From Thermoguttaceae bacterium (GTDB lineage Bacteria > Planctomycetota > Planctomycetia > Pirellulales > Thermoguttaceae), in assembly GCA_017407125.1 (NCBI GenBank), contig JAFQXE010000024.1, positions 1-64,000 on the forward strand: 64,000 nucleotides of DNA, read 5' to 3'. This document shows, in pieces, positions 1-64,000 of the stretch (position 1 is its first letter; each line of letters opens with the position of its first letter). The notes under the pieces were generated by a model. That model saw only the letters and a program-made list of their open reading frames with translations. It was not told the DNA's origin and did no database searches. The translations under genes and the position numbers were made by a program.

Positions 1-167
1 GCTTGAAACAAACCGGAGCGAGATGGAAGATTGGAAATTTAAACCGAATGTTAAGCATCGTCTGCGCCGCTCACAACGACGCATGGGATTTATACTGGTC
101 AAACTGTTAAATTTTGTGCAACCCAATTTTGAACGCACCCACTCCTCACTAATTCTCCCGCTCCCTC

Positions 168-196
168 TTGTCAATTCTGCGATCCTATATTATAAT
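168..196 (+). promoter_or_regulatory. Sigma70-type promoter for the esterase gene
   Basis: TTGTCA at 168-173 and a perfect TATAAT at 191-196 are separated by 17 nt, about 70 nt before the esterase start codon. Bases 1-160 upstream hold no gene I can support. Confidence 0.6.
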
Positions 197-264
197 AGAG
201 CGCGAGTTTCGAGAACGAAAAGCGTTCCGCTCATGCATCGCATTCTCTAACCCCCCGATTAGAT

Positions 265-1104
265 ATGAATCGCATTTTATTTTCCATTGCCGTAGCGTTA
301 TCGATGTTTGTTTCAACCAGTTTTGCTCAGGAAACGTTTCCTGTCTGGCCAGGTTTGGCGCCAGGCGAAAAGGGCGATTTCCCCGCTCCCAAGTTTACCG
401 TTTATCAGCCAGAAAAGAAAACCACAGACTCTTGTATAATTATTTGTCCCGGCGGCGGGTATCAGGAACTCGTTTCCTACGAAGGCAAAAGAATCGTCGA
501 CATGTTCACGGAGAAAGGCGTTACAGCCGTTCTTCTGGAATACCGGGTTCCGCGTCGGGAAGGGATTGAAATTTACCGCGCCGCCTGGCAGGACGCTCAA
601 AGAACCATCAAACACGTTCGCAAAAACGCTGAAAAATGGGGCATCAACCCGGAAAAAATTGGCATGATCGGCTTCTCCGCCGGCGGTCATCTGACGGTTC
701 TGAGCGCAGTCAACTCCCAAACGCCCGCGTATGAGCCGATTGACGAACTCGACAAAGTCCCGTGCCATCTCAACTTTGCCATCCCCATCTATCCAGCTTA
801 CGTTTTGGAAGACGGCGCAACAGGTCCCAATACAAACAAGGGAATCGACACACCCATCCTCAAGGACTTCAAATTTGACGCCAAATCCGCCCCGATGTGC
901 CTCATCCACGGCGACGACGACAGGTATTCCCCCCTCGGGTCAATCGCCATTTACACTCAAATGCACAAGATGGGCGTACCGATGGAAATGTACATCTACG
1001 CCAAGACCCAACACGCCTTTATCAAGTACCCGCTTGGTCCGCATTCCGGCGGCTGGTTTGACCGCTGCTTCGAATGGATGAAGGTCATGGGCTTCGCAAA
1101 GTAA
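265..1104 (+). CDS. Secreted alpha/beta-hydrolase, acetyl-xylan-esterase-like
   Basis: This 279-residue protein begins with a cleavable signal peptide (hydrophobic residues 4-21 ending ...SFAQ) and is expected outside the cytoplasmic membrane. It has the alpha/beta-hydrolase layout: an oxyanion-hole segment PGGGY near residue 61, the nucleophile elbow GFSAGG near residue 137, the acid loop HGDDD near 216 and a late His in the stretch TQHAF near 250. This pattern is typical of the BD-FAE/acetyl esterase group, which removes acetyl or feruloyl groups from plant polysaccharides; the exact substrate is inferred. It stands alone behind its own promoter. No clear Shine-Dalgarno precedes the ATG, but the signal peptide fixes the start. 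Confidence 0.85.
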   Translation: MNRILFSIAVALSMFVSTSFAQETFPVWPGLAPGEKGDFPAPKFTVYQPEKKTTDSCIIICPGGGYQELVSYEGKRIVDMFTEKGVTAVLLEYRVPRREGIEIYRAAWQDAQRTIKHVRKNAEKWGINPEKIGMIGFSAGGHLTVLSAVNSQTPAYEPIDELDKVPCHLNFAIPIYPAYVLEDGATGPNTNKGIDTPILKDFKFDAKSAPMCLIHGDDDRYSPLGSIAIYTQMHKMGVPMEMYIYAKTQHAFIKYPLGPHSGGWFDRCFEWMKVMGFAK

Positions 1105-1255
1105 CCGCAACAATATTTGACATTAAAAAGTTAAACTCCCAAATCGCTCAATGAAAAAAGACGTTCTTAGCTTACCTATTTTAACATTTTGACGTTCTTT
1201 TTAAGAAATTCAGGAAAAATTTATTTTTTTTTGGGCTTTAAAGGGGTGTATGGTA

Positions 1256-1284
1256 TTGCAGAAATCGGGAGTTGGTATTATTAT
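1256..1284 (+). promoter_or_regulatory. Probable promoter for yajC-secDF
   Basis: TTGCAG (1256-1261) and TATTAT (1279-1284) are 17 nt apart, about 120 nt before yajC. The rest of the 302-bp gap 1105-1406 is AT-rich and shows no gene or convincing terminator. Confidence 0.4.
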
Positions 1285-1406
1285 AAAAACTTTATTTAAT
1301 ATATTGGAAATTGGATAGAATTTGACGTATCAGGAACGAGGCGTTTTTTTAAACTTTCGCTTCTGACCTGTCGTCTGTTCGCCAGGCAATTTAAAAAGGA
1401 AACGTT

Positions 1407-1781
1407 ATGAACAGTATCGCATACGCCTTATTGGCGCAGGCAGAAACCGCAACAGGCTCAACCGGAACCGCGGCAGGCGGAGAAGCAATGTCATGGATTC
1501 TCATGATTGTATTGTTTTTCTTCATCATGTGGTTCTTTATGATTCGCCCTCAGCAGACCCAGCAAAAGAAATTCGACCAAATGCTCAACGGTCTTAAAGT
1601 TGGAGACAAAGTCGTTACTATCGGCGGCGTTAAGGCGACAATTACCAACATCATTAAAGGCAGCAATAACGAAGTTTTGGAAATTCAGCTCCTACTGGAC
1701 GACAAAAACAACGTTAAGGTCATGTTTGACCCGCGAGCAATCGCCTACGTCGTAACGCCGGAAGAAGACAAAAAGAAATAA
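1407..1781 (+). CDS. yajC: Preprotein translocase accessory subunit YajC
   Basis: The 124-residue protein has the YajC plan: a short N-terminal segment, one transmembrane helix (about residues 29-48), the signature MIRPQQTQQKK directly after it, then a small cytoplasmic beta domain with GDKVVTIGGVKATI. YajC joins SecD and SecF in the accessory complex that helps SecYEG translocate proteins. The gene lies 191 bp upstream of a fused secDF, the classical yajC-secD-secF order, so one transcription unit is likely. AAGGA precedes the ATG by about 8 nt. Usual family length is 85-120 residues, so this is complete. Confidence 0.95.
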   Translation: MNSIAYALLAQAETATGSTGTAAGGEAMSWILMIVLFFFIMWFFMIRPQQTQQKKFDQMLNGLKVGDKVVTIGGVKATITNIIKGSNNEVLEIQLLLDDKNNVKVMFDPRAIAYVVTPEEDKKK

Positions 1782-1972
1782 TCAACTGCGCGCAAAAACG
1801 AGAGGAACGCGTCAAGGGACGTATATAATTATATCCTCTCCGCCATGGGATTCGCCGAATTCATTCGTCGCCCCATCAATTGCCGTTCGCAAAAACATAT
1901 TTTCATTTCAGGATTTGGCGTTTGTTTTAACGGATAGAAACAAACAGTATTCCTCATTAAGGATTTTTTACA

Positions 1973-4900
1973 ATGAACCCAACAATTTTAACAATTACAG
2001 CCTTGGCGCTGGTCGGAGTTGTTCCGATTTTACTGGCTTTGTACCTTGCCAAACGCTTCCGCATGCCGGATTACGCGTTTTCTTACTGGATTATTCTGGT
2101 TGCCGTTTTCTTCGGCATCACCGTCGTTGCCACCAGCTATCAAAAAATCAAGCTCGGCATTGACCTTCGCGGCGGATCCATTCTGGTATACGAGGTTTCC
2201 AAAACAACAGAGGAACAGCTCGACCAGGAAGCTGAAGCTGAAAACGCCAGATCGCGTTCGACGTCTTCACTTTCCACCAAAATGGATCAATTGTCCTCAA
2301 CCTTGAAAAAGCGTCTTGACCCGGGTGGAGTTAAAGAAATCACCGTTCGACAGCAGGGTTCCAACGCTGTTGAAATCATTATTCCGGAAGTCGACGCGAC
2401 AGAAATCGCTCGACTGAAGAAAATCGTTTCCCGCTCTGGTACATTGGCGTTCCGCATTCTGGCTGACAGAACCTATCCGGAAGACCGTCAGCTTATCGAA
2501 CTGGCGTCCAAAACCAATGAAACGTCAATCCGAGTCAAAACCGGCGTTGACGCTGAAGGAAAAGATACGTTCAACGAAATTGGCATGTGGGTTCCAATTA
2601 CCCCGGGTCAGGAAGGCGATTTCAATTTTGAAAACTACGTAACAAGAACTCGCACTGTTCGCAATAAAGAAGTTCGAGAAGTCTTGTGCATCAAAGACAT
2701 TTACAACGTAACCGGCGACTACCTTTCCGACGCCACGCCTGGAATCGACCAGTACGGCGGACACTGCGTCAACTTCAGCTTTAACGCTGACGGCGCTAAC
2801 CGTTTCGGCAAGCTCACCGAAAAGAACATGCCTAACGTTCAGCAAAACCGCTATCGTCACCTGGGCATCGTTCTCGACGGCGAAATGTATTCCGCCCCGA
2901 GAATCAACTCCAAAATCACCGATCGCGGTCAGATTACCGGCGGCTTCTCGGAAGAAGACGCCAACGCGCTGGCAACCGTTTTGAATTCCGGTTCGCTTCC
3001 CGCAACGCTTGAAAAAGAACCCATTTCCGAAATGACCAGCGGTCCTACCCTCGGCGCTGACACGATTCACAGCGGCAAGGTTGCCAGTATGGCTGCTTTG
3101 ATTTTGGTTCTTATATTTATGGTCTATTACTACCGATTTGCCGGTCTGGTTGCAGACTTCGCTCTGGTTGTCAACCTGCTCCTGCTTGTCGCGTTGATGA
3201 TTTCGTTCTCCGCCGCCTTTACCCTGCCGGGCATTGCCGGTTTGGTCATGACCTTAGGTATGGCGGTCGACGCAAACGTTCTTATTTACGAACGTATGCG
3301 TGAAGAACGAGACAAGGGCGCAACGATTCACATGGCTATCCGCAACGGATTCCAGAAAGCGTTCTCCGCCATTTTTGACTCCAACATCACAACCTTGCTC
3401 GTCGGCGTCATTCTGTACTGGGTTGGTACGTCTCAGATTAAAGGCTTTGCCGTTACGCTTATTCTCGGTATTGCTTTGAGTATGTTCACGGCTCTGTTCT
3501 GCGCCAGAATTATTTTTGAAACCGCTGACCGAATCGGTTTGATTAAAAACCTTCGCATGCGCCGTATTATCGGTCAAACCAACATCGATTTCATGGGCAA
3601 GATATTCAATGTCCGCGTCGTTACCACAATTCTATGGGTAATCTGCTTTGCAGCTATCGCTTTCCGTGGAAACGGCCTGCTCGACATTGACTTTACTGGC
3701 GGTTCATCCGTTCAGGCTCTGTTTAACGAACCGGTCGCCATCGACGTTGTTCGTAAAGAACTCAGCGAACTGGAAAACCTCGCTGTTTCTGACGTCCAAA
3801 TCACCGGCGAACAGAAAGGCGTTCGTTACATGATCAACTCCTCCAGCCCAGCTCCGAAAAAGGGCGAAAAGGCTCTCGAAGGCGAAGAATACATCAATTA
3901 CGTTACCAAACTGATCCAGGAAAAATTCCCGGGTAAACTGGTAACTAACGACGTTACAATTAAAAACTGCGTCCCGTTTGCGGAAAAAGCCTCTGTTCTT
4001 CCCAAAGAAGAAAAAGCGGCTCCGGCTAAAGACGAAAAAGCCCCGGAAGCGGCTCCCGCCGAAACGACAACGTTGAATTCCATTTTCGACCTGTTCACGT
4101 CTACCGCTTATGCAGACGAACCGGCAGCTGAAGAAGCTAAACCGGCTGAGGAAGCAAAGCCAGCAGAAGAAGCTCCGGCTAAAGGCGAAAACGCCCCGGA
4201 ACCCGCTCCTGCTGAAGAAGCTCCCGCCGCTCCCGCTGAAGAAACCCCGGCTGAACCCGCTCCGGCTGAAGAAGCTCCCGCTGCTCCGGCTGAAGAAACC
4301 CCAGCTGAACCCGCTCCCGCTGAAGAAGCTCCTGCTGCTCCGGCTGAAGAAACCCCGGCTGAACCCGCTCCTGCTGAAGAAGCTCCTGCTGCTCAGGCTG
4401 AAGAAACCCCGGCTGAACCCGCTCCCGCTGAAGAAGCTCCCGCTGCTCCGGCTGAAGAAACCCCGGCTGAACCCGCTCCCGCTGAAGAAGCTCCCGCTGC
4501 TCCGGCTGAAGAAACCCCGGCTGAACCCGCTCCCGCTGAAGAAGCTCCTGCTGCTCCGGCTGAAGAAACCCCGGCTGAACCCGCTCCCGCTGAAGAAACC
4601 CCAGCTGCTCCGGCTGAAGAATTGGAAGCTCCTGAAGTTCCAGAAATCCCGGAAGTTCCCGAAGTTCCATCGGTTTCAGAACCCAGCATTAATCCTGCTG
4701 ACGAACCCGCTGTTCCAGCTGAAGCTGGCAATGCAGAAAAGTCTTATGACAACGGTTCGTTTGCTGTTGTTGAATTCAAAGAACCGGTTTCCAACGACGT
4801 TGTCAAATCCATGATTGAAGACGCGATGATAGCTGAAAACATTGCTGTCGAACAGCGCGACGTTTTGGTTGAAAACCCGCTCTTTGACGACGATACAACC

Positions 4901-5629
4901 TCGGCGTTCAATACCTGGAACGTATCCTTCGTTTTGCCGCCGGCAGACGCTCAGAAGATTCTCGAACGCGTCAAAGCAACCGCTCAGGCGGAACCGGTCT
5001 TCCCGGCGCGCAACATGATTGGACCTCAAGTCGCCGGCGACCTGCGAACCAAAGGTTTGACGGCTATCTTCGCCAGTTTGATTGTTATCGTCGTTTACCT
5101 CTGGTTCCGATTCCAGAAGATTTACTACGGCTTTGCCGCTACCATCGCGCTGGTTAACAACGTTATCCTGTCCGTTGGCGCGTTGGCGCTTTCTGCCTAC
5201 GTATGCAGCGCGCTCGGATTCCTGCTCATTGACCCGTTCAAGATCGGTTTGACCGTTCTGGCTGGTATTATGACGATTATCGGTTACTCGCTTAACGACA
5301 CGATCGTCGTCTTCGACCGAATCCGCGAAGTCAAGGGCAAGGCGCCTCACATCACTCCGGCGATGGTCAACCAGGCAATCAACGACATGTTGGCTCGTAC
5401 GATTTTGACGTCCGTTACCACGTTGCTGGTAATTGTCGTTCTGTACGTCTGGGGCGGTCAGGCGATTCACGCCTTCGCGTTCACGATGCTCATCGGCGTT
5501 ATCGTCGGTACGTTAAGCTCCATTTTCATCGCAGCTCCGACGCTGTGCAAAATGGATATGCAAAACGCTCTGCGTGAACAGTACATCGCTGAATACGAAA
5601 GAGCCAAACGCAACAAGGAAAACAACTAG
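1973..5629 (+). CDS. secDF: Fused protein-export membrane protein SecDF with a Pro/Ala/Glu-rich insertion
   Basis: This 1218-residue protein joins SecD (about residues 1-535) and SecF (from about 541). The SecD part has a first transmembrane helix, the DLRGGS motif, the periplasmic domain and the helix cluster around residues 370-520 with GMAVDANVLIYER. The SecF part has DIDFTGGSSVQ, then the late cluster with SLNDTIVVFDRIRE. SecDF uses the proton gradient to pull translocating proteins across the membrane. The oddity is about 240 residues (roughly 680-920) inserted in the SecF periplasmic domain: low-complexity Pro/Ala/Glu with eight near-identical 18-residue repeats, preceded by the signal-peptidase-like string STAYADEP. 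SecDF fusions elsewhere are about 750-900 residues long. AAGGA lies just before the start. Confidence 0.95.
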   Translation: MNPTILTITALALVGVVPILLALYLAKRFRMPDYAFSYWIILVAVFFGITVVATSYQKIKLGIDLRGGSILVYEVSKTTEEQLDQEAEAENARSRSTSSLSTKMDQLSSTLKKRLDPGGVKEITVRQQGSNAVEIIIPEVDATEIARLKKIVSRSGTLAFRILADRTYPEDRQLIELASKTNETSIRVKTGVDAEGKDTFNEIGMWVPITPGQEGDFNFENYVTRTRTVRNKEVREVLCIKDIYNVTGDYLSDATPGIDQYGGHCVNFSFNADGANRFGKLTEKNMPNVQQNRYRHLGIVLDGEMYSAPRINSKITDRGQITGGFSEEDANALATVLNSGSLPATLEKEPISEMTSGPTLGADTIHSGKVASMAALILVLIFMVYYYRFAGLVADFALVVNLLLLVALMISFSAAFTLPGIAGLVMTLGMAVDANVLIYERMREERDKGATIHMAIRNGFQKAFSAIFDSNITTLLVGVILYWVGTSQIKGFAVTLILGIALSMFTALFCARIIFETADRIGLIKNLRMRRIIGQTNIDFMGKIFNVRVVTTILWVICFAAIAFRGNGLLDIDFTGGSSVQALFNEPVAIDVVRKELSELENLAVSDVQITGEQKGVRYMINSSSPAPKKGEKALEGEEYINYVTKLIQEKFPGKLVTNDVTIKNCVPFAEKASVLPKEEKAAPAKDEKAPEAAPAETTTLNSIFDLFTSTAYADEPAAEEAKPAEEAKPAEEAPAKGENAPEPAPAEEAPAAPAEETPAEPAPAEEAPAAPAEETPAEPAPAEEAPAAPAEETPAEPAPAEEAPAAQAEETPAEPAPAEEAPAAPAEETPAEPAPAEEAPAAPAEETPAEPAPAEEAPAAPAEETPAEPAPAEETPAAPAEELEAPEVPEIPEVPEVPSVSEPSINPADEPAVPAEAGNAEKSYDNGSFAVVEFKEPVSNDVVKSMIEDAMIAENIAVEQRDVLVENPLFDDDTTSAFNTWNVSFVLPPADAQKILERVKATAQAEPVFPARNMIGPQVAGDLRTKGLTAIFASLIVIVVYLWFRFQKIYYGFAATIALVNNVILSVGALALSAYVCSALGFLLIDPFKIGLTVLAGIMTIIGYSLNDTIVVFDRIREVKGKAPHITPAMVNQAINDMLARTILTSVTTLLVIVVLYVWGGQAIHAFAFTMLIGVIVGTLSSIFIAAPTLCKMDMQNALREQYIAEYERAKRNKENN
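4199..4630 (+). repeat. Eight tandem 54-bp repeats inside secDF
   Basis: Eight head-to-tail copies encode EPAPAEEAPAAPAEETPA. Copy 4 has Q for P and copy 8 is degenerate (EETPAAPAEELEA). The 54-bp unit is a multiple of three, so copy-number change keeps the frame. The near-identity of the copies suggests recent expansion or ongoing slippage. Confidence 0.9.
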
Positions 5630-5684
5630 TCTTTTGAAAAGCTCTCGTTTTTCAATGGATTAAAATAATCCTGGATTGACATTC

Positions 5685-5718
5685 AAAGCGTTCTGTTTCC
5701 CAACAGAACGCTTTTTTT
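5685..5718 (+). terminator. Rho-independent terminator after secDF
   Basis: A 13-bp perfect stem (AAAGCGTTCTGTT pairing with AACAGAACGCTTT), a 4-nt loop TCCC, and a run of seven T at the 3' side, 55 nt after the secDF stop. Confidence 0.9.
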
Positions 5719-5755
5719 ACGCGCCGTTTCCCGTTAAAACGCCGGCTATGTCCCC

Positions 5756-5783
5756 TTGACTTTTCTGCTATATATGGGATAAT
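5756..5783 (+). promoter_or_regulatory. Promoter for thiC
   Basis: TTGACT (5756-5761) and GATAAT (5778-5783) with a 16-nt spacer, about 58 nt before the thiC ATG. I looked for a TPP riboswitch in the gap between this promoter and thiC and see none; the leader is too short and lacks the CTGAGA core. Confidence 0.6.
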
Positions 5784-5841
5784 ACATAAACAATATTTCC
5801 CCTGATATCAAACGCCATTTCTGAAACAGAAAGACAATACA

Positions 5842-7158
5842 ATGACGCAGTTGACAGAAGCCCGAAAGGGCGTCGTAACCCCGGCTATGGAAGCCGTTGC
5901 CGCCAGCGAATACATGACCCCGGAACAGGTTCGGGACCTGGTCGCGTCCGGTCGGCTGATAATTCCAGCCAACAAAGTTCACCTCAAAAAGGGGCTTGTT
6001 CCGATGGCAATCGGAGCCAACGCCCGAACGAAGATCAACGCCAATCTGGGCAACTCGCCCATTTCTTCCGATATTGACTGCGAGCTGGAGAAAGTGCGCT
6101 GCGCCGTTCGCTACGGGGCGGACACCGTCATGGACTTGTCAACCGGACAGAACATCAACCAGATTCGTCAGCGCATCGTAGACGAAATGACGGTTCCCGT
6201 TGGCACGGTTCCTCTGTACCAGATGGTCGAGATGATCGACAAAATCGAGGACATGAAGCCGGACGATTTCGTTCAACTGGTCGAACAGCAGGCGAAGCAG
6301 GGCGTAGACTACTTCACAATTCACTGCGGGCTGCTGAGAAGTCACGTTGCGCTGACCGATCGGCGCAAGCTGGGAATCGTCAGCCGCGGCGGGTCGCTGG
6401 TTGCCAAATGGATGGTCGCTCACAAAGAGGAAAACCCGTTCTACCAAAAGTTTGACGATCTGTGCGACGTCATGAAGCAGTACGACGTCGCGTGGAGCAT
6501 GGGCGACGGCCTTCGCCCCGGCTGTCTGGCGGACGCGACCGATCAGGCGCAGCTGGCTGAACTGGCGACGCTTTCCGACCTGTGCAAACGCGCGTGGGAC
6601 AGAGGTTGCCAGGTCATGATCGAAGGACCCGGACACGTCCCGATGGATCAGATTGTCATGAACATGAAACTGCAGCAGGAATGGTGCTGCGGCGCGCCGT
6701 TCTACGTTTTGGGTCCTGTTACCATGGACTGCGCTCCCGGATACGACCACATCACCAGCGCCATCGGCGGGGCGATTGCCGCCATGCACGGCGCAGCGAT
6801 GCTGTGTTACGTTACCCCGCGAGAGCATATCGGTTTGCCGATGCTCGAAGACGTCCATCAGGGCGTTATCGCGTACAAGATCGCCGCTCACGCCGCTGAC
6901 ATCGCCCGCAAACTGCCGCACGCCCGCGACCTCGACGACGCCATTTCAGACGCCCGCGCAGCGTTCGACTGGAACCGGCAGTTTGAACTCGCTCTCGACC
7001 CGGAAACGGCTCGCCGCATGAGAGAGGAATCCCTTGTCGCCGCCAACCAAAAGAACCATTGCGGAGACGAACGCTTCTGCTCCATGTGCGGACCGAAATT
7101 CTGCTCGATTCGCATCTCTCAGGAAATGCAGCGGATGCGAAAAGAGCAAGAAGAATAA
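5842..7158 (+). CDS. thiC: Phosphomethylpyrimidine synthase ThiC
   Basis: The 438-residue protein is a short-form ThiC. It catalyses the radical-SAM conversion of aminoimidazole ribotide to hydroxymethylpyrimidine phosphate in thiamine synthesis. Its N-terminal region carries [14 protein letters not shown], the middle has the conserved [10 protein letters not shown] and [20 protein letters not shown] blocks, and the extreme C-terminus has the [4Fe-4S] cysteines C413-x2-C416-x4-C421. It starts with an ATG about 58 nt downstream of its own promoter. It is monocistronic, flanked by a terminator upstream and a structured repeat downstream. No other thi gene lies nearby. Confidence 0.97.
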
Positions 7159-7179
7159 TTCGATATCGTATAATTCTCT

Positions 7180-7237
7180 CGGAGTGCGAGAGCGCAGCTC
7201 TCGCTTTCTAAAGCGGGAGCTTTGCTCCCGCACTCCG
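7180..7237. repeat. Cruciform repeat, copy 1 (upstream of the DUF4838 gene)
   Basis: CGGAGT (7180-7185) pairs with ACTCCG (7232-7237) and encloses two perfect 8-bp hairpins: GCGAGAGC with loop GCA (7186-7204) and GCGGGAGC with loop TTT (7213-7231). A nearly identical direct copy lies at 9594-9650, just past the gene that follows. Confidence 0.9.
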
Positions 7238-7264
7238 AAAAACATTTACTCTCCCCATACAGCT

Positions 7265-9586
7265 ATGAAAACCCGATATATCTTGTTTGTCGTTTTGAGT
7301 TTGCTCTGCTTGACAGCCAGCGCGGCGGAGCTGAAAATTCTGGTTCCCGGAGAATGTCACGGTCAGGCGTACCAGGTCGCCGGGCAGGAACTGCAAAAGT
7401 ACTGGAATCAGATTACCGGGCAGACGCTCGAGATCGTCAATCAGTCCAACGGCGAGGACAGCTATCTGGTCATCGGGTCGGACGCGGTCAACCCGTTTGT
7501 TCGTCAACTGATTGAAAGGAAAGTCATTCGCGATTTCCCGCTCAAAACGGCGTCTGACGAGTTCCGTCTGCTGACCGTTAAAGACGGGGCGCGAACGCAC
7601 CTGATTCTGGCGGGCGGACGAGGGCGCGCAACGCTGTACGCGGTCTACTGTTTTCTGGAAACGCGCGGCGGCTGCCGCTGGTTCTGGGACGGCGACGTCG
7701 TTCCCCATCAGGACGCCATCGACATAACTGGCTTGGATGTAACAGAAACGCCGCGGTTCTATTATCGCGGAACGCGGTATTTCGCCCATCGAGGGCTGCA
7801 CCGGTTCCAGGCGGAGCATTGGTCTTTGGACGACTGGAAACAGGAGATCGACTGGCTTGTCAAAAAACGTCAGAACGTGTTTATGCTGCGTATTGGCATG
7901 GACGACGTGTTCCAAAAGGCGTTTCCCGACATCGTCGATTATCCCGACCCGTCCAAGCCGCTGCCGGAAGCGTTGTCCGGATACGACAACCGTTCTCTGT
8001 TCTGGTCGCTCCAGTATCGCGGTCAGCTGAGAAAGGCGCTGTTACAGTACGCCTTCGACCGCGACTTGATGCACCCGGAAGATTTTGGTACGATGAGCCA
8101 TTGGTATTCTCGAACGCCGCATCAGTTTCTGGACGCGGTCAAGCCGGAGTTTCTGCCCAATTTCACCGGGCACGGTCACCCCACAGCTCTGGTTTGGGAC
8201 GTCCGACAGGACAAGTATCTGGACTATTACTGGAAGCTGACTCAGGCGCATATCGACAACTACGGCAAACCGGAACTGTTCCACACGATTGGCCCAGCGG
8301 AGCGCCGCTGTTACAAGGATCGGGAAGACAACCTGAGAATGAAGCTCTACGTGTACCGGCGATTGATCGACAACCTTCGCCAGCATTATCCGGACGCGCC
8401 GCTGCTTTTGGCGGGCTGGGATTTTTACTGCACCTGGCAGCCGCAGGAGGTTCGAGAGTTCACCAATCAGCTTGACCCGAATCGATCGATTTTGTGGGAC
8501 TACGAAGCCGACGCAAAATCCGACCGCAACTTTACCAACTGGGACGTTATCGGCAAGTTCCCATACACGTTCGGCATTTTCCAGGCGTACGAGGCGGCAA
8601 TGGACATCCGCGGGAACTACCCGCTCATCGAACAGCGCATGAAACAGGTCGGTAACGACCCGTTCTGCCGCGGCTACATCCTCTGGCCGGAGAATTCCCA
8701 TTCCGATATTTTCCTGCTGAATTATTTTACCGCCAACTCCTGGAAACCGGGCAAGACGACCGACGAACTGCTGGTCGAATTCTGCCGTGACAGATACGGC
8801 GCTCAGGCGGAGGAACTGCTGGCAATCTGGCGCGACGTTCTCCCGATTTCTCAAATGCTGGACTGGAGCGGCAACTTCTGGTTCCAGGTTTTCAACACGA
8901 TGAACGGCAAAGTCAAGCCGCAAGACGCCGCTACGTGGAGGAACGCCAGCCGAGATCAGATTCCACGATTGCAAAACGCCCCGCAAGTGTTAACGCGACT
9001 GGCGGAAGTCGAATGGAAAACCCCGTTTGTCTATCGAGATTCCATCGACCTGGCGCGAACGACCATTGACCGTCAACTGACCTGTGCTCGCGTTACACTC
9101 TTTGCCGCCATGAACGACTGGCGCGAAGGGAAAATCACGGCTGAACAGGCAAGAGCGAAAGTCAACGCGTACTACGAACTGGCGGAGGCAATGCGCGACA
9201 CGCTCGCTCTGCATTCGGACTATTCCATTTACGAAACCGTCGAGGGCATGAACGCCGTCGAGCCGATTGTCAACCAGGACTTTGACCACGTTATTCTCGA
9301 TAACGCCTCGTGCACCTACTGTCAGTCGCATCAGTACGAACTCATGCAGACGTGGTACATGCCGTGCATTAAAACCATCTGCGATTGGGCGAACGACCGG
9401 CTTGACAGAAACGACAAATCCGCCTTTACGTATCCGGACAGTTTCAAGAAAGTTGTAACAGAGAAGAAAGCGGAAATGCTGTCGACGCCGTTAAAAGATC
9501 AGCGTCCGACGCTGGAGCGAACTCAAGAGAATTTCAAAGCCGTTATGCTCCGCGCCGCTAAAGCCGCGCGAGTATTTGAGAATTAG
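7265..9586 (+). CDS. Secreted DUF4838 protein, alpha-glucuronidase-like glycosidase candidate
   Basis: From the ATG at 7265 the product is 773 residues. It begins with a signal peptide (MKTRYILFVVLSLLCLTASA) followed by an alpha/beta N-terminal domain of the kind seen before family 67/115-type catalytic barrels, including LAGGRGRATLYAVYCFLE. The large central region (FYYRGTRYFAHRG..., TGHGHPTALVWD..., DAPLLLAGWDFYC...) matches my recollection of DUF4838 proteins, common in Planctomycetota, Verrucomicrobiota and Bacteroidota. Activity is unproven; a secreted carbohydrate-active role is inferred. The open frame extends upstream to 7034, but that part overlaps thiC and the cruciform repeat, so I reject it. 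Identical-type repeats flank the gene on both sides. Confidence 0.75.
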   Translation: MKTRYILFVVLSLLCLTASAAELKILVPGECHGQAYQVAGQELQKYWNQITGQTLEIVNQSNGEDSYLVIGSDAVNPFVRQLIERKVIRDFPLKTASDEFRLLTVKDGARTHLILAGGRGRATLYAVYCFLETRGGCRWFWDGDVVPHQDAIDITGLDVTETPRFYYRGTRYFAHRGLHRFQAEHWSLDDWKQEIDWLVKKRQNVFMLRIGMDDVFQKAFPDIVDYPDPSKPLPEALSGYDNRSLFWSLQYRGQLRKALLQYAFDRDLMHPEDFGTMSHWYSRTPHQFLDAVKPEFLPNFTGHGHPTALVWDVRQDKYLDYYWKLTQAHIDNYGKPELFHTIGPAERRCYKDREDNLRMKLYVYRRLIDNLRQHYPDAPLLLAGWDFYCTWQPQEVREFTNQLDPNRSILWDYEADAKSDRNFTNWDVIGKFPYTFGIFQAYEAAMDIRGNYPLIEQRMKQVGNDPFCRGYILWPENSHSDIFLLNYFTANSWKPGKTTDELLVEFCRDRYGAQAEELLAIWRDVLPISQMLDWSGNFWFQVFNTMNGKVKPQDAATWRNASRDQIPRLQNAPQVLTRLAEVEWKTPFVYRDSIDLARTTIDRQLTCARVTLFAAMNDWREGKITAEQARAKVNAYYELAEAMRDTLALHSDYSIYETVEGMNAVEPIVNQDFDHVILDNASCTYCQSHQYELMQTWYMPCIKTICDWANDRLDRNDKSAFTYPDSFKKVVTEKKAEMLSTPLKDQRPTLERTQENFKAVMLRAAKAARVFEN

Positions 9587-9593
9587 AATCTAT

Positions 9594-9650
9594 CGGAGTG
9601 CGAGAGCGCAGCTCTCGCTTTAAAAGCGGGAGCTTTGCTCCCGAACTCCG
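9594..9650. repeat. Cruciform repeat, copy 2 (downstream of the DUF4838 gene)
   Basis: Same architecture and orientation as the copy at 7180-7237: CGGAGT/ACTCCG outer pair, a perfect GCGAGAGC hairpin with loop GCA, and the GCGGGAGC hairpin with loop TTT carrying a single C-to-A change. It sits between two convergent stop codons (9586 and 9655) and could act as a bidirectional transcription barrier. Confidence 0.9.
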
Positions 9651-9654
9651 AAAG

Positions 9655-10359
9655 TTACTTTCCTGCTTGTCTTATAAACTCTTCAAAAATCTGCCGGGCG
9701 GCGGCATGATCTTTGTACATTCGTTCCGGGTGCCATTGAATCGCCCAGACGAATTTCTTGTCTGGCATGTAGACGCCTTCCGTCAGACCATCGGTCGCGA
9801 ACGCCATGGCGACCAGCCCCTTTCCGAGCTTGTCGATTCCCTGATGGTGCGTGCTGTTGACTGCAATTCGGGTTTTATTCGTTAAAAGATGCAGCGGCGA
9901 GCCTTCAACCACCTTGACGTCGTGGCTGGGTTTGTCAGTCGGCGGCGGCTGACGATGTCCGATAGACGACGGGTGATACGTCGGCAAGTCCTGATAGAGC
10001 GTCCCGCCGCAGGCGACGTTGATGAGCTGCTCTCCGCGGCAGATTCCCAGAATAACTTTGTTCTTTTCAATCGCCTTTTTGCACAAGCCGTATTCCAGCG
10101 CGTCGCGTTCCGGACAAATGTACAGCGTCGTTTCCATGGGCGTCTGCTTGTACAGAACCGGGTTGACGTCCTGACCGCCGGTAAAGAGAATCCCGTCGAC
10201 GCGGTCAAGATACTCGTCCCACGTTGACTCCGACGCCTCGATGGGCAGCAGGACGGGAATCCCGCCATTGTCCAGAATGGCGGGAAAGTATTCGGAATTC
10301 ATGTACTGATGATTCTGCTTTTGATCAAACAGCGGCGTAACAGCAATGAGCGGTTTCAT
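9655..10359 (-). CDS. Class I glutamine amidotransferase, gamma-glutamyl-GABA hydrolase type
   Basis: The 234-residue protein (ATG at 10359; an upstream in-frame TTG at 10374 is less likely) is a peptidase C26/PuuD-like amidase. It shows the nucleophile elbow GICRGE with Cys107, and His210 and Glu212 in WHPE, a full Cys-His-Glu triad. The block FTGGQDVNPVLY is typical of the gamma-glutamyl-GABA hydrolase branch, which hydrolyses gamma-glutamyl amides in the cytoplasm. No polyamine or GABA genes lie beside it, so the true substrate is open. It converges on the DUF4838 gene and lies downstream of dapA on the same strand, with a gap of about 160 bp. Confidence 0.85.
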   Translation of the reverse strand: MKPLIAVTPLFDQKQNHQYMNSEYFPAILDNGGIPVLLPIEASESTWDEYLDRVDGILFTGGQDVNPVLYKQTPMETTLYICPERDALEYGLCKKAIEKNKVILGICRGEQLINVACGGTLYQDLPTYHPSSIGHRQPPPTDKPSHDVKVVEGSPLHLLTNKTRIAVNSTHHQGIDKLGKGLVAMAFATDGLTEGVYMPDKKFVWAIQWHPERMYKDHAAARQIFEEFIRQAGK

Positions 10360-10397
10360 GTGTGACAGTCTCAATCTGAGAAAATAGACAGTTTTGA

Positions 10398-10512
10398 AAA
10401 TAGCTCCTAGCTTCTAGCTCCTAGCTTTGTTTCTTAGCTTCCAGATTCAAATGTTAACGCTATGAACAACTAACGCACAAGCTAATGGCTAGAAGCTAAC
10501 AGCTAGCGGCTT
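10398..10512. repeat. Stuttering AGCTYCTAGCTCC-type intergenic repeat
   Basis: The gap between dapA and the amidotransferase gene holds variants of AGCTCCTAGCTTCTAGC at 10404-10437 and their reverse complement (GGCTAGAAGCTAACAGCTAG) at 10487-10506, giving an imperfect inverted repeat. I see no gene in it. Confidence 0.6.
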
Positions 10513-10520
10513 TTCAGATA

Positions 10521-11408
10521 TTACAGCAAACCATAAGCGGTCAGCGTCTTGCGAAGCGCGGCTTCCTGAGCTTCCGTCAGGGGCGTCAACGGGAGACGAA
10601 GCTCGCCGGTGTCCATTCCCAGGGCTTTTAACGCAGCCTTGACCGGAATCGGGTTGGTTGCCAGCGACAGCATGTCGCGGCACAGCGGGTACATCTTGTA
10701 ATGCAGACGGCGCGCACCTTCCAGATCGCCGGCAAGGAACGTCTTGGTCAACGCCGTCATGTCGGACGGAATGAAGTTCCCGACAACCGAAACGACGCCC
10801 TTGCAGCCCAACGACATGTAGGGTAGCGTCAGCGAGTCGTCGCCGGAAAGAACGGTGAGGTCGGTCGCAGCGAGAATCTTGGACGCGTTGTCCATCGAGC
10901 CGGTCGCTTCTTTAACCATCGAGATGTTGGGGATTTCCGCCAGGCGGAGAATCGTTTCCGATTCAATCAGACGGCCCGTTCGACCGGGAATATTATAGAC
11001 GCAAATCGGAATTGAGACGGACTGGGCAATCGCCTTGAAGTGCTCGTACAGACCTTCCTGCATGGGCTTGTTGTAGTACGGCGCAACTGACAAAGCGGCG
11101 TCGGCGCCCGCCTTTTCCGCCCATTGGGTCATGTGAATCGCTTCCGCCGTGCTGTTGGAACCGGTACCCGCAATGACCTTGCAGCGGCCAGCCACCGCCT
11201 TGACGGTTTCTGCAATTACCAATTCGTGTTCAGCGTTGGTCAGAGTCGGGGACTCGCCCGTCGTTCCGACCGGACACAGAGCCGTCGCTCCGCCAGCAAT
11301 CAAAAAATCGACGTTTTTCGCCAGACGGTCAAGGTCAACTTTGCCGTCCTTGAACGGCGTTACCATAGCAACTGTCAAACCGGCAAATTCTTCAGCTCGC
11401 GTTTTCAT
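10521..11408 (-). CDS. dapA: 4-hydroxy-tetrahydrodipicolinate synthase DapA
   Basis: The 295-residue protein is full length for DapA, which condenses pyruvate with aspartate semialdehyde at the first committed step of lysine/diaminopimelate synthesis. Visible markers are VAMVTPF near the N-terminus, the substrate motif GTTGE at 48-52, Tyr138 in VYNIPGRT, and the Schiff-base lysine Lys166 in MVKEATG. The ATG start is supported by the usual short N-terminal strand. It is followed by the amidotransferase on the same strand; the long gap with repeats argues against tight coupling. DapA-like aldolases such as NanA exist, but GTTGE plus the overall match favours DapA. Confidence 0.92.
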
Positions 11409-11446
11409 TTGAATAAAAGTGGTTAATGGTTAGTAATTGGATTGGA

Positions 11447-11640
11447 AGGCGGTAATGGAGTTCGCCAACGGCGAACGGAATTACGCATTCGCCGACAGGC
11501 GAACAAAAATGGAGTAGGGAGTAGTTTAGGGATTAGGGAATAGGGAATAGGGAGTAGTTTTGGGAATGGGAGAAGGGGGTGGGGAGTGGGAAAATTAATT
11601 CGCCGAAGGCGAAGCTCTATTCCCTATTCCCCATTCCCTA
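11447..11640. repeat. GGCGGTAATGGAG module plus inverted TAGGGAATAGGG stutter
   Basis: Positions 11447-11510 carry the module GGAAGGCGGTAATGGAG... with the hairpin TTCGCCAACGGCGAA and a second arm ATTCGCCGACAGGCGAA; a close relative is at 60963-61022. Bases 11510-11580 are variants of the 7-mer GGGAATA/GGGAGTA, and 11614-11645 carry the complement (ATTCCCTATTCCCC), so the two stutters can pair around 11590-11610. No gene is seen. Confidence 0.7.
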
Positions 11641-11645
11641 TTCCC

Positions 11646-12356
11646 TTATTTTTCCAATAGCGCTTTCATGTCTTTGACAGCCTGAACCAGCCCGACGTAA
11701 ATGGCGCGGGAGATGATGCTGTGCCCAATGTTGAGTTCTCGCATATTGGGAATGTGTACAATCGGCAGGACGTTTGTGTAGGTCAAACCGTGCCCGGCGT
11801 GAAGTTTCATGCCGCAATCGACGATCTGTTTGCCAATCGTCCGGATGACTTCCAGCTCTTTAAGCTGAGCTTCGCCCGAGGCATTGGCGTATCGCCCGGT
11901 ATGGATTTCGACGGCGTCCGCGCCGCACTGCTGGGCAGCGTCGATTTGTTCTGCGACGGGGTCGAGAAACAGACTGACGACGATTCCCGCGTCGTGGAGC
12001 CGCTTGACGGCGTCTGCGTATTTTTGGATATTCCCCGCAACGTCCAAGCCGCCCTCAGTCGTGATTTCCTGACGCCGTTCCGGAACGACCGTCGCCTGAT
12101 CGGGAACGACCTTGCAGGCGATTCCCAATACGTCTTCGTTACACGCCAGCTCCATATTGAGCTTGCAGGTAACGGTTTGACGCAGAATGAGCAAGTCTCT
12201 GTCCTGAATGTGTCGGCGATCTTCGCGAAGGTGAACGGTGATTCCGTCCGCGCCGCCCAGCTGCGCCAGAGCCGCAGCGGTAACCGGGTCTGGCTCGTTG
12301 GTCATGCGCGCCTGACGAACCGTTGCAACGTGGTCTATATTGACTCCTAATTCCAT
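11646..12356 (-). CDS. pdxJ: Pyridoxine 5'-phosphate synthase PdxJ
   Basis: From the ATG at 12356 the protein is 236 residues, normal for PdxJ, which closes the ring of pyridoxine 5'-phosphate from 1-deoxyxylulose 5-phosphate and 3-amino-2-oxopropyl phosphate in the DXP-dependent vitamin B6 route. Hallmarks are the N-terminal LGVNIDHVATVRQAR, the block GGADGITVHLREDRRHI, and the C-terminal LHAGHGLTYTNVLPI with a phosphate-binding NIGHSIISRA. An upstream TTG at 12374 overlaps the GAGG that serves as ribosome-binding site, so the ATG is preferred. It sits alone between repeats and an intergenic gap. Confidence 0.95.
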   Translation of the reverse strand: MELGVNIDHVATVRQARMTNEPDPVTAAALAQLGGADGITVHLREDRRHIQDRDLLILRQTVTCKLNMELACNEDVLGIACKVVPDQATVVPERRQEITTEGGLDVAGNIQKYADAVKRLHDAGIVVSLFLDPVAEQIDAAQQCGADAVEIHTGRYANASGEAQLKELEVIRTIGKQIVDCGMKLHAGHGLTYTNVLPIVHIPNMRELNIGHSIISRAIYVGLVQAVKDMKALLEK

Positions 12357-12524
12357 AATGCGTTTAGTCCTCAAAGGGGGGAATCTTTTCTGTATTAAGC
12401 TTTTATCTTATTATATTATAAATCAATGCGACAGAAATAAAAGGGGGGAGAAGAAAAAAATGACGGGAGCTGGATATGCCTGAAAAATGATATAGGAATC
12501 ATTTCATGGCTTACCAGATTTTAT

Positions 12525-13841
12525 TCATTTTGCATTAGGCAGAGATAATTTTAATTTATTGAAAACAGATTTCATTTCCTCTTTGGAACCCTGAGCGCGA
12601 ATTCGAGACGACGGATCCAATATTCTGGATTTTTTTGTTACATTATTATTTTGCAGCCGCCAACCATTAACGTTTTGCTCATTTCTCCAATTGAGTTCTT
12701 TTGAACTGCCAAAACTGCCAAGCGTTAGCAATGGCAATTCGGATTCGTCCTGTTGAACCGGGACTGATATATTGCTAAAATCCTCTTTTGACTCTCGTTC
12801 TCCATCAGAAACGCCGGCTTGAAGCTGTTTTTTAACTTTCGCAAACGATTCTGTCATAATAATATTCGTTCCCCTGGCGCGAACAAAAGATAAATCGTCA
12901 ACTATAACATAGTTATCGTATTTATCCTTATAAAGCGACCAGTCTTGACATTGATCCACAACAGACCATATAAAACTCTTATTAAACCATTCTGGAATAT
13001 TTCGTTTTTCCTGTGGAACAATAATGCAGTTTTGGTTCATATTGTGAGAAGACATACAAAACTCAAATTTTCGTAAATAGTCTTCCGAATCATGACTCGT
13101 GGTTGAATCAATTTGAATTTCGCAAAACCGTTTCGGATCAAGAAAATCATAGCAGCCCGTTCCCAACATGGCGCGATTTTCATCCGCAAAAGGAAGCCAT
13201 TTGTCTGTTGGATTGACAAAAGAATACACGGTATCAATAGACGCATCAACAGCGCCGGGAATGTCAGAGTTGTTATTCTCTATAGCAGCACCCAGCAAAA
13301 CCGCCTGACGTATTTTCATATTTTTTTTGTTAAGTTTATTCAAAACGCGAATAACAATTCGACCGCCCAAAGAATGTCCAACCAAAATCAGTTTTTTTCG
13401 TTCTGTCTCTGACTTTTTGGAGATGTCTTGATATAAATTTTCTGCCGTATCTTCCGCCATCGCGACAGATTTTTCCCAAATACGAGGATCCCATTTCAAC
13501 TTGGAATCGGTCTTTTCAATTGGCGCATTTTGGGGCATGTACCAGATGTATGGTTCAACCCGCATAGCATTACGATATATTCTTTTAAGACTCTTCAGTA
13601 CGGGTTCTTGTGGATCGTCATAAGAGAACAGCCCCGGAATATAAAGTACAACAGGCTGAAACGATTTTTCTTCAGGTAAAATCTCGGTCTTATTAATTAT
13701 TCCGACAACTATTGGCTGTTTGTTGTCTTTAATACTTGTCCTGTTATCGACAGTCTTTATCCCGAAAACCAAAGCAGCCAGAATCAAGATCGGGAGAAAG
13801 CAGCGTAAAAATATTTTTAGCATAGTTGTTTTTGTAATCAT
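12525..13841 (-). CDS. Membrane-anchored alpha/beta-hydrolase (lipase-like)
   Basis: The 438-residue protein has an N-terminal membrane anchor (about residues 8-28) and a lipase-type core: LYIPGLFSYDD near residue 68 as a likely oxyanion region, then the nucleophile elbow GHSLGG with Ser157, followed by a Rossmann-like strand AVLLGAAIENN. The second half (about 290-438) is lower in complexity and includes no domain I recognise. A DUF726/TMCO4-like hydrolase is one possibility, but I cannot assign a substrate. It is transcribed away from the phosphofructokinase gene across a 285-bp divergent region. Its AT-rich composition differs visibly from the GC-richer dapA and pdxJ, hinting at a different history. 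Confidence 0.7.
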   Translation of the reverse strand: MITKTTMLKIFLRCFLPILILAALVFGIKTVDNRTSIKDNKQPIVVGIINKTEILPEEKSFQPVVLYIPGLFSYDDPQEPVLKSLKRIYRNAMRVEPYIWYMPQNAPIEKTDSKLKWDPRIWEKSVAMAEDTAENLYQDISKKSETERKKLILVGHSLGGRIVIRVLNKLNKKNMKIRQAVLLGAAIENNNSDIPGAVDASIDTVYSFVNPTDKWLPFADENRAMLGTGCYDFLDPKRFCEIQIDSTTSHDSEDYLRKFEFCMSSHNMNQNCIIVPQEKRNIPEWFNKSFIWSVVDQCQDWSLYKDKYDNYVIVDDLSFVRARGTNIIMTESFAKVKKQLQAGVSDGERESKEDFSNISVPVQQDESELPLLTLGSFGSSKELNWRNEQNVNGWRLQNNNVTKKSRILDPSSRIRAQGSKEEMKSVFNKLKLSLPNAK

Positions 13842-13887
13842 GGGGCAAAAAACGCGATGTTTAGCGTATCACAACGGTAAACCGGCT

Positions 13888-13906
13888 AACTGTCAAATTG
13901 ACAGTT
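13888..13906. promoter_or_regulatory. Palindromic operator candidate
   Basis: AACTGTCA and its exact complement TGACAGTT are separated by AAT, in the divergent region between the hydrolase and phosphofructokinase genes. The 8-bp perfect arms and location suggest a dimeric regulator site; the regulator is unknown. Confidence 0.4.
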
Positions 13907-14014
13907 CTGTCTATGACCAACCATTCTTTCCTAAAAGTTTATTATAAGCGACAACGAGGTTTTTGTCAAGCAGACAAGATTCTTAAATATTGTAAAACCT
14001 TTCCTTTCCCCCCT

Positions 14015-14043
14015 CTGTTAATGCTCGAAAAATCGAGTATAAT
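14015..14043 (+). promoter_or_regulatory. Probable promoter for the phosphofructokinase gene
   Basis: CTGTTA (14015-14020) and a perfect TATAAT (14038-14043) are 17 nt apart. A small hairpin CTCGA-AAAA-TCGAG lies in the spacer. The -35 is weak. Confidence 0.45.
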
Positions 14044-14126
14044 TAAAACCATAAAAGCAGTCGGTCTTGAATTCCTGTTGGCTGGGAGTTCCCGATGAAC
14101 AATTGTCATTTAACCGCGCAAGATAA

Positions 14127-15431
14127 ATGAGTTCAGCAAAGAAGAACATGGTCGTCGCGCAAAGCGGCGGTCCGACGTGCGTTATCAACAGCTCGCTTCG
14201 GGGCGTTGTTGAAGCGGCGCGACAGTTCGACAACGTTGGAACCGTCTACGGAGCGTGTCACGGTATCGAGGGCGTCTTGAAAGAAGAGCTTCTCGACCTG
14301 ACGGCGCAGTCGGCGGAAGAAATCGCCCTGCTGCGATACACGCCCGTTGCCGGGTCAATTGGAACGTGTCGATATAAAATCAAATCCTGGCAAAACGAAG
14401 ACTACGACAGAATCGTCGACGTCTTTGCCGCCCATAACGTCGGGTATTTCCTCTATAACGGCGGAAACGACTCGATGGATACGGCGCATAAGATTGCCGA
14501 AATGGCGGCGAAAAAAGGCTTGGACGTCCAGGCGGTCGGCGTGCCGAAGACAATCGACAACGACGTCGGCGACAGCGAATTCAAGCTCATCGACCACACG
14601 CCCGGATACGGCTCCGTTGCCAAGTACTGGATGCACGCCGTCCAATACGCCAACGAGGAGAACAAAGGCTCCTGTCCGGCAGACCCGGTTCTGGTCATGC
14701 AGGCAATGGGACGCAAAATCGGGTACATTCCCGCCGCGGCGCGCTTGGCAGACCCGAATCGCGAAATGCCGCTGTTGATCTACGTTGCGGAAAGCCCCTG
14801 TTCTTTGGAGCAGATGTACGATCAGGTCAACGAGAAGCTGCGCCAGTGCGGTCGATGCATCGTCGTTATCAGCGAAGGGTTCGACGTCGGCGACCTCGGA
14901 ATTCTCAAAGATTCCTTCGGTCACGCGACGTTCTCCGCCAGCAAAATGACCGTTTGTCAGAAAGTTGTCAACTATCTCAACGAACGCGGTTTGGCGGTTA
15001 AAGGTTCCGCCCGCGGAAACGTGCCCGGCACTGACCAGCGCAGTTCGATGGCGTACGCCTCGATTGTCGACCTGGACGAAGCCTACGCCGCCGGTCAGAA
15101 GGCGTGCGAGCTGGCGGCGACAGGGCAGGGCGGATTCATGTCAACCATTCTCCGCTCGGCAAGCACAGCGTACTCGGTTACGTACGACAAAGTCCCGCTT
15201 CAGCTGGTCGCCAACAGCGAACGAACGTTCCCCAAAGAATGGATTACCACGGACGGCTGCGACGTTACCGACGATTTCGTCAAGTACTGCAAGCCGCTGG
15301 TCGGTCAGGAAATGCTGACGCTGCCGATGATCGACGGCCGCCAGAGATTGACCCGATTCGCGCCCATTTACGCCGAAAAGAAGCTCGACGCTTACGTCCC
15401 GCAGGCGGACAGAATGAAAAAGCCTGAATAA
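14127..15431 (+). CDS. Pyrophosphate-dependent 6-phosphofructokinase
   Basis: The 434-residue protein is a group II phosphofructokinase, phosphorylating fructose 6-phosphate in glycolysis. PPi use is indicated by Asp115 in GGNDS (112-116), where ATP enzymes have Gly, and by Lys141 in PKTIDND, where ATP enzymes have Gly. The sugar-binding MGRKIGY follows at 194-200. Asn114 occupies the position normally held by the magnesium-binding Asp of GGDxS, which is unusual, although the rest of the active site (TIDND) is intact. PPi-type enzymes are reversible and common in anaerobes and planctomycetes. It is monocistronic, with a promoter upstream and a strong terminator downstream. Confidence 0.9.
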   Translation: MSSAKKNMVVAQSGGPTCVINSSLRGVVEAARQFDNVGTVYGACHGIEGVLKEELLDLTAQSAEEIALLRYTPVAGSIGTCRYKIKSWQNEDYDRIVDVFAAHNVGYFLYNGGNDSMDTAHKIAEMAAKKGLDVQAVGVPKTIDNDVGDSEFKLIDHTPGYGSVAKYWMHAVQYANEENKGSCPADPVLVMQAMGRKIGYIPAAARLADPNREMPLLIYVAESPCSLEQMYDQVNEKLRQCGRCIVVISEGFDVGDLGILKDSFGHATFSASKMTVCQKVVNYLNERGLAVKGSARGNVPGTDQRSSMAYASIVDLDEAYAAGQKACELAATGQGGFMSTILRSASTAYSVTYDKVPLQLVANSERTFPKEWITTDGCDVTDDFVKYCKPLVGQEMLTLPMIDGRQRLTRFAPIYAEKKLDAYVPQADRMKKPE

Positions 15432-15452
15432 ACAACAAATCCGAATAATACG

Positions 15453-15485
15453 AGAGGAACGCTCACTTCGCGTTCCTCTTTTTTT
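15453..15485 (+). terminator. Rho-independent terminator after the phosphofructokinase gene
   Basis: A perfect 10-bp stem AGAGGAACGC/GCGTTCCTCT with loop TCACTTC, followed by seven T. Confidence 0.9.
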
Positions 15486-15527
15486 GTCGGTTATCTGAGC
15501 TCAAAAGAGAGGCGATTCGAATTTATC

Positions 15528-17195
15528 TCAGTAAGAAGATCGGTCGAGTTTCTTTAACAGTTTTGCGGCTTCTTCGTTTCCCTGCTGGGCGGATTTACTC
15601 AGCCATTTTGACGCCTGAATATAATCGCACTCAACGCCTTCTCCATAATAATAGCAGGCTCCCAGATAGCATTGAGCGTCCGCATGTCCCTGTTGAGCCG
15701 CCTTGAGCCACCATTTGACGGCTTCCGGTTTGTTCTCTGCAACGCCGTCGCCGTAATAATAGCACAATCCCAGATTGAATTGAGCGTTGGCAACGCCTTT
15801 TTGCGCGGCAAGAAGCTGCCATTTGGCGGCTTCTTCCATGTCGATGGGAACGCCGTCGCCGTTCATGTAACACAGACCAAGATTATACTGAGCCTTTTCG
15901 AACCCCTGCTGGGCGGATTTGCGAAGCCATTTTACAGCTTCCGCTTTATCCTCTGGAACTCCCTTGCCGTACTTATAGCATAATCCCAGAACGTTCTGCG
16001 CCGCGGCGTTTCCCGATTCCGCCTGTCTTGTCAGGTTTTTGATTTCCTGATTGACCAGCCGAAAAATGTAACATTCTCCGCGGCGGGGCGTCTGTAACAA
16101 ATAAGAATCCGGACTGCTTACGGTTTGAGCCGACGCGCCGTTAAAAACAATCAATTCCGCCGTCCAGTTTGAATTGTCAGAATCTTTGAATGGCGCGCTG
16201 CAGACGCTGATCAAACGCTTGTCTGCAATCGTAAAAATCGTTTTGCTGTCGTTGTTGGTCTTTTCGCGAAGGTTTTCGTTGATCGCATCTAACGCTGTCA
16301 GCAGCGTAACAGGACTGGTTGGACGGCAGCGGATTTTCCACTCGTTGACTTCGTTGCCAGACAGGACGGAAACCGTAAAATAGCTTGTTGCAACGGTCGA
16401 TTCCTCAATGGCGTCTTTGACGCCGGCGCCGGAGTCCGACTGAATAAGCAGCTGTCCACCTTCAATGCGAATTACCGGTCGGGCGCTGATCAACTTTTGC
16501 TTTCCGGTATCGTTTAACGCCATTTCGAACTGACACGGAATCGGTTGTCCGGTTGCCGCAATCGACGCGGTCCTGTTAACCAAATGAGCGTCGCCAAGAT
16601 GAACGTTCCCGCAGTACACCGGAATCGTATTGGCGGCGTTTGAACTAAAGAACAGGCGCGACCGGGTATGATTGATAAAATCGACGGTAAAGATCAGCCG
16701 CTGGTTGGAAAGGGTTTGCTGAGCGCTGTTTTCAAACGCCGAGGTCAGAGCTTTACTGACAGAACTCTTTTCGGATTCCGTCCATTGCGTTGAATTGGTC
16801 GTTTTACTATTGTAGTTGTAATTGACGCCGCCTTCAAGATAGGCGGACGCGTTGACTTTCGTCCCCTTAAGTCCAAAGAACGTCAGAGGATTGGATTCCA
16901 AAGCCGCGTTAGCGTTAAATTTTAATCCGGCGGAACCGGAGAAGCCGATTGACGATTCCTTTTCGGTATCTATCTCTTTGCCAAACCTTTGGTTGCTGCT
17001 CTCATCGGCGCCGTAAATGAACCGGGTTTCCTGGGTCGTGGTTACGCCCTGAGAAACAGACCAGACAATTTGAATGGAATTGACAGACCACGTCAACGGC
17101 GGTTCGATAAGAACGTTATCCTGAGCGTAAATGCAAATCGGCAGTAAAAAAAACGCCATAATAAGCGTTGTCGTTGGGAATATTGGGGATTTCAT
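15528..17195 (-). CDS. Exported Sel1-repeat protein
   Basis: The 555-residue protein has a signal peptide (about 1-25, ending IYAQ). A long middle region (about 26-390), rich in Ser/Thr and beta-like, resembles no family I know. At the C-terminus (about 395-545) are four Sel1-type helical repeats, each 36 residues, with the pattern A-x-LGLCYxxGxGVPxDxxEAxKWxxxAAQQG. Sel1 repeats are protein-interaction scaffolds often found in secreted or envelope proteins. The gene is convergent with the phosphofructokinase and divergent from rpmE. Function cannot be stated beyond an envelope or extracellular interaction role. Confidence 0.8.
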   Translation of the reverse strand: MKSPIFPTTTLIMAFFLLPICIYAQDNVLIEPPLTWSVNSIQIVWSVSQGVTTTQETRFIYGADESSNQRFGKEIDTEKESSIGFSGSAGLKFNANAALESNPLTFFGLKGTKVNASAYLEGGVNYNYNSKTTNSTQWTESEKSSVSKALTSAFENSAQQTLSNQRLIFTVDFINHTRSRLFFSSNAANTIPVYCGNVHLGDAHLVNRTASIAATGQPIPCQFEMALNDTGKQKLISARPVIRIEGGQLLIQSDSGAGVKDAIEESTVATSYFTVSVLSGNEVNEWKIRCRPTSPVTLLTALDAINENLREKTNNDSKTIFTIADKRLISVCSAPFKDSDNSNWTAELIVFNGASAQTVSSPDSYLLQTPRRGECYIFRLVNQEIKNLTRQAESGNAAAQNVLGLCYKYGKGVPEDKAEAVKWLRKSAQQGFEKAQYNLGLCYMNGDGVPIDMEEAAKWQLLAAQKGVANAQFNLGLCYYYGDGVAENKPEAVKWWLKAAQQGHADAQCYLGACYYYGEGVECDYIQASKWLSKSAQQGNEEAAKLLKKLDRSSY

Positions 17196-17338
17196 AATCT
17201 GACTTGAGTTAAGGTTGTAAAACTGGGTTATAATTACATAATAATATTATAAAACATTTAGAAGAATATTTCAAGAGGGCGGCAAAGATATTTTTGATGG
17301 ACATGAACGCGCTCAATTGCAAATTCCCCCCTCCCCGC

Positions 17339-17366
17339 TTGACAAAGTCGGAAAAAACTATATAAT
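17339..17366 (+). promoter_or_regulatory. Consensus promoter for rpmE
   Basis: A perfect TTGACA (17339-17344) and perfect TATAAT (17361-17366) with a 16-nt spacer, about 112 nt before the rpmE start. This is the strongest promoter match in the window. Confidence 0.8.
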
Positions 17367-17478
17367 ACGCGAAATTTATTTTATATCCTGGGGAATCGCG
17401 AAACGAGTCCGTTCGATCGGCAAGGTTGTCGGCGAATCGCTCCTGACCGCGCTCCCGAAAAATCCAAGGAATACTCAA

Positions 17479-17727
17479 ATGAAAGAAGGAATTCACCCCC
17501 GTTACGTCGAAATGAAGGTAACCTGCGGTTGCGGCAACACGTTCGTAACCCGCGGCACTCAGCCCGAAATGAAAGTCGATATTTGCTCGGCTTGCCACCC
17601 GTTCTACACCGGACGTCTGAAGTACGTTGACACTGCTGGACGTATCGAAAAGTTCAACAACAAGTTCTCTGGCAACTACGCCAGCCTCAAACGCGGCAAG
17701 AAACAGAACAACGAAGCTGCCGAATAG
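17479..17727 (+). CDS. rpmE: 50S ribosomal protein L31, zinc-binding type
   Basis: From the ATG at 17479 (AAGGA 8 nt upstream) the protein has 82 residues. It begins [20 protein letters not shown] and carries the four zinc-binding cysteines Cys16, Cys18, Cys36 and Cys39 of the C+ form of L31, followed by [20 protein letters not shown]. The Lys/Asn-rich tail is normal. The longer open frame from 17317 reads through the promoter leader and is rejected. L31 sits at the central protuberance of the large subunit. rpmE is followed by prfA, a common gene pair, but a strong terminator stands between them here. Confidence 0.96.
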
Positions 17728-17746
17728 CCTCTTTATAGAGTTTCAC

Positions 17747-17796
17747 ATACCGAGAGACCGAAAACCCCTCATTGAGGGTTTTTAATCTCTCGGTAT
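17747..17796 (+). terminator. Nested stem-loop terminator after rpmE
   Basis: An inner hairpin (AAAACCCCTC against GAGGGTTTTT, loop ATT) sits inside an 11-bp perfect outer stem ATACCGAGAGA/TCTCTCGGTAT. The inner hairpin ends in a T run, so it can terminate alone. Confidence 0.8.
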
Positions 17797-17832
17797 CTGA
17801 TTTTAAATGTTCGTCATTTGCAATTCATTGGA

Positions 17833-17942
17833 TTTTTAAACACGAAATACACAAAATAAGCGAAAGTTACGAAAAAATTTTTAAATATTAAAATAAACCT
17901 TTCGTCTGTTTCGTTCTTTTCGTGTTTTTCGTGTTAAAAAAA
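17833..17942. repeat. ACGAAA-type hairpin repeat, copy A
   Basis: The left part holds CACGAAA, GCGAAAG and TACGAAA words and the right part their complements (TTTCGTCTG, TTTCGTTC, TTTTCGTG, TTTTTCGTG), folding into one long imperfect hairpin with an AT-rich loop, flanked by TTTTTAA and TTAAAAA. Relatives occur at 35117-35203, 42609-42652 and 55834-55942. Confidence 0.8.
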
Positions 17943-17985
17943 CTTTTGAGGCTGGTAAAACGCCTGCTTAGTTCACAGTGAGATC

Positions 17986-19059
17986 ATGAAAAAATTTCTG
18001 GAAGAAAAACTGGCTCGATTTGAAGAACTCGAAAAACTGCTCCAGGACCCGTCGGTTTTGGCAGACGGTCCGCGTATGGCGGCGGTGGCGCGCGAACACG
18101 GTTCTATCGCCAAAGTCGCAACGGCGTACCGGACGCTGAAGGATTTCAATAAACAGATTCAGGACGCCAACGATTTAATCAACGGGCACGACCCGGAACT
18201 CAAAGAGCTGGCGGAATTGGAACTGCCGGAACTCAAAGCGAAACGCGAAGAGGTTTGGGAATCGTTAATCGACATGACCGCCGGCGGCGAGGACTCCAAC
18301 CGAACCAAGCTCATTCTGGAAATCCGGGCTGGCACCGGCGGAGACGAGGCGGCTCTGTTCGCCCGCGACTTGTACGACATGTACACGCATTACGCGGAAA
18401 ACAACCACTGGAAAGTCGAGATCATGGACATGAACGCGACGGAATTGGGCGGGTTTAAGGAAATCGTCCTCGGCATTTCGGGCGAAAACGTCTACCAAAA
18501 ACTGCAGTACGAGTCCGGCGGACACCGGGTTCAGCGCGTTCCGGAAACCGAAGCGAAAGGCCGAATTCAGACCTCCGCCGCCACCGTCGCCGTCATGCCG
18601 GAACCTGAAGACGTCGAAGTCGACTTGAAACCGGAAGATTACCGTCTGGACAGATTCTGCTCCTCCGGCCCCGGCGGTCAGCACGTCAACAAGACGTCGT
18701 CTGCCATTCGTCTGACGCACTACGCGACGGGCATCGTCGTCCAATGCCAGGACGAAAAATCCCAGCACAAAAACCTCGCCAAGGCTCTGCGCGTTTTGAA
18801 GACCCGCATTTACGAAAAGCTTCACGAGGAAGAAGAAGCCAAACGGTCGGACGACCGCAAGTCCAAAATCGGGTCCGGCGACCGCTCTCAGCGAATTCGC
18901 ACGTACAACTACCCGGAAAACCGCGTTACCGACCACCGCATCGGCTTGACGATTTACAAGCTCGACAGCATCATCGCCGGCAACATGGACCCGATTATCG
19001 ACGGTCTGCTGGAATACGAACGCCAGGAACAGAGATTGGCGTTTGGCACGCTGGACTGA
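17986..19059 (+). CDS. prfA: Peptide chain release factor 1
   Basis: The 357-residue protein is full-length RF1, which reads UAA and UAG and hydrolyses peptidyl-tRNA on the ribosome. The catalytic GGQ is at 230-232 in [19 protein letters not shown]. The codon-recognition tripeptide at 186-188 is PET within [15 protein letters not shown], where RF1 usually has PAT or PVT; the P-x-T frame and the following GRIxTS(A)xTVAVMPE identify RF1 rather than RF2 (SPF). There is no programmed frameshift. It follows rpmE after a terminator and a repeat. It ends in TGA, which itself shows that TGA is used as a stop in this genome. prmC, often next to prfA, is absent. Confidence 0.96.
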
Positions 19060-19096
19060 GCGAATTAGCAATTTGCAATTTGCAATTAGCAATTAC

Positions 19097-19172
19097 GCAA
19101 GGCGGCGGCGAGGCGCCGCTCCCAATCCGCGCTGCCGCGCGTTTGCCAATAATCGCTCCCGTTGGTCGCTTT
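19097..19172 (-). repeat. GGCGGTAATGAAGCG module, copy (minus orientation)
   Basis: Shares with 23140-23235 the string GGCGGCGAGGCGCCGCTCCC, then CGCGCGTxTGCCxAT and CGCTCCCGTTGGTCGCTT. Just before it, 19062-19096 is a stutter of AATTAGCAATTTGC. No gene is seen in 19060-19566 apart from this, the hairpin cluster and the promoter listed separately. Confidence 0.7.
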
Positions 19173-19209
19173 TGTCTTCCCTACTTAAAGTTTTTAGGAA
19201 AGGGGAGTT

Positions 19210-19338
19210 TGAGGGGAAGAACCTTTTTTTCAAAAAAGGTTTTCCCCTCATATTATTTCAACTTGAAAAAACTTCCCTAAAAGGGAGCCAGCTTGCTGGC
19301 GACCTAAGTTTTTTCAAGTTGGCGGCTGATACAGCCGC
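19210..19338. repeat. Cluster of three stem-loops
   Basis: First, TGAGGGGAA.. pairs with ..TTCCCCTCA across AACCTTTTTT/AAAAAAGGTT (19210-19250). Second, a perfect 15-bp inverted repeat AACTTGAAAAAACTT (19260-19274) and its complement (19306-19320) encloses small hairpins including CCAGC-TT-GCTGG. Third, GCGGCTG-ATA-CAGCCGC (19322-19338). The first could terminate prfA transcription; together they form a structured element with no coding content. Confidence 0.7.
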
Positions 19339-19434
19339 GATCCAGTGAGTCAAGCCGTCGCACTCCATATTCCCCAAATCTCCCCCATCTTCTCAACTTT
19401 TTCTAAATTTTATCTAAAAATCTCTGCTTTTTGC

Positions 19435-19462
19435 TTGAATATTTCAAAATGCAGTGTATAAT
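19435..19462 (+). promoter_or_regulatory. Promoter for the PEP-CTERM beta-strand gene
   Basis: TTGAAT (19435-19440), 16-nt spacer, TATAAT (19457-19462) preceded by GTG, about 105 nt before the ATG. The same spacer and GTGTATAAT recur before the two other PEP-CTERM genes. Confidence 0.65.
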
Positions 19463-19566
19463 ATATAGTATACTGGAACGTTTTTTGAGGTTAAATCGTC
19501 AAAAACGTATCTGCGATAAAATCGTTCACAAAACTCATTTTTCCTTTTACCATACAGACTAAAATC

Positions 19567-21813
19567 ATGACCAGTTTCAAAAGAGCGTCTATTCAATTAG
19601 GTCTTTTGGCTTTTGCCGCGGTTCTCTTAACCTCCGTTGCGTTTGCGGACAATCAAACGTATACGCTCACAACGCGAGTTAAGCCAACTGAAACTCCGTT
19701 CGATGGTAAAACATACACTCAGCTGGACGCGACCGACACGATTGACGCAACCAATAACAGCGCGCAAATTTGGTTATCATCCAGTGCAACGCTTAATTGC
19801 GCTGTCAATATAAGCGGCGACGGTTACGGCGGTGAAAAAACCGGAAAAATCCGTATGCAAATGGGCAGTTCTGACGTTTCTTATTTTAATGGCAACGTTA
19901 ATCTGGCAGGAAATACAACCATTGCTTCCAATGTATGGCAGAGCACGATGGGAACATTGTATTTCAATGGACAAATTACCGGCGCCGGGGCGATGATTGT
20001 TGCTCCCGGATATCTGTCCCCAATCCATCTCAATAATACTTCGTCAACTCCCAATAACTATCAGGGAAACACTCAAATTGGCTCGTCCGGCGTTTATAAC
20101 AACAGCGGCGTAACAACCTATGCTGGTACAGTAATTCTTGACGCTGACGAACAGATTCCAGACGTTCTGACTGCGGGTGCAACTTCCACAGGCAATCTTG
20201 TCCTTTACAGCTGGAGCGACGCATCCTCCCGATTGACCTCCACCTTGAATCTCAACGGACATACAGAAACCGTCAACGGTCTGGTTACTACTGACAGTTT
20301 AAGCGTCGTTACTGGAACCAGCGGCAGTAAATTGCGAGTCGGCGCCAACAATGACACATCTACGTATTCAGGAAATCTTCAGGGCGCAATGCAGCTGGAA
20401 AAGATTGGAACAGGAACGCAAACGCTGTCCGGCGCTAACACGTATTCCGGCGGAACGGCTATTAATGCCGGTACGCTCAAGCTGACGAATTCGTCAACCA
20501 TGGGAACGGGAACCGCGACAGTCGCGTCCGGCGCAACTGTAGAAATGGGAACTGCTTCCAATTCCACCTGGGCATGGGGCGGCGGGATAATTAACGGCGC
20601 TGGTACGCTCAAAGTAACTGGCGGCGGTACGTTTAATATTACACGCGCCAATTTACAGGTCAATAACAGCGGCAGCATTATCGCAGACGGCTCAACTTTA
20701 ACGATTGATATTTCTAATGGCGGAGATCATACAGGAGCTGACTTTTTTATCAATAACGGCGGTTCCGTTATCTTTAATACAGTCGCTCGTGATCAGGCTT
20801 TTTGGTTTAAAACTCAAACCAATATTACATTTGACAGTAATGGCGGCGGAACTTTTGATACAGGAACCAGGTCTGCCAGTTTGGTAAAAATAAATAATGT
20901 CAATAACTCCGCAACGACTTTTACAACCTCAGGCGGGGCAACCAACTACATTCAAGGTAATAATGGATTCAATTTAAACGGCGCAGGTCTTACTTTTGAC
21001 GTCGCCAAAGGTTCAGATCCCAGCGGCGTTGATCTTGAAGTTTCCACCTATATTTGGAATACCAAAGGTTATGGAATTACAAAAAATGGCGCTGGTACGA
21101 TGGTGATTTCAGGAGATGAAAGTTATCCCAATGAATACAACGGCGCTACAACAATCAATGCCGGAACGTTGAAACTTAGCGGTTACGGCAAGATGGGAAA
21201 TGGCAGCGGAGCCGTTTCCATTGCATCTGGCGCAACGTTGACGTTTGCGAGCGATTTAACACAAACAACTATTGCCAACCCCATTTCCGGGGCTGGAAAG
21301 ATCGTCAAAGAGGGAACTAACACGGTTAATCTCAACGGAGGACTCACTTCTTATACAGGCGACATGACTATCAATGGCGGTACGGTTTCTGTTTTAATTG
21401 ATGGAACCAATTTTAATGTAACGAAACTTTCAGGTTTAGGCAATCTGGAACTGCGGCTGGTTGCTAAAAGCGCCAATACTCAAATGCCAAATTTGATAAA
21501 TAATAACTTTGAAGGCGTAATTACTCTCAAGAGAGCAAATCAAAGTAGCAGTTCAAGTGAAAAGTTCTATTCAAACCGGCGGGATTTCGATGGTTTTACT
21601 TTTGAAGTTACTTCAGGCACAACGATATACGTTGAATACGAAACCTTCAAGGCGAACGTTCTTCTTTCAGGGAACGGCAATAACGAAAATTACGGAGCTT
21701 TGAGACTTAATAATAATATGGCCGGAAAGATTACTGTTATGGAAGATGCTTTGCTGGGCATCAATGGAAGCCGAACGGTTTCCGGGAATATTGCCTCCGG
21801 CGCTGCAAACTGA
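19567..21813 (+). CDS. Autotransporter-type beta-strand repeat protein, N-terminal part cut by an in-frame TGA
   Basis: The frame encodes 748 residues: a signal peptide (hydrophobic about 10-27, ending VAFAD) and then repeats of the autotransporter-associated beta-strand (PATR) type, clearest near residue 280 (TGTQTLSGANTYSGGT-AINAGTLKL) and near 515 (NGAGTMVISGDE...). Such proteins form elongated beta-helices on the cell surface. The frame stops at TGA 21811-21813 (after ..GAAN), yet the same frame continues open to a PEP-CTERM signal at 22845. The intact protein would have about 1092 residues. TGG to TGA is a one-base change, so a recent nonsense mutation or a sequencing error is likely. 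A truncated product would lack the sorting signal. Confidence 0.8.
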   Translation: MTSFKRASIQLGLLAFAAVLLTSVAFADNQTYTLTTRVKPTETPFDGKTYTQLDATDTIDATNNSAQIWLSSSATLNCAVNISGDGYGGEKTGKIRMQMGSSDVSYFNGNVNLAGNTTIASNVWQSTMGTLYFNGQITGAGAMIVAPGYLSPIHLNNTSSTPNNYQGNTQIGSSGVYNNSGVTTYAGTVILDADEQIPDVLTAGATSTGNLVLYSWSDASSRLTSTLNLNGHTETVNGLVTTDSLSVVTGTSGSKLRVGANNDTSTYSGNLQGAMQLEKIGTGTQTLSGANTYSGGTAINAGTLKLTNSSTMGTGTATVASGATVEMGTASNSTWAWGGGIINGAGTLKVTGGGTFNITRANLQVNNSGSIIADGSTLTIDISNGGDHTGADFFINNGGSVIFNTVARDQAFWFKTQTNITFDSNGGGTFDTGTRSASLVKINNVNNSATTFTTSGGATNYIQGNNGFNLNGAGLTFDVAKGSDPSGVDLEVSTYIWNTKGYGITKNGAGTMVISGDESYPNEYNGATTINAGTLKLSGYGKMGNGSGAVSIASGATLTFASDLTQTTIANPISGAGKIVKEGTNTVNLNGGLTSYTGDMTINGGTVSVLIDGTNFNVTKLSGLGNLELRLVAKSANTQMPNLINNNFEGVITLKRANQSSSSSEKFYSNRRDFDGFTFEVTSGTTIYVEYETFKANVLLSGNGNNENYGALRLNNNMAGKITVMEDALLGINGSRTVSGNIASGAAN

Positions 21814-22845
21814 CCTGTTAATTTAATTATTCAGGCGAATGGCAACGGTACTTCCAACACGTTCAGCGGAAATATTTCCGATGGCGATAATTCGACATTG
21901 GGACTTTCCATTATCCGAAGAACTGGAACCAGCAATACCTCAACGTTCACATTTACCGGCAATTTGTCTTATTCCGGCGCAACCAGCGTCGCAGTTGGTC
22001 AAACGATGGTTCTTTCCGGCGCCAATGCCAATCTGGACGATTCCAGCTCCGTTACAGTCAACGGAACGCTTAATTTCGCAGGGTATACCGGGGCGTCTGC
22101 CGATACTACACTGGATATCATGGATCGCAATATCATGCAGCTCAACAACCTTTCCGGAACGGACGGCGTTATTGTCGGAACGGGCAAAGACCTGATTCTC
22201 AACAACGACGAAATGACCAAGTTTATCGGGTCGATTACCGCGAAAACAATCGAAAAGACCGGCGATGGAACGTTGAAGATTTATACAGGCGCGGCTGGAC
22301 AAGTAGACGCTCAAAGTCTGGTCGTTTCTTCCGGAAATCTCGATTTCAAGGGCTACTTGACCGGCGGCATTACGGTTGACGCGAACGCTGTCTTCTCGCC
22401 GGGCAATTCCGTTGGCGAGGCGACTTTCGGCGGCGGGTACATTCTCAACGACGGCGCAACCCTGTTGATGGAAATCGGCGGCTCGGATGTTGAGAGCAAC
22501 GACAGTTTATATAATACAACCGAAAACGGAACGCTTACGATAAACGGTATGATTGATCTGGTATTAGCAAGCAACAGTACATTAAAGGGCGGCGACGAAT
22601 TCGTTTCGGTCTTGTCAGGAAGCAACAGCGGAGACGACGGTTTTGCAGCTAACCTGCTCAGCAAAGTCAATTCGTACTATTTCACTGATTTGGAATACGT
22701 TCAGTTGGACGCTTCATACGGCGATTATTCCGGCAAGTACGCAATTAAAGGCATCCTTAACGCCAACGCCGTTCCTGAACCGTCAACGTGGGCGCTGATG
22801 GCGCTCGGGGTTGCTGGTTTGATGTACTGGCGGAAGAGAAAGTAA
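21814..22845 (+). pseudogene. C-terminal remainder of the beta-strand protein with PEP-CTERM sorting signal
   Basis: This is the same reading frame as the preceding CDS, with no further stop. The first start-like codon after the TGA is TTG at 21898, with no ribosome-binding site and no signal peptide, so independent expression is doubtful. It holds the module GDGTLKIYTGAAGQVDAQSL...SPGNSVGEATFGGGYIL shared with the minus-strand proteins at 47594 and 52637. It ends with a PEP-CTERM tail: VPEPSTWAL, a hydrophobic helix, then WRKRK. PEP-CTERM tails are recognised by an exosortase, which is not in this window. Confidence 0.75.
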
Positions 22846-22937
22846 ATGAAAGGCGGTAACGAAGCGAACGCAGTGAGCGTAGTTACGCTTTGTATGAAGT
22901 GTAAAATAACGTATTGCGTTAGCCGAAAACGCCCCTT

Positions 22938-23088
22938 GGATGGCGCCCGCCCTCGGGCGCCAACTTGACGGCAAAAGCCGTCAAGGGAAAGATTCGAAAG
23001 TTGTTAGTAGGAAAAACTCCTAACGTTTTCGACTACGAAATAGCGTTTTCTTAGTTCTGACTAAGGCGCCCGAGGGCGGGCGCCATCC
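22938..23088. repeat. 151-bp element with perfect 24-bp inverted termini and internal hairpins
   Basis: The termini 22938-22961 and 23065-23088 are exact reverse complements (24 of 24), starting GGATGGCGCC. Inside are a perfect 9-bp hairpin CTTGACGGC-AAAA-GCCGTCAAG (22964-22985), an imperfect stem around GTTAG..CTAAC (about 22999-23023) and CTTAGT-TCTG-ACTAAG (23050-23065), the last overlapping the right terminus by one base. The region 22846-22937 before it carries a partial GGCGGTAA module. No protein is encoded. It could be a small non-autonomous mobile element or a multi-arm structured RNA. Confidence 0.85.
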
Positions 23089-23139
23089 GTGAAGGTATTC
23101 GGCTTCGTCGAATTGGTATGTACACTTCTCTACTTTACG

Positions 23140-23235
23140 TCCGCCTTCGGCGGCGGCGAGGCGCCGCTCCCAATTCGCACTACCGCGCGCCTGCCGATTA
23201 CCGCTCCCGTTGGTCGCTTCATTACCGCCTTCCAT
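23140..23235 (-). repeat. GGCGGTAATGAAGCG module, full copy (minus orientation)
   Basis: Contains CGCCTTCGGCGGCGGCGAGG, GCGCCGCTCCCAATTCGC, then CCCGTTGGTCGCTTCATTACC. On the minus strand it reads GGCGGTAATGAAGCGACC and overlaps the last codons of larE: the repeat itself supplies the larE stop codon TAA. Confidence 0.75.
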
Positions 23236-24064
23236 TAATACCAACGTTCATTGATCCGGAACGGAATTCGGTCATCGACAGCAGCGTTCGCAAAAATCCC
23301 AGCGACTGGAAGTATTCGACGATTTGATCTCGCATTCCATCTTGAGCAAGTTTGGCGATCCATTCTGCCGACGTCTCAATTACAGCGACGTCGTTTGGAA
23401 AGAGCCGCACTCTCAACGGCGAAACGCCCAATTCTGTCAGCCATCTTTCCGCTTTGTCAATTTGGCGAAGACGCTGTTCGGTTATTTCCACGCCGTAGGC
23501 GATCCGACTGCTCAAGCACGGCGACGACGGCCGTTCGGCAACGGACAGCCCCCAGAATCGCGCCAGTTCGCGAATGTCCTTTTTAGTAAAACCTGCTTCA
23601 GCTAAAGGACTTACGACGTTTAACTCCTGAACCGCTTGCGCGCCGGGACGAAAATCCAGCGAGTCGTCAGCGTTGCTTCCCTCAACCAAAACAGCAAAGT
23701 TTTTCTCCTTTGCAACGTCGAGAAGTCGCTGGAGAATATGTTTTTTGCAAAAATAGCATCGATTTTTCGGATTTTTCCTATAATCCTGTATGGTTAATTC
23801 GTCTGTATGTACAAAATGCAATTCGATTCCAATTTCTCGCGCCAGATTGGCAATGCGTTCCGGCTCCCGTTCCGGCATGGACGGCGACACGGCGCACAGA
23901 GCCATCGATTTTCCCCCCTTCGCTTCGACTGCAGCGCGAGCCAGTACGGAGCTGTCCACCCCGCCAGAAAAAGCGACAATTACAGAATCTAACGTCGCCA
24001 GGTTCGTCAGAAGAATCTGAAGTTTATGTTTTAATTCAGTGTTTATAATGTCTAAATTGGGCAT
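23222..24064 (-). CDS. larE: ATP-dependent sacrificial sulfur transferase LarE
   Basis: The 280-residue protein belongs to the PP-loop ATPases. LarE adenylates and thiolates the nicotinate-derived precursor of the nickel-pincer cofactor, in many forms giving up its own cysteine sulfur. Motifs are the PP-loop SGGVDS (34-39), CYFCK at 103-107, VEGSNADD near 127 and PSSPCLSSR with Cys183 at the place of the sacrificial or cluster cysteine. larB, larC and larA are absent nearby, so it is an orphan here. The C-terminus (...INGRR) is encoded by an intergenic repeat, suggesting the original end was replaced or extended. It is convergent with the damaged surface-protein gene. Confidence 0.88.
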   Translation of the reverse strand: MPNLDIINTELKHKLQILLTNLATLDSVIVAFSGGVDSSVLARAAVEAKGGKSMALCAVSPSMPEREPERIANLAREIGIELHFVHTDELTIQDYRKNPKNRCYFCKKHILQRLLDVAKEKNFAVLVEGSNADDSLDFRPGAQAVQELNVVSPLAEAGFTKKDIRELARFWGLSVAERPSSPCLSSRIAYGVEITEQRLRQIDKAERWLTELGVSPLRVRLFPNDVAVIETSAEWIAKLAQDGMRDQIVEYFQSLGFLRTLLSMTEFRSGSMNVGINGRR

Positions 24065-24291
24065 TTGGGTAATTTTATATTTATTTTTTGAAAAAAATAA
24101 CGGAACTGGATAACATTTTATGTTACTAAATCGTAAAACATTTCGTATATGATATAATATGAATCTGAACTCCAGGAACAGTTTTCGTTAAGATCATGAT
24201 TGGCGTCAGAAGCTTTCAGCTTCAAATTCCATATAATTAATAGACGAACCTGTTGGAGATTATCATTAATATCATAAAAATGTTTATTGTC

Positions 24292-24321
24292 AAAGGGGCG
24301 TACATTTGTAAACCCCTTTTT
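24292..24321 (+). terminator. Terminator-like hairpin in the leader of the Hsp70-family gene
   Basis: AAAGGGG (24292-24298) pairs with CCCCTTT (24313-24319), with TAC/GTA pairing in the loop and T residues after. It lies only 27 nt before the start codon, so it may attenuate transcription of the chaperone gene or end an upstream transcript. Confidence 0.45.
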
Positions 24322-24347
24322 CCTTCCCCCCAACAAAGGATTTGCTT

Positions 24348-26210
24348 ATGAAAATCGTAGGTATTGACCTCGGCACGACAAACTCAGCAATCGCATACAT
24401 GACCGACGAGGGTCCGAAACTCATTCCCAACAGCCTGGGAAAGACGCTCACGCCTTCTGCCATTGGTCTTGACAGCGATGGAACTGTTATTGTCGGCGAA
24501 GCTGCTAAAGATTACATGGTCGTTCATCCGGACTTGGGAACGACTGCATTCAAACGACTCATGGGCTCCGATGAGTGCGTTACTATTGGCAAACAGGAAT
24601 TTCTGCCTGTTCAGTTGTCAGCAATGGTTCTCCGTTCGCTGAAAAACGACGCGGAACATTATTTTGGCCATTCAGACTTTGAAGCTGTTATTACAGTGCC
24701 AGCATATTTTAACGACGCCCAGCGCACGGCTACGATCAATGCGGCTCAAATTGCCGAGTTGAACGTTGTCCGGCTTATTAACGAACCGACGGCGGCGTCC
24801 ATGGCATACGGATTTCATGAGTCGGAGGAAGTAAAAAATCTGCTTGTCGTCGACCTGGGCGGCGGAACGTTTGACGTCTCTGCGGTCGAAATGTTCGAAG
24901 GCGTAGTCGATGTAAAGTCGTCTTACGGCGACAGCTTTCTCGGCGGAGAGGACTTCACTCACGTTATGGTTTCTGAAATACTCAAAAGCAGAAACATGAG
25001 CTTTGAGGAAATGGAATTTAAATATCCATTGATGGTTTCTCTCTTGAAACACGAGTGTGAAAAGGCGAAAATCGCCATTTCGCGCCAGAACAACGCGGTT
25101 GTCCGTATTCCTCATGAAGACGGAACTTTTGACGATGAGGTTACATCGGAGAACTCGTTCACGGTTTGGAGAGAACAGTTTGAAGATTGGTCCCGCATGT
25201 TGCTGCAGCGTCTCGAAAGACCGATTCACCGCGTTTTATCCGACGCCAACTGGGGAACGGGTTCTGTCGACGAGGTTATTCTTGTTGGCGGATCAACGCG
25301 CATGCCAATGGTTCGCAGCCTTATGACGGAAATGTTTGGCTTTGCGCCGCAATGCCGACTCAATCCGGACGAGGTTGTCGCTCTTGGCGCTGCCATTCAG
25401 GGCGGACTGTTTGAGGACAACAAAGCCCTCAAAGACATGGCTGTTACCGATATTGCCCCATTTACTTTGGGCGTTGAGGTCAGCAAAGAATTCGGAAACG
25501 AGTATCGGTCGGGGTATATGCTCCCAATTATTCACCGCAACCGAAAGATTCCGTCCAGCCAGGTTAAGCGCGTTACGACTGTTTTTCCAAACCAGAAGGA
25601 GATTTCCGTCAAAATCTATCAAGGCGAAGGTCGAAAGGTGGAGCAATGCACTTTTTTGGGCGAGTTCACCGTAAAAGATCTGCCTGGAGGAGAAACAGGT
25701 CAGGAAATCGACATTCGATTCAGCTACGACCTCAATGGCGTTCTGGAGGTGGAGGCGACGGTTGTCGCAACAAACCAGAAGACTCAATTCGTCATTACGT
25801 CCAATTCGCACAATCTGACTCAAGAGGAAATTGACGCCAGTATTGAGCGGCTTCGTCAGCTCAAACCGACTCCTCGCGAACAGGCGCGCTGGAAGGCGCT
25901 TCTCAAACGAGCTGAACGCGTGTATACGGAGGCTGCCGATCGCAATCGTGAGATACTTTCAGTACTTATGGATCTCTTTGAAGCCGCGATGATTGACGGC
26001 GAAAAGGATCAGATCGAAAAGAACGCCATTCGTCTGGAGTTTTTCCTGGATCACGGTTCCATTCCAGATGGCGACGACTATGGCGACGATGACGACGATG
26101 ACGGTGGAGAAAACAACGATGAAGACGAAGGATTTGACATCGGCAACGGTGGATATGACGACGGCTACAGCGGCGACCAGGATCACGGCGACGACTGGAA
26201 GCGCCGTTAA
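24348..26210 (+). CDS. Hsp70-family chaperone (HscC-like), acidic tail
   Basis: From ATG 24348 (AAAGGA 7 nt upstream) the protein has 620 residues. The ATPase domain shows the phosphate loops GIDLGTTNS (residues 5-13), VVDLGGGTFDVSAVE and VGGSTRMPMVR, plus NEPTAASMAYG. A substrate-binding domain follows from about residue 365. The linker reads TDIAPFTLGVEV rather than DnaK's DVTPLSLGIET, which points to the HscC-like or other DnaK-paralogue branch, not the main DnaK. The last 50 residues are a run of Asp/Gly/Glu instead of the EEVD-like end. No grpE, dnaJ or CIRCE operator is adjacent. Clients are unknown. Confidence 0.9.
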   Translation: MKIVGIDLGTTNSAIAYMTDEGPKLIPNSLGKTLTPSAIGLDSDGTVIVGEAAKDYMVVHPDLGTTAFKRLMGSDECVTIGKQEFLPVQLSAMVLRSLKNDAEHYFGHSDFEAVITVPAYFNDAQRTATINAAQIAELNVVRLINEPTAASMAYGFHESEEVKNLLVVDLGGGTFDVSAVEMFEGVVDVKSSYGDSFLGGEDFTHVMVSEILKSRNMSFEEMEFKYPLMVSLLKHECEKAKIAISRQNNAVVRIPHEDGTFDDEVTSENSFTVWREQFEDWSRMLLQRLERPIHRVLSDANWGTGSVDEVILVGGSTRMPMVRSLMTEMFGFAPQCRLNPDEVVALGAAIQGGLFEDNKALKDMAVTDIAPFTLGVEVSKEFGNEYRSGYMLPIIHRNRKIPSSQVKRVTTVFPNQKEISVKIYQGEGRKVEQCTFLGEFTVKDLPGGETGQEIDIRFSYDLNGVLEVEATVVATNQKTQFVITSNSHNLTQEEIDASIERLRQLKPTPREQARWKALLKRAERVYTEAADRNREILSVLMDLFEAAMIDGEKDQIEKNAIRLEFFLDHGSIPDGDDYGDDDDDDGGENNDEDEGFDIGNGGYDDGYSGDQDHGDDWKRR

Positions 26211-26246
26211 TTGAGATTTTCAGAGGCGAGAGCCTTTACGAGCTGA

Positions 26247-26285
26247 AAGAAGCGAGAGCGCGTTTGCGTTCTCGTTTCTTTTTTT
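26247..26285 (+). terminator. Terminator after the Hsp70-family gene
   Basis: AAGAAGCGAGAGCGC (26247-26261) pairs with GCGTTCTCGTTTCTT (26266-26280) as a 15-bp stem allowing two G-U pairs, loop GTTT, then T residues. The U run and G-U polarity fit transcription on the plus strand. Confidence 0.8.
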
Positions 26286-26315
26286 GTTACATAGATAATT
26301 TAACGCCGCTGAATG

Positions 26316-27185
26316 TTATTCCCACAGAATTCGTTTGGCGTCGAAAACGGGACCTTCTTTACACGTACGTTTGTAGTCCCACGCGCCGGAGTCGTCCTGA
26401 ATTTTTGCGACGCAGGTAAAGCAGATTCCCAGCCCGCACGCCATCGGAGTTTCCAGCGACATCTGTCCGCGAACGTTGTACTGATTCATCAGCTTTTGCG
26501 CGGCGATGAGCATCGGGCGCGGTCCGCAGGCGCAGACGAACAGCCCGTCCGCCGGTTCCGATTCAAAGATTTCTTTCATCGGGTCGGTGGCGAAACCCTG
26601 GCGGCAGTCGAAGCCGTCCGGCGCCGTTCCGTCTACGGTTGTCAGAGCGAGGTTTATTCCCAGCTTTTTGAAATCGTCCAGCCCGGCAAAGGCGTCTTTT
26701 GATCTCGCCCCGTAACAGAGCGTAATTTTAGGCGAAGGGGAAGGTAAAACTGGGGGGTAACTGATTTTAATGTCCTTATTGATTAGAGCGTCTTTTGCTA
26801 AAGTCAGGAACGGCGTCTGACCAATTCCGCCTGCGAGCATAATCAGGTGTTTTACAGACGAATCGAGCGAGAATCCGTTGCCCAGCGGTCCCCAGATTTC
26901 TATCGGCTGACCAGGCAGGAGTTCCGCAAAGCCGGCTGTCGCCTTACCGACGACCAGATACATAACATCGACGCCTACAGGATCGCTAAACATGTTTCTA
27001 TATAAATCGTAAATCGCAAACGGACGCCCCAACAGCGGGTCGTTTACTCCGGGTTTGCGAATCATGCAAAACTGTCCCGGTTTGAACGAGCGCGCTATTT
27101 CAGGACAGGCGATTCTCATTCGGTACGTGTTTTGAGCGACAAGTTCGTTTTCAACAATAGTTGTTACAATAAAGGATTTAGCCAT
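26316..27185 (-). CDS. pyrK: Dihydroorotate dehydrogenase-type electron transfer subunit PyrK
   Basis: From ATG 27185 the protein has 289 residues. It has an FAD-binding barrel (GRPFAIYD near 53-60), a nucleotide-binding domain with MLAGGIGQTPF near 116, and the C-terminal [2Fe-2S] cysteines Cys250, Cys255, Cys258 and Cys275. This is the PyrK/HydG-like family that passes electrons between NAD and a partner; in class 1B dihydroorotate dehydrogenase the partner is PyrD. No pyrD is in the window. The start overlaps the end of the upstream U32 gene by 22 bp, so the two are translationally coupled. A GTG at 27212 is possible but extends further into that gene. Confidence 0.85.
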   Translation of the reverse strand: MAKSFIVTTIVENELVAQNTYRMRIACPEIARSFKPGQFCMIRKPGVNDPLLGRPFAIYDLYRNMFSDPVGVDVMYLVVGKATAGFAELLPGQPIEIWGPLGNGFSLDSSVKHLIMLAGGIGQTPFLTLAKDALINKDIKISYPPVLPSPSPKITLCYGARSKDAFAGLDDFKKLGINLALTTVDGTAPDGFDCRQGFATDPMKEIFESEPADGLFVCACGPRPMLIAAQKLMNQYNVRGQMSLETPMACGLGICFTCVAKIQDDSGAWDYKRTCKEGPVFDAKRILWE

Positions 27186-29422
27186 TTTTCCAGTTCCGTT
27201 ATAGTATGCCACGATAGATCAAATCGCAGTTCTGTTATGCCTAAGTTAGGGAGTAGGGAATAGGGAATGGGGAGTAGGGAGTAGGGAGAACGATTTCTCG
27301 CAACTCGCAACTCGCAACTCGCTTCTTTTATCTCGTAAATTGACGACCCGGCGATTTCGTTTCGTTCGACTCGCAGCCGTCTGCCGTCCGGGTTGACCAG
27401 TTCCGTTACCGGCTCTTGAAAGAGCGTTTTGCGCGTGTACATCAACCGGGGAGCGCCGAAGACGACAACGCCCAGTTCGACGCTTGCGGCAGACGCCAGA
27501 GCGCGAACGGCGGATTGAGTTTCCTCCGCGCCGCCGGGCAAGACCGCCCCGGTAAACAGTTCGGGAGAAATGTAACAGACGCGCATGTTGGGCAAAAGCC
27601 GTTCGAGCGTTTTGAGCGATCGCGGGTTTGTTACGTTTATCGTCCAGTCCGCGGCGTAGGGAACGTTGAGCCGTTCCAGCCGCAGGGCTTCGTCCAGCGA
27701 TCCCGCCAGCGGGGACTCGGTTTGAATTGTTGTTACGTCCGGGAATCGAACTGGCGTCTGTTCCCGATAAACTGTCCAGCCATGCTGACGGCAGAACTGT
27801 TCCTGTTCTTCCGTCCGGACGCAGGCGGCAAACCGGGGTTTAGACGTCGGCGGAACAAGAGCAGGGCAGGGGAATGTTTGCCATTCTGACTGTTTGTCTC
27901 GCCGCGGTCGCCCAATTTGACGCGCTTGAGCCAACAATTCCACCGCTTTTTGACGAAGCCCGTTGAGTACCGACGCGGGAACGAACGACTTCGAGTCCGT
28001 TTCGCATTGGAAGCCGTTGAGACAAAACGGCGATTCCCCAAATCGATTCAGGTTTTTATACAGGCTTTCTTCCGTCGCGGACCGCTTTTCAGACGGTTCG
28101 ACGAGAGCGTCTGACTCTACTGTAACAGAATGTTTGCCGTCGGAAAGCGTCAGTTGAAGCGGTTCTCCAACGACCGCTTTTATAACAGCGTCGACGGGAA
28201 CGTAGCGCCGGGTTTGGTCAATGAGTTTTTGTACGTTTTTTTGAAGTTGGATGTCGAACGTTTTCCAGACGAATTTCGTTCTCGGCGGAACAGGAACGTC
28301 GAATTCGACGGTTTTTCCCGCAGACGATTCTGGAACGACCGCGCCGCCGGGGTATTCTCGAATCTGGCTGATGTTGGTTCCCCCCAGCTTTTGCAGCTGA
28401 GCGTCTAAAAACGCGACTCCGTCTCCATTGCGAACGGGCTTTTCGAGAACAACCCGTCCGGATTTGACCTGGCCGAGAGGAACGCCCCAGTTCGCGCTGA
28501 AAGACGTGTTGAGAATATCCGGGTCGGACTTGTACAAATACCCTTTCGCGTACCCACGGTTGAACGTTCGGGCGATTTCCGGCTCGAGGTCTGTCGTTCG
28601 TTCCGGCTTGTTTGTAACAGCGCCTGGCAGGTTGTCCAGCGCACGGCGATAATAGGAAACCGCCTGAAAGACGTAGCTGGGGGACTTCATTCGCCCTTCG
28701 AGCTTGATAACGTTGACGCCGGCGTCAATCATTCTGACGAGGTCGTCCGGTTCCTGCCATTGATCTTTCAACGACAAATACGGACGCGCCGGCTCTTTGG
28801 GGTTGACAGAATCTGCAATTTTATACGGAAGACGGCATGGCTGAGCGCAGGAGCCGCGGTTGCCGCTGCGTCCGCCCAAGAAACTGGACATGTAACATTT
28901 TCCGGAACAGCACAGGCACAGCGCGCCCGACGCGAAGACTTCCAACTCCGTCTTTTCCAGTCCGGACTCGTTGAGAGCCGAACGAATCGCGGCAATCTCT
29001 TCCAGCGTGAGTTCCCGGGCTAAAACGAGGCGGCTAAATCCGTTTTTCGCCATAAAGACGCATTCTTCCGGCGTTGTCAGGGAGAATTGCGTTGAGGCGT
29101 GAATCGCCAACCCGGGGAAATTCTCAATTAAGAAGTCGGCAACGCCCCAGTCCTGAACAATCGCCGCGTCCAAGCCCGCTTCGTACAAATCGTTGAGCCA
29201 CGGAAACGACGATTCGCGCTCGGAATCGGTCATGAGCGTGTTGAACGTCAGATTGATTTTCGCTCCGTACAGATGGGCGGTTTTAATGGCGCTGCAATAC
29301 TGTTCCACCGAGAAGTTTTGGGCGAATTGCCGCGCTCCGTACCCGGCAACGCCCATATAGATTTCGTCTGCGCCGGCTTTTATCGCCGCATCAAAGGCGT
29401 CCGGACCGCCAGCGGGAGCCAT
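27164..29422 (-). CDS. Peptidase U32 family protein with DUF3656-like C-terminus
   Basis: Starting at ATG 29422 (MAPAGGPDAFDAA..), the protein has 752 residues. Family U32 markers are the N-terminal APAGGPDAFDAAIKAGADEIYMG, the cysteine-rich GNRGSCAQPCRLPY, and VIKLEGRMKSPSYV. The length and long second half fit the RlhA/YdcP-like branch, whose members help hydroxylate 23S rRNA or tRNA using prephenate-derived groups and an Fe-S cluster; older annotation is collagenase-like protease. The apparent frame runs to 29662, but the extra 80 residues are translated intergenic repeat and are dropped. Its last codons overlap pyrK. 27247-27325 inside its 3' end also carries the GGGAGTAGGGAATAG and AACTCGC stutters, so repeat DNA has been absorbed into the coding sequence. 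Confidence 0.85.
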   Translation of the reverse strand: MAPAGGPDAFDAAIKAGADEIYMGVAGYGARQFAQNFSVEQYCSAIKTAHLYGAKINLTFNTLMTDSERESSFPWLNDLYEAGLDAAIVQDWGVADFLIENFPGLAIHASTQFSLTTPEECVFMAKNGFSRLVLARELTLEEIAAIRSALNESGLEKTELEVFASGALCLCCSGKCYMSSFLGGRSGNRGSCAQPCRLPYKIADSVNPKEPARPYLSLKDQWQEPDDLVRMIDAGVNVIKLEGRMKSPSYVFQAVSYYRRALDNLPGAVTNKPERTTDLEPEIARTFNRGYAKGYLYKSDPDILNTSFSANWGVPLGQVKSGRVVLEKPVRNGDGVAFLDAQLQKLGGTNISQIREYPGGAVVPESSAGKTVEFDVPVPPRTKFVWKTFDIQLQKNVQKLIDQTRRYVPVDAVIKAVVGEPLQLTLSDGKHSVTVESDALVEPSEKRSATEESLYKNLNRFGESPFCLNGFQCETDSKSFVPASVLNGLRQKAVELLAQARQIGRPRRDKQSEWQTFPCPALVPPTSKPRFAACVRTEEQEQFCRQHGWTVYREQTPVRFPDVTTIQTESPLAGSLDEALRLERLNVPYAADWTINVTNPRSLKTLERLLPNMRVCYISPELFTGAVLPGGAEETQSAVRALASAASVELGVVVFGAPRLMYTRKTLFQEPVTELVNPDGRRLRVERNEIAGSSIYEIKEASCELRVARNRSPYSLLPIPYSLLPNLGITELRFDLSWHTITELEKWLNPLL
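27247..27325. repeat. GGGAGTAGGGAATAG and CAACTCGC stutters inside a coding end
   Basis: Variants of the 7-mers GGGAGTA/GGGAATA (27250-27288) are followed by three copies of AACTCGC (27301-27321). They lie within the U32 reading frame and encode the odd stretch SCELRVARNRSPYSLLPIP near the C-terminus. Confidence 0.7.
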
Positions 29423-29454
29423 GATAGAGCAACGAGATACTTTGGTTGAGGCTT

Positions 29455-29650
29455 TGGGTTGTAAGTTAGGAATTAGGAGTGAGGAGTGAGGAGTTGACGG
29501 CGAGGCGCTCCGCATCTCGCAACTCGCACCGACAGGGTCGGTTCCCAATTGGAAGCTGGTAGCGCCGAAAATAGCTTTTTCGGAGGCAAAACCTCGTCCT
29601 CTCGCCCGTGCGGCTTCGCACCGCAACTCGCTACTCACTTCATCCCCTTT
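29455..29650. repeat. GTGAGGAG / CAACTCGCA stutter with small hairpins upstream of the U32 gene
   Basis: 29463-29498 repeats AGGAATTAGGAGTGAGGAGT. 29514-29531 has CATCTCGCAACTCGCACC, then the hairpin ACCGAC-AG-GGTCGGT (29528-29543). 29623-29640 repeats CGCAACTCGCTACTC. It fills the gap between the methyltransferase stop and the U32 start. Confidence 0.65.
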
Positions 29651-29674
29651 CATTTCTGACAATTCCTCAGTAGA

Positions 29675-30364
29675 CTACGGACGTCTGAACAGACACGACC
29701 AGGCGGGATAGTCGATACATTCTCGCGACTGCATGAACGCCGGCTGAATGTCGATCGTTTCAAACAAACGCCCCAGTTCCATTCGGATTTCGTCTTCGTA
29801 AACCGGCGGCGGAGCCATTTTGGGCATGGGGTCGTGAGCCGTTTTTTCCAGTTCAAACTCCGGCAGCGCGTTTTCCGCTGAAGCGCAAAGCGTGTAATAG
29901 TATGAGCCGCTGTGCGTCGTTCTCCAGAGCAGATCCAGGAACTTTCTCAACTGATGATCTCGGATGTAGTGATAGAATCCGATGTCGTAAACGAGGTCAA
30001 ACGTTCCGCAGCGTTCTGAAAACGGGAACACGTCTCCGTGAACGATTCGCAATTCCTGATGGTATTTGTCCGCCAGAAGATGCGCCCGATCAACTGCCAT
30101 CGAGGCAACGTCAATGGCGGTAACGTCAAATTTCAGAGCGGACATCAAACAGGCGTCCGCGCCGGAACCGCAGCCAATTTCCAGGACTGTGCCGGATCGA
30201 ATATTATGCTTTTTAAGCATGTCAAAAAAGCAGGGTTCCGGTTTGCCGGTATCCCAGGACGGCGTACCTTGACGGTAGAAATAGTCCCAGTCCAAACTGT
30301 CTTTGGCTACAAGGTCTGACACCTTGAGGAATTCGGGAACGTGAAATTCCGGTAATTCTGGCAT
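29675..30364 (-). CDS. Class I SAM-dependent methyltransferase
   Basis: From ATG 30364 (AAGGA about 10 nt upstream) the protein has 229 residues. It shows a Rossmann methyltransferase core: motif I VLEIGCGSGADACLM near residue 57, the acidic end of strand 2 in VTAIDVAS, and FDLVYDIGFYHYI as motif IV. The N-terminal DWDYFYRQGTPSWDTGKPEP resembles thiopurine methyltransferase and TehB-like enzymes, which act on small molecules. The substrate cannot be read from sequence. It is transcribed toward the U32 gene, separated by a 250-bp repeat-filled gap. Confidence 0.85.
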   Translation of the reverse strand: MPELPEFHVPEFLKVSDLVAKDSLDWDYFYRQGTPSWDTGKPEPCFFDMLKKHNIRSGTVLEIGCGSGADACLMSALKFDVTAIDVASMAVDRAHLLADKYHQELRIVHGDVFPFSERCGTFDLVYDIGFYHYIRDHQLRKFLDLLWRTTHSGSYYYTLCASAENALPEFELEKTAHDPMPKMAPPPVYEDEIRMELGRLFETIDIQPAFMQSRECIDYPAWSCLFRRP

Positions 30365-30439
30365 GATAAACAAATCCTTTCTAAAGAATAATGCTAATTA
30401 TCCGACTGTTAGTATATAATATACGGGAAGGAATGCAAG

Positions 30440-30605
30440 AGGGGTCGAAAAAAATCGACCCCTTATTTCAAAAAAAGTTATCAGAAGAAAACGGACTTAT
30501 CGGAAACAACGTACCTTTAGTTGCGAGTTTCGAGTAGCGAGTTACGAGAGATCTTTGTGAGGAGCTTGCGTTTCTTGCAACTCGCAACTTGTTTCTCGCT
30601 ACTTG
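30440..30605. repeat. AGGGGTCGA hairpin and CGAGTTRCGAG stutter
   Basis: AGGGGTCGA (30440-30448) and its exact complement (30455-30463) flank six A; it may terminate transcription but lacks a clear U tract. 30519-30552 repeats GCGAGTTTCGAGTAGCGAGT and 30577-30604 its complement-like TTGCAACTCGCAACTTG, giving an imperfect inverted repeat. Confidence 0.6.
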
Positions 30606-30614
30606 TTATAAGCG

Positions 30615-31685
30615 TTATTTTGTACCGTCCGGGTATTCTTTGGAGCTGGAATCCATCCAGTCAGACGACCATTTTACCATGTTGACGCAGTTTTCCGCAA
30701 TGACGGGCGCGCCGTCGTCTTTGGCGGTCAAGTACTGATAAATTGTGGGGATAACCAGTTCATTGACGAACTTGACGCTGCCGTCGGCAAAATTAGCGTT
30801 GCAGCCTCCCGGGTGGAAGGAGTACGGCGTGTTGGCGGTGTTGGTAATGTTGAGCAATCGTCCGACAACGCCAGCGGTTCCGTTGATGGAGCCGTATTTC
30901 TTCCAGCCGTAGCCGGAATCCGCCGCGCCTTCCGGTTGGTTGGATGAGCTGTTTGTAACCCATAGCCAGGCGGTATTGCCAGCCGCGGTGTAGTTGCCCG
31001 CCGGAGTCGAACAGCCGGAAATCCAGGAGAATTTGGAATCTTCCGTATCTTTCATCGTACCGGTTTTCTTATTGAGCCAGTAGTAGTTCGGCAGACCTGC
31101 CAGTTCGTGATAGTTGATTGTGTTGGACTTTCCGTCCGTATAGGATTCCAGGGAAACCAAGCCGTTTGTCGCGCCTTCCAAAGCCGGGGTGTACTTCTTG
31201 CCGTCGTTGGCAATGACGCATTTGTGATAGGAGATGTAGTCAGAAACGCCTCCAGTGTATTTTGCCGACCCGGCGGCAGAGTTGCCTTGTCCGGTGTTGA
31301 CGTTGACAACTCGGTTTTTGCCGGGCGCCGATGGGCACGTCAGGCACGGCGGGGGCGTCAGGCGGAATCGTTCGTTGACGTCGTCGTAGATGGGTTTGTC
31401 TGCATGATACAGATTCTTGATGTTCGTCGCTTCCAAATACGGGAGCAGACGGACGAAGTTGGGTTCAGTCGTATCTGTCGTTCCCGTATGGTTAGCGGGA
31501 AAACCTCCCAACGCCTGTTCGAAGTTCGCCATCGCCAGTCCGAGCTGTTTGAGGTTGTTGGTGCAGTTTGATCGCTGGGCGGCGGATCGCGCCTGATTCA
31601 CGGCTGGAAGCGTAAGAGCTGCCAAAATGCCGATGATAATAATAACGACCAGCAATTCTATCAATGTAAAACCGTGTCTTTTCAT
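30615..31685 (-). CDS. DUF1559 pseudopilin-like protein (prepilin N-terminus, H-X9-DG motif)
   Basis: From ATG 31685 the protein has 356 residues. The N-terminus [14 protein letters not shown] is a type IV prepilin leader, cleaved and methylated before Phe, followed by a long hydrophobic helix. The C-terminus has the processing-associated H-X9-DG motif ([12 protein letters not shown]) and a hydrophobic end. DUF1559 proteins are massively expanded in planctomycetes and are thought to be envelope or secretion pseudopilins; precise roles are unknown. Residues upstream of this Met in the open frame are translated repeat words. It is downstream of a second DUF1559 gene in the same direction, likely co-transcribed despite a 98-bp gap. 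Confidence 0.9.
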
Positions 31686-31707
31686 GGAAGTTTGTATCCT
31701 TTCAAAA

Positions 31708-31790
31708 TGTAATGTAAGTGGTAAGTGGTAAGTGGTTAGGGAGCGCGAAGCGTAATTACACATTACGAATTACGCATTACGCATTATTGC
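31708..31790. repeat. GTAAGTGGTAAGTGG and CATTACGAATTACG stutters
   Basis: 31711-31739 repeats GTAAGTGGTAAGTGGTTAG; 31750-31788 repeats AATTACACATTACGAATTAC/GCATTACGCATTA. The second stutter runs over the stop codon of the neighbouring DUF1559 gene at 31784. Confidence 0.65.
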
Positions 31791-32764
31791 GGCGTCGTCC
31801 CGTCCGGATATTTGCCTGTGTTGGGGTCGACAAAGGACTCGTCGAAACAGGTCAAACTGAGGTCTTCCGGAGTAACGTTTTCTTTGCCGTTGCTTGTATT
31901 GAGAGCCAGGACAACCCAGGGGATTGTCTTCTCTGAAACGAAGCGGACGGAGCCGTCCATGAACAACGCGTGAGCGCCGTTGGCGTGAAAACTGTAAATC
32001 CCGTTATTGGAAACGTTAATTACCCTGTCGAAACCGGGGTCTAACGAGTTCTTCGCAAAGCCGGTAAGTTTGGTTGACGGTCCAGCGCCCCAAAGGGATC
32101 GCCAGGATTCGTCTACGGTTTTGTCGGACTGCTTTTTTCTGCCGATCCATAACTCGGGACGTCCGCACTGTTCGTTTAACACGATTGTATTGGACAGTCC
32201 GTCTGGAACATAGTAGGAGCCGCAGCCTTTGCCGCATTCCTGCAAGGCGTTTTTATACGTTTTGCCGTCCGCCATTTTGATTCCGCCGTAATGGACGAAA
32301 TAGTCTGACGGGACGCCGTTAACCGGCGCGGTCAGAGATTTGTTGTTCATGTCCTTTTCCGCCGTCATGGTGCGCTTGACGTTGGGCGTTTGCGGACAGC
32401 TCAGCAGCGGCAGGCGTTTGAGCAGCAGACGCTTGTTCTGGTTGTCGAAATAGTCGAACTGTTTGTTCCAGTCGTCGCTGAAGTTGGCGGCGTCCATGTA
32501 CGGAAGCAAGTCAACCGTCCACCCGCGCTGAGCCGGGTCTTGTGTAACGCTGGCAGGATAGCCGCCCATCGACCCGGCGTACATCGTAAACGCCAAGCCC
32601 AGCTGATGCTGGTTGTTTTGGCATTGAGTGCGCCGCGCCGCAGAACGCATCGACTGAACCGCCGGAGCGGTAATGCCTGCCAAAATGGCAATTATCGCCG
32701 TTACGACCATCAGTTCTACAAGCGTAAAAGCGCTGCGAATCGAATTGTCAGAGTTTGAGTTCAT
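31784..32764 (-). CDS. DUF1559 pseudopilin-like protein, second copy
   Basis: The 326-residue protein begins [21 protein letters not shown], a prepilin peptidase site with cleavage before Phe and Glu at +5, then a hydrophobic helix. The body contains [26 protein letters not shown] and a C-terminal H-X9-DG ([12 protein letters not shown]), as in planctomycete DUF1559 proteins. It shares the fold and key motifs with the next gene downstream but is clearly divergent in sequence, so the pair is an old duplication. Both are expected to insert in the inner membrane through the N-terminal helix. The ATG is fixed by the leader peptide. Confidence 0.9.
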
Positions 32765-32853
32765 GTCAGTACCCGTATTTATTGTGAATGTCTAATAAAT
32801 ACAATCCAAAAGCCGTTTGAACAATCAAACGACAGCCAAAAGAGAGCTTGAAC

Positions 32854-33762
32854 TCAAATTAAAAGAACGACGGACTGAATAATTTCAACGTAACCTACTT
32901 GACGCGGCTGAATGCTGCGTCGGAACGGCTGATATACAAAAGATTCTGATTGATAAGCGTTATTTTGAACCGCAGTTTTGAATCCCGCCGAAGACGCTGA
33001 CGCCACGGCGTACACGTCCGCAGAGCGCGGCTGAGCGGGAGCCGGTTCAAAAGGAATGTTGTTCAGCGGGAACGAAGGGACAGCGTCCCAATTCGCCAAG
33101 ACTTCCAACTCCTCTGAGGTCAGACAGAGGTCGCCCAGCAAAGACAATCGCTGCGTTTCCAAATCGGGAAGCGCGAACTCGTTTTGAGTTAAGAACTCCG
33201 CGGCGTTTTCCGGCAAGCCCTCTGTGATAGACGCCAGCGCAGAGTGAATGGCTTCGTCGCCGGCAAACGCCTTTTGACTGCGTCCGTTTTGCCCCAACAG
33301 CTTTAAGATTCTGTGAACGTACGCAGTTTCTATATGGAGGCGATAGCCGTCTTCGTCGTAGACTTGCCCGTCTTCCGACAGCGTCTGCGACAGCTGAAAC
33401 GCCTTCGCTCGAATGTACGGATCAGACGCCGGAAGACCGAAGTCCAGCAAGCCCTCGACGACGAACGCCGTCGGGACGATGTCGCCCTGATCCGCCTTGA
33501 CGCTTGCCAGATAATCTTCCGCCCGAGAGAGCAATTTGGCGCGGATTTTTTCTTTTGTCTGCTGAGCTTGAACGGACATGACGAACTGCTGGAATTCGCG
33601 TTCCATTCTCACGGCGATTTCCTGCACTTCGGGAGAATACTTCGCCATCGCCGCAACTGGAACGCTGGGCGCAAAAGCATATTCTTCCGCCTGACAGGCA
33701 GCGCCGCGCGCCGTCGCCATGGCAAATAAACAGCAGAGGAAAACAAAAATCCTTTTTATCAT
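32854..33762 (-). CDS. Exported protein of unknown function
   Basis: I do not recognise this 302-residue protein (ATG 33762). It starts MIKRIFVFLCCLFAMATARGAACQ, a signal peptide with a possible lipobox-like GAAC around the cleavage site, so it may be a lipoprotein. The mature part is mostly helical (EVQEIAVRMEREFQQFVMSVQAQQTKEKIRAKLL) and hydrophilic, ending in a short beta-like tail. An earlier ATG at 33780 lies only 3 nt from a strong TATAAT and so would be upstream of or at the transcription start; the second Met is therefore chosen. It precedes the two DUF1559 genes on the same strand (gap 89 bp), and its product may work with them. Confidence 0.65.
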   Translation of the reverse strand: MIKRIFVFLCCLFAMATARGAACQAEEYAFAPSVPVAAMAKYSPEVQEIAVRMEREFQQFVMSVQAQQTKEKIRAKLLSRAEDYLASVKADQGDIVPTAFVVEGLLDFGLPASDPYIRAKAFQLSQTLSEDGQVYDEDGYRLHIETAYVHRILKLLGQNGRSQKAFAGDEAIHSALASITEGLPENAAEFLTQNEFALPDLETQRLSLLGDLCLTSEELEVLANWDAVPSFPLNNIPFEPAPAQPRSADVYAVASASSAGFKTAVQNNAYQSESFVYQPFRRSIQPRQVGYVEIIQSVVLLI

Positions 33763-33782
33763 ACTTCTATATAGACGCATAT

Positions 33783-33810
33783 ATTATAACTTGCAATAGG
33801 ATTTTTTCAA
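33783..33810 (-). promoter_or_regulatory. Promoter for the exported protein and DUF1559 cluster
   Basis: On the minus strand, TTGAAA (33810-33805), a 16-nt spacer, then a perfect TATAAT (33788-33783). The expected transcription start falls near 33776, inside the first ATG region, which decides the start codon at 33762. Confidence 0.7.
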
Positions 33811-34018
33811 GAGTTTTTGCCTAAAATTTCGAAAATTTTTGCTATATTAAGGGTTTTGTCCCTGAAAGAGTAACTTTCAATAGGGCAATGACTTAGATAC
33901 TCTAATCGCGAACTTGGACAAACAAACGCCGCGGCGCAGAGCCTCCAGGGATGCCGATTGCGTAATTGTTCCTTGAAAATTGCTGATTATTCTCGCTCCT
34001 AACGCCTTATTTTCCTCG

Positions 34019-34852
34019 TCATACGTCGTCAATAGTCGGTAAATCGTCGAGCGAGTCCAGATTGTAGAGTTCCAGGAACCGGTCAGTCGTTCTGTACAGG
34101 TTGACCTTTTTGTTGTCTGTGATTCGCTGTTCAACCTGAACCAGATTACGTTTAACAAGCAGGTTTAGAATGGGCGTGGGTCGGTCAACGCCGAGTTTTT
34201 TCCCGACTTCCTGAGCGGTCAGGGGCTGCATGTAGGCGACCAACGCCAGGACGTTTTTGGCGCTTTGCGGCAGTTCGGATTCTCGCGTGGGCGTGTAAAA
34301 GCCGTCGCGGACCGGTTCGAAGAGCGGGTCAAGCCGAACGCGCCATTTGTTTCCGTCGGGCGATTCCAGATAGTACGGTCGGGCGTCCTCTTTCCATCGC
34401 TGAGCAATCTTTTCGGCAGCGGCGGCAACGTCTTCTTCTGTAACGCCGGGCATGAGAGCGCAGACGTCATCCGTAGTAATATACCCGTCGTTTTCAGCGT
34501 TCCCGACAAACAGAATCGCCTCAAAAATGGATTCCGCCGAAACCGGACATTCCCCGTCGTCCTGAAGAGCCGCAGCGGCGACGGACTCGGAATGCGTTTC
34601 CATGGGCTCGGACGAGACGGCCTGGTTTTGTTGAGAACCCGGTTCGCCGGTCTGGACGTCAGACGGTAAAGAACCCTGTGAAGAAGCGTCCTGAACGCCG
34701 CTCTGGGCGCCTGCGTCTCCCGGCTTGTTCATGAGCTTCTGGAACATGGACGACAAATCGTCCGAACCGGCGTCTGGAGACGTCTGCTGGCGGTCGTCTT
34801 CCGGGAGAACGACTTCTTCAAAATCGGTAATAATTGGTCTGACTGGTCTCAT
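34019..34852 (-). CDS. scpB: Segregation and condensation protein B
   Basis: The 277-residue protein contains the two winged-helix domains of ScpB, the regulatory subunit of the SMC-ScpA-ScpB condensin that organises chromosomes. The family region runs from about residue 105 (SAESIFEAILFVGNAE) to 270, with LPQSAKNVLALVAYMQPLTAQEVGKKLGVDR and the late LYRTTDRFLELYNLDSLDDLP typical of ScpB. The first 100 residues are an acidic, Gln/Ser-rich, probably disordered extension, longer than in model bacteria but common in planctomycetes. scpA is not in the window. The -10 box places the transcription start next to the ATG, so the mRNA may be leaderless. Confidence 0.92.
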   Translation of the reverse strand: MRPVRPIITDFEEVVLPEDDRQQTSPDAGSDDLSSMFQKLMNKPGDAGAQSGVQDASSQGSLPSDVQTGEPGSQQNQAVSSEPMETHSESVAAAALQDDGECPVSAESIFEAILFVGNAENDGYITTDDVCALMPGVTEEDVAAAAEKIAQRWKEDARPYYLESPDGNKWRVRLDPLFEPVRDGFYTPTRESELPQSAKNVLALVAYMQPLTAQEVGKKLGVDRPTPILNLLVKRNLVQVEQRITDNKKVNLYRTTDRFLELYNLDSLDDLPTIDDV

Positions 34853-34859
34853 GAACGCT

Positions 34860-34888
34860 ATAATAGCGCTTTTTGAGAATTAAATCAA
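34860..34888 (-). promoter_or_regulatory. Promoter for scpB
   Basis: On the minus strand, TTGATT (34888-34883), a 17-nt spacer and TATTAT (34865-34860). The start codon at 34852 lies at about +1 to +2. Confidence 0.5.
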
Positions 34889-34936
34889 GACGGCTCTATG
34901 GTAGACGCTCTTAATTCTTGGCGGCATGAAAGTTTT

Positions 34937-35436
34937 AAAGAGAACGCAGAATACGCAGACTCCTCGCAGAGAGCGCAGAAGCAAGCAGACATGTGTCATC
35001 TACGCCCGACGTTGCCGGGCTATGACACGATGTCCGCTTGCGATTTTAAAATAATTAAGGTTCATCCGACAAGTTGGTACTTTAGCTAAAAAGCGGGCGT
35101 TTTGACCATTCAAAAGCTTTTTAAACACGAAATGCACGAAACACACGAAATGATTTTTTATAATCTTATTTTTCGTGATTTTCGTGTTTTTCGTGATTAT
35201 AATTCAATGATTCACGAATGAGCGCTAGAGTTGTCAATTAACAAATCGGCGAAAATCCGTTTAATCCGTCAAATCCGTGAAAGGACTGACCTGCGGAAAC
35301 ACTAGGTACCAACTTACCGGAAGAGCCATAATTAAATATTCGGGCGGGAATCGTGGCGTAGACAACGAAGTTGGCGTCGTCGCCACATTCCCAGCCCGTC
35401 TGCGTATTCTGCGAGTAGTCTGCGTACTCTGCGTTC
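34937..35436. repeat. Nested inverted repeat array in the scpB-gmd gap
   Basis: The 625-bp gap has no gene. Its outer arms are ACGCAGAATACGCAGACT (34944-34961) and the related complement around 35398-35436 (TCTGCGTATTCTGCGAGTAG). Next inward, 35000-35090 and 35303-35395 are diverged inverted copies sharing ACAAGTTGGTAC/GTACCAACTTACCG and an AT-rich AATAATTAAGG/ATAATTAAAT segment. The centre holds an ACGAAA hairpin (35117-35203) and an AATCCG module (35243-35293). Confidence 0.75.
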
Positions 35437-35477
35437 AAAAAAACGACGAGAATTTGCAAACCCAAATTGAAAACGTC

Positions 35478-36440
35478 TCAAGACTGTTGCACTGATTTTA
35501 GGTCGGCGTCGACCATCATGTTGACCAGCTGATTGAAATCGACGTCCGGTTCCCAGTTGAGAACCCGCTTAGCTTTGCTGGCGTCTCCGCAAAGGGTGCA
35601 GACTTCCGCCGGACGGTAGAATTTGGGATCGATTTCGACGTACTTCTCGTAGTTCAGACCAACGCGGTCGAACGCCAGAGAGACGAATTCCCGGACGGAA
35701 TGTTTTTTCCCGGTCGCGATGACGTAGTCGTCCGGCTGATCCTGCTGAAGCATAAGCCACATCGCCTTGACGTAGTCCCCGGCAAAGCCCCAGTCCCGGC
35801 AGGCGTCTAAATTCCCCAAAAAGAGCTTGTCCTGCAAGCCGCATTTGATTTTGGCGACGGCGTCGGTAATTTTTCGGGTAACGAATTCAATGCCACGGCG
35901 CGGGGACTCGTGATTGAACAAGATTCCGCTGCACCCGTAGATGTTGTAGCTTTCCCGATAGTTGACGGTTATGAAATGTCCGTAGACTTTTGAGACGCCG
36001 TACGGGCTGCGAGGGTGAAACGGCGTCTGCTCGTTTTGCGGTTCCGACTCGACTTTGCCGAACATCTCGGAAGAGCTTGCCTGATAGAACTTTGCATCCG
36101 GCTTGACAAGACGAATCGCTTCCAGCATGCGCGTAACGCCCAGCCCGGTGAAGTCGCTGGTCATGATCGGCTGCGTCCAGCTGGCGGGCACGAAACTCAT
36201 CGCGGCAAGGTTATAGACCTCGTCCGGCTGAACGTCTCGAACCAACGCTTCCAGCGACGACTGATCGAGCAAATCCGCCTGATGCAAGGCGATTTTGTCT
36301 TTGATATGCTCGATTCGGCTGAAATTCTGGCTGCTGCACCGGCGAACCATGCCGTGGACTTCGTAGCCTTGTTCCAGCAGGAATTCACTTAAATAGGAGC
36401 CGTCCTGTCCGGTAACGCCGGTTATCAACGCTTTTTTCAT
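35478..36440 (-). CDS. gmd: GDP-mannose 4,6-dehydratase
   Basis: The 320-residue protein is an extended SDR that converts GDP-mannose to GDP-4-keto-6-deoxymannose, the first step toward GDP-fucose, rhamnose or perosamine for surface glycans. Motifs are the NADP loop [10 protein letters not shown] (8-17), VRRCSS, the catalytic Ser/Glu in SSSEMFG (122-128) and Tyr147-x3-Lys151 in YGVSK, then [12 protein letters not shown], which is diagnostic of Gmd. It is slightly shorter than E. coli Gmd (373) but has the expected ends. It faces a divergent glycosyltransferase gene, suggesting a small glycan-synthesis locus. Confidence 0.95.
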
Positions 36441-36489
36441 TGGTTGTCAAGTTAAGGTAGGAATTGGGGTTGTATTGTAGTGTCTTTTT

Positions 36490-36518
36490 ATGTATATTCT
36501 TATTATACAGCAAAATCT
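36490..36518 (+). promoter_or_regulatory. Probable promoter for the glycosyltransferase
   Basis: TTGTAT (36490-36495), 17-nt spacer, TATATT (36513-36518), 30 nt before the ATG. Confidence 0.4.
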
Positions 36519-36548
36519 TAAAAAAGGAAGGGACAGGACGAACGAAAA

Positions 36549-37298
36549 ATGAATTCGATAACCAACAACGTAATTTGCATGAAATGGGGAACCAAGTTTT
36601 CTCCGGACTACGTCAATTTACTGGCGGCGATGGTTCGGAAGAACCTGACGGTTCCTCATCGATTCGTCTGTTTTACCGAAAACGCCGAGGGGCTGGATTC
36701 CCGGATTGAAGTTCGTCCGCTGCCGGAAATGAACCTCGACGCCCGGCTGCCAGAACGCGGCTGGCGGAAGCTGACCGTCTTTCAGGAACGGCTGGACGAC
36801 CTCGTCGGGCAGGCTCTGTTTATTGACCTGGACGTTCTGATCTGGGATAATCTCGACTGTTTTTTTGAACTGGACGGCGCGTTCCGCATTATTCAAGACT
36901 GGAATCTGCCGGGAAAGAACATCGGAAATTCGTCGATCTTCCGGTTTGAAATCGGGAAACACCCGGACATTCTCCAATATTTTCTGGAACACGGCGACCA
37001 GGTTCGGAAGGAAGTCCGCAACGAACAGGCGTACCTTTCGCGAGAGATGCACCGTAAAGGACTGTTACAGTACTGGCCGGAGGGCTGGTGCATTAGTTTC
37101 CGCAAAAGCTGTATGCGTCCGTTCCCGCTGGGATACTTTCTCGATACCAAACTTCCCCCGACGAGAACAAAAGCGGTTATCTTCCACGGCAACCCCAACC
37201 CGGACGTTGCCATTAAAGGCTGGCATTCCCCGGATTTCTTCAAAGCGGTTCGCCCTGTTAAATGGATAGAAGAAACGTGGGCGAAGTATCGGGAATGA
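36549..37298 (+). CDS. Glycosyltransferase with DxD motif
   Basis: The 249-residue soluble protein has a GT-A type sugar-nucleotide fold: an N-terminal strand VICMKWGTKFSPDYVNLLAAMVRKN, then PHRFVCFTEN, and the metal-binding motif FIDLDVLI with Asp93 and Asp95. GNSSIFRFE and the late FHGNPNPD fit the family, which resembles GT8-like transferases and the small planctomycete and proteobacterial DxD proteins often called glycosyltransferase. Donor and acceptor are unknown. It is divergent from gmd and convergent with the AlgX-like gene (only 1 bp between the stop codons), consistent with a polysaccharide locus. Confidence 0.8.
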   Translation: MNSITNNVICMKWGTKFSPDYVNLLAAMVRKNLTVPHRFVCFTENAEGLDSRIEVRPLPEMNLDARLPERGWRKLTVFQERLDDLVGQALFIDLDVLIWDNLDCFFELDGAFRIIQDWNLPGKNIGNSSIFRFEIGKHPDILQYFLEHGDQVRKEVRNEQAYLSREMHRKGLLQYWPEGWCISFRKSCMRPFPLGYFLDTKLPPTRTKAVIFHGNPNPDVAIKGWHSPDFFKAVRPVKWIEETWAKYRE

Positions 37299-37299
37299 G

Positions 37300-38472
37300 C
37301 TACTGTAACTTTAATTCCAAATCGGATATCATTCTGATGGTATAAATCAGAATGACAATATCAGGCTGGAATTTATCGATTTCGTCAATGATATCGCCCT
37401 TGAAATTGCGGGGGTCAATCGCCAGCAATTCGTGACAGCTTAAGGTGAGATAGTCAAAATATGAAGCTCCAAAAGAGTCTTTAATCAGGCAGATTTTTTT
37501 GTCGGGAACGTCGTAGTTGGTTGACTTTTGAATTGCGTAAACCCCGCTTTGACGCCAGGTTTGAGTGTAATTCCCTTCTTTGACAATATTCAAGTGCGGA
37601 ATTTCAAATCTTGTATTGGTTTGAAAAATGGGTTCAAACAGGATAAACTGATCAATGGGCGCAAAAAAACGTCCGGTTTCTTTGAGTTCCAAATTGATAT
37701 TCTGTCCTCGATATGGACGCTCTTCCAATGGAACGTTTTTTTCCGTATACGAGGAAGGGTCGTAATACTGATGCGGGATGTTAAAACCGTATTGGCTGTT
37801 GAGTTTTTTTGCCGTTTCCCGAAACGCGTAAAAAGCGTATTCAGGCTGCCAATGAAAATCGGATTTCAAAAACAGACGGTAATGTTCAGACGGATTGTTT
37901 ACAAATATCGAACGACAATCGATATAGTCAATATGACGCTGTTCTAAAAAATCGATAAATTGATCGGCTTTTTCATTGCGAACGTCTTTTACTCCTCGCG
38001 GCAATTGAGGGTCCGTTGACGATATTTTACATGGAGCCAGAACAAACAAAACCGGGAGGTTCTTCTTATTGAGCGTTTCTTGTAATGCAATCAACTGATT
38101 TTGAGATTTGCTGACGTCAAATTGGGATGTAACATTTGTCAGCAAACCGTTTTTCAGTTTGACAATGCCGCCGCAGACGTCTTTTTGCAGCGATTTGCAT
38201 GATAAACCGTAAATATCAATGTACAAATTTGACCAGATGTTGGTTTCAAAGGCAACCTGGTCTTTGGCTTTTTCCAGGTTTTTAAAAAAGAATTGAGATT
38301 GACATGCTTGACTATGGGGATTTTCTGCCTGCGCGTTGAGAAACGCCCAGTAATGCAATTTGGGATGCCGAAGAATTGGGTAAGCGTACCAAAGCTGGGT
38401 GAACAGGATTATTCCAATAAAGCCTATTGAAATGATTCCTTTTCGGCAGATTGACGTAACATATAAATTCAT
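37300..38472 (-). CDS. AlgX/AlgJ-like SGNH-family membrane-anchored protein
   Basis: From ATG 38472 the protein has 390 residues: an N-terminal anchor (about 10-31) and a periplasmic domain with LPVLFVLAPCKI near 165, the DHHW-family box SDFHWQPEYAFYAFRETAKKL near 222 (Asp-x-His-Trp) and a late KICLIKDSFGASYFDYL (Ser in DSFG near 338), the layout of AlgX/AlgJ-type SGNH proteins that O-acetylate exopolysaccharides. Its neighbours gmd and the glycosyltransferase fit a role in glycan modification. An upstream ATG at 38517 would start at +1 of a strong TATAAT (38531-38526), possible for a leaderless mRNA; I prefer the Met before the membrane helix. Confidence 0.7.
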   Translation of the reverse strand: MNLYVTSICRKGIISIGFIGIILFTQLWYAYPILRHPKLHYWAFLNAQAENPHSQACQSQFFFKNLEKAKDQVAFETNIWSNLYIDIYGLSCKSLQKDVCGGIVKLKNGLLTNVTSQFDVSKSQNQLIALQETLNKKNLPVLFVLAPCKISSTDPQLPRGVKDVRNEKADQFIDFLEQRHIDYIDCRSIFVNNPSEHYRLFLKSDFHWQPEYAFYAFRETAKKLNSQYGFNIPHQYYDPSSYTEKNVPLEERPYRGQNINLELKETGRFFAPIDQFILFEPIFQTNTRFEIPHLNIVKEGNYTQTWRQSGVYAIQKSTNYDVPDKKICLIKDSFGASYFDYLTLSCHELLAIDPRNFKGDIIDEIDKFQPDIVILIYTIRMISDLELKLQ

Positions 38473-38561
38473 GAAATAAAACTTGGCTGATTCATCTATG
38501 CAACAGCGATCAGACATTCTTATATATTATACAAGAAAAATAAAATTTGAAAAGCCATCCG

Positions 38562-38825
38562 CTACGCGGCAAACAGACGCCAGTCGTTTGCCAGGTTGAG
38601 CGTATTGAGAGCCGCGCCGGTTTGGAGGTCGTAGAATTCAATTTCCGGCTGAGCGTTTTTCCATATCGCGACAATGTTGCCAACCTGGAATTTTCGTCCA
38701 ACGCAGCAGTCGTTTTTCAGCAGCGTAAACGTTCGCACCTGCTCTGGCGAGATTTCCTGATGGAGAAGTCTCGAGAACTCTTCTGTAATTATCGACAGGG
38801 TTTGAGCGTTGAATGAAAACGTCAT
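38562..38825 (-). CDS. Small conserved-looking protein of unknown function
   Basis: I do not recognise this 87-residue protein. It is acidic to neutral with the mixed pattern of a small alpha/beta fold (MTFSFNAQTLSIITEEFSRL, then VGNIVAIWKNAQPEIEFYDL). It has an ATG, no membrane segment and no Shine-Dalgarno. It lies upstream of the AlgX-like gene on the same strand and divergent from the HD hydrolase. Its codon use looks like neighbouring genes, and opposite-strand frames here look like shadows, so a real small gene is likely but not certain. Confidence 0.5.
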   Translation of the reverse strand: MTFSFNAQTLSIITEEFSRLLHQEISPEQVRTFTLLKNDCCVGRKFQVGNIVAIWKNAQPEIEFYDLQTGAALNTLNLANDWRLFAA

Positions 38826-38967
38826 AGTTTTTCTATTTTTACATCATTTTCCCTATTTTCCAGAATGAAGGGAAATATGCTGTTTCTATGTCGGTTAATT
38901 TTGGACTTATTCTTTAATTTGAGCAAAAAACCCTTGAAATTTTCTAAAAAGCGATTAGATTATAAGT

Positions 38968-40308
38968 ATGTATACAATTCCCGAAATAGCCGGATTGTCG
39001 TCTCGCAAGTCGATAATCAGAATCCCGTCGGAAACGGACGTTCCGATAACGCCTCGCGTGCGTCGGATTATAGACTCGCCCGAGTTTTACCGATTGTCGC
39101 AGGTTACGCAGCTTGGCTTGGCTCCGCTGGTCTATCCGGCGGCGCGGCATACGCGCTTTGAACATTCCCTGGGCGTGTATCGCTTGTCGCTGCTGTACTT
39201 GCAGCGCCTGTCTTCAGACGAACGGTTTACGTCGACAATTTCAGACCAGTTGGCGGAACTGTTTATCGTAACCGCCTTGCTCCACGACGTCGGGCATTAT
39301 CCGTACTGTCATTTGATTGAAGATATGGATTTGCCGGGCGTGAAAAGTCACGAACAGCGGCTGGGAAAGCGGCTTGCCGATTCCGAGCTGTCGGACGCCT
39401 TGCGTCAGGACTGGGGCGTTGACCCGAAACAGGTGGACGACCTGCTCAATGGACGAACGGAAACGCTGGCAATGCGGCTGCTGGAGAGCATGATTTCCGG
39501 CCCGATCGACATCGACAAGATGGATTACCTGTATCGCGACAGCCTCCACGCCGGGGTTCCGTACGGACGTCACTTTGACCGTCAGCGGTTAATCGGGTCT
39601 TTATGTTTGAACGAGGCGGGCGATCAACTGGCGATTACCGACAAGGGCCGCACGGCGGCGGAACTGATGGTTTTCGCTCGATACGTCATGTTCAGCGAAG
39701 TCTACTGGCATCACACCGTTCGAGCTGCAACCGCCATGTTACAGCGAGCCGTCTATCGTCTTTGGGACGCGATAAACCTTGACGATTACGAAGAACTTTC
39801 CGATTATGAGTTCCAGAATCGGCTTATGGGCGTTGCAAAATCAACAGGACAAAAATCCGCCGCCGACTTGCTGGACGGGCTTTTTGGCCGGCGTCGTCAG
39901 ATTTATAAAAGAGTCAAAGAATTTAGTATTCTGGAAGATAGTGAAATTGTGCGTCGTATATCGCGTAAGCCGTTTGAATGGCTTGTACGATGTTCAATCA
40001 ACGCCGCTCAACTGGCGTCTGCTGAATTGTCGATACCGATAAAACCAGATGATATAATTATAGACGCTCCGCCGTCGGCGAAAGAAGTTCAGTTCAAAGT
40101 GGACGTGTATTTCGCCCGGCAGAAGCAGTATGTCAAACTTCAAAAAGCGTCTCCCGCCGTCAATGCGCTGGCGACGGAACAGTTTGATTTTTTTGTCAAG
40201 CGCGCTCGTATTTTCGCCAATCCAAACGTCGCGTCAGACCTTATGCGTCTGAACGATGTTAACGGTTGGCTGGAACGCGCTGTAGAATTGACAGATCAAA
40301 GCGTTTAA
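38968..40308 (+). CDS. HD-domain phosphohydrolase (dGTPase/SAMHD1-like)
   Basis: The 446-residue protein belongs to the HD superfamily of metal-dependent phosphohydrolases. Metal ligands are visible as His in ARHTRFEHSLGVYRL (near 62-70), the paired His-Asp in LLHDVGHYPYCH (near 109) and the later Asp in GPIDIDKMDYLYRDS (near 182). This spacing and the DKMDYLYRD box match the dNTP triphosphohydrolase/SAMHD1 branch, e.g. the YdhJ-type bacterial proteins. The nucleotide substrate is not established. The next gene starts 7 bp after its stop, so the pair is probably an operon. Confidence 0.88.
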   Translation: MYTIPEIAGLSSRKSIIRIPSETDVPITPRVRRIIDSPEFYRLSQVTQLGLAPLVYPAARHTRFEHSLGVYRLSLLYLQRLSSDERFTSTISDQLAELFIVTALLHDVGHYPYCHLIEDMDLPGVKSHEQRLGKRLADSELSDALRQDWGVDPKQVDDLLNGRTETLAMRLLESMISGPIDIDKMDYLYRDSLHAGVPYGRHFDRQRLIGSLCLNEAGDQLAITDKGRTAAELMVFARYVMFSEVYWHHTVRAATAMLQRAVYRLWDAINLDDYEELSDYEFQNRLMGVAKSTGQKSAADLLDGLFGRRRQIYKRVKEFSILEDSEIVRRISRKPFEWLVRCSINAAQLASAELSIPIKPDDIIIDAPPSAKEVQFKVDVYFARQKQYVKLQKASPAVNALATEQFDFFVKRARIFANPNVASDLMRLNDVNGWLERAVELTDQSV

Positions 40309-40315
40309 CAGTACA

Positions 40316-41410
40316 ATGCCATATTATTCGCCAAAGGATTCCTATAACCGTTACGCCCTCCTGCGCTGGTGGTGCCAAAACCAGTGGTGGGTGCAGATTG
40401 TTGTGCCATGCGTAATCTGCGCAGGTGTAATTGGGGCTTTGCTTTATCAGTGGAATAACGAACATCAAAGACAGGTTCAGGACAAGATCTTTGAAACGCA
40501 GTACGGGTACATGAAAGAGCATCCGCCGGAGCTGGACCCGGATCTGGACGAAAAAGCCGCGGCGTGGCGCGTGATTCGTATGAAAAAGAACGACCCGTCA
40601 ATGCCTATTCCGTACAAGAAAAAGCAGCTTATCGTCAAGCACTGGAAATCGATTATCGTCGACATGAAGGCGGAAGAAATTCAGCGTCTGCACGACCTGT
40701 TACAGGATCAGCCGGTCAAGCCGACGGACGACATCGAGATTGACATCCGCAAATTCGAAGCCCCGTGGAAAGACGACGTTACGCTTGACGACATGGACGC
40801 CGAGTTGGCAAAAACAACTCAGATGGAAGAAGATTTTCCTGACCCGGTAAAAAATCTGCCGGACGAAGAAAGCGCCAGCGACAATCCAACGCCGTCAGAT
40901 AATTTGAAATTGCCTGAAAAGGGCGATGGATCAGATTCGTCTCCGAAAGATGAAACCGACGGCGCTTTTCAAGCGGAAACGCCTGAAGGGTCTCCCGCGC
41001 CGGCGAAAAAAGAGGGGGCAAAGAAGGCTGAAACTCCTGCAAAGTCTGCCAGCTCTTTCCCGACTGTAAAAATTCCTGAAGTTTTAGAGCCGATTTTCTT
41101 CGATTCTTCAGACGAATCCGATTCAGCCGCCCAAGACGCCTCGGAAACCTATACGGACATAGACGTCATGGAACCGGGGCAGCAGAAGATCGCTAAGGGG
41201 AATAATCGCTACTCCAAACATATCGGGAAAGCGGCGACTTCCGAATTGGACGACGTATGCCCTTTAGAGGACAATTTTCTTCAGCAAAGAGAAGAGTTTA
41301 TTAAAAAAGCGCTTGAAGAGCGAAATCGAAAAATCGAAGAATTCAAGAAAAGCCAGGATCCTTATCAGTTTATTCCATCCCCCTGGAAACGAAACCCGCT
41401 TGTTATATAG
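40316..41410 (+). CDS. Single-pass membrane protein with long acidic disordered region
   Basis: I recognise no family in this 364-residue protein. A short cytoplasmic head (residues 1-20) is followed by a transmembrane helix (about 23-43, WVQIVVPCVICAGVIGALLY). A charged helical part comes next (about 45-150), then a Pro/Asp/Glu/Ser-rich region (about 170-300) with no predicted structure, and a charged C-terminus EEFIKKALEERNRKIEEFKKS. It begins 7 bp after the HD hydrolase gene, so coupled expression is likely. It could tether or scaffold, but that is a guess. Confidence 0.65.
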   Translation: MPYYSPKDSYNRYALLRWWCQNQWWVQIVVPCVICAGVIGALLYQWNNEHQRQVQDKIFETQYGYMKEHPPELDPDLDEKAAAWRVIRMKKNDPSMPIPYKKKQLIVKHWKSIIVDMKAEEIQRLHDLLQDQPVKPTDDIEIDIRKFEAPWKDDVTLDDMDAELAKTTQMEEDFPDPVKNLPDEESASDNPTPSDNLKLPEKGDGSDSSPKDETDGAFQAETPEGSPAPAKKEGAKKAETPAKSASSFPTVKIPEVLEPIFFDSSDESDSAAQDASETYTDIDVMEPGQQKIAKGNNRYSKHIGKAATSELDDVCPLEDNFLQQREEFIKKALEERNRKIEEFKKSQDPYQFIPSPWKRNPLVI

Positions 41411-41485
41411 AGCTTTTTTCATAACGCATAGCCGATCGCTATGCGTCAGCTCCTCACTCCTAACTCCTCATTCCTAACTATTTCC

Positions 41486-42589
41486 ATGGCTGTATCTCTT
41501 TTAGTCTTACTCCTGTTGTGCTTATTTCTTCTGGCGGCGCTGGGCAAGAAAAACCGTCTGTTTGGCTTTTCTGTATTTGTAACGATTCTTGTTGGCGTAG
41601 CGGCGATAAGCGTAACGCGAAACGACACAGTTCTCATTCATGGCGAAACGATGGGAACGTCCTATCGCGTATCGGTAGTTGTTCCTATATACATTTCCTG
41701 GTCGCGAGAATTCAGGGATAATCTGCTCAAAAAGAAGATCGACGAGGAACTGACGCGAGTTAACGCGTTGATGTCAACGTATGACCCAAACTCCGAGCTG
41801 TCTCGTTTGAACAGTCGTCAGTCTGAGGAGCCGTTTCCGATTTCCGCCGATACGGCGAAGGTGTTGCGTCTGGCGTTGGAAATTGCTCAAAAGACAAACG
41901 GCGCTTACGACCCGACCGTTGGTCCGCTTGTCAACTTATGGCGATTCGGTCCGGAAGACCGTCCGGAAAAGGTCCCGTCTGACGAGGAAATCGCCGCTGC
42001 CAGACAGCGCGTCGGCTGGGATAAAATCAAGATTATCGAACAGTCCGGCGATGATTCTCCGCTGCAGTACGCCGTCGTCAAGTCTGACCCCAACGTCTAT
42101 ATTGACCTGTCCAGCGTCGCCAAAGGGTTTGGAGTGGACTGCGTCGCAGCGCTTTTGATTCAAAACCGTTACAAAAATTTCCTCGTCGACGTCGGCGGAG
42201 AGCTGCGTTCCAACGGTAAAAACGTAGCAGGCAAAGACTGGTCAGTAGGAATCAACAGCCCGGTTTTGACGGACAACGCTCTGGCGAAAACCGTCTCTTT
42301 GAGCGACAAGGCGATTGCCACGTCAGGCGACTATCTGAACTTCTACGAGCTGGACGGCGTGCGGTACTCGCATATAATCGACACGCAAACCGGGCGACCA
42401 ATTACGCATAAAACCGCGTCCGTCTCGGTAATCGACGATTCCTGCATGACCGCCGACGCCTGGGCGACGGCTCTGCTCGCCCTGGGCGCAGAACAGGGAA
42501 AGCCTTTGGCAGAAGAGAACGGACTCCACGTTATTTTCCTCGTCCGCGACGGGGACGAGTTTGTGGTCGAGAGCGTAAATCAGGAATGA
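41486..42589 (+). CDS. apbE: FAD:protein FMN transferase ApbE
   Basis: From ATG 41486 the protein has 367 residues. After two N-terminal hydrophobic helices (about 1-45) comes the ApbE domain: GETMGTSYRV, then YDPTVGPLVNLWRFG, the FAD-binding IDLSSVAKGFGVD, FLVDVGGELRSNGKN, and the metal/FMN site IATSGDYLNFYELDG-VRYSHIIDTQTGRP and TADAWATALL. ApbE attaches FMN to Thr residues in flavoproteins such as RnfG/NqrC outside the membrane. No such target gene is in the window. The open frame extends to 41441, but those codons are intergenic repeat words (CTCACTCCTAACTCC). The genome-wide partner is unknown. Confidence 0.9.
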   Translation: MAVSLLVLLLLCLFLLAALGKKNRLFGFSVFVTILVGVAAISVTRNDTVLIHGETMGTSYRVSVVVPIYISWSREFRDNLLKKKIDEELTRVNALMSTYDPNSELSRLNSRQSEEPFPISADTAKVLRLALEIAQKTNGAYDPTVGPLVNLWRFGPEDRPEKVPSDEEIAAARQRVGWDKIKIIEQSGDDSPLQYAVVKSDPNVYIDLSSVAKGFGVDCVAALLIQNRYKNFLVDVGGELRSNGKNVAGKDWSVGINSPVLTDNALAKTVSLSDKAIATSGDYLNFYELDGVRYSHIIDTQTGRPITHKTASVSVIDDSCMTADAWATALLALGAEQGKPLAEENGLHVIFLVRDGDEFVVESVNQE

Positions 42590-42608
42590 GCGGCTGTAAA
42601 TCATAGGG

Positions 42609-42652
42609 TTTTAAACACGAAAAACACGAAATAAGCGAAAAAGACGAAAGTC
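42609..42652. repeat. ACGAAA-type repeat, half copy
   Basis: TTTTAAACACGAAAAACACG, AAATAAGCGAAAAAGACGAAAG is the left arm only of the hairpin repeat at 17833-17942; the complementary right arm is missing. Confidence 0.7.
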
Positions 42653-42712
42653 CGCTAACGCCCCACGGTTACAAGAGTTGCGTCCCTTCGAGACGCTTTT
42701 CATTTCCCTGTT

Positions 42713-43273
42713 CTATCTCTCTCTTTTTTTCTTCTTTTGCCTACGGATCGTTACTAAAACGTAAATCAGACTTACAAGAAATACAATTGGCAATATCAAC
42801 ATCGCGCACAGGAAAGACGGACGTACAGGAGAATAGAGCGTCCCTTTGAGTTTGGCTGTTGAATAAATGCCGTTCCAGGCAACAACTTCGGTATTGGTCG
42901 TCATTTTTTGAGAAACGCTGTAACATTTTCCGTTATGCGTATTTTCGCTGGCGTTGTCCTTCCATGTAAAATTACATTTTAACGTATACCGGCAATGGGC
43001 TGGCGAAAGCGGATTGTCTTCTTCCCGAACCTTTTTCCCAAGTTCATTCTCAAATCGAGCCTGTGTAAAAGATACGTCTTTAATTTCGCCTTTCCCAACT
43101 GTCGTCCAAAAAAGATTTAACGGAAAGACTTCCAGAATCGCGCAAAAGCCGCTTCTTTCGTCTTTCTCTTGATACATACTGGCAAACAACAGAATTTGGC
43201 TGGCAATAAAAAACAAGCAAAGAACTATTGCCAGCTCTTTATTCAGTTTATCAATATAATTTGTTTTTGCCAT
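42713..43273 (-). CDS. Two-helix membrane protein of unknown function
   Basis: I do not recognise this 186-residue protein. It has two transmembrane helices (about 14-33 and 150-174) with a loop of about 115 residues outside the membrane between them, containing a pair of cysteines (near 93 and 99), and ends in a Lys/Arg-rich cytoplasmic tail (RRQKKKKRER). The topology resembles DUF3592-type proteins, but I cannot confirm a match. It is upstream of folK's stop in orientation but reads in the same direction; the gene order is folK then this gene with a 24-bp gap, so an operon is possible. Confidence 0.6.
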   Translation of the reverse strand: MAKTNYIDKLNKELAIVLCLFFIASQILLFASMYQEKDERSGFCAILEVFPLNLFWTTVGKGEIKDVSFTQARFENELGKKVREEDNPLSPAHCRYTLKCNFTWKDNASENTHNGKCYSVSQKMTTNTEVVAWNGIYSTAKLKGTLYSPVRPSFLCAMLILPIVFLVSLIYVLVTIRRQKKKKRER

Positions 43274-43297
43274 GTTTACAAAACGTTTAAAGAATAT

Positions 43298-43753
43298 TCA
43301 ATTCCCTTCTCCTAATATCTCCCGTAGGGGAATGAGGACGAAATCGCGTTCGTACATGCGCGGGTGCGGGATAATCAATCGGGGCGAGTTCATAACGACG
43401 TCGTCGTACAGGAGAATGTCGAGATCGCAGGTGCGCGGTCCGTTTTTAATCGTCCGAACGCGCCCGAGGTCAAGCTCGATTTTCTGCGTTTGGTTCAATA
43501 ACTCTTCCGGCTCCAACCGGGTTTGAACGAGAATCGCCCCGTTGTGGTATTTCGGCTGATCGGCGGGACCGCCAACGGGATCCGTCAGAATCAAAGACGA
43601 GTATCTCACAACCGACGTCTCCGGCAGCGCGTTGATTCGGCGGATACATTCTTTATACGTCTGCTTGGCGTTACCCAAATTCGCCCCAAACGCAATCGCC
43701 GCCATAGCGGGAGCGTTCGGATCAGTTCTCGGCGGTAAAACAGGCTTGTTCAT
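43298..43753 (-). CDS. folK: Hydroxymethyldihydropterin pyrophosphokinase FolK
   Basis: The 151-residue protein is FolK (HPPK), which transfers pyrophosphate from ATP to 6-hydroxymethyl-7,8-dihydropterin in folate synthesis. Hallmarks are AIAFGANLGNAKQTY near the N-terminus, ELDLGRVRTIKNGPRTCDLDILLYDD (R-x2-W/N-GPRxxDLDIL, the catalytic and magnesium site) and IPHPRMYERDFVLIPL near the end. Length is normal. No folB, folP or folE is adjacent. The unknown membrane-protein gene follows after 24 bp in the same direction. Confidence 0.95.
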   Translation of the reverse strand: MNKPVLPPRTDPNAPAMAAIAFGANLGNAKQTYKECIRRINALPETSVVRYSSLILTDPVGGPADQPKYHNGAILVQTRLEPEELLNQTQKIELDLGRVRTIKNGPRTCDLDILLYDDVVMNSPRLIIPHPRMYERDFVLIPLREILGEGN

Positions 43754-43783
43754 GTGAAGGCAGTAGGCAATAGGCAGTAGCTG

Positions 43784-43831
43784 GAACCGCGTAGCGGTTC
43801 AATGTTTCTAGCCGTGGGTTTTAACCCACGG
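43784..43831. repeat. Two adjacent hairpins, CCGTGGGTT type
   Basis: GAACCGC-GTA-GCGGTTC (43784-43800) and CCGTGGGTT-TT-AACCCACGG (43812-43831), both perfect. Related hairpins are at 58478-58497 and 61069-61088. Just before, 43758-43780 is a GGCAGTAGGCAATAG stutter. Confidence 0.75.
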
Positions 43832-44023
43832 ATGGCATACCAGACGCTCTTTTTAGTATATCGACCGTTTGTCGTTTGTCAATCGGGCTCGACCAGAATT
43901 TGCCCTCGGTTGACGTTTTTTACAAACCCCTCTTTTCTCTGACGAAAAACCGGGTATAATATAGAAAGTTAGAAATAGAGCGGCGCCTTGCCGCATTGCA
44001 ACATATTATCTGGAGACCGTCTA

Positions 44024-45946
44024 ATGCGTCGATATATACTGTTACTGATTTTCGTCCTTTCCTTTTGTTTTGCCTCGGGAGCTCAGGCGCGTAAGCTGGC
44101 TCTGCTGGTAGGCGTGGACGATTACGAAAACATTCAATCGCTCAGATGCTGCGTCAACGACATGAACGCGCTCAAAGAGGCGTTGATAAAAATCGGCTTT
44201 GAAGAAGACGATATCCATACTCTTGTAACCGGCGGCGCGGACGAGGATTTGCCGACAAAAAAGAATATTGAACGGAGAATAATCTCTATTGTTTCTAATG
44301 CTCAACCTTCTGATATGATTTTCTTTGCGTTCTCAGGACATGGGGCGCAAGAGGGCAAAAACGTGTTTTTCTGTTCGCAGGATGTGAAACCGGAAAACAT
44401 CATGGGAACAACCGTTTCGCTTAACAAAGTAATGGGCGTTCTTGCCAAATGTAAAGCCCAATCCAAGTGGATTGTTGTCGACGTCTGCCGATACTATTCG
44501 ATACGAGCTGGACGAGGAATTAAAGAGCTTCCCGCCCCGCCGGCAGGAATCGCGCTTTTCCAGAGCTGCGCCAAAGGGGAAAAGAGTCAGGAAGACGGCT
44601 CTAACGGGAACAGTTATTTTATAAAAAACCTGATCGCCGCTCTTTCCAGCAACGCGGACGCCAATCACGATGATAAACTCACTGTGAAGGAAGTTTGCAA
44701 ATGGACGGCAGAGCATACCAAAACAGAAGTTCAGGAAACGGAAAAGGCTTTTCAACACCCCTCTTTCAGCGGCTCTGTTTCAGACTTCGTTCTGATTGAA
44801 GGTCAGCTCCCGGAACCGTTTGTACAAAAGAGTCAGAAGAGCGTTACAGTTCCTGGCGACTACGCGACTATCGAGGAGGCGTACAGCAAAGTAGAAGACG
44901 GGACAACCATTATTATTAAGCCGGGAAAATACAAGTTTTCAAAATCGATTTACGTGAACCGTCCTGTTACATTTCAAGGCGCTTCCAAACGTGCGGAAGA
45001 CGTCGTTATTGACTGCCCGTCCGAGGACGCGTTCTGCGTTGTCGGCGGTTCCCCGACGTTTCAATACCTTACCGTTAGCAGTGGAGGCGTCTCTTTCGCC
45101 GGCATTACCGTAGCCGAAGGTTCTCCAAAGATATTCCGGTGCGTTCTTACCTCGCGCCTGGGAAGCGCTATGTATGTTAAAGGCGCTAACTCCAACCCGC
45201 ACGTGGATTCGTGCATACTGAAAGATTGCGACGATGGATCCGGCATTTATGTTTTCAATCATGGTCGCGGTACTTATATTGACTGCGAAATTTACGGGAA
45301 CTCAGACGCGGGAATCAAAGTACTTGATTTTGGTAATCCGACCGTTATCAGGTGTAAAATCCACGATGGGAAAACTGGCGGCGTGTTTGTTTACGATAAA
45401 GGTCTGGGCGTCTTTAAGGATTGCGATATTTACAGAAACGAGTATGCAGGAATCGAGGTTCGAGAATCCGGGAATCCAACCGTTACCGGGTGCAAAATCC
45501 ATGACGGAACAACGTCAGGCGTGTATGTTTGGAATAGCGGTCTCGGAGTTTTCAACAACTGCGATATCTATAGAAACACGAATTCTGGAATTGCTGTGGA
45601 AGATTCCGGGAATCCAACCGTTACCGGGTGCAAAATTCATGACGGTAAATCAAGCGGCGTGTATGTTAGCGAAAAGGGGCAGGGTACGTTCAAGAACTGC
45701 GAGAGTTACAGAAATTTTGATGCGGGAATTGTTGTTTGTGATTTTGGAAATCCAACCGTTATTGGATGTAAAATTTATGAGGGAAGGGGAAGCGGAGTAT
45801 ATATTGATAAAAATGGAATGGGAACGTTTAATAACAACATGCTGATAAAGAATTTCATGAATGGTCGGCCGTGTAACTGGTATATCTCCCCTGACGCAGG
45901 CAAAGTAAAAGGCGTGGGAAACAAACCGCCGATTGGCAGAGGATAA
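44024..45946 (+). CDS. Secreted caspase-like peptidase fused to a parallel beta-helix
   Basis: From ATG 44024 (GGAGA 8 nt upstream) the protein has 640 residues: a signal peptide (about 1-22, ending AQA), a caspase-like C14 domain (about 24-260) and a right-handed beta-helix (about 275-620). The catalytic dyad is His106 in FSGHGAQ and Cys155 in VVDVCR. The helix contains four exact-length 46-residue repeats, consensus GNPTVTGCKIHDG...GVYV...G-GxF-NCDIYRN, each adding turns of helix. Caspase-like proteins with repeat domains (orthocaspases) are known in bacteria, cleaving after basic residues. A fusion to a NosD-type beta-helix and export signal suggests a surface or extracellular enzyme, perhaps binding carbohydrate. 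It is monocistronic. Confidence 0.85.
   Translation: MRRYILLLIFVLSFCFASGAQARKLALLVGVDDYENIQSLRCCVNDMNALKEALIKIGFEEDDIHTLVTGGADEDLPTKKNIERRIISIVSNAQPSDMIFFAFSGHGAQEGKNVFFCSQDVKPENIMGTTVSLNKVMGVLAKCKAQSKWIVVDVCRYYSIRAGRGIKELPAPPAGIALFQSCAKGEKSQEDGSNGNSYFIKNLIAALSSNADANHDDKLTVKEVCKWTAEHTKTEVQETEKAFQHPSFSGSVSDFVLIEGQLPEPFVQKSQKSVTVPGDYATIEEAYSKVEDGTTIIIKPGKYKFSKSIYVNRPVTFQGASKRAEDVVIDCPSEDAFCVVGGSPTFQYLTVSSGGVSFAGITVAEGSPKIFRCVLTSRLGSAMYVKGANSNPHVDSCILKDCDDGSGIYVFNHGRGTYIDCEIYGNSDAGIKVLDFGNPTVIRCKIHDGKTGGVFVYDKGLGVFKDCDIYRNEYAGIEVRESGNPTVTGCKIHDGTTSGVYVWNSGLGVFNNCDIYRNTNSGIAVEDSGNPTVTGCKIHDGKSSGVYVSEKGQGTFKNCESYRNFDAGIVVCDFGNPTVIGCKIYEGRGSGVYIDKNGMGTFNNNMLIKNFMNGRPCNWYISPDAGKVKGVGNKPPIGRG
45332..45883 (+). 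repeat. Four tandem 138-bp repeats in the beta-helix region
   Basis: Units start near 45332, 45470, 45608 and 45746, all exactly 138 bp (46 codons). Units 2 and 3 are closest (both with GGGAATCCAACCGTTACCGG). Exact length conservation preserves the helix pitch. Confidence 0.85.
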
Positions 45947-46065
45947 GGTTGAAAGATGTAATGGAACGTCTGCGGTTTCTGCGTTCTCTATCTATCTTTC
46001 ATCCAACTAGAAAATGAGAGATCCTTTTTTGTCAAAAGTTTTGATAATAATTAACTAATCCCTCT

Positions 46066-46092
46066 TTGAAAAAAATAAAAAAAGTGTATAAT
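46066..46092 (+). promoter_or_regulatory. Promoter for homoserine dehydrogenase
   Basis: TTGAAA (46066-46071), 15-nt spacer, TATAAT (46087-46092) preceded by GTG, about 80 nt before the ATG. Confidence 0.5.
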
Positions 46093-46173
46093 GCTATATC
46101 GATTTTCGAATCTCTAACGTGAATATTGTTTCATGATTAGAGGTTTATTCGTAAATTTAAACTGCATAAAATA

Positions 46174-47487
46174 ATGACGACTAAAAAAGAAACTGTTAAA
46201 GTTGGATTGGTTGGATTCGGAACCATCGGGACGGGAGTTGCGAAACTTCTGCTCAACGAGAAGAAACTCATGGCTCAGCGCAGCGGCGTTGACCTGGTTT
46301 TGGCGCGCATCGCCGACCTCGACACGACGCGCGACCGCGGCGTTCCCAAGGCGATGAAAATCCTTACCAATTCCGCAGACGATATTATCAACGACCCGGA
46401 AATCTCCATCGTTGTCGAGCTGGTTGGCGGCACGACGTACGCTAAAACTCTTGTAGAAAAAGCGCTCAACGCCCATAAAAACGTAGTAACAGCAAACAAG
46501 GCTCTTTTGGCGACCTACGGCAAGGAACTGTTCGACCTGGCGCGCGCCAACGGCTGCACAATCGCGTTTGAGGCAGCGGTTGCTGGCGGCATTCCCATCA
46601 TTGCCGGCATCGGACAGTCGCTTCAGGCGAACAACATCCAGTCCATTCGAGCCATTCTCAACGGGACAAGCAACTTCATTCTTTCCACCATGGAAGAAAC
46701 CGGCGCGGACTATGACGCTACCGTCAAAGAAGCCCAGCGACTTGGCTACGCGGAAGCCAATCCCGCTTTGGACGTCAACGGGTCAGACGCCGCGCAAAAG
46801 CTGGCGATTTTGGCGCATCTGTCGTTCGGCGCGATTGTCAACTGGAAGGACATCCCCCGCGTTGGCATTGACGTCGTTCAAAGCGTTGACATGTACTTCG
46901 CCAAACAGCTGGGATACAAAATCCGGCTTTTGGGCGTTGCGAACAACACCAAATCCGGGCTGGAACTGAGCGTGTCTCCAACGCTGGTCAAACAGGGAAC
47001 CAACCTGTCCAACGTTTCCGGCGCGTTCAACGCGGTCAGAGTCGTCGGCGACGCGGTCGGCAACGTCTTCTTCTACGGAAAAGGCGCAGGAGAACTCCCC
47101 ACCGCCAGCGCGGTCGTGGCTGACATTCTCGACACCGCCATCGGTCGGACGGCTATCACGTTCAAGACGCTCAACCTGTGGGGAGACGAACGCCCCGCCG
47201 CCCCGTTGAGAAATCCGGACGACGTCGAAGGACGCTATTATCTCCGCATGGACGTTGCAGACGCGACGGGCGTCATGGCGCAAATTGCCGACATCTTGGC
47301 AAAGTCGTCGATTTCCATCGCGTCGCTGCTTCAGTACGGAAACGGCAACGGGAAATCCAACGGAACCGTCCCGATGATTATCTTGACCCACGGAACCAAC
47401 GAAGGCGCGGTTAATCAGGCGATTGAGAAGATCAAAGCCCTCAAATGCGTCAAAGGCGCGCCTGTCAAACTGAGAATTCTGGACTAA
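46174..47487 (+). CDS. hom: Homoserine dehydrogenase
   Basis: The 437-residue protein has an NAD(P)-binding domain (GFGTIGTGVAKLL, 14-26), the central catalytic region (VTANKALLATYGKELFDLA, AAVAGGIPII, ILNGTSNFIL, and GYAEANPALDVNGSDAAQKLAILA with the conserved Asp/Lys) and a C-terminal ACT domain (about 350-437, YYLRMDVADATGVMAQIADIL) that typically gives feedback inhibition by threonine. It reduces aspartate semialdehyde to homoserine for threonine and methionine synthesis. With dapA at 10.5 kb, both branches of the aspartate pathway are in the window but not linked. A long hairpin follows it. Confidence 0.97.
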   Translation: MTTKKETVKVGLVGFGTIGTGVAKLLLNEKKLMAQRSGVDLVLARIADLDTTRDRGVPKAMKILTNSADDIINDPEISIVVELVGGTTYAKTLVEKALNAHKNVVTANKALLATYGKELFDLARANGCTIAFEAAVAGGIPIIAGIGQSLQANNIQSIRAILNGTSNFILSTMEETGADYDATVKEAQRLGYAEANPALDVNGSDAAQKLAILAHLSFGAIVNWKDIPRVGIDVVQSVDMYFAKQLGYKIRLLGVANNTKSGLELSVSPTLVKQGTNLSNVSGAFNAVRVVGDAVGNVFFYGKGAGELPTASAVVADILDTAIGRTAITFKTLNLWGDERPAAPLRNPDDVEGRYYLRMDVADATGVMAQIADILAKSSISIASLLQYGNGNGKSNGTVPMIILTHGTNEGAVNQAIEKIKALKCVKGAPVKLRILD

Positions 47488-47518
47488 AGATTTTTGATCT
47501 GAACTAAAGATATTTAAC

Positions 47519-47571
47519 GGGTCGCGTTCCTTCCTTTCGGATACAATCTCCGAATAGCAGGAACGCGACCC
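47519..47571. terminator. Long hairpin between convergent hom and PEP-CTERM genes
   Basis: A perfect 13-bp stem (GGGTCGCGTTCCT/AGGAACGCGACCC) encloses an inner TTCGG..CCGAA pairing. It lacks a U tract on both sides, so intrinsic termination is uncertain, but position between two stop codons fits a bidirectional barrier. Confidence 0.6.
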
Positions 47572-47593
47572 CATTTCTACTTATTTCTTTCTG

Positions 47594-50500
47594 CTAATTT
47601 CTGCGTTTACGCCAGTACATCAGCCCAGCAACGCCAAGAACTAACAGCGCCCACGTTGACGGTTCCGGAACGGCGTTGGAGTCCAACGTTGCGTAAACTG
47701 TGTCGCCCTCAACTTTCAGGTTCCAAAAATATGCATCGTCTTCCGATAAAAGACCGTTCCAGAAATCATCTGTAGCCAAAGCGCCATCAAAATTACGGGA
47801 AACAAATTCGTCATTTTCGTTATACGCTCCCTGGACAAGAATCGGATACGTCGCACCAGGCTGAACCGACGAGAAGGACAGATCGAGAACGGATTTTTCA
47901 TCAATGGTAAACGTATCGGCGGTAAGCTTGTCCATGCCGGTGGCGTCCTGTTCAATGAGCAATGTTGCGTCTTCTTTGAGAATGTATCCGCCGCCGAAAG
48001 TCGCCTCTCCAACGGAATTGCCCGGCGAGAAAACAGTATCGGGGTTAACCGTAATGCCGCCGGTCATATAGCCTTTGAAATCGAGATTTCCTGAGGAAAC
48101 GACCAGGCTTTGAGCGTCGACTTTCCCGTTGGCGCCGGTATAGATTTGCAGCGTTCCATCGCCTTGCTTTTCGATCTGTTTGCCAGTTGCAAAAATCGAC
48201 CCGATGAACTTGGACAATTGGCTGTTAGTAAGCGTCAAATCATGAGCAGACGCGTCCAGCGCGGCAACAACGTTTCCATCGTCGTCCAAGCTTCCGCCGG
48301 AAAGATTGAACAGTTCCCCGCCATTGGACAGAACCAGAGTTCCCGACTCAATCGTAGTCGAGCCGGTATATTCAGGAGCTTTATCTAAAGTCTGCGTTCC
48401 AGTTCCAGTGATAACCAGAGCAATGTTGCCTTTAACGGAACTCTTGAATGTCAAATTCTTACCCGTTGTGTCAATCGTTAATGATGACAACGATTCTGTA
48501 TTATTATAAATTGGACCTTTATCGGCATCGCTATAAAGACCTTTGAAGGTCTGGCTGTAACCGTTCATATCCAGCGTACCGTAAACGTCTGCTTGACCGA
48601 CGTTCAATCCAAAGGCGTTATTCCTTCCCAGCCTAACTCTGCCTTGTAAAGCTCCTTGGGAAGCATTGTCATAAAAAATTCGGATCTTTCCTGTAACGTC
48701 ACATGTTGTATCCATGACAATCCAGGCGTCATTTTCATTATTCCCAAATCTCAAATCGCCGGAACCGGATATAGATCCTGAAAATGTCGTATCGACAGTG
48801 TTCTTCAGCGTCAGATTGTTTGCCCCGTAGTTGACAGTTCCCGCGCCGGAAAGATCGTTCAGCTTACCGCCAGCAGACAAAGCCAGCGTTCCCGATTCAA
48901 CCGTTGTCGCGCCGGTATATTCAGGCGCTTTGCTTAACGTCTGCGTTCCAGTTCCAGTTATATCCAAAGCAATGTTGCCTTTAATAGAACTCTGGAACGT
49001 CAAATTCTTTCCCGTTGTATCAATCGTTAATGTTGACAGCGTTGTTGAATTATTATAAATTGAACCTTTATCGCCGTTGTTATACAGACCGTTGAATCTT
49101 TGGCTGTACCCGTTCATATCCAATGTTCCATAAATGTTCGCCTGACCGGCATTGGCGCCAAAGGGCTGAGCAGAGCCAAGCTGCAATCTGCCTTGATTGG
49201 ATTCCGAACCATAGTTAATCTGAACGCCGCCAGTAAATGAATTGCCGTTACAAGTTGTCGCCATTGTCATTACTGCGTTTTTATTATTCGAGGGAAAAAC
49301 TACAGTTCCAGAACCGTACAGAGATCCTGAAAACGTCGTACTGGCAGAATTGCTCAAAGTCAGAGTATTACTTCCAAATTTGACAGTTCCCGCGCCGGAA
49401 AGGTTGTACAGCGTACCGCCAGCGTCCAACTGAAGCGTACCAGCTTGAACAGTCGTCGAACCTGTATAAGCTGGAGCCTGTTTCAAAATCTGAGTTCCTG
49501 TGCCGTCGCCAGTTAAAACCAGACTCAGCGCGCCTTCAAATACGCCTCCATAAACCTTACTGGCATTGTTATTAAGCTTTAAAGTCAAAACAGAAGAGCT
49601 TGTACCTCCAACTGTACCAGCAGTAGTACTGTCGCGGTTAGCCAATCCAGCAAACGTTTGGCTGTACCCATTCATATCTAAAGTACCCCAAATCCTTGCT
49701 TCGCCAGCATTGGTTCCAAACGGATTGTTCGCGCCCAATCTCAGCAATCCATACGAACCGCTTTCATTGTCTGTATGTATAGAGCCTGTAAATGAATTAT
49801 CTGTGCAGGTGGTTGCTGCAACCACCCATCCAGAATCGACTTTTACATGGAATTTTCCAGAACCGGTAATAGAGCCGGTTAGCGTCATATTTTCAGACCA
49901 ACCGGACTTAAAATAGGATTCTGCAGTCAGGTTTAGCGGAGCGCTGACAGTAACCGTTCTTCCATCGGTTGCGTTGCGTAAAGTTCCTCCGCTGAGCGTA
50001 ATTCCTTTGTCGAAGCTGAAATTTGATTCAGCTCGCAATTCACCGCCAGAACTAACGGTAATAGAGCCGTTACCCGTCCAAGCGCCCTTGACAGTTACAG
50101 ATTCAGAGTTGATATTGATATTGCCATCTACACGAACAGTCCCTCCATTAGATATAATCCTGGCGCCAGCTCCAAGCGTAATTTGGTTATTGGCAGTTCC
50201 CAAAGCCAGAGTTCCAGATTTGGAGGTCATTACAACATTGGATATATCGCCATTGAGAACCTGCGTACCTGCGCCGACGTAATCAAAGACTTTTTTACCC
50301 ATGTTAATTGTTCCATTATACGTAAAGGTTTGGTCTGACGTTACGCCATTGCCGACAGAAATGCCTTTTCCGCTGGACTGAGTATCGATCATCTGAGCGC
50401 CGGCGTCTCCTAGTAAACCTCCGACTTTCATTTGAGTTCCGTCCCACAAGTTTACGATACCGGTTGACCCGATTTTAAGCGCAGCTTTATTGTCAGTCCA

Positions 50501-52219
50501 ATTTTGAGACGTATAACCGCCATTCATGAAATAGCCGTTTTTAACGTAAATCGTGGAATTCTTATCCATGCTGATTGTTATAGTAGATCCATTTCCGTTT
50601 GATACGGCAACGTGTCCGCCGCCGTCAATAAGCAGCGTTCCGCCGGTTCCGTTAATTGTAACGCCGGCGTTATCTGCTCCTGAGCAAATCGCATTATTTT
50701 GGTTATGAACGACATCCGTTGTTCTATCGTTATAAAATTCCAGCGTACCGCCGTTGACGTTAAATGTCAGCGCAGAAGAATTTTGTGGCGTTGTATTGTA
50801 ATACGTCAACGTTGAACCGGACGGCACGTCAATCTCTGAAGACGCCAATTTCCCGCTGCCGCTGAGCTTCAGCGTTCCGCCGGAAACGGTCGTTTTGCCG
50901 GTGAACGTGGTGTTGGCGGTGGTGAGCTCAAGCGTTCCCGCGCCGGTTTTGGTCAAACCGCCAGCTCCGGAAATTGTAAACGAAGACAACGTTTTAGAAA
51001 CGCCTTGACCAGCGTTCAGTTCCAACGATCCGGTTGAACCAGCGCTGCCAAGGTTCACTGTTCCGGTAAGAGAATCAATATAATCCATATTCGCCGTCAG
51101 CTTGCCTCCGTTGGAAACCGTAACGTTCTGAAGTTGATAAACATTGGTTGAATCGTTTGCTCGTCCAGCAATTGTAACCTGGGCTTTATTAATTACCGTT
51201 TGAACGTTTGTTTTTTCGACATAAATGCCGCCGTCAAAAGAATAGGTTCCGCTGTCGGTAAAGCTTAACACTGTACCGGAAGAGCCGTATAAATACAGGT
51301 CGTTACCATTTGCGGCTGTATTTCCTGTAAATACGGCAGACGTGTTATTGCCAGAAAATACAACTGAATTCGCGCTATAAATCGCGCCGCCATATTCTCC
51401 CGCTGTGTTGCCGCTGAATTCGATTGTTGGATTGTCGCCCTGACCGGTGATCGCCAGCGTTCCTCCATAACTATAGATGGCGCCGCCATGATTGGCGTTG
51501 GCAGTATTATTGGTGAATTTGACGACGTTGCCAGTAATTGTGGTTTCTGCGCCGTGGATCGCGCCGCCATACGTTTTAGCGTAGTTGTTGTTAAACTCGA
51601 TTTTGCCAGTTCCAGATCCAGTTATGGTTAGAGCTCCGGCGTTGTCCATCGCTATTACTCCGCCAGAGTAACCGCTATTTTTAAAACCGGAAAATGTGAC
51701 GTTGTCCACTGTCAAGTTAACTGTAGTGGAAGACGTACTACTGTGAAAGAAAAGACCAATCGCGTCTGAAATCTCGCTGTCAGAACCCTGAATGGACAAA
51801 TCTTTGAGCGTCATTGAGGCATTTGTTCCGCTGGTTGTGTTAAAGTTGTAAAAACGATCGGAGCCTGCGGTTTTCTTTATTGTTCGCATTGTGCCAGGCG
51901 TATCAGACTGAATTGTAAAGTTCAAATACGCGCCGTTGTTACTTTCGAGATTCAATCTTCCATTTTGCGTGGCGTCGCCCGAAAGCTTAAGCACGTCGCC
52001 TAATGCGGCGCCTTCTGTCTTTTGAACCGTAGTGATGTCTGTGCCAGAAGCGTTAGACTCCGTCGCACCGTCGGCATACCGAAATACCGTATCTGGCTCG
52101 GTGTCTTGAGCATAGGTAAAGACAGTAAGAACAAAAACTGACAGAACAGAAATGAGAATCCGCCCGCATGTTAAAATGCGGGGGGAGGACAGAATAATCG
52201 GTTTCCGAGAATTAGTCAT
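47594..52219 (-). CDS. Giant PEP-CTERM surface protein with Pmp-like and beta-strand repeats
   Basis: The 1541-residue protein has a signal sequence (about 15-37, VFVLTVFTYAQ). Residues about 170-310 carry Chlamydia Pmp-type repeats: GGVI, then GGAIHGAETTITGN, GGAIYSYGG and GGAIYSANSVVFSGN with FTNN/FSGN words. Then come autotransporter-type beta-strand repeats, including about 130-residue units with IYGTLDMNGYSQ...TTVESGTLxLSxGG occurring about three times. The end is VPEPSTWALLVLGVAGLMYWRKRRN, a PEP-CTERM tail for exosortase sorting. A long beta-helical surface fibre or adhesin is inferred. It shares promoter and module content with the next gene, so the pair arose by duplication. Confidence 0.85.
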   Translation of the reverse strand: MTNSRKPIILSSPRILTCGRILISVLSVFVLTVFTYAQDTEPDTVFRYADGATESNASGTDITTVQKTEGAALGDVLKLSGDATQNGRLNLESNNGAYLNFTIQSDTPGTMRTIKKTAGSDRFYNFNTTSGTNASMTLKDLSIQGSDSEISDAIGLFFHSSTSSTTVNLTVDNVTFSGFKNSGYSGGVIAMDNAGALTITGSGTGKIEFNNNYAKTYGGAIHGAETTITGNVVKFTNNTANANHGGAIYSYGGTLAITGQGDNPTIEFSGNTAGEYGGAIYSANSVVFSGNNTSAVFTGNTAANGNDLYLYGSSGTVLSFTDSGTYSFDGGIYVEKTNVQTVINKAQVTIAGRANDSTNVYQLQNVTVSNGGKLTANMDYIDSLTGTVNLGSAGSTGSLELNAGQGVSKTLSSFTISGAGGLTKTGAGTLELTTANTTFTGKTTVSGGTLKLSGSGKLASSEIDVPSGSTLTYYNTTPQNSSALTFNVNGGTLEFYNDRTTDVVHNQNNAICSGADNAGVTINGTGGTLLIDGGGHVAVSNGNGSTITISMDKNSTIYVKNGYFMNGGYTSQNWTDNKAALKIGSTGIVNLWDGTQMKVGGLLGDAGAQMIDTQSSGKGISVGNGVTSDQTFTYNGTINMGKKVFDYVGAGTQVLNGDISNVVMTSKSGTLALGTANNQITLGAGARIISNGGTVRVDGNININSESVTVKGAWTGNGSITVSSGGELRAESNFSFDKGITLSGGTLRNATDGRTVTVSAPLNLTAESYFKSGWSENMTLTGSITGSGKFHVKVDSGWVVAATTCTDNSFTGSIHTDNESGSYGLLRLGANNPFGTNAGEARIWGTLDMNGYSQTFAGLANRDSTTAGTVGGTSSSVLTLKLNNNASKVYGGVFEGALSLVLTGDGTGTQILKQAPAYTGSTTVQAGTLQLDAGGTLYNLSGAGTVKFGSNTLTLSNSASTTFSGSLYGSGTVVFPSNNKNAVMTMATTCNGNSFTGGVQINYGSESNQGRLQLGSAQPFGANAGQANIYGTLDMNGYSQRFNGLYNNGDKGSIYNNSTTLSTLTIDTTGKNLTFQSSIKGNIALDITGTGTQTLSKAPEYTGATTVESGTLALSAGGKLNDLSGAGTVNYGANNLTLKNTVDTTFSGSISGSGDLRFGNNENDAWIVMDTTCDVTGKIRIFYDNASQGALQGRVRLGRNNAFGLNVGQADVYGTLDMNGYSQTFKGLYSDADKGPIYNNTESLSSLTIDTTGKNLTFKSSVKGNIALVITGTGTQTLDKAPEYTGSTTIESGTLVLSNGGELFNLSGGSLDDDGNVVAALDASAHDLTLTNSQLSKFIGSIFATGKQIEKQGDGTLQIYTGANGKVDAQSLVVSSGNLDFKGYMTGGITVNPDTVFSPGNSVGEATFGGGYILKEDATLLIEQDATGMDKLTADTFTIDEKSVLDLSFSSVQPGATYPILVQGAYNENDEFVSRNFDGALATDDFWNGLLSEDDAYFWNLKVEGDTVYATLDSNAVPEPSTWALLVLGVAGLMYWRKRRN

Positions 52220-52478
52220 AATTCTTCTATGTATTGGTTAAAAATTGGGAAATTGGGTTTGATAAACAATCGGTATGTATATACTTTGACGCAATTATCA
52301 AAAATATGTTCCTAAATATATATTATACACGCGAATTTTGATTCTGCAAGGAAATAGGAGAAAAAATTTTAAAATATTGCGGCAAGACAGAGAAGATAGG
52401 CAATTTTATTAAGAAAACCGTAGGAATAGAGCAGGGGGAGGGAGAAAAAACGCCGTTCAGCCCGGTTCGCGAGCGTGT
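52220..52478. repeat. Duplicated promoter/leader region, copy 1
   Basis: About 260 bp match 55562-55818 in order, from the AGAAGAATTATG start area through the promoter to AAACGCCGTTCAGCCCGGTT. The two copies differ by scattered changes and small indels. Confidence 0.85.
52322..52349 (-). promoter_or_regulatory. Promoter of the 1541-residue PEP-CTERM gene
   Basis: On the minus strand, TTGCAG (52349-52344), 16-nt spacer, TATAAT (52327-52322) preceded by GTG; leader of about 100 nt. Confidence 0.65.
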
Positions 52479-52482
52479 GGCG

Positions 52483-52610
52483 GGCGCTGAAGAAATTTTA
52501 GCCGCAAAGAACGCAAAGAGCGCAAAGAAATTTTTAAAACTTCGCGAACATTGCAAACTTCGCGTGAGCCTTTTCCGGGGGCTTACGCACCCCGGCTCGC
52601 CTACGCTTTG
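52483..52610 (+). repeat. CGCAAAG module with CCGGGG/CCCCGG hairpin, copy 1
   Basis: GCTGAAGAAATTTTAGCC, then CGCAAAGAACGCAAAGAGCG, CTTCGCGAACATTGC, CGCGTGAGCC, and CCGGGG-GCTTACGCAC-CCCGG. Minus-oriented relatives lie at 61104-61186 and 61990-62135. After it, 52612-52646 stutters AATTACGAATTCCGCATTAC into the PEP-CTERM stop. Confidence 0.75.
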
Positions 52611-52636
52611 CGTAATTACGAATTCCGCATTACGAA

Positions 52637-55561
52637 TTACGCATTCTTACGTTTCCGCCAGTACATCAAACCCGCAGCGCCAAGCGCCAACAGCGCCCAG
52701 GTCGACGGTTCCGGAACGGCGTTGGCGCTAAGCGTCCCAGAAAGCAAAATATTTTTTCCATCGAGCTTAACTTCATAGCCAGGAAAGTAATAAGAGAAAG
52801 TCGCGTTCTTGACAGCGTCAAAAATGCTCGCTGCATCGGCATCGCTTGTAGTGGTGATGAATACAAAGTCCGTGAACGAATCTCCGCCAACGAGTCCGCT
52901 GTCGGGATCCAGGACTATGTTGATAATCGACCCGGAGGCAAACGTCTCTTCATTGATTTCGCTGAGAATCAGCTGGTCAACGACAATCTCGCCTTGATCG
53001 TTTTTGCCGACTTCCATCAACAGCGTCGCGCCGCTATCCAGACTAAACGTTCCGTCAACCGTCAGCGTTCCGACCGAGTTGCCGGGGGACAGAGTCGCGC
53101 CAGCTTCGACTGCCAGCGATCCTTTGAAATACTCTTTCATATCCAGACGACCGGACGAAACAACGAAGCTGGAAGCCTCGACCAGTCCTGCCGCAGCAGT
53201 GCAAATCTGAAGCGTTCCGTCGCCGGTCTTAACGACTTGACCTGTACTCTTAATCTTATTATTTGAATCACCTGTTTCGAAAATGGTCAGCAATTGCTTC
53301 TTGCCGCTGGAAAGATTGTATTCCAGCGTTCCGTTTGCTCCAACGGTAATCGGACCGTTTGCGACAACGGCGTCGTCGGTCAGTTCGAGAACGCCGTCTG
53401 AAACGGTTGTTGCGCCAGTGTACGTGTTAGCGCCGGAGAGCGTCAGCGTTTTCGTTCCGCTTTTAGTCAAACCGCCAGCTCCTGCAATTACGCCTGCGAA
53501 TTCAGTATCAGCGCTGCTTTCTACAGTAATAGCTTTACCGTTGTTGTTGAGAACGCCAGCGTTCGTACCGGACAGATTGTACAGCGTACCGCCATTGGAC
53601 AGAACCAGCGTTCCCGAATTAACCGTTGTTGACGCAGCGGCAGGAGCCTGGATAAAAGTTTGAGTTCCCGTTCCGGTTAAAACGAGGGCGACATTTCCAG
53701 TAATAACGCCATAGTAAGTATTATCTTGTGAAGTCGTATCCAACGTTAGCGTTGATAAAGTTTCAGTATTGTTATAGATATTGCCTTTTAGGTATCCGCT
53801 ACCGTTGTCGCTCTTTAATCCCTTGAATTTTTGGCTGTAACCGTTCATATCCATCGTTCCGTAAATGTTGGCTGTACCGGCGTTGGCGCCAAACGGCTGA
53901 AGAGAGCCAAGTTTCAAATAACCTTGATTAGTAGTCGAACCAAAGTTGGTCTGAACGTTTCCTGTAAACGAATCGCCGATACAAGTTGTCGCCATTGTCA
54001 TCACATAGCCATTAGTATTACTAGCAACAACTACAGTTCCAGAACCGGACAGCGATCCTGAAAATGTCGAATTGACAGAGTTGCTCAAAGTCAGAGTTTT
54101 ACTTCCAAATTTGATAGTTCCATCCGTGCCGGAAAGATTGTTTAAAGTACCGTTATTGAGCAGTTCCAGCGTTCCCGAATTAACCGTTGTTGACGCAGCG
54201 GCAGGAGCCTGATGAAACTTCTGCGTTCCATTTTCTCCGCTTATAACGAGATCTATTTTTTGGGCAATAGTTCCGTAGTAGGTATACGTTCCGTTTGTTA
54301 TATCCAGCGTCAAAGTTGAAACGCTGCTGCTTGCGTTATTAAAGATACTTCCTTTATAAACAGTAGTCTTACCATCTTTCCCAGTATCGCTCACCAATCC
54401 TTTAAATATTTGGCTGTAACCGTTCATGTCCAACTGACCGTAGATGTTCGCCTGACCGACATTTGCCCCAAAGGGCTGATCGCTACCCAGACGCATCTTT
54501 CCCATACTTGATGTTTTATCCCAGTTTGTTGTAACGTTTCCTGTGAATGAATTGCCAGGAGAAGACGTTCCCATTATAACCCAGCCGCCGTCGGAAGGAA
54601 CTATGAGAGCGCCAGAACCCTTAATCTTTCCGGTAACGGTCATATCCTTACCCCAGCCAGCCTGAAGATACGAATTAGAAACAAAATTCAAATCGTTTGA
54701 AAAAGTGAGATATGCGTCATAATTATGAACAGTGCCGCCATTGAACGTGATTTCTTTTGAACCGATATAGGAAGTTGCGCTTGCCGGCGCTTCCGAAGTT
54801 CCAATATTTTTGTTTTCTTCTCCAATACGTATCTTCCCCTTGAGTGTGATTGAACCTTTATAGTCGCCAGTACCTGAAATATTAATCCAGTTCCCCGGAT
54901 TACTGGCATCTTTATTAAATGTTAAATTGCCGGAACCGTTAAGCCCGCCGGAGAGCGTTAATGAGCCATTTTTCCAACCGCATTGGACCTGGCTGTCTGC
55001 CGTAACGGTAATGGGGCAGGAAACCGTTCCATCTTTTGTTCCGCCGTGGTTTGTATCGCCGTCGTTAAAAAGCAAACCGCCAGCGAGAGTTATTCCGTTT
55101 GCAAGACCGATCGTTCCTCCAACTCTCAATTGAGTTCCGCTATTAACCGTGATCTTTCCAGTTCCCGTCTTCCAATTTCCTGATGCATAAAGATGACCGG
55201 AAGTCACAAAGATATTGCCATCAACTTTAATTGTTCCGCCGCTAGTTTTAATATTGGTTCCCGATCCAATGTTAATTGAATCTCCTGACGTTCCCAAAAC
55301 CAAGGTTCCAGCGTTGGACGTGATAGTAGCTGCGGTAATGCTGTTTGTCAGCGTCAGCGTTCCAGCGCCGGTTTTGGTAATAGTCCCGCCGGTAATAGTT
55401 CCGGTATAAGTTGCAGAGTTTGTAATGGCAAACTCTGTGTTCGTATTTATATTGGATGGGGCAGAAGGAACTGTATCATCTGTATACGTTTCCGCCTGAG
55501 CGAAAGAGCCGACGAACAAGAGCGCCAGAAGCGACAAACGCAGTTTCGGAGAATTGGTCAT
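52637..55561 (-). CDS. PEP-CTERM surface protein with beta-strand repeats
   Basis: From ATG 55561 the protein has 974 residues: a signal peptide (MTNSPKLRLSLLALLFVGSFAQA), then autotransporter-type beta-strand repeats such as LTKSGTKTLTLSGANTYTGATTVSDGVLEL (near 680), and units with ANIYGQLDMNGYSQIFKGL repeated three times. Its late module GDGTLQICTAAAGLVEASSFVV...LSPGNSVGTLTVDGTF matches the other two PEP-CTERM proteins. The end is VPEPSTWALLALGAAGLMYWRKRKNA. It lacks the Pmp-like GGAI block of its neighbour. Residues before this Met in the open frame have no coding support. It is the upstream member of a tandem pair, each with its own copy of the promoter. Confidence 0.85.
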   Translation of the reverse strand: MTNSPKLRLSLLALLFVGSFAQAETYTDDTVPSAPSNINTNTEFAITNSATYTGTITGGTITKTGAGTLTLTNSITAATITSNAGTLVLGTSGDSINIGSGTNIKTSGGTIKVDGNIFVTSGHLYASGNWKTGTGKITVNSGTQLRVGGTIGLANGITLAGGLLFNDGDTNHGGTKDGTVSCPITVTADSQVQCGWKNGSLTLSGGLNGSGNLTFNKDASNPGNWINISGTGDYKGSITLKGKIRIGEENKNIGTSEAPASATSYIGSKEITFNGGTVHNYDAYLTFSNDLNFVSNSYLQAGWGKDMTVTGKIKGSGALIVPSDGGWVIMGTSSPGNSFTGNVTTNWDKTSSMGKMRLGSDQPFGANVGQANIYGQLDMNGYSQIFKGLVSDTGKDGKTTVYKGSIFNNASSSVSTLTLDITNGTYTYYGTIAQKIDLVISGENGTQKFHQAPAAASTTVNSGTLELLNNGTLNNLSGTDGTIKFGSKTLTLSNSVNSTFSGSLSGSGTVVVASNTNGYVMTMATTCIGDSFTGNVQTNFGSTTNQGYLKLGSLQPFGANAGTANIYGTMDMNGYSQKFKGLKSDNGSGYLKGNIYNNTETLSTLTLDTTSQDNTYYGVITGNVALVLTGTGTQTFIQAPAAASTTVNSGTLVLSNGGTLYNLSGTNAGVLNNNGKAITVESSADTEFAGVIAGAGGLTKSGTKTLTLSGANTYTGATTVSDGVLELTDDAVVANGPITVGANGTLEYNLSSGKKQLLTIFETGDSNNKIKSTGQVVKTGDGTLQICTAAAGLVEASSFVVSSGRLDMKEYFKGSLAVEAGATLSPGNSVGTLTVDGTFSLDSGATLLMEVGKNDQGEIVVDQLILSEINEETFASGSIINIVLDPDSGLVGGDSFTDFVFITTTSDADAASIFDAVKNATFSYYFPGYEVKLDGKNILLSGTLSANAVPEPSTWALLALGAAGLMYWRKRKNA

Positions 55562-55818
55562 AATTCTTCTCTGTATGGGTAATAATTGGGGAATTTGGTT
55601 TAATGAACAAATGGTATGTATATATTTTGATACAGTTACCAAAAATACACTTCTAAATTTACATTATACACGTGATTTTTGATTCTGCAAGCAGTTTAGA
55701 GGAAAATATTTAAAATATTATGGAAAATAGATAGGATAGAGAAGACAATTAAGAAAACAAGAGGGATAGAGCAGGGGGCGGGGGAGATAAAACGCCGTTC
55801 AGCCCGGTTCGCGGGAGT
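55562..55818. repeat. Duplicated promoter/leader region, copy 2
   Basis: Partner of 52220-52478; after AAAACGCCGTTCAGCCCGGTT the similarity ends and an ACGAAA hairpin takes over, whereas copy 1 continues into the CGCAAAG module. The gap 55562-56046 contains this, the hairpin and an AATCCG module, and no gene. Confidence 0.85.
55663..55690 (-). promoter_or_regulatory. Promoter of the 974-residue PEP-CTERM gene
   Basis: On the minus strand, TTGCAG (55690-55685), 16-nt spacer, TATAAT (55668-55663) preceded by GTG, identical in layout to the neighbour's promoter. Confidence 0.65.
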
Positions 55819-55833
55819 GGCGGTTGCCGCAGT

Positions 55834-55942
55834 ATTTTTTTAACACGAAATATACGAAAAGGACGAAACAAACGAAAAGATTAATTTATTATCTAAAATT
55901 TTTCGTATCTTTCGCTTATTTCGTGTTTTTCGTGTTTAAAAA
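55834..55942. repeat. ACGAAA-type hairpin repeat, copy D
   Basis: TTTTTTAACACGAAATATAC and ACGAAAAGGACGAAAC on the left pair with TTTTTCGTATC, TTTCGCTTATTTCGTG and TTTTTCGTGTTTAAAAA on the right, a near-complete palindrome of about 109 bp. Confidence 0.8.
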
Positions 55943-55971
55943 TCCTATGATGAGCAAATGATGATTGAATT

Positions 55972-56045
55972 TCAATTAACCAATCGGCGAAAATCCGTCT
56001 AATCCGTAAAATCCGTGTACGGACTGACCCGCTCACAACCAATGA
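55972..56045 (+). repeat. AATCCG module downstream of hisC
   Basis: Contains TTAACCAATCGGCGAAAATC, CGTCTAATCCGTAAAATCCG and CGGACTGACCCGCTCACAAC followed by CAATGAATTACGC. An inverted copy lies upstream of hisC at 57150-57222. Confidence 0.8.
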
Positions 56046-56046
56046 A

Positions 56047-57099
<1,053 letters not shown>

Positions 57100-57149
57100 T
57101 TTTAATTCGGAATTAGGAATTCGGAATGCGGAATTACGCAAGCGCTGTT

Positions 57150-57222
57150 CATTGGTTGTGTGCAGGTCAGTCCGTTCACGGATTTGACGGATTAAACGGA
57201 TATTCACCGATTGGTTAATATA
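57150..57222 (-). repeat. AATCCG module upstream of hisC (inverted)
   Basis: The minus strand reads ATTAACCAATCGGTGAATAT, then CCGTTTAATCCGTCAAATCC and CGGACTGACCTGCACACAAC and CAATGAA, matching 55972-56045 over about 70 bp. The gap 57100-57404 otherwise contains a stutter (57100-57140) and the next copy. Confidence 0.8.
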
Positions 57223-57282
57223 AGTTCATTATTTTATACTTTTCTAATAATTTAATAACCTTTGATTTATAAAATAAATTCA

Positions 57283-57345
57283 GCGTTAAGTTAATCAATC
57301 GGTGTGAATCCGTCTTATCCGTGTTTTCCGTGTGGGACTTAAATA
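57283..57345 (+). repeat. AATCCG module, shorter copy
   Basis: TTAATCAATCGGTGTGAATC, CGTCTTATCCGTGTTTTCCG, with the tail lost after GTGTGGGAC. It is head-to-head with the copy at 57150-57222 across a 60-bp AT-rich spacer. Confidence 0.7.
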
Positions 57346-57404
57346 GACCCTAAATAAACCATATTTTAGCTCACAAGCGCAAACTTGTCGGAAGCGCCTC
57401 GCCG

Positions 57405-58187
57405 CTAGAACCAGTTCGCCGCGAAGCCGCCGTCGACGCTCAGAACGGCTCCGGTAATGAACCCGGCAGCGTTTCGCGAGCACAGCAGCAGAGCGGCGCC
57501 AGCCAGTTCGTCCGGGTTCCCATATCGGCGCATCGGGGTGCCGCGCATGATGTTGTCGACCCGTTCCGGATCGAGAATCTTGCGGTTCTGTTCAGCCGGG
57601 AAGAATCCGGGGCAGATCGTATTGCAGCGGACGTTCTTCAGAGCCATGTCCTGAGCGATGTTGCGGGACAGGTTGAGAACCGCTGCCTTCGACGCGCTGT
57701 ATCCGAAAACCTTCGACAGCGGAAGCAGGGACGTAACCGATCCGAAATTGAGGATCGCGCCGCCGCCGTTTTCCGCCATGTGTTCGCCAAAGACCTGGCA
57801 GGACAGGAACGTGCCTTTCAGGTTGATATTGATAACGAAATCCCATTTTTCTTCCGGGTGTTCCAGAAAAGTCGGGGACGCGAAGTTAACGCCCGCCGCG
57901 TTAACCAGGACGTCGACTCTGCCAGTCGGCTTTTTCGCCTCGTCCAGAGCGTTGACGATGGACTCGCGTTTGGTAACGTCGATGAGCGTCCAGAACGCCT
58001 TTCCGCCCAGCGATTCCAGTTCCGCGACGCGTTTCTTGCAGCCCGCTTCGGTAACGTCCGCGACAACCACGTTCGCGCCCGCCTGAGCGAACGCGCGGCA
58101 CAGCGCTCCGCCCAACTCGCCGGCTCCGCCGATAACCACGACCGTCTGACCGTCGTAACCAAACATGTTCTGGATATATTCTGACAT
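57405..58187 (-). CDS. SDR oxidoreductase, D-mannonate/fructuronate-type
   Basis: From ATG 58187 (GGAG 6 nt upstream) the protein has 260 residues. It is a classical short-chain dehydrogenase: GGAGELGGALC as the NAD-binding loop (20-30), VNAAG near 95-99, Ser150 and Tyr163-x3-Lys167 (YSASK) as catalytic residues, and a C-terminal GAVLSVDGGF. The stretch PGFFPAEQNRKIL after the active site resembles D-mannonate oxidoreductase (UxuB/YjmF-like), which would place it in hexuronate use. Many SDRs act on other sugars or alcohols, so this is only a suggestion. It is monocistronic, with a repeat-rich 440-bp gap upstream. Confidence 0.85.
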   Translation of the reverse strand: MSEYIQNMFGYDGQTVVVIGGAGELGGALCRAFAQAGANVVVADVTEAGCKKRVAELESLGGKAFWTLIDVTKRESIVNALDEAKKPTGRVDVLVNAAGVNFASPTFLEHPEEKWDFVININLKGTFLSCQVFGEHMAENGGGAILNFGSVTSLLPLSKVFGYSASKAAVLNLSRNIAQDMALKNVRCNTICPGFFPAEQNRKILDPERVDNIMRGTPMRRYGNPDELAGAALLLCSRNAAGFITGAVLSVDGGFAANWF

Positions 58188-58320
58188 CGTATTCTCCTGT
58201 ATTCGTACAAAATGGGATAAAAGGGACGACAGACCTTTCGCCAATCCAGCCTGACCCGCCCTGATATTGTCTGATTATATATTATACTCCCCTTCCAACG
58301 CAACGTAAGGGGGGGCTATT

Positions 58321-58500
58321 TTTAGTTAGGAATTAGGAGTGAGGAGGGAGGAGTTGAGGAAATTATCAATTAGCAATGAGCAATTAGCAATTGACGAATA
58401 GGCGAGCCGGGAACGTGAGTTCCCGGGCTTACCGTTCCAAACGTCTCTTTTTTACTCATTGGTTATCGGTCGTATACCCACGGGTTAACACCCGTGGCTC
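58321..58500. repeat. Stutters and CCACGGGT hairpin upstream of the HIRAN gene
   Basis: 58324-58357 repeats TTAGGAATTAGGAGTGAGG; 58362-58394 repeats TTAGCAATGAGCAATTAGC; GGGAACG-TGA-GTTCCCGG is near 58409; CCACGGGT-TAAC-ACCCGTGG is at 58478-58497. The gap 58188-58627 holds no gene. Confidence 0.65.
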
Positions 58501-58542
58501 GCCTGGGGGTTTGAGACCTTCCCAAGCAACCATTTTTGAACA

Positions 58543-58565
58543 GGTATGACAGATTCTGTCATACC
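58543..58565. promoter_or_regulatory. Perfect palindromic operator before the HIRAN-WYL genes
   Basis: GGTATGACAG (58543-58552) and its exact complement (58556-58565) flank ATT. It ends 4 bp before the -35 box of the HIRAN gene. WYL-family regulators often autoregulate through such palindromes, so this is the likely target of the WYL protein encoded by the second gene. Confidence 0.65.
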
Positions 58566-58569
58566 TCCA

Positions 58570-58597
58570 TTGAATCGGTTGAAATCTTAACTATAAT
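58570..58597 (+). promoter_or_regulatory. Promoter for the HIRAN-WYL unit
   Basis: TTGAAT (58570-58575), 16-nt spacer, perfect TATAAT (58592-58597), about 30 nt before the ATG, with GAGGG as ribosome-binding site. Confidence 0.65.
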
Positions 58598-58627
58598 ATA
58601 GGTAACTAAATCATAGAGGGAAAAATC

Positions 58628-59860
58628 ATGACGGAAAACCGAACTGCTTCTGACGATCAATTTAACGGTCCGGAAACGCTCTACGCGCACTTTCAGGACA
58701 GAATCTACGCTTTACAGAATAGCGTCGTTGACCTGCTGTATACAAAACGCGATTTAATCTATTACGATAAACCGGGGTTGACGGGCTGTTTTTATTCCAG
58801 TTTGTTTCGTTACGAAAAGAAGCTCAAGCTGCTTTCCGCAAAAATCGAAAAGTACAAGTTTGAAATCAAGCAAATACAAGCCATTCTCAACGGTCAGGAC
58901 AAATCGTTAAAAGACGTCAAACAGGAAAGCAAGAGTCAGTTCGCCGCCGTTAAAAAAGAGCTGAAAGAATGGGAAAGGCAGCTGAAAAAGACTATCAAAA
59001 CTGGAAGCGACTATACGTTTAAACTATCAAAGAAAAAAAAGAATCGGCTCGACAACCTTTACAATTGGATTAAAACCGAACCAACCGTAATCGGCAACAA
59101 GGAAAACAACATTCGTAAACTGCTGGTTACTTCAAGCTTCTATTATTATAACAATAATTACCAGGGCTTGAAAGAAACAGCGCAATACGTCTACGAGTGC
59201 AATCTCAACTGGTACAAGCCGGTAGTCACAGCGGCAGAAATACGCCAATTGACTACAGCGTGTCAGGCGGCGCGTGACAAGCTTCAGCTTCAAATTGATC
59301 AGATTCAAAGTCAATTCCCCTTTTCGAGAAAAGACGAGCTGAGTCATGAAGACGAACAGGAACGCTGCGCTAAAGAATTGAGAGAAAAGATTCTCAAAGC
59401 CCATAAAGACGTCCTTGAATGGCGGCAGAAGCGTAACGAATTCATTGCGCTCTATCGGCTCTCAAAGCGAAACTCCTTGCCTAGCGTATTCAAAAAGCGA
59501 GAGGAAATTATTCCTCATCGCTCTTTCGAATCGTCTGTGCGATTGATGAACACAAACGTAGCGGGGACGACTCACGTTCCGGACATCGTCTCCCTTGCAG
59601 GGCGGCTTAAGCCCGGCGATCGGCTTTACCTGCTTCGAGAACCGAACAACAAATACGATTCCAACGCCATTTTGGTTTTGAATAATAAAGAACAAAAGCT
59701 GGGATACATTCCCAAAGCCAACAACCCCGTACTGGCAAAAATGATGGACCAAGGACTGCAGCTGTACGCAGACGCCGATACGATAGAGCAAAACGGCTCG
59801 TGGGTCAAAATCGTCGTCAACGTCTATATGTACAACTCCCTTTTTGAAAGCCGCGGCTGA
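58628..59860 (+). CDS. Coiled-coil protein with C-terminal HIRAN domain
   Basis: The 410-residue cytoplasmic protein has a long helical, Lys/Glu-rich N-terminal part (about 1-290, several coiled-coil stretches such as LKLLSAKIEKYKFEIKQIQA) that I do not recognise. The C-terminal HIRAN domain spans about 305-400: VAGTTHVPDIVSLAGRLKPG, LYLLREPNNKYDSNAILVLN and KLGYIPKANNPVLA. HIRAN binds DNA 3' ends or single strands and occurs in eukaryotic HLTF/Rad5 helicases and in bacterial defence or repair proteins. No helicase or nuclease part is visible here, so this may be a DNA-damage or foreign-DNA sensor. It shares a promoter with the WYL regulator 52 bp downstream. Confidence 0.75.
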   Translation: MTENRTASDDQFNGPETLYAHFQDRIYALQNSVVDLLYTKRDLIYYDKPGLTGCFYSSLFRYEKKLKLLSAKIEKYKFEIKQIQAILNGQDKSLKDVKQESKSQFAAVKKELKEWERQLKKTIKTGSDYTFKLSKKKKNRLDNLYNWIKTEPTVIGNKENNIRKLLVTSSFYYYNNNYQGLKETAQYVYECNLNWYKPVVTAAEIRQLTTACQAARDKLQLQIDQIQSQFPFSRKDELSHEDEQERCAKELREKILKAHKDVLEWRQKRNEFIALYRLSKRNSLPSVFKKREEIIPHRSFESSVRLMNTNVAGTTHVPDIVSLAGRLKPGDRLYLLREPNNKYDSNAILVLNNKEQKLGYIPKANNPVLAKMMDQGLQLYADADTIEQNGSWVKIVVNVYMYNSLFESRG

Positions 59861-59912
59861 CGCCCGACGTTTTCCATTTCATGATTTAACCTCCTGACAT
59901 CCCTGAAAATCA

Positions 59913-60938
59913 ATGAACGAAACCACTTCCAAAACCCGGCAATGGGAACTATTGAAAATTCTCACTTCCAACGATCCCAAACATAAAAACGGATACGCTA
60001 TCGACGAGCTGTCAAAGAGAATGGGCGTTTCCCCACGAACCATTCAGCGCGACTTGAGCGTCATGAGCGACATCTTAAAAACGGGAAAGATCGTCCTAGA
60101 ATGCCGCCCCGTTCCCGGTACCGGAAAGCAGCTGTGGAAAATCGATTTTCTCTCGGGAGAGAGCACCGTCAACCTCCGTTACGACGAGGCGATCGCGCTG
60201 TGCATCGGATACCAGTTCCTGCAGCCGCTTATCGGAACGCCGATTTGGAAGTCCGCCAGCGCCGGAATTAAAAAGATTCGCTCTCAGCTGGGCAAAGACG
60301 TCATTGACAAATTCGACGCCATGGCGAAGTCGGCGTTTATTACTCACGTCGGCAGCAGCAATTACCAGTCAAACGAATACACGTCCATTTTGGACGACAT
60401 TTACTCTGCCATGGAATCGCAGTGCAGCGTCGTAATCAAGTACCGGTCACAGGAATCGACCAGGGCGGAATCCTATTCCATTGACCCGTACCACATCATG
60501 CTGCACAAGGGGTCGATATACATCATCGGCTATTCTCACAAAGTCAACGCCATGCGGCATTGGAAGCTCAACAGAGTGGAGCAGACGGAACTGCTTTACA
60601 ACGTCAAATTCAACAAAGACCCCAGTTTCAATATCGGGAAATACATGTCCGGGTCGTTCGGCGTGATTCATTTCCCGACGGAAAAGTTGCAAAAAGTAAA
60701 AATCCGGTTTGACGAATCCGTCGCCCGATACGTCAGCGAACACGTCTGGTCGAACTCGCAGAAGATAACGTCACAGCCGGACGGCTCCGTCGTTCTGGAC
60801 ATGCAGCTCAACAACACCGTAGAAGTCAAAAACTGGATTATGAGTTTCGGCTCTCATGCAGAAGTGTTAAAACCCGCCTTCCTCCGAGACGAAATCGTCG
60901 CCGACCTGCAAGCCGCGCTAAAGAAATACGAGCAGTAA
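59913..60938 (+). CDS. WYL-domain transcriptional regulator
   Basis: The 341-residue protein has an N-terminal winged helix of the HTH_11 type (ELSKRMGVSPRTIQRDLSVMSDI, about 27-50) and a WYL domain (about 165-235: VVIKYRSQESTRAESYSIDPYHIMLHKGSIYIIGYSH...RHWKLNRVEQTELL), then a WCX-type C-terminal extension. WYL proteins sense ligands such as nucleic acids or cyclic nucleotides and control phage-defence, DNA-damage and mobile-element genes (BrxR, CapW). It follows the HIRAN gene by 52 bp, and a perfect palindrome lies in front of the shared promoter, so autoregulation and control of HIRAN are inferred. Confidence 0.85.
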   Translation: MNETTSKTRQWELLKILTSNDPKHKNGYAIDELSKRMGVSPRTIQRDLSVMSDILKTGKIVLECRPVPGTGKQLWKIDFLSGESTVNLRYDEAIALCIGYQFLQPLIGTPIWKSASAGIKKIRSQLGKDVIDKFDAMAKSAFITHVGSSNYQSNEYTSILDDIYSAMESQCSVVIKYRSQESTRAESYSIDPYHIMLHKGSIYIIGYSHKVNAMRHWKLNRVEQTELLYNVKFNKDPSFNIGKYMSGSFGVIHFPTEKLQKVKIRFDESVARYVSEHVWSNSQKITSQPDGSVVLDMQLNNTVEVKNWIMSFGSHAEVLKPAFLRDEIVADLQAALKKYEQ

Positions 60939-60960
60939 AACGCACTCGGATTAGACGAAT

Positions 60961-61186
60961 GATGAAAGGCGGTAATGGAGCGACCAACGGGAGCGGAATT
61001 ACGCATTCGCCGTCAGGCGAACAAAACGCCGGAATTAAGATGTCACATTGATTTCGCGCTTAGGCGAGCCGCGGGTGTAAACCCGTGGGCGTGAACGAAT
61101 CCCCGGAAAAAACTCACGCGGAGCCGCGGAGGAGCGGAGAATGTTCGCGAAGTTTTAAAGATTTCTTTGCGCTCTTTGCGGCTTAA
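60961..61186. repeat. Composite of GGCGGTAATGGAG, CCACGGGT and CGCAAAG modules
   Basis: 60963-61022 matches 11447-11510; 61062-61095 matches the hairpin at 58478 in reverse; 61104-61186 is a minus-oriented CGCAAAG module (CCCCGGAAAAAACTCACGCG, TTCGCGAAGTTTTAAAG, TTTGCGCTCTTTGCGGC), whose end runs to the stop of the next gene. Three families are joined in one gap. Confidence 0.75.
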
Positions 61187-61980
61187 AAATCGTTCTCCGT
61201 CTTGTCGTCGTCGAAACTCTCTTGCTGTTCCGGCGAATCGGGCGGCGGGGCTTGCTGTTCGTTTCTTATTTTCGTCAGACGTTCCTTTCTTCTGGCTTTT
61301 TGACGTCTATAAACGCGAAGCCGCCGAATCTGATACGCGCCAAGTCGACGTATTAGCACGTAAAAGAACGCAACAAAGAACCCGAAGAGTAATAATTGAT
61401 TCAACGCAAATAACAGCATAGCTACGCCAATTCCTCCCCAGCCGCTTTGTCCGCTGCTGTCATGAACAGTAACAGCAGGTTCGCGATGAGGGAGTATGGC
61501 TTGCGCGCAGTATTGGAGAAAATTCGGCAACAGAAAAAACACTGCAAAAAACAGAATTATCAATATTCCCAATAAGACAAAGTATAGGAGTATTTGTATA
61601 ATCTCGCCGAAAAAACTGTCCTGAAAACCTTTACAAAAAAGACCGAACTCCGATTCTCTGTGTTTGCTCTGCGACTTTGAAAAACGAATGTTACGCTCTT
61701 TCTCTTGTTGTACGTTATCATGAATTTTAATTCCAATCAAGATTACGGGAATCAAAACTAAACTGACGCCAAGAGATAACAAATAAACAGAAAGCGGAAA
61801 ATCCATGAAGAAATCTTTCAGCAGAAGATCAACCCACTTGCTAAAAAGGACTTGATAAAAAAACACAATGCATACAACCAGCGGCAAAAGAAACGTGTAT
61901 AACGTCATAAACCGCTTCCAAACAGATTGTCTGTTGTCGTTGACGTTCTTGGCAATTGGTTTGTTATCTTCGTTTTTCAT
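61183..61980 (-). CDS. Four-helix membrane protein of unknown function
   Basis: I do not recognise this 265-residue protein (ATG 61980). It has four transmembrane helices (about 22-45, 58-81, 127-155 and 185-213) and a basic cytoplasmic tail rich in Arg (RRLRVYRRQKARRKERL) followed by an acidic, Gln/Pro-rich end. The third and fourth helices are connected by a short loop containing HDSSGQSGWGG. The extra N-terminal residues upstream in the frame (SFFRGLTHPGS) come from the CGCAAAG repeat. No operon partner is clear. Confidence 0.6.
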   Translation of the reverse strand: MKNEDNKPIAKNVNDNRQSVWKRFMTLYTFLLPLVVCIVFFYQVLFSKWVDLLLKDFFMDFPLSVYLLSLGVSLVLIPVILIGIKIHDNVQQEKERNIRFSKSQSKHRESEFGLFCKGFQDSFFGEIIQILLYFVLLGILIILFFAVFFLLPNFLQYCAQAILPHREPAVTVHDSSGQSGWGGIGVAMLLFALNQLLLFGFFVAFFYVLIRRLGAYQIRRLRVYRRQKARRKERLTKIRNEQQAPPPDSPEQQESFDDDKTENDF

Positions 61981-61989
61981 ATAAAAAGA

Positions 61990-62210
61990 TGAACCGGGGT
62001 GCGTAAGTCCCCGAAAAAAACTCACGCTCTAGTTCGCAATGTACGCGAAGTTTTAAAGATTTCTTTGTGTTCTTTGTGTTCTTTGTGTTCTTTGTGGTAA
62101 AATTTCTTCAGCGGGCGAGATGCCCGCGAACCGGGCTCAACAAAGTCTGTTCGCGGGTCGTTTTTCCATTGGCAGGCGAGGACGCCTGCGGTCGACGAGG
62201 ACGTCGACCC
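61990..62210. repeat. CGCAAAG module copy 3 and a chain of perfect hairpins
   Basis: ACCGGGGTGCGTAAGTCC starts a minus-oriented CGCAAAG module with a 9-bp tandem repeat TTCTTTGTG (four copies, 62060-62095). Then GCGGGC-GAGAT-GCCCGC (62111-62127), GCAGGCG-AGGA-CGCCTGC (62172-62189 region) and GGTCGACG-AGGA-CGTCGACC (62190-62209), the last two with the same AGGA loop and no spacer. 62230-62275 is an AATTCCGAATTCC stutter. Confidence 0.75.
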
Positions 62211-62276
62211 TCCGAAGAAAATCGCGTCACGCTTGCGTAATTCCGAATTCCTAATTCCGCATTCCGAATTACTATT

Positions 62277-64000
62277 TTATTTTCCCTCGACCATTTCCGC
62301 CAAGCCGAGGTCGATAAACTGTCCGCCGCTGGTCTGTTTGACGTGGACGGCGATGACGTTCGTTCCTTTCTTAAGAGCTTTGCAGGCTTCGGGCGAAACG
62401 TCCTGAACGGTATAGGCGGTAACGTATCCGGTCAGGCTGAACGCTTTGACGCCGTTGATGTAGACGTCGCAGTCTTCGTCATGGAAGAGCGTCGCGGCTA
62501 GGAAACCTTCCAGATTCCCATCGAATTCAAACGTCTTGCGAAGCCAGATGTCGGACGTTTCCCATTTCGTTGTCGGAATGTTGTACTGGTCTTGTCTGCC
62601 GAATCCCGCAACGCCTTCTTCCCATTTGGAATCGTCAAACGCGGGCTGAGTCCAGTCGTCTGAGGGCTGTTCGGTGGTGAACTTCCAAACGTTTTCTCCC
62701 TTGCGGGCGTCGTCGAAAAGAACGCGCTTGACAACCGGGGCAGGGCGGAAGAGAATCGAGTTCGCCTTGGCGACGTTTTCCTCGCCCATCTTGTTGACCT
62801 CGCGGTCGTAGGTCATCAGACCGTTGGATTCCGTTTCGACGTCGGTCGTCTGCGTATAAACGCCGGCGGAAAGCCCTTCGTCAATCAGCGTGCGAAGCCG
62901 CTTCATCAGTCCGGTGTAACGTTCCAACAACGCGGCGCTGTCACCCATGTTGACGTAGCCCCAGTTGCCGTCGGTTTTCCAGAAATGTCCCTGCAGCGGA
63001 AGCCCCAAGCCGCCGAATTCGCCCAGTACGATAGCAAATTCGTCGCTGTTGGCGGGACGGTTCGGACCGGGATAAGAGTGCATGTCGTGAACGTCGCCGC
63101 AGTTCTTAAACGTCCAGCCGCTGGCGCAGTTGACGACTCGGGTCGGGTCGAAGTCCTTCGTGTACGCGACAACCTTTTCCGTGTCGAACTGTCCCCATCC
63201 TTCGTTGAACGGAACCCACATAATAACGGACGGCGAGTTCTGAAGCTCAGTCATGATGTCCGTCCATTCGTTGTAGTAGTTTTGAGAGGCTTCGGGAGCT
63301 TCGGGACGTCCAACGGCGTTGCTGCCGGAGGGCATGTCCTGCCAGACGAGCAAGCCAAGTTTGTCACAGTGATAGTAGAACCGGCGGGATTCGACCTTGA
63401 CGTGCTTGCGGAGCATGTTGAACCCCATCTTTTGGGTCGCGATCAGGTCGTATTTCAGAGCCTCGTCCGTCGGAGCCGTGTACAGTCCGTCCGGCCACCA
63501 GCCCTGATCCAACGGACCGTACTGGAAGATAAACTTGCCGTTAACCAGCAGACGCAGATAGTCGTCCTTGTCTTTGCCGATAGTCGACGTTCTCAAGCCA
63601 ATGTAGCTGTCGACCTTGTCGATTTGCTCGGCGTTGATCGCCAGCTTATAAACGACGTTGTACAGATACGGCGAGCCGGGCGCCCAGAATTTGGGGTCTT
63701 CGATCTTGCCGGTAAAGGTAAACTTGCCGTCTACGATTCTGGTCCATTCAGCAAAGACGACTTTACCTTCCGCGTCGTAAATAGCGACTTCCGCCGCGGT
63801 GTTTTCGATGGTCGTGTCAGCCACGAACGCAGTTCCCTGAATAACAAACGAGCCGTCCAGAGCGGGCGTCAGTTTGCCGTCTTTGAGCGTCGCCGCGTAT
63901 CCAGCCGCGGAAAGAATCTGTCCCTGTGGAGCAACCGGTTCCATCCAGACGGATCCCCACAAACCTGTAACAGCGGTGTACATGATTCCGCCGGGGCGGC
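62277..64000 (-). CDS. Glycoside hydrolase family 2 protein, 5' end outside the window
   Basis: This is the C-terminal 573 residues or so of a GH2 enzyme (beta-galactosidase, beta-glucuronidase or related); the frame is open to the window edge, and upstream codons read RPGGIMYTAVTGLWGSVW, so the Met at 63983 is internal. After the immunoglobulin-like domain comes the TIM barrel: acid/base Glu in PFNEGWGQFD (residue 261 counting from that Met) and nucleophile Glu in GEFGGLG (322). A second sugar-binding-like jelly-roll follows (about 430-568). Such enzymes degrade plant or host polysaccharides, in line with the esterase and the DUF4838 protein. Specificity cannot be read. Confidence 0.85.
   Translation of the reverse strand, partial: RPGGIMYTAVTGLWGSVWMEPVAPQGQILSAAGYAATLKDGKLTPALDGSFVIQGTAFVADTTIENTAAEVAIYDAEGKVVFAEWTRIVDGKFTFTGKIEDPKFWAPGSPYLYNVVYKLAINAEQIDKVDSYIGLRTSTIGKDKDDYLRLLVNGKFIFQYGPLDQGWWPDGLYTAPTDEALKYDLIATQKMGFNMLRKHVKVESRRFYYHCDKLGLLVWQDMPSGSNAVGRPEAPEASQNYYNEWTDIMTELQNSPSVIMWVPFNEGWGQFDTEKVVAYTKDFDPTRVVNCASGWTFKNCGDVHDMHSYPGPNRPANSDEFAIVLGEFGGLGLPLQGHFWKTDGNWGYVNMGDSAALLERYTGLMKRLRTLIDEGLSAGVYTQTTDVETESNGLMTYDREVNKMGEENVAKANSILFRPAPVVKRVLFDDARKGENVWKFTTEQPSDDWTQPAFDDSKWEEGVAGFGRQDQYNIPTTKWETSDIWLRKTFEFDGNLEGFLAATLFHDEDCDVYINGVKAFSLTGYVTAYTVQDVSPEACKALKKGTNVIAVHVKQTSGGQFIDLGLAEMVEGK

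Follow-up and report, generated by a model that had tools for sequence, protein, structure and literature searches.

Palindromic operators shared by a CC-HIRAN-WYL operon, CRISPR-Cas and ZacABC loci suggest a defence regulon under a DriD-like WYL protein in Thermoguttaceae

The window, a stretch of 64,000 nucleotides from a Thermoguttaceae bacterium, contains an operon for a coiled-coil/HIRAN protein (CC-HIRAN) and a WYL transcription factor which is led by a palindromic operator. The same operator precedes a type I-C CRISPR-Cas operon, a ZacABC operon and further genes scattered across the genome. We consider it probable that these genes, including the CC-HIRAN-WYL operon itself, form a scattered defence regulon under a DriD-like WYL activator which probably senses single-stranded DNA (ssDNA). 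The DNA and its translations directly show the operon, the geometry of operator and promoter, a closed set of sites, the identities of the targets, the limitation to WYL-bearing genomes and the DriD-like character of protein and site.

The operator (58542..58566, no strand assigned) is a perfect palindrome of 25 bp, AGGTATGACAGATTCTGTCATACCT, with 12-bp arms around a single T or, equally, 11-bp arms around ATT. It had no match in 100 dinucleotide shuffles with up to 3 mismatches allowed. Its 23-bp core (58543-58565) belongs to a set of 22 homologous sites in the genus. The core is followed after 4 bp by the -35 hexamer TTGAAT (58570..58575, plus strand) and, after a spacer of 16 bp, by the -10 hexamer TATAAT (58592..58597, plus strand). 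This sigma70-like pair is the top promoter-like match of the region (10/12). Downstream are a ribosome-binding-like GAGGG and an ATG at 58628. An earlier note on this DNA had described a 23-bp palindrome 4 bp before the -35 box; this is correct, except that the perfect symmetry is slightly longer. Ahead of the operator, at 58395-58505, the intergenic DNA carries repeat-like inverted elements, GGCGAGCCGGGAACGTGAGTTCCCGGGC ... CCCACGGGTTAACACCCGTGGCTCGCC, which recur beside genes elsewhere in the genus (e.g., L031 upstream of the operator, and L121) and are possibly a REP/MITE-like family.

The first gene of the operon (58628..59860, plus strand) encodes a protein of 410 aa with a C-terminal HIRAN domain (PF08797, aa 307-400; E 2.9e-18, 65.9 bits against a Pfam cut-off of 24.7). 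HIRAN domains bind DNA ends. The predicted model of the protein matches the HIRAN domain of HLTF. The approximately 290 aa N-terminal to HIRAN are helix and coiled coil with a degenerate J-domain-like segment; this part had no match in the fold search. The PADLOC candidate PDC-M03B matches with 3e-12, a likeness confined to the HIRAN part (the names PDC-M03 and ZacABC are taken from PADLOC models only). The gap to the ORF of the WYL protein (59913..60938, plus strand; 341 aa) is 52 bp and no plus-strand terminator was called in it; co-transcription is therefore plausible. Thus ORFs, domains and promoter bear out the earlier claim that both genes lie behind one promoter. Beyond the operon a convergent gene for a membrane protein which matches no known family (61183-62025, minus strand) has a downstream counterpart in the species G002 (L031:5624-6475). 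Upstream, at 47594-55642, two very large minus-strand ORFs of 1541 and 1001 aa possess autotransporter-like repeats and PEP-CTERM sorting signals (VPEPSTWALL..GLMYWRKR).

The earlier note had proposed to look for the pair and its palindrome in other genomes, and they occur together in 4/4 species of the genus. The sister species G001 has a full-length CC-HIRAN of 71% identity. In G001 an ankyrin-repeat gene is divergent and immediately upstream of the operator of the CC-HIRAN-WYL operon (L030:2935-4368, minus strand), and ankyrin genes recur near operators of the palindrome family. At the same position, G002 and G003 have two overlapping genes, one for a CC/J protein and one for a separate HIRAN protein, followed by the WYL gene. 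Their CC proteins keep the HPD motif together with a DnaJ match below threshold; the window protein has lost the HPD motif of J-domain proteins. The window protein is thus a fused form with a decayed J-like segment. Among the other genera of the family, HIRAN genes have no WYL neighbour within approximately 1.5 kb except in G035, where a diverged row of palindrome (GGTTGGCCGGAATCTGTCCAACC), HIRAN gene (Pfam 6.4e-14) and WYL gene forms an independent case.

All genomes were searched with the pattern GGTNNGACA-N5-TGTCATACC-N4-TTG-N19-TANNNT. It is present at 8 sites on 6 contigs of the own genome (G000) and at 5, 3 and 6 sites in the sister species G001, G002 and G003, i.e., 22 in the genus, and at none in 111 other genomes of family and order. 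This rules out a private operator of the two genes. The backward control pattern had no match in the genus and one in an unrelated genome; a loosened palindrome brought no further sites. The genomes are incomplete MAGs, the own one 87% complete with 3.4% contamination, and the same sites recur in four MAGs. The 22 sites yield the motif GGTAyGACAGnnyCTGTCrTACC. Positions left free by the pattern are conserved as well, i.e., C14 and the inner A of TATAAT, each in 22/22. In every operator-bearing genome (4/4) the WYL gene sits in an operator-led operon.

Searched without the promoter pattern, the palindrome has ten sites in the own genome, 8/10 with exact promoter spacing, and the exact operator core is found at three further places there (control zero). 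The site C37:6897 is inside an ORF and was taken as chance. A second palindrome on C50 (13765), upstream of a GH31 gene in G000, and one on C55 of G003 have nonstandard promoter geometry and were not counted in the regulon. A weaker palindrome, GGTACGACAGCGCCTGTTAAACC, is conserved in two species (L117:9766-9788, L120:469-491) and lacks the standard promoter spacing; its copy in G000 precedes a GH31 gene. Viral contigs contained no exact operator and no WYL relative; consequently, there is no support for phage decoys or for copies carried by phages.

Which genes stand behind the operator? Type I-C CRISPR-Cas operons do so in G000 (C50), G001 (C130) and G003 (C166), in the order Cas3c (model match 1e-192), Cas5c, Cas8c, then Cas7 and, by ORF reading, Cas4, Cas1 and Cas2; the label type I-C is based on the Cas3c/5c/7c/8c models. 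The operons of G001 and G003 are followed by repeat arrays. ZacABC operons are positioned likewise (G000 C35, G001 C216, G003 C198), with ZacA (DUF6361, 9e-67), ZacB (PLD-like, 2e-101) and ZacC (helicase, 8e-71). At these loci in G000 and G001 the same gap also holds the separate, near-consensus promoter of a divergent UvrD helicase gene. In the own genome, three promoters out of eight lead to ankyrin genes, two on C30 (C30a, C30b), with one operator each, and one at C15a. Another leads to a Cys-rich protein of 81-82 aa (G000 C23, G001 C51, G003 C246), in G003 followed by the gene of a 612-aa ankyrin protein. In G003 a VWA protein (C164) and small unknown proteins (C233) also lie behind the operator. 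No gene is evident downstream of G002 C321 and of empty C15-type sites, G000 C15b among them.

The defence role, a guess in the earlier note, is now backed by evidence, since CRISPR-Cas I-C and ZacABC operons lie downstream of the same operator. The same note had taken the pair for a self-contained sensor and effector that works without nuclease or helicase. The pair exists, but it appears to belong to a genome-wide regulon in which nucleases and helicases are present (Cas3, ZacC). DNA-end binding by HIRAN domains would suit a regulon which is mainly a DNA-damage or stress response, as in Caulobacter DriD, and of which the defence genes are only a part; a role in defence is unproven for several targets (ankyrin, Cys-rich). 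DriD regulates didA, bapE, recJ and dnaG (PMC12340889). Yet no recognised gene of repair, replication or cell division is among the eight targets in the own genome, the two targets with the clearest identity are defence operons, and gene content differs between species as in defence loci. We regard a predominant damage response as rather unlikely and prefer a defence regulon.

The WYL protein has the DriD-type layout, a single chain of about 330 aa with wHTH, three-helix bundle, WYL and WCX. Pfam reports WCX (4.7e-20) and WYL (7e-15), with HTH matches under the Pfam cut-offs; the three-helix bundle is predicted at helices 90-144, between wHTH and WYL. With a family profile, the best solved relatives are DriD (1e-25, full length) and PafBC (1e-24), and BrxR and CapW are absent from the PDB sequence matches at 1e-3. 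Foldseek ranks DriD first (1e-18; BrxR/CapW 4e-7) with a predicted model of moderate confidence (pLDDT 73.5) and low global TM-scores. The protein shares with BrxR/CapW an HTH-WYL-WCX architecture and a palindromic operator in its own promoter. Nevertheless, a close kinship to these repressors, as suggested earlier, is not supported: profile and fold place the protein much nearer to DriD and PafBC and the site is upstream of -35, not over -10, which rules out BrxR/CapW as closest family. We call the protein DriD-like and not a DriD ortholog because the operator ends 4 bp upstream of the -35 box rather than overlapping it.

The site points in the same direction as the protein. The operator core TAyGAC-N7-GTCrTA agrees with TACGAC-N7-GTCGTA of DriD, the consensus site of which is ATACGAC-N7-GTCGTAT, and operator variants at G000 C50 and G001 C26 contain the exact TACGACAG as does the DriD oligonucleotide (PMC12340889). 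WYL homologues of other genera (about 33-38% identity) have the frame GGT-NN-GAC-N7-GTC-NN-ACC near their own genes, at 7 sites with at most 1 mismatch (26 loci; 0.3 in shuffles), and these palindromes mostly have TG/CA where the operator of the genus has AT/AT. Away from the WYL gene, a perfect GGTTGGAC-N7-GTCCAACC palindrome is conserved at a second locus in G026 and G075, of another genus (L151:7039, L152:6963).

Operon linkage, related palindromes across genera, a DriD-like protein and a DriD-like site make this WYL protein the likely binder of the operator. Binding cannot be demonstrated from sequence alone, and a different, unlinked protein might bind the palindrome with the WYL gene merely one of its targets. 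But the palindrome family tracks the WYL family across genera, the DriD site matches, and contig C6 carries the sole further WYL homologue that the genome yielded, a much more diverged one (24% identity); we deem an unlinked binder very unlikely. The best explanation as a whole, which we think probably correct, is that the WYL protein acts as a homodimer, in the manner of DriD, and activates from the 22-site motif to which it binds.

Does the protein activate or repress? The operator ends 4 bp upstream of -35 at 22/22 promoters. The -35 boxes agree with TTGACA at a mean of 3.9/6 positions, and the spacers of all 22 sites are 16 bp. A fixed distance from operator to -10 at several non-optimal promoters is a feature of DriD, which activates such promoters through the RNA polymerase alpha-CTD and other contacts. 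A/T tracts are found just upstream of the operator at 22/22 sites (mean 69% AT against 50% in the window); this is weak evidence because intergenic DNA is generally AT-richer. Operators upstream of weak -35 boxes make activation more likely than repression. The contact with RNA polymerase must then differ from that of DriD since the DriD site overlaps -35 and the operator here is just upstream.

The same regulon and binder could also be conceived with the WYL protein as a repressor, released by a nucleic-acid ligand. This is the logic of the defence-associated BrxR and CapW, which repress via palindromes (PMC9122601, PMC9122588), and the operon here would resemble their systems in being autoregulated. 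Their sites, however, overlap or follow the -10 box, whereas 22/22 sites here are upstream of weak -35 boxes, and sequence and fold are nearer to the activators DriD and PafBC. Repression thus seems unlikely to us, and we retain activation. The trigger is probably ssDNA, by analogy to DriD, PafBC and SiwR.

The controlling elements are constant and the controlled genes change. Between G000 and G001 the WYL protein and the flanking hisC and SDR proteins are 97-99% identical, CC-HIRAN only 71%. For CC-HIRAN, dN is 0.15-0.16 and dS 0.43-0.45; for the WYL body and the flanking genes, dN is 0.005-0.009 and dS 0.13-0.19. Because dN and dS of CC-HIRAN are both raised, we find allele exchange a likelier cause than positive selection by itself. 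The cas3-cas5-cas8-cas7 half in G003 differs from that of G000 and G001, with operator-promoter and cas4-cas1 nearly identical. In the C35 slot UvrD/ZacABC, HsdM/UvrD and HsdR/ZacABC alternate. The C15 slot of G000 holds an ankyrin gene flanked on either side by a direct repeat (about 120 bp) which contains the operator-promoter; elsewhere it holds a VWA gene (G003) or is empty (G001, G002).

That repeat could suggest that palindrome and promoter are a repeated mobile element which landed before genes and carries no regulatory signal. However, between target classes only palindrome, -35/-10 and spacing are kept, with spacers, leaders and outer flanks unrelated; a mobile repeat is therefore hardly credible. 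Exchange of defence genes behind a fixed regulatory operator is a reasonable reading. A bolder proposal, which we offer tentatively and with some doubt, is that the operator-promoters are standing slots, i.e., WYL protein and operator stay fixed and defence genes are swapped by recombination at operators. A captured gene would then join a phage-induced regulon at once, a plug-in immune system with one master switch.

Binding by the WYL protein, its activating effect, ssDNA as the ligand and the role of HIRAN are the inferred parts of the mechanism. The WYL domain would load ssDNA, i.e., phage DNA or DNA damaged by phage or nucleases. From the palindrome, the loaded dimer would bring RNA polymerase to about eight promoters which are scattered over the genome and weak by themselves. 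The output would be CRISPR-Cas I-C, ZacABC, ankyrin-repeat proteins, the small Cys-rich protein and the CC-HIRAN operon of the WYL protein itself, autoregulation of which would establish positive feedback. The HIRAN protein, a predicted binder of DNA ends or ssDNA, would most likely have an accessory part at DNA ends, as sensor or effector.

To our knowledge, each of the WYL regulators known from phage defence controls only the locus beside it. In the present genome a single WYL protein with its operator appears to unite CRISPR-Cas I-C, ZacABC and several uncharacterised genes, which is unusual compared to control of a single neighbour. The coordination of many defence systems in bacteria is largely an open question. 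If our view is true, the operator is a tool, the genes behind it (ankyrin, Cys-rich, CC-HIRAN) are candidate defence genes, and the system bears on whether a general DNA-distress signal switches on adaptive immunity.

Among known systems, DriD of Caulobacter crescentus, a WYL activator of the SOS-independent DNA damage response, is the best solved relative. It shares the domain layout, the half-sites TACGAC/GTCGTA with a 7-bp gap, and several promoters with a fixed -10 distance and poor -35 boxes. It differs in that identity is about 20% and its operator is over -35; the targets here include phage-defence operons in place of damage-response genes, the WYL gene here shares its operon with a HIRAN gene, and binding of ssDNA is here a prediction. 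PafBC and SiwR of mycobacteria are likewise WYL activators, triggered by ssDNA, and PafBC is close by profile. However, PafBC is a heterodimer, SiwR binds the -26 region, and their targets are the DNA damage response or DinB-like genes (PMC10693628, PMC11804915). BrxR and CapW, the WYL repressors of BREX and CBASS, resemble the present protein as HTH-WYL-WCX regulators of defence loci with a palindromic operator and an autoregulated operon. They are more distant in sequence, fold and site position, and each controls its adjacent system, whereas here unlinked loci have a common operator. Sll7009 of Synechocystis is also a WYL protein over CRISPR-Cas (I-D) but is a repressor of one locus (cited in PMC9122601). 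Finally, the Gac/Rsm defence regulon of Pseudomonas similarly coordinates many defence functions by one system, yet does so by two-component/sRNA post-transcriptional control and not by a DNA-binding WYL protein with a common operator (PMC11888443).
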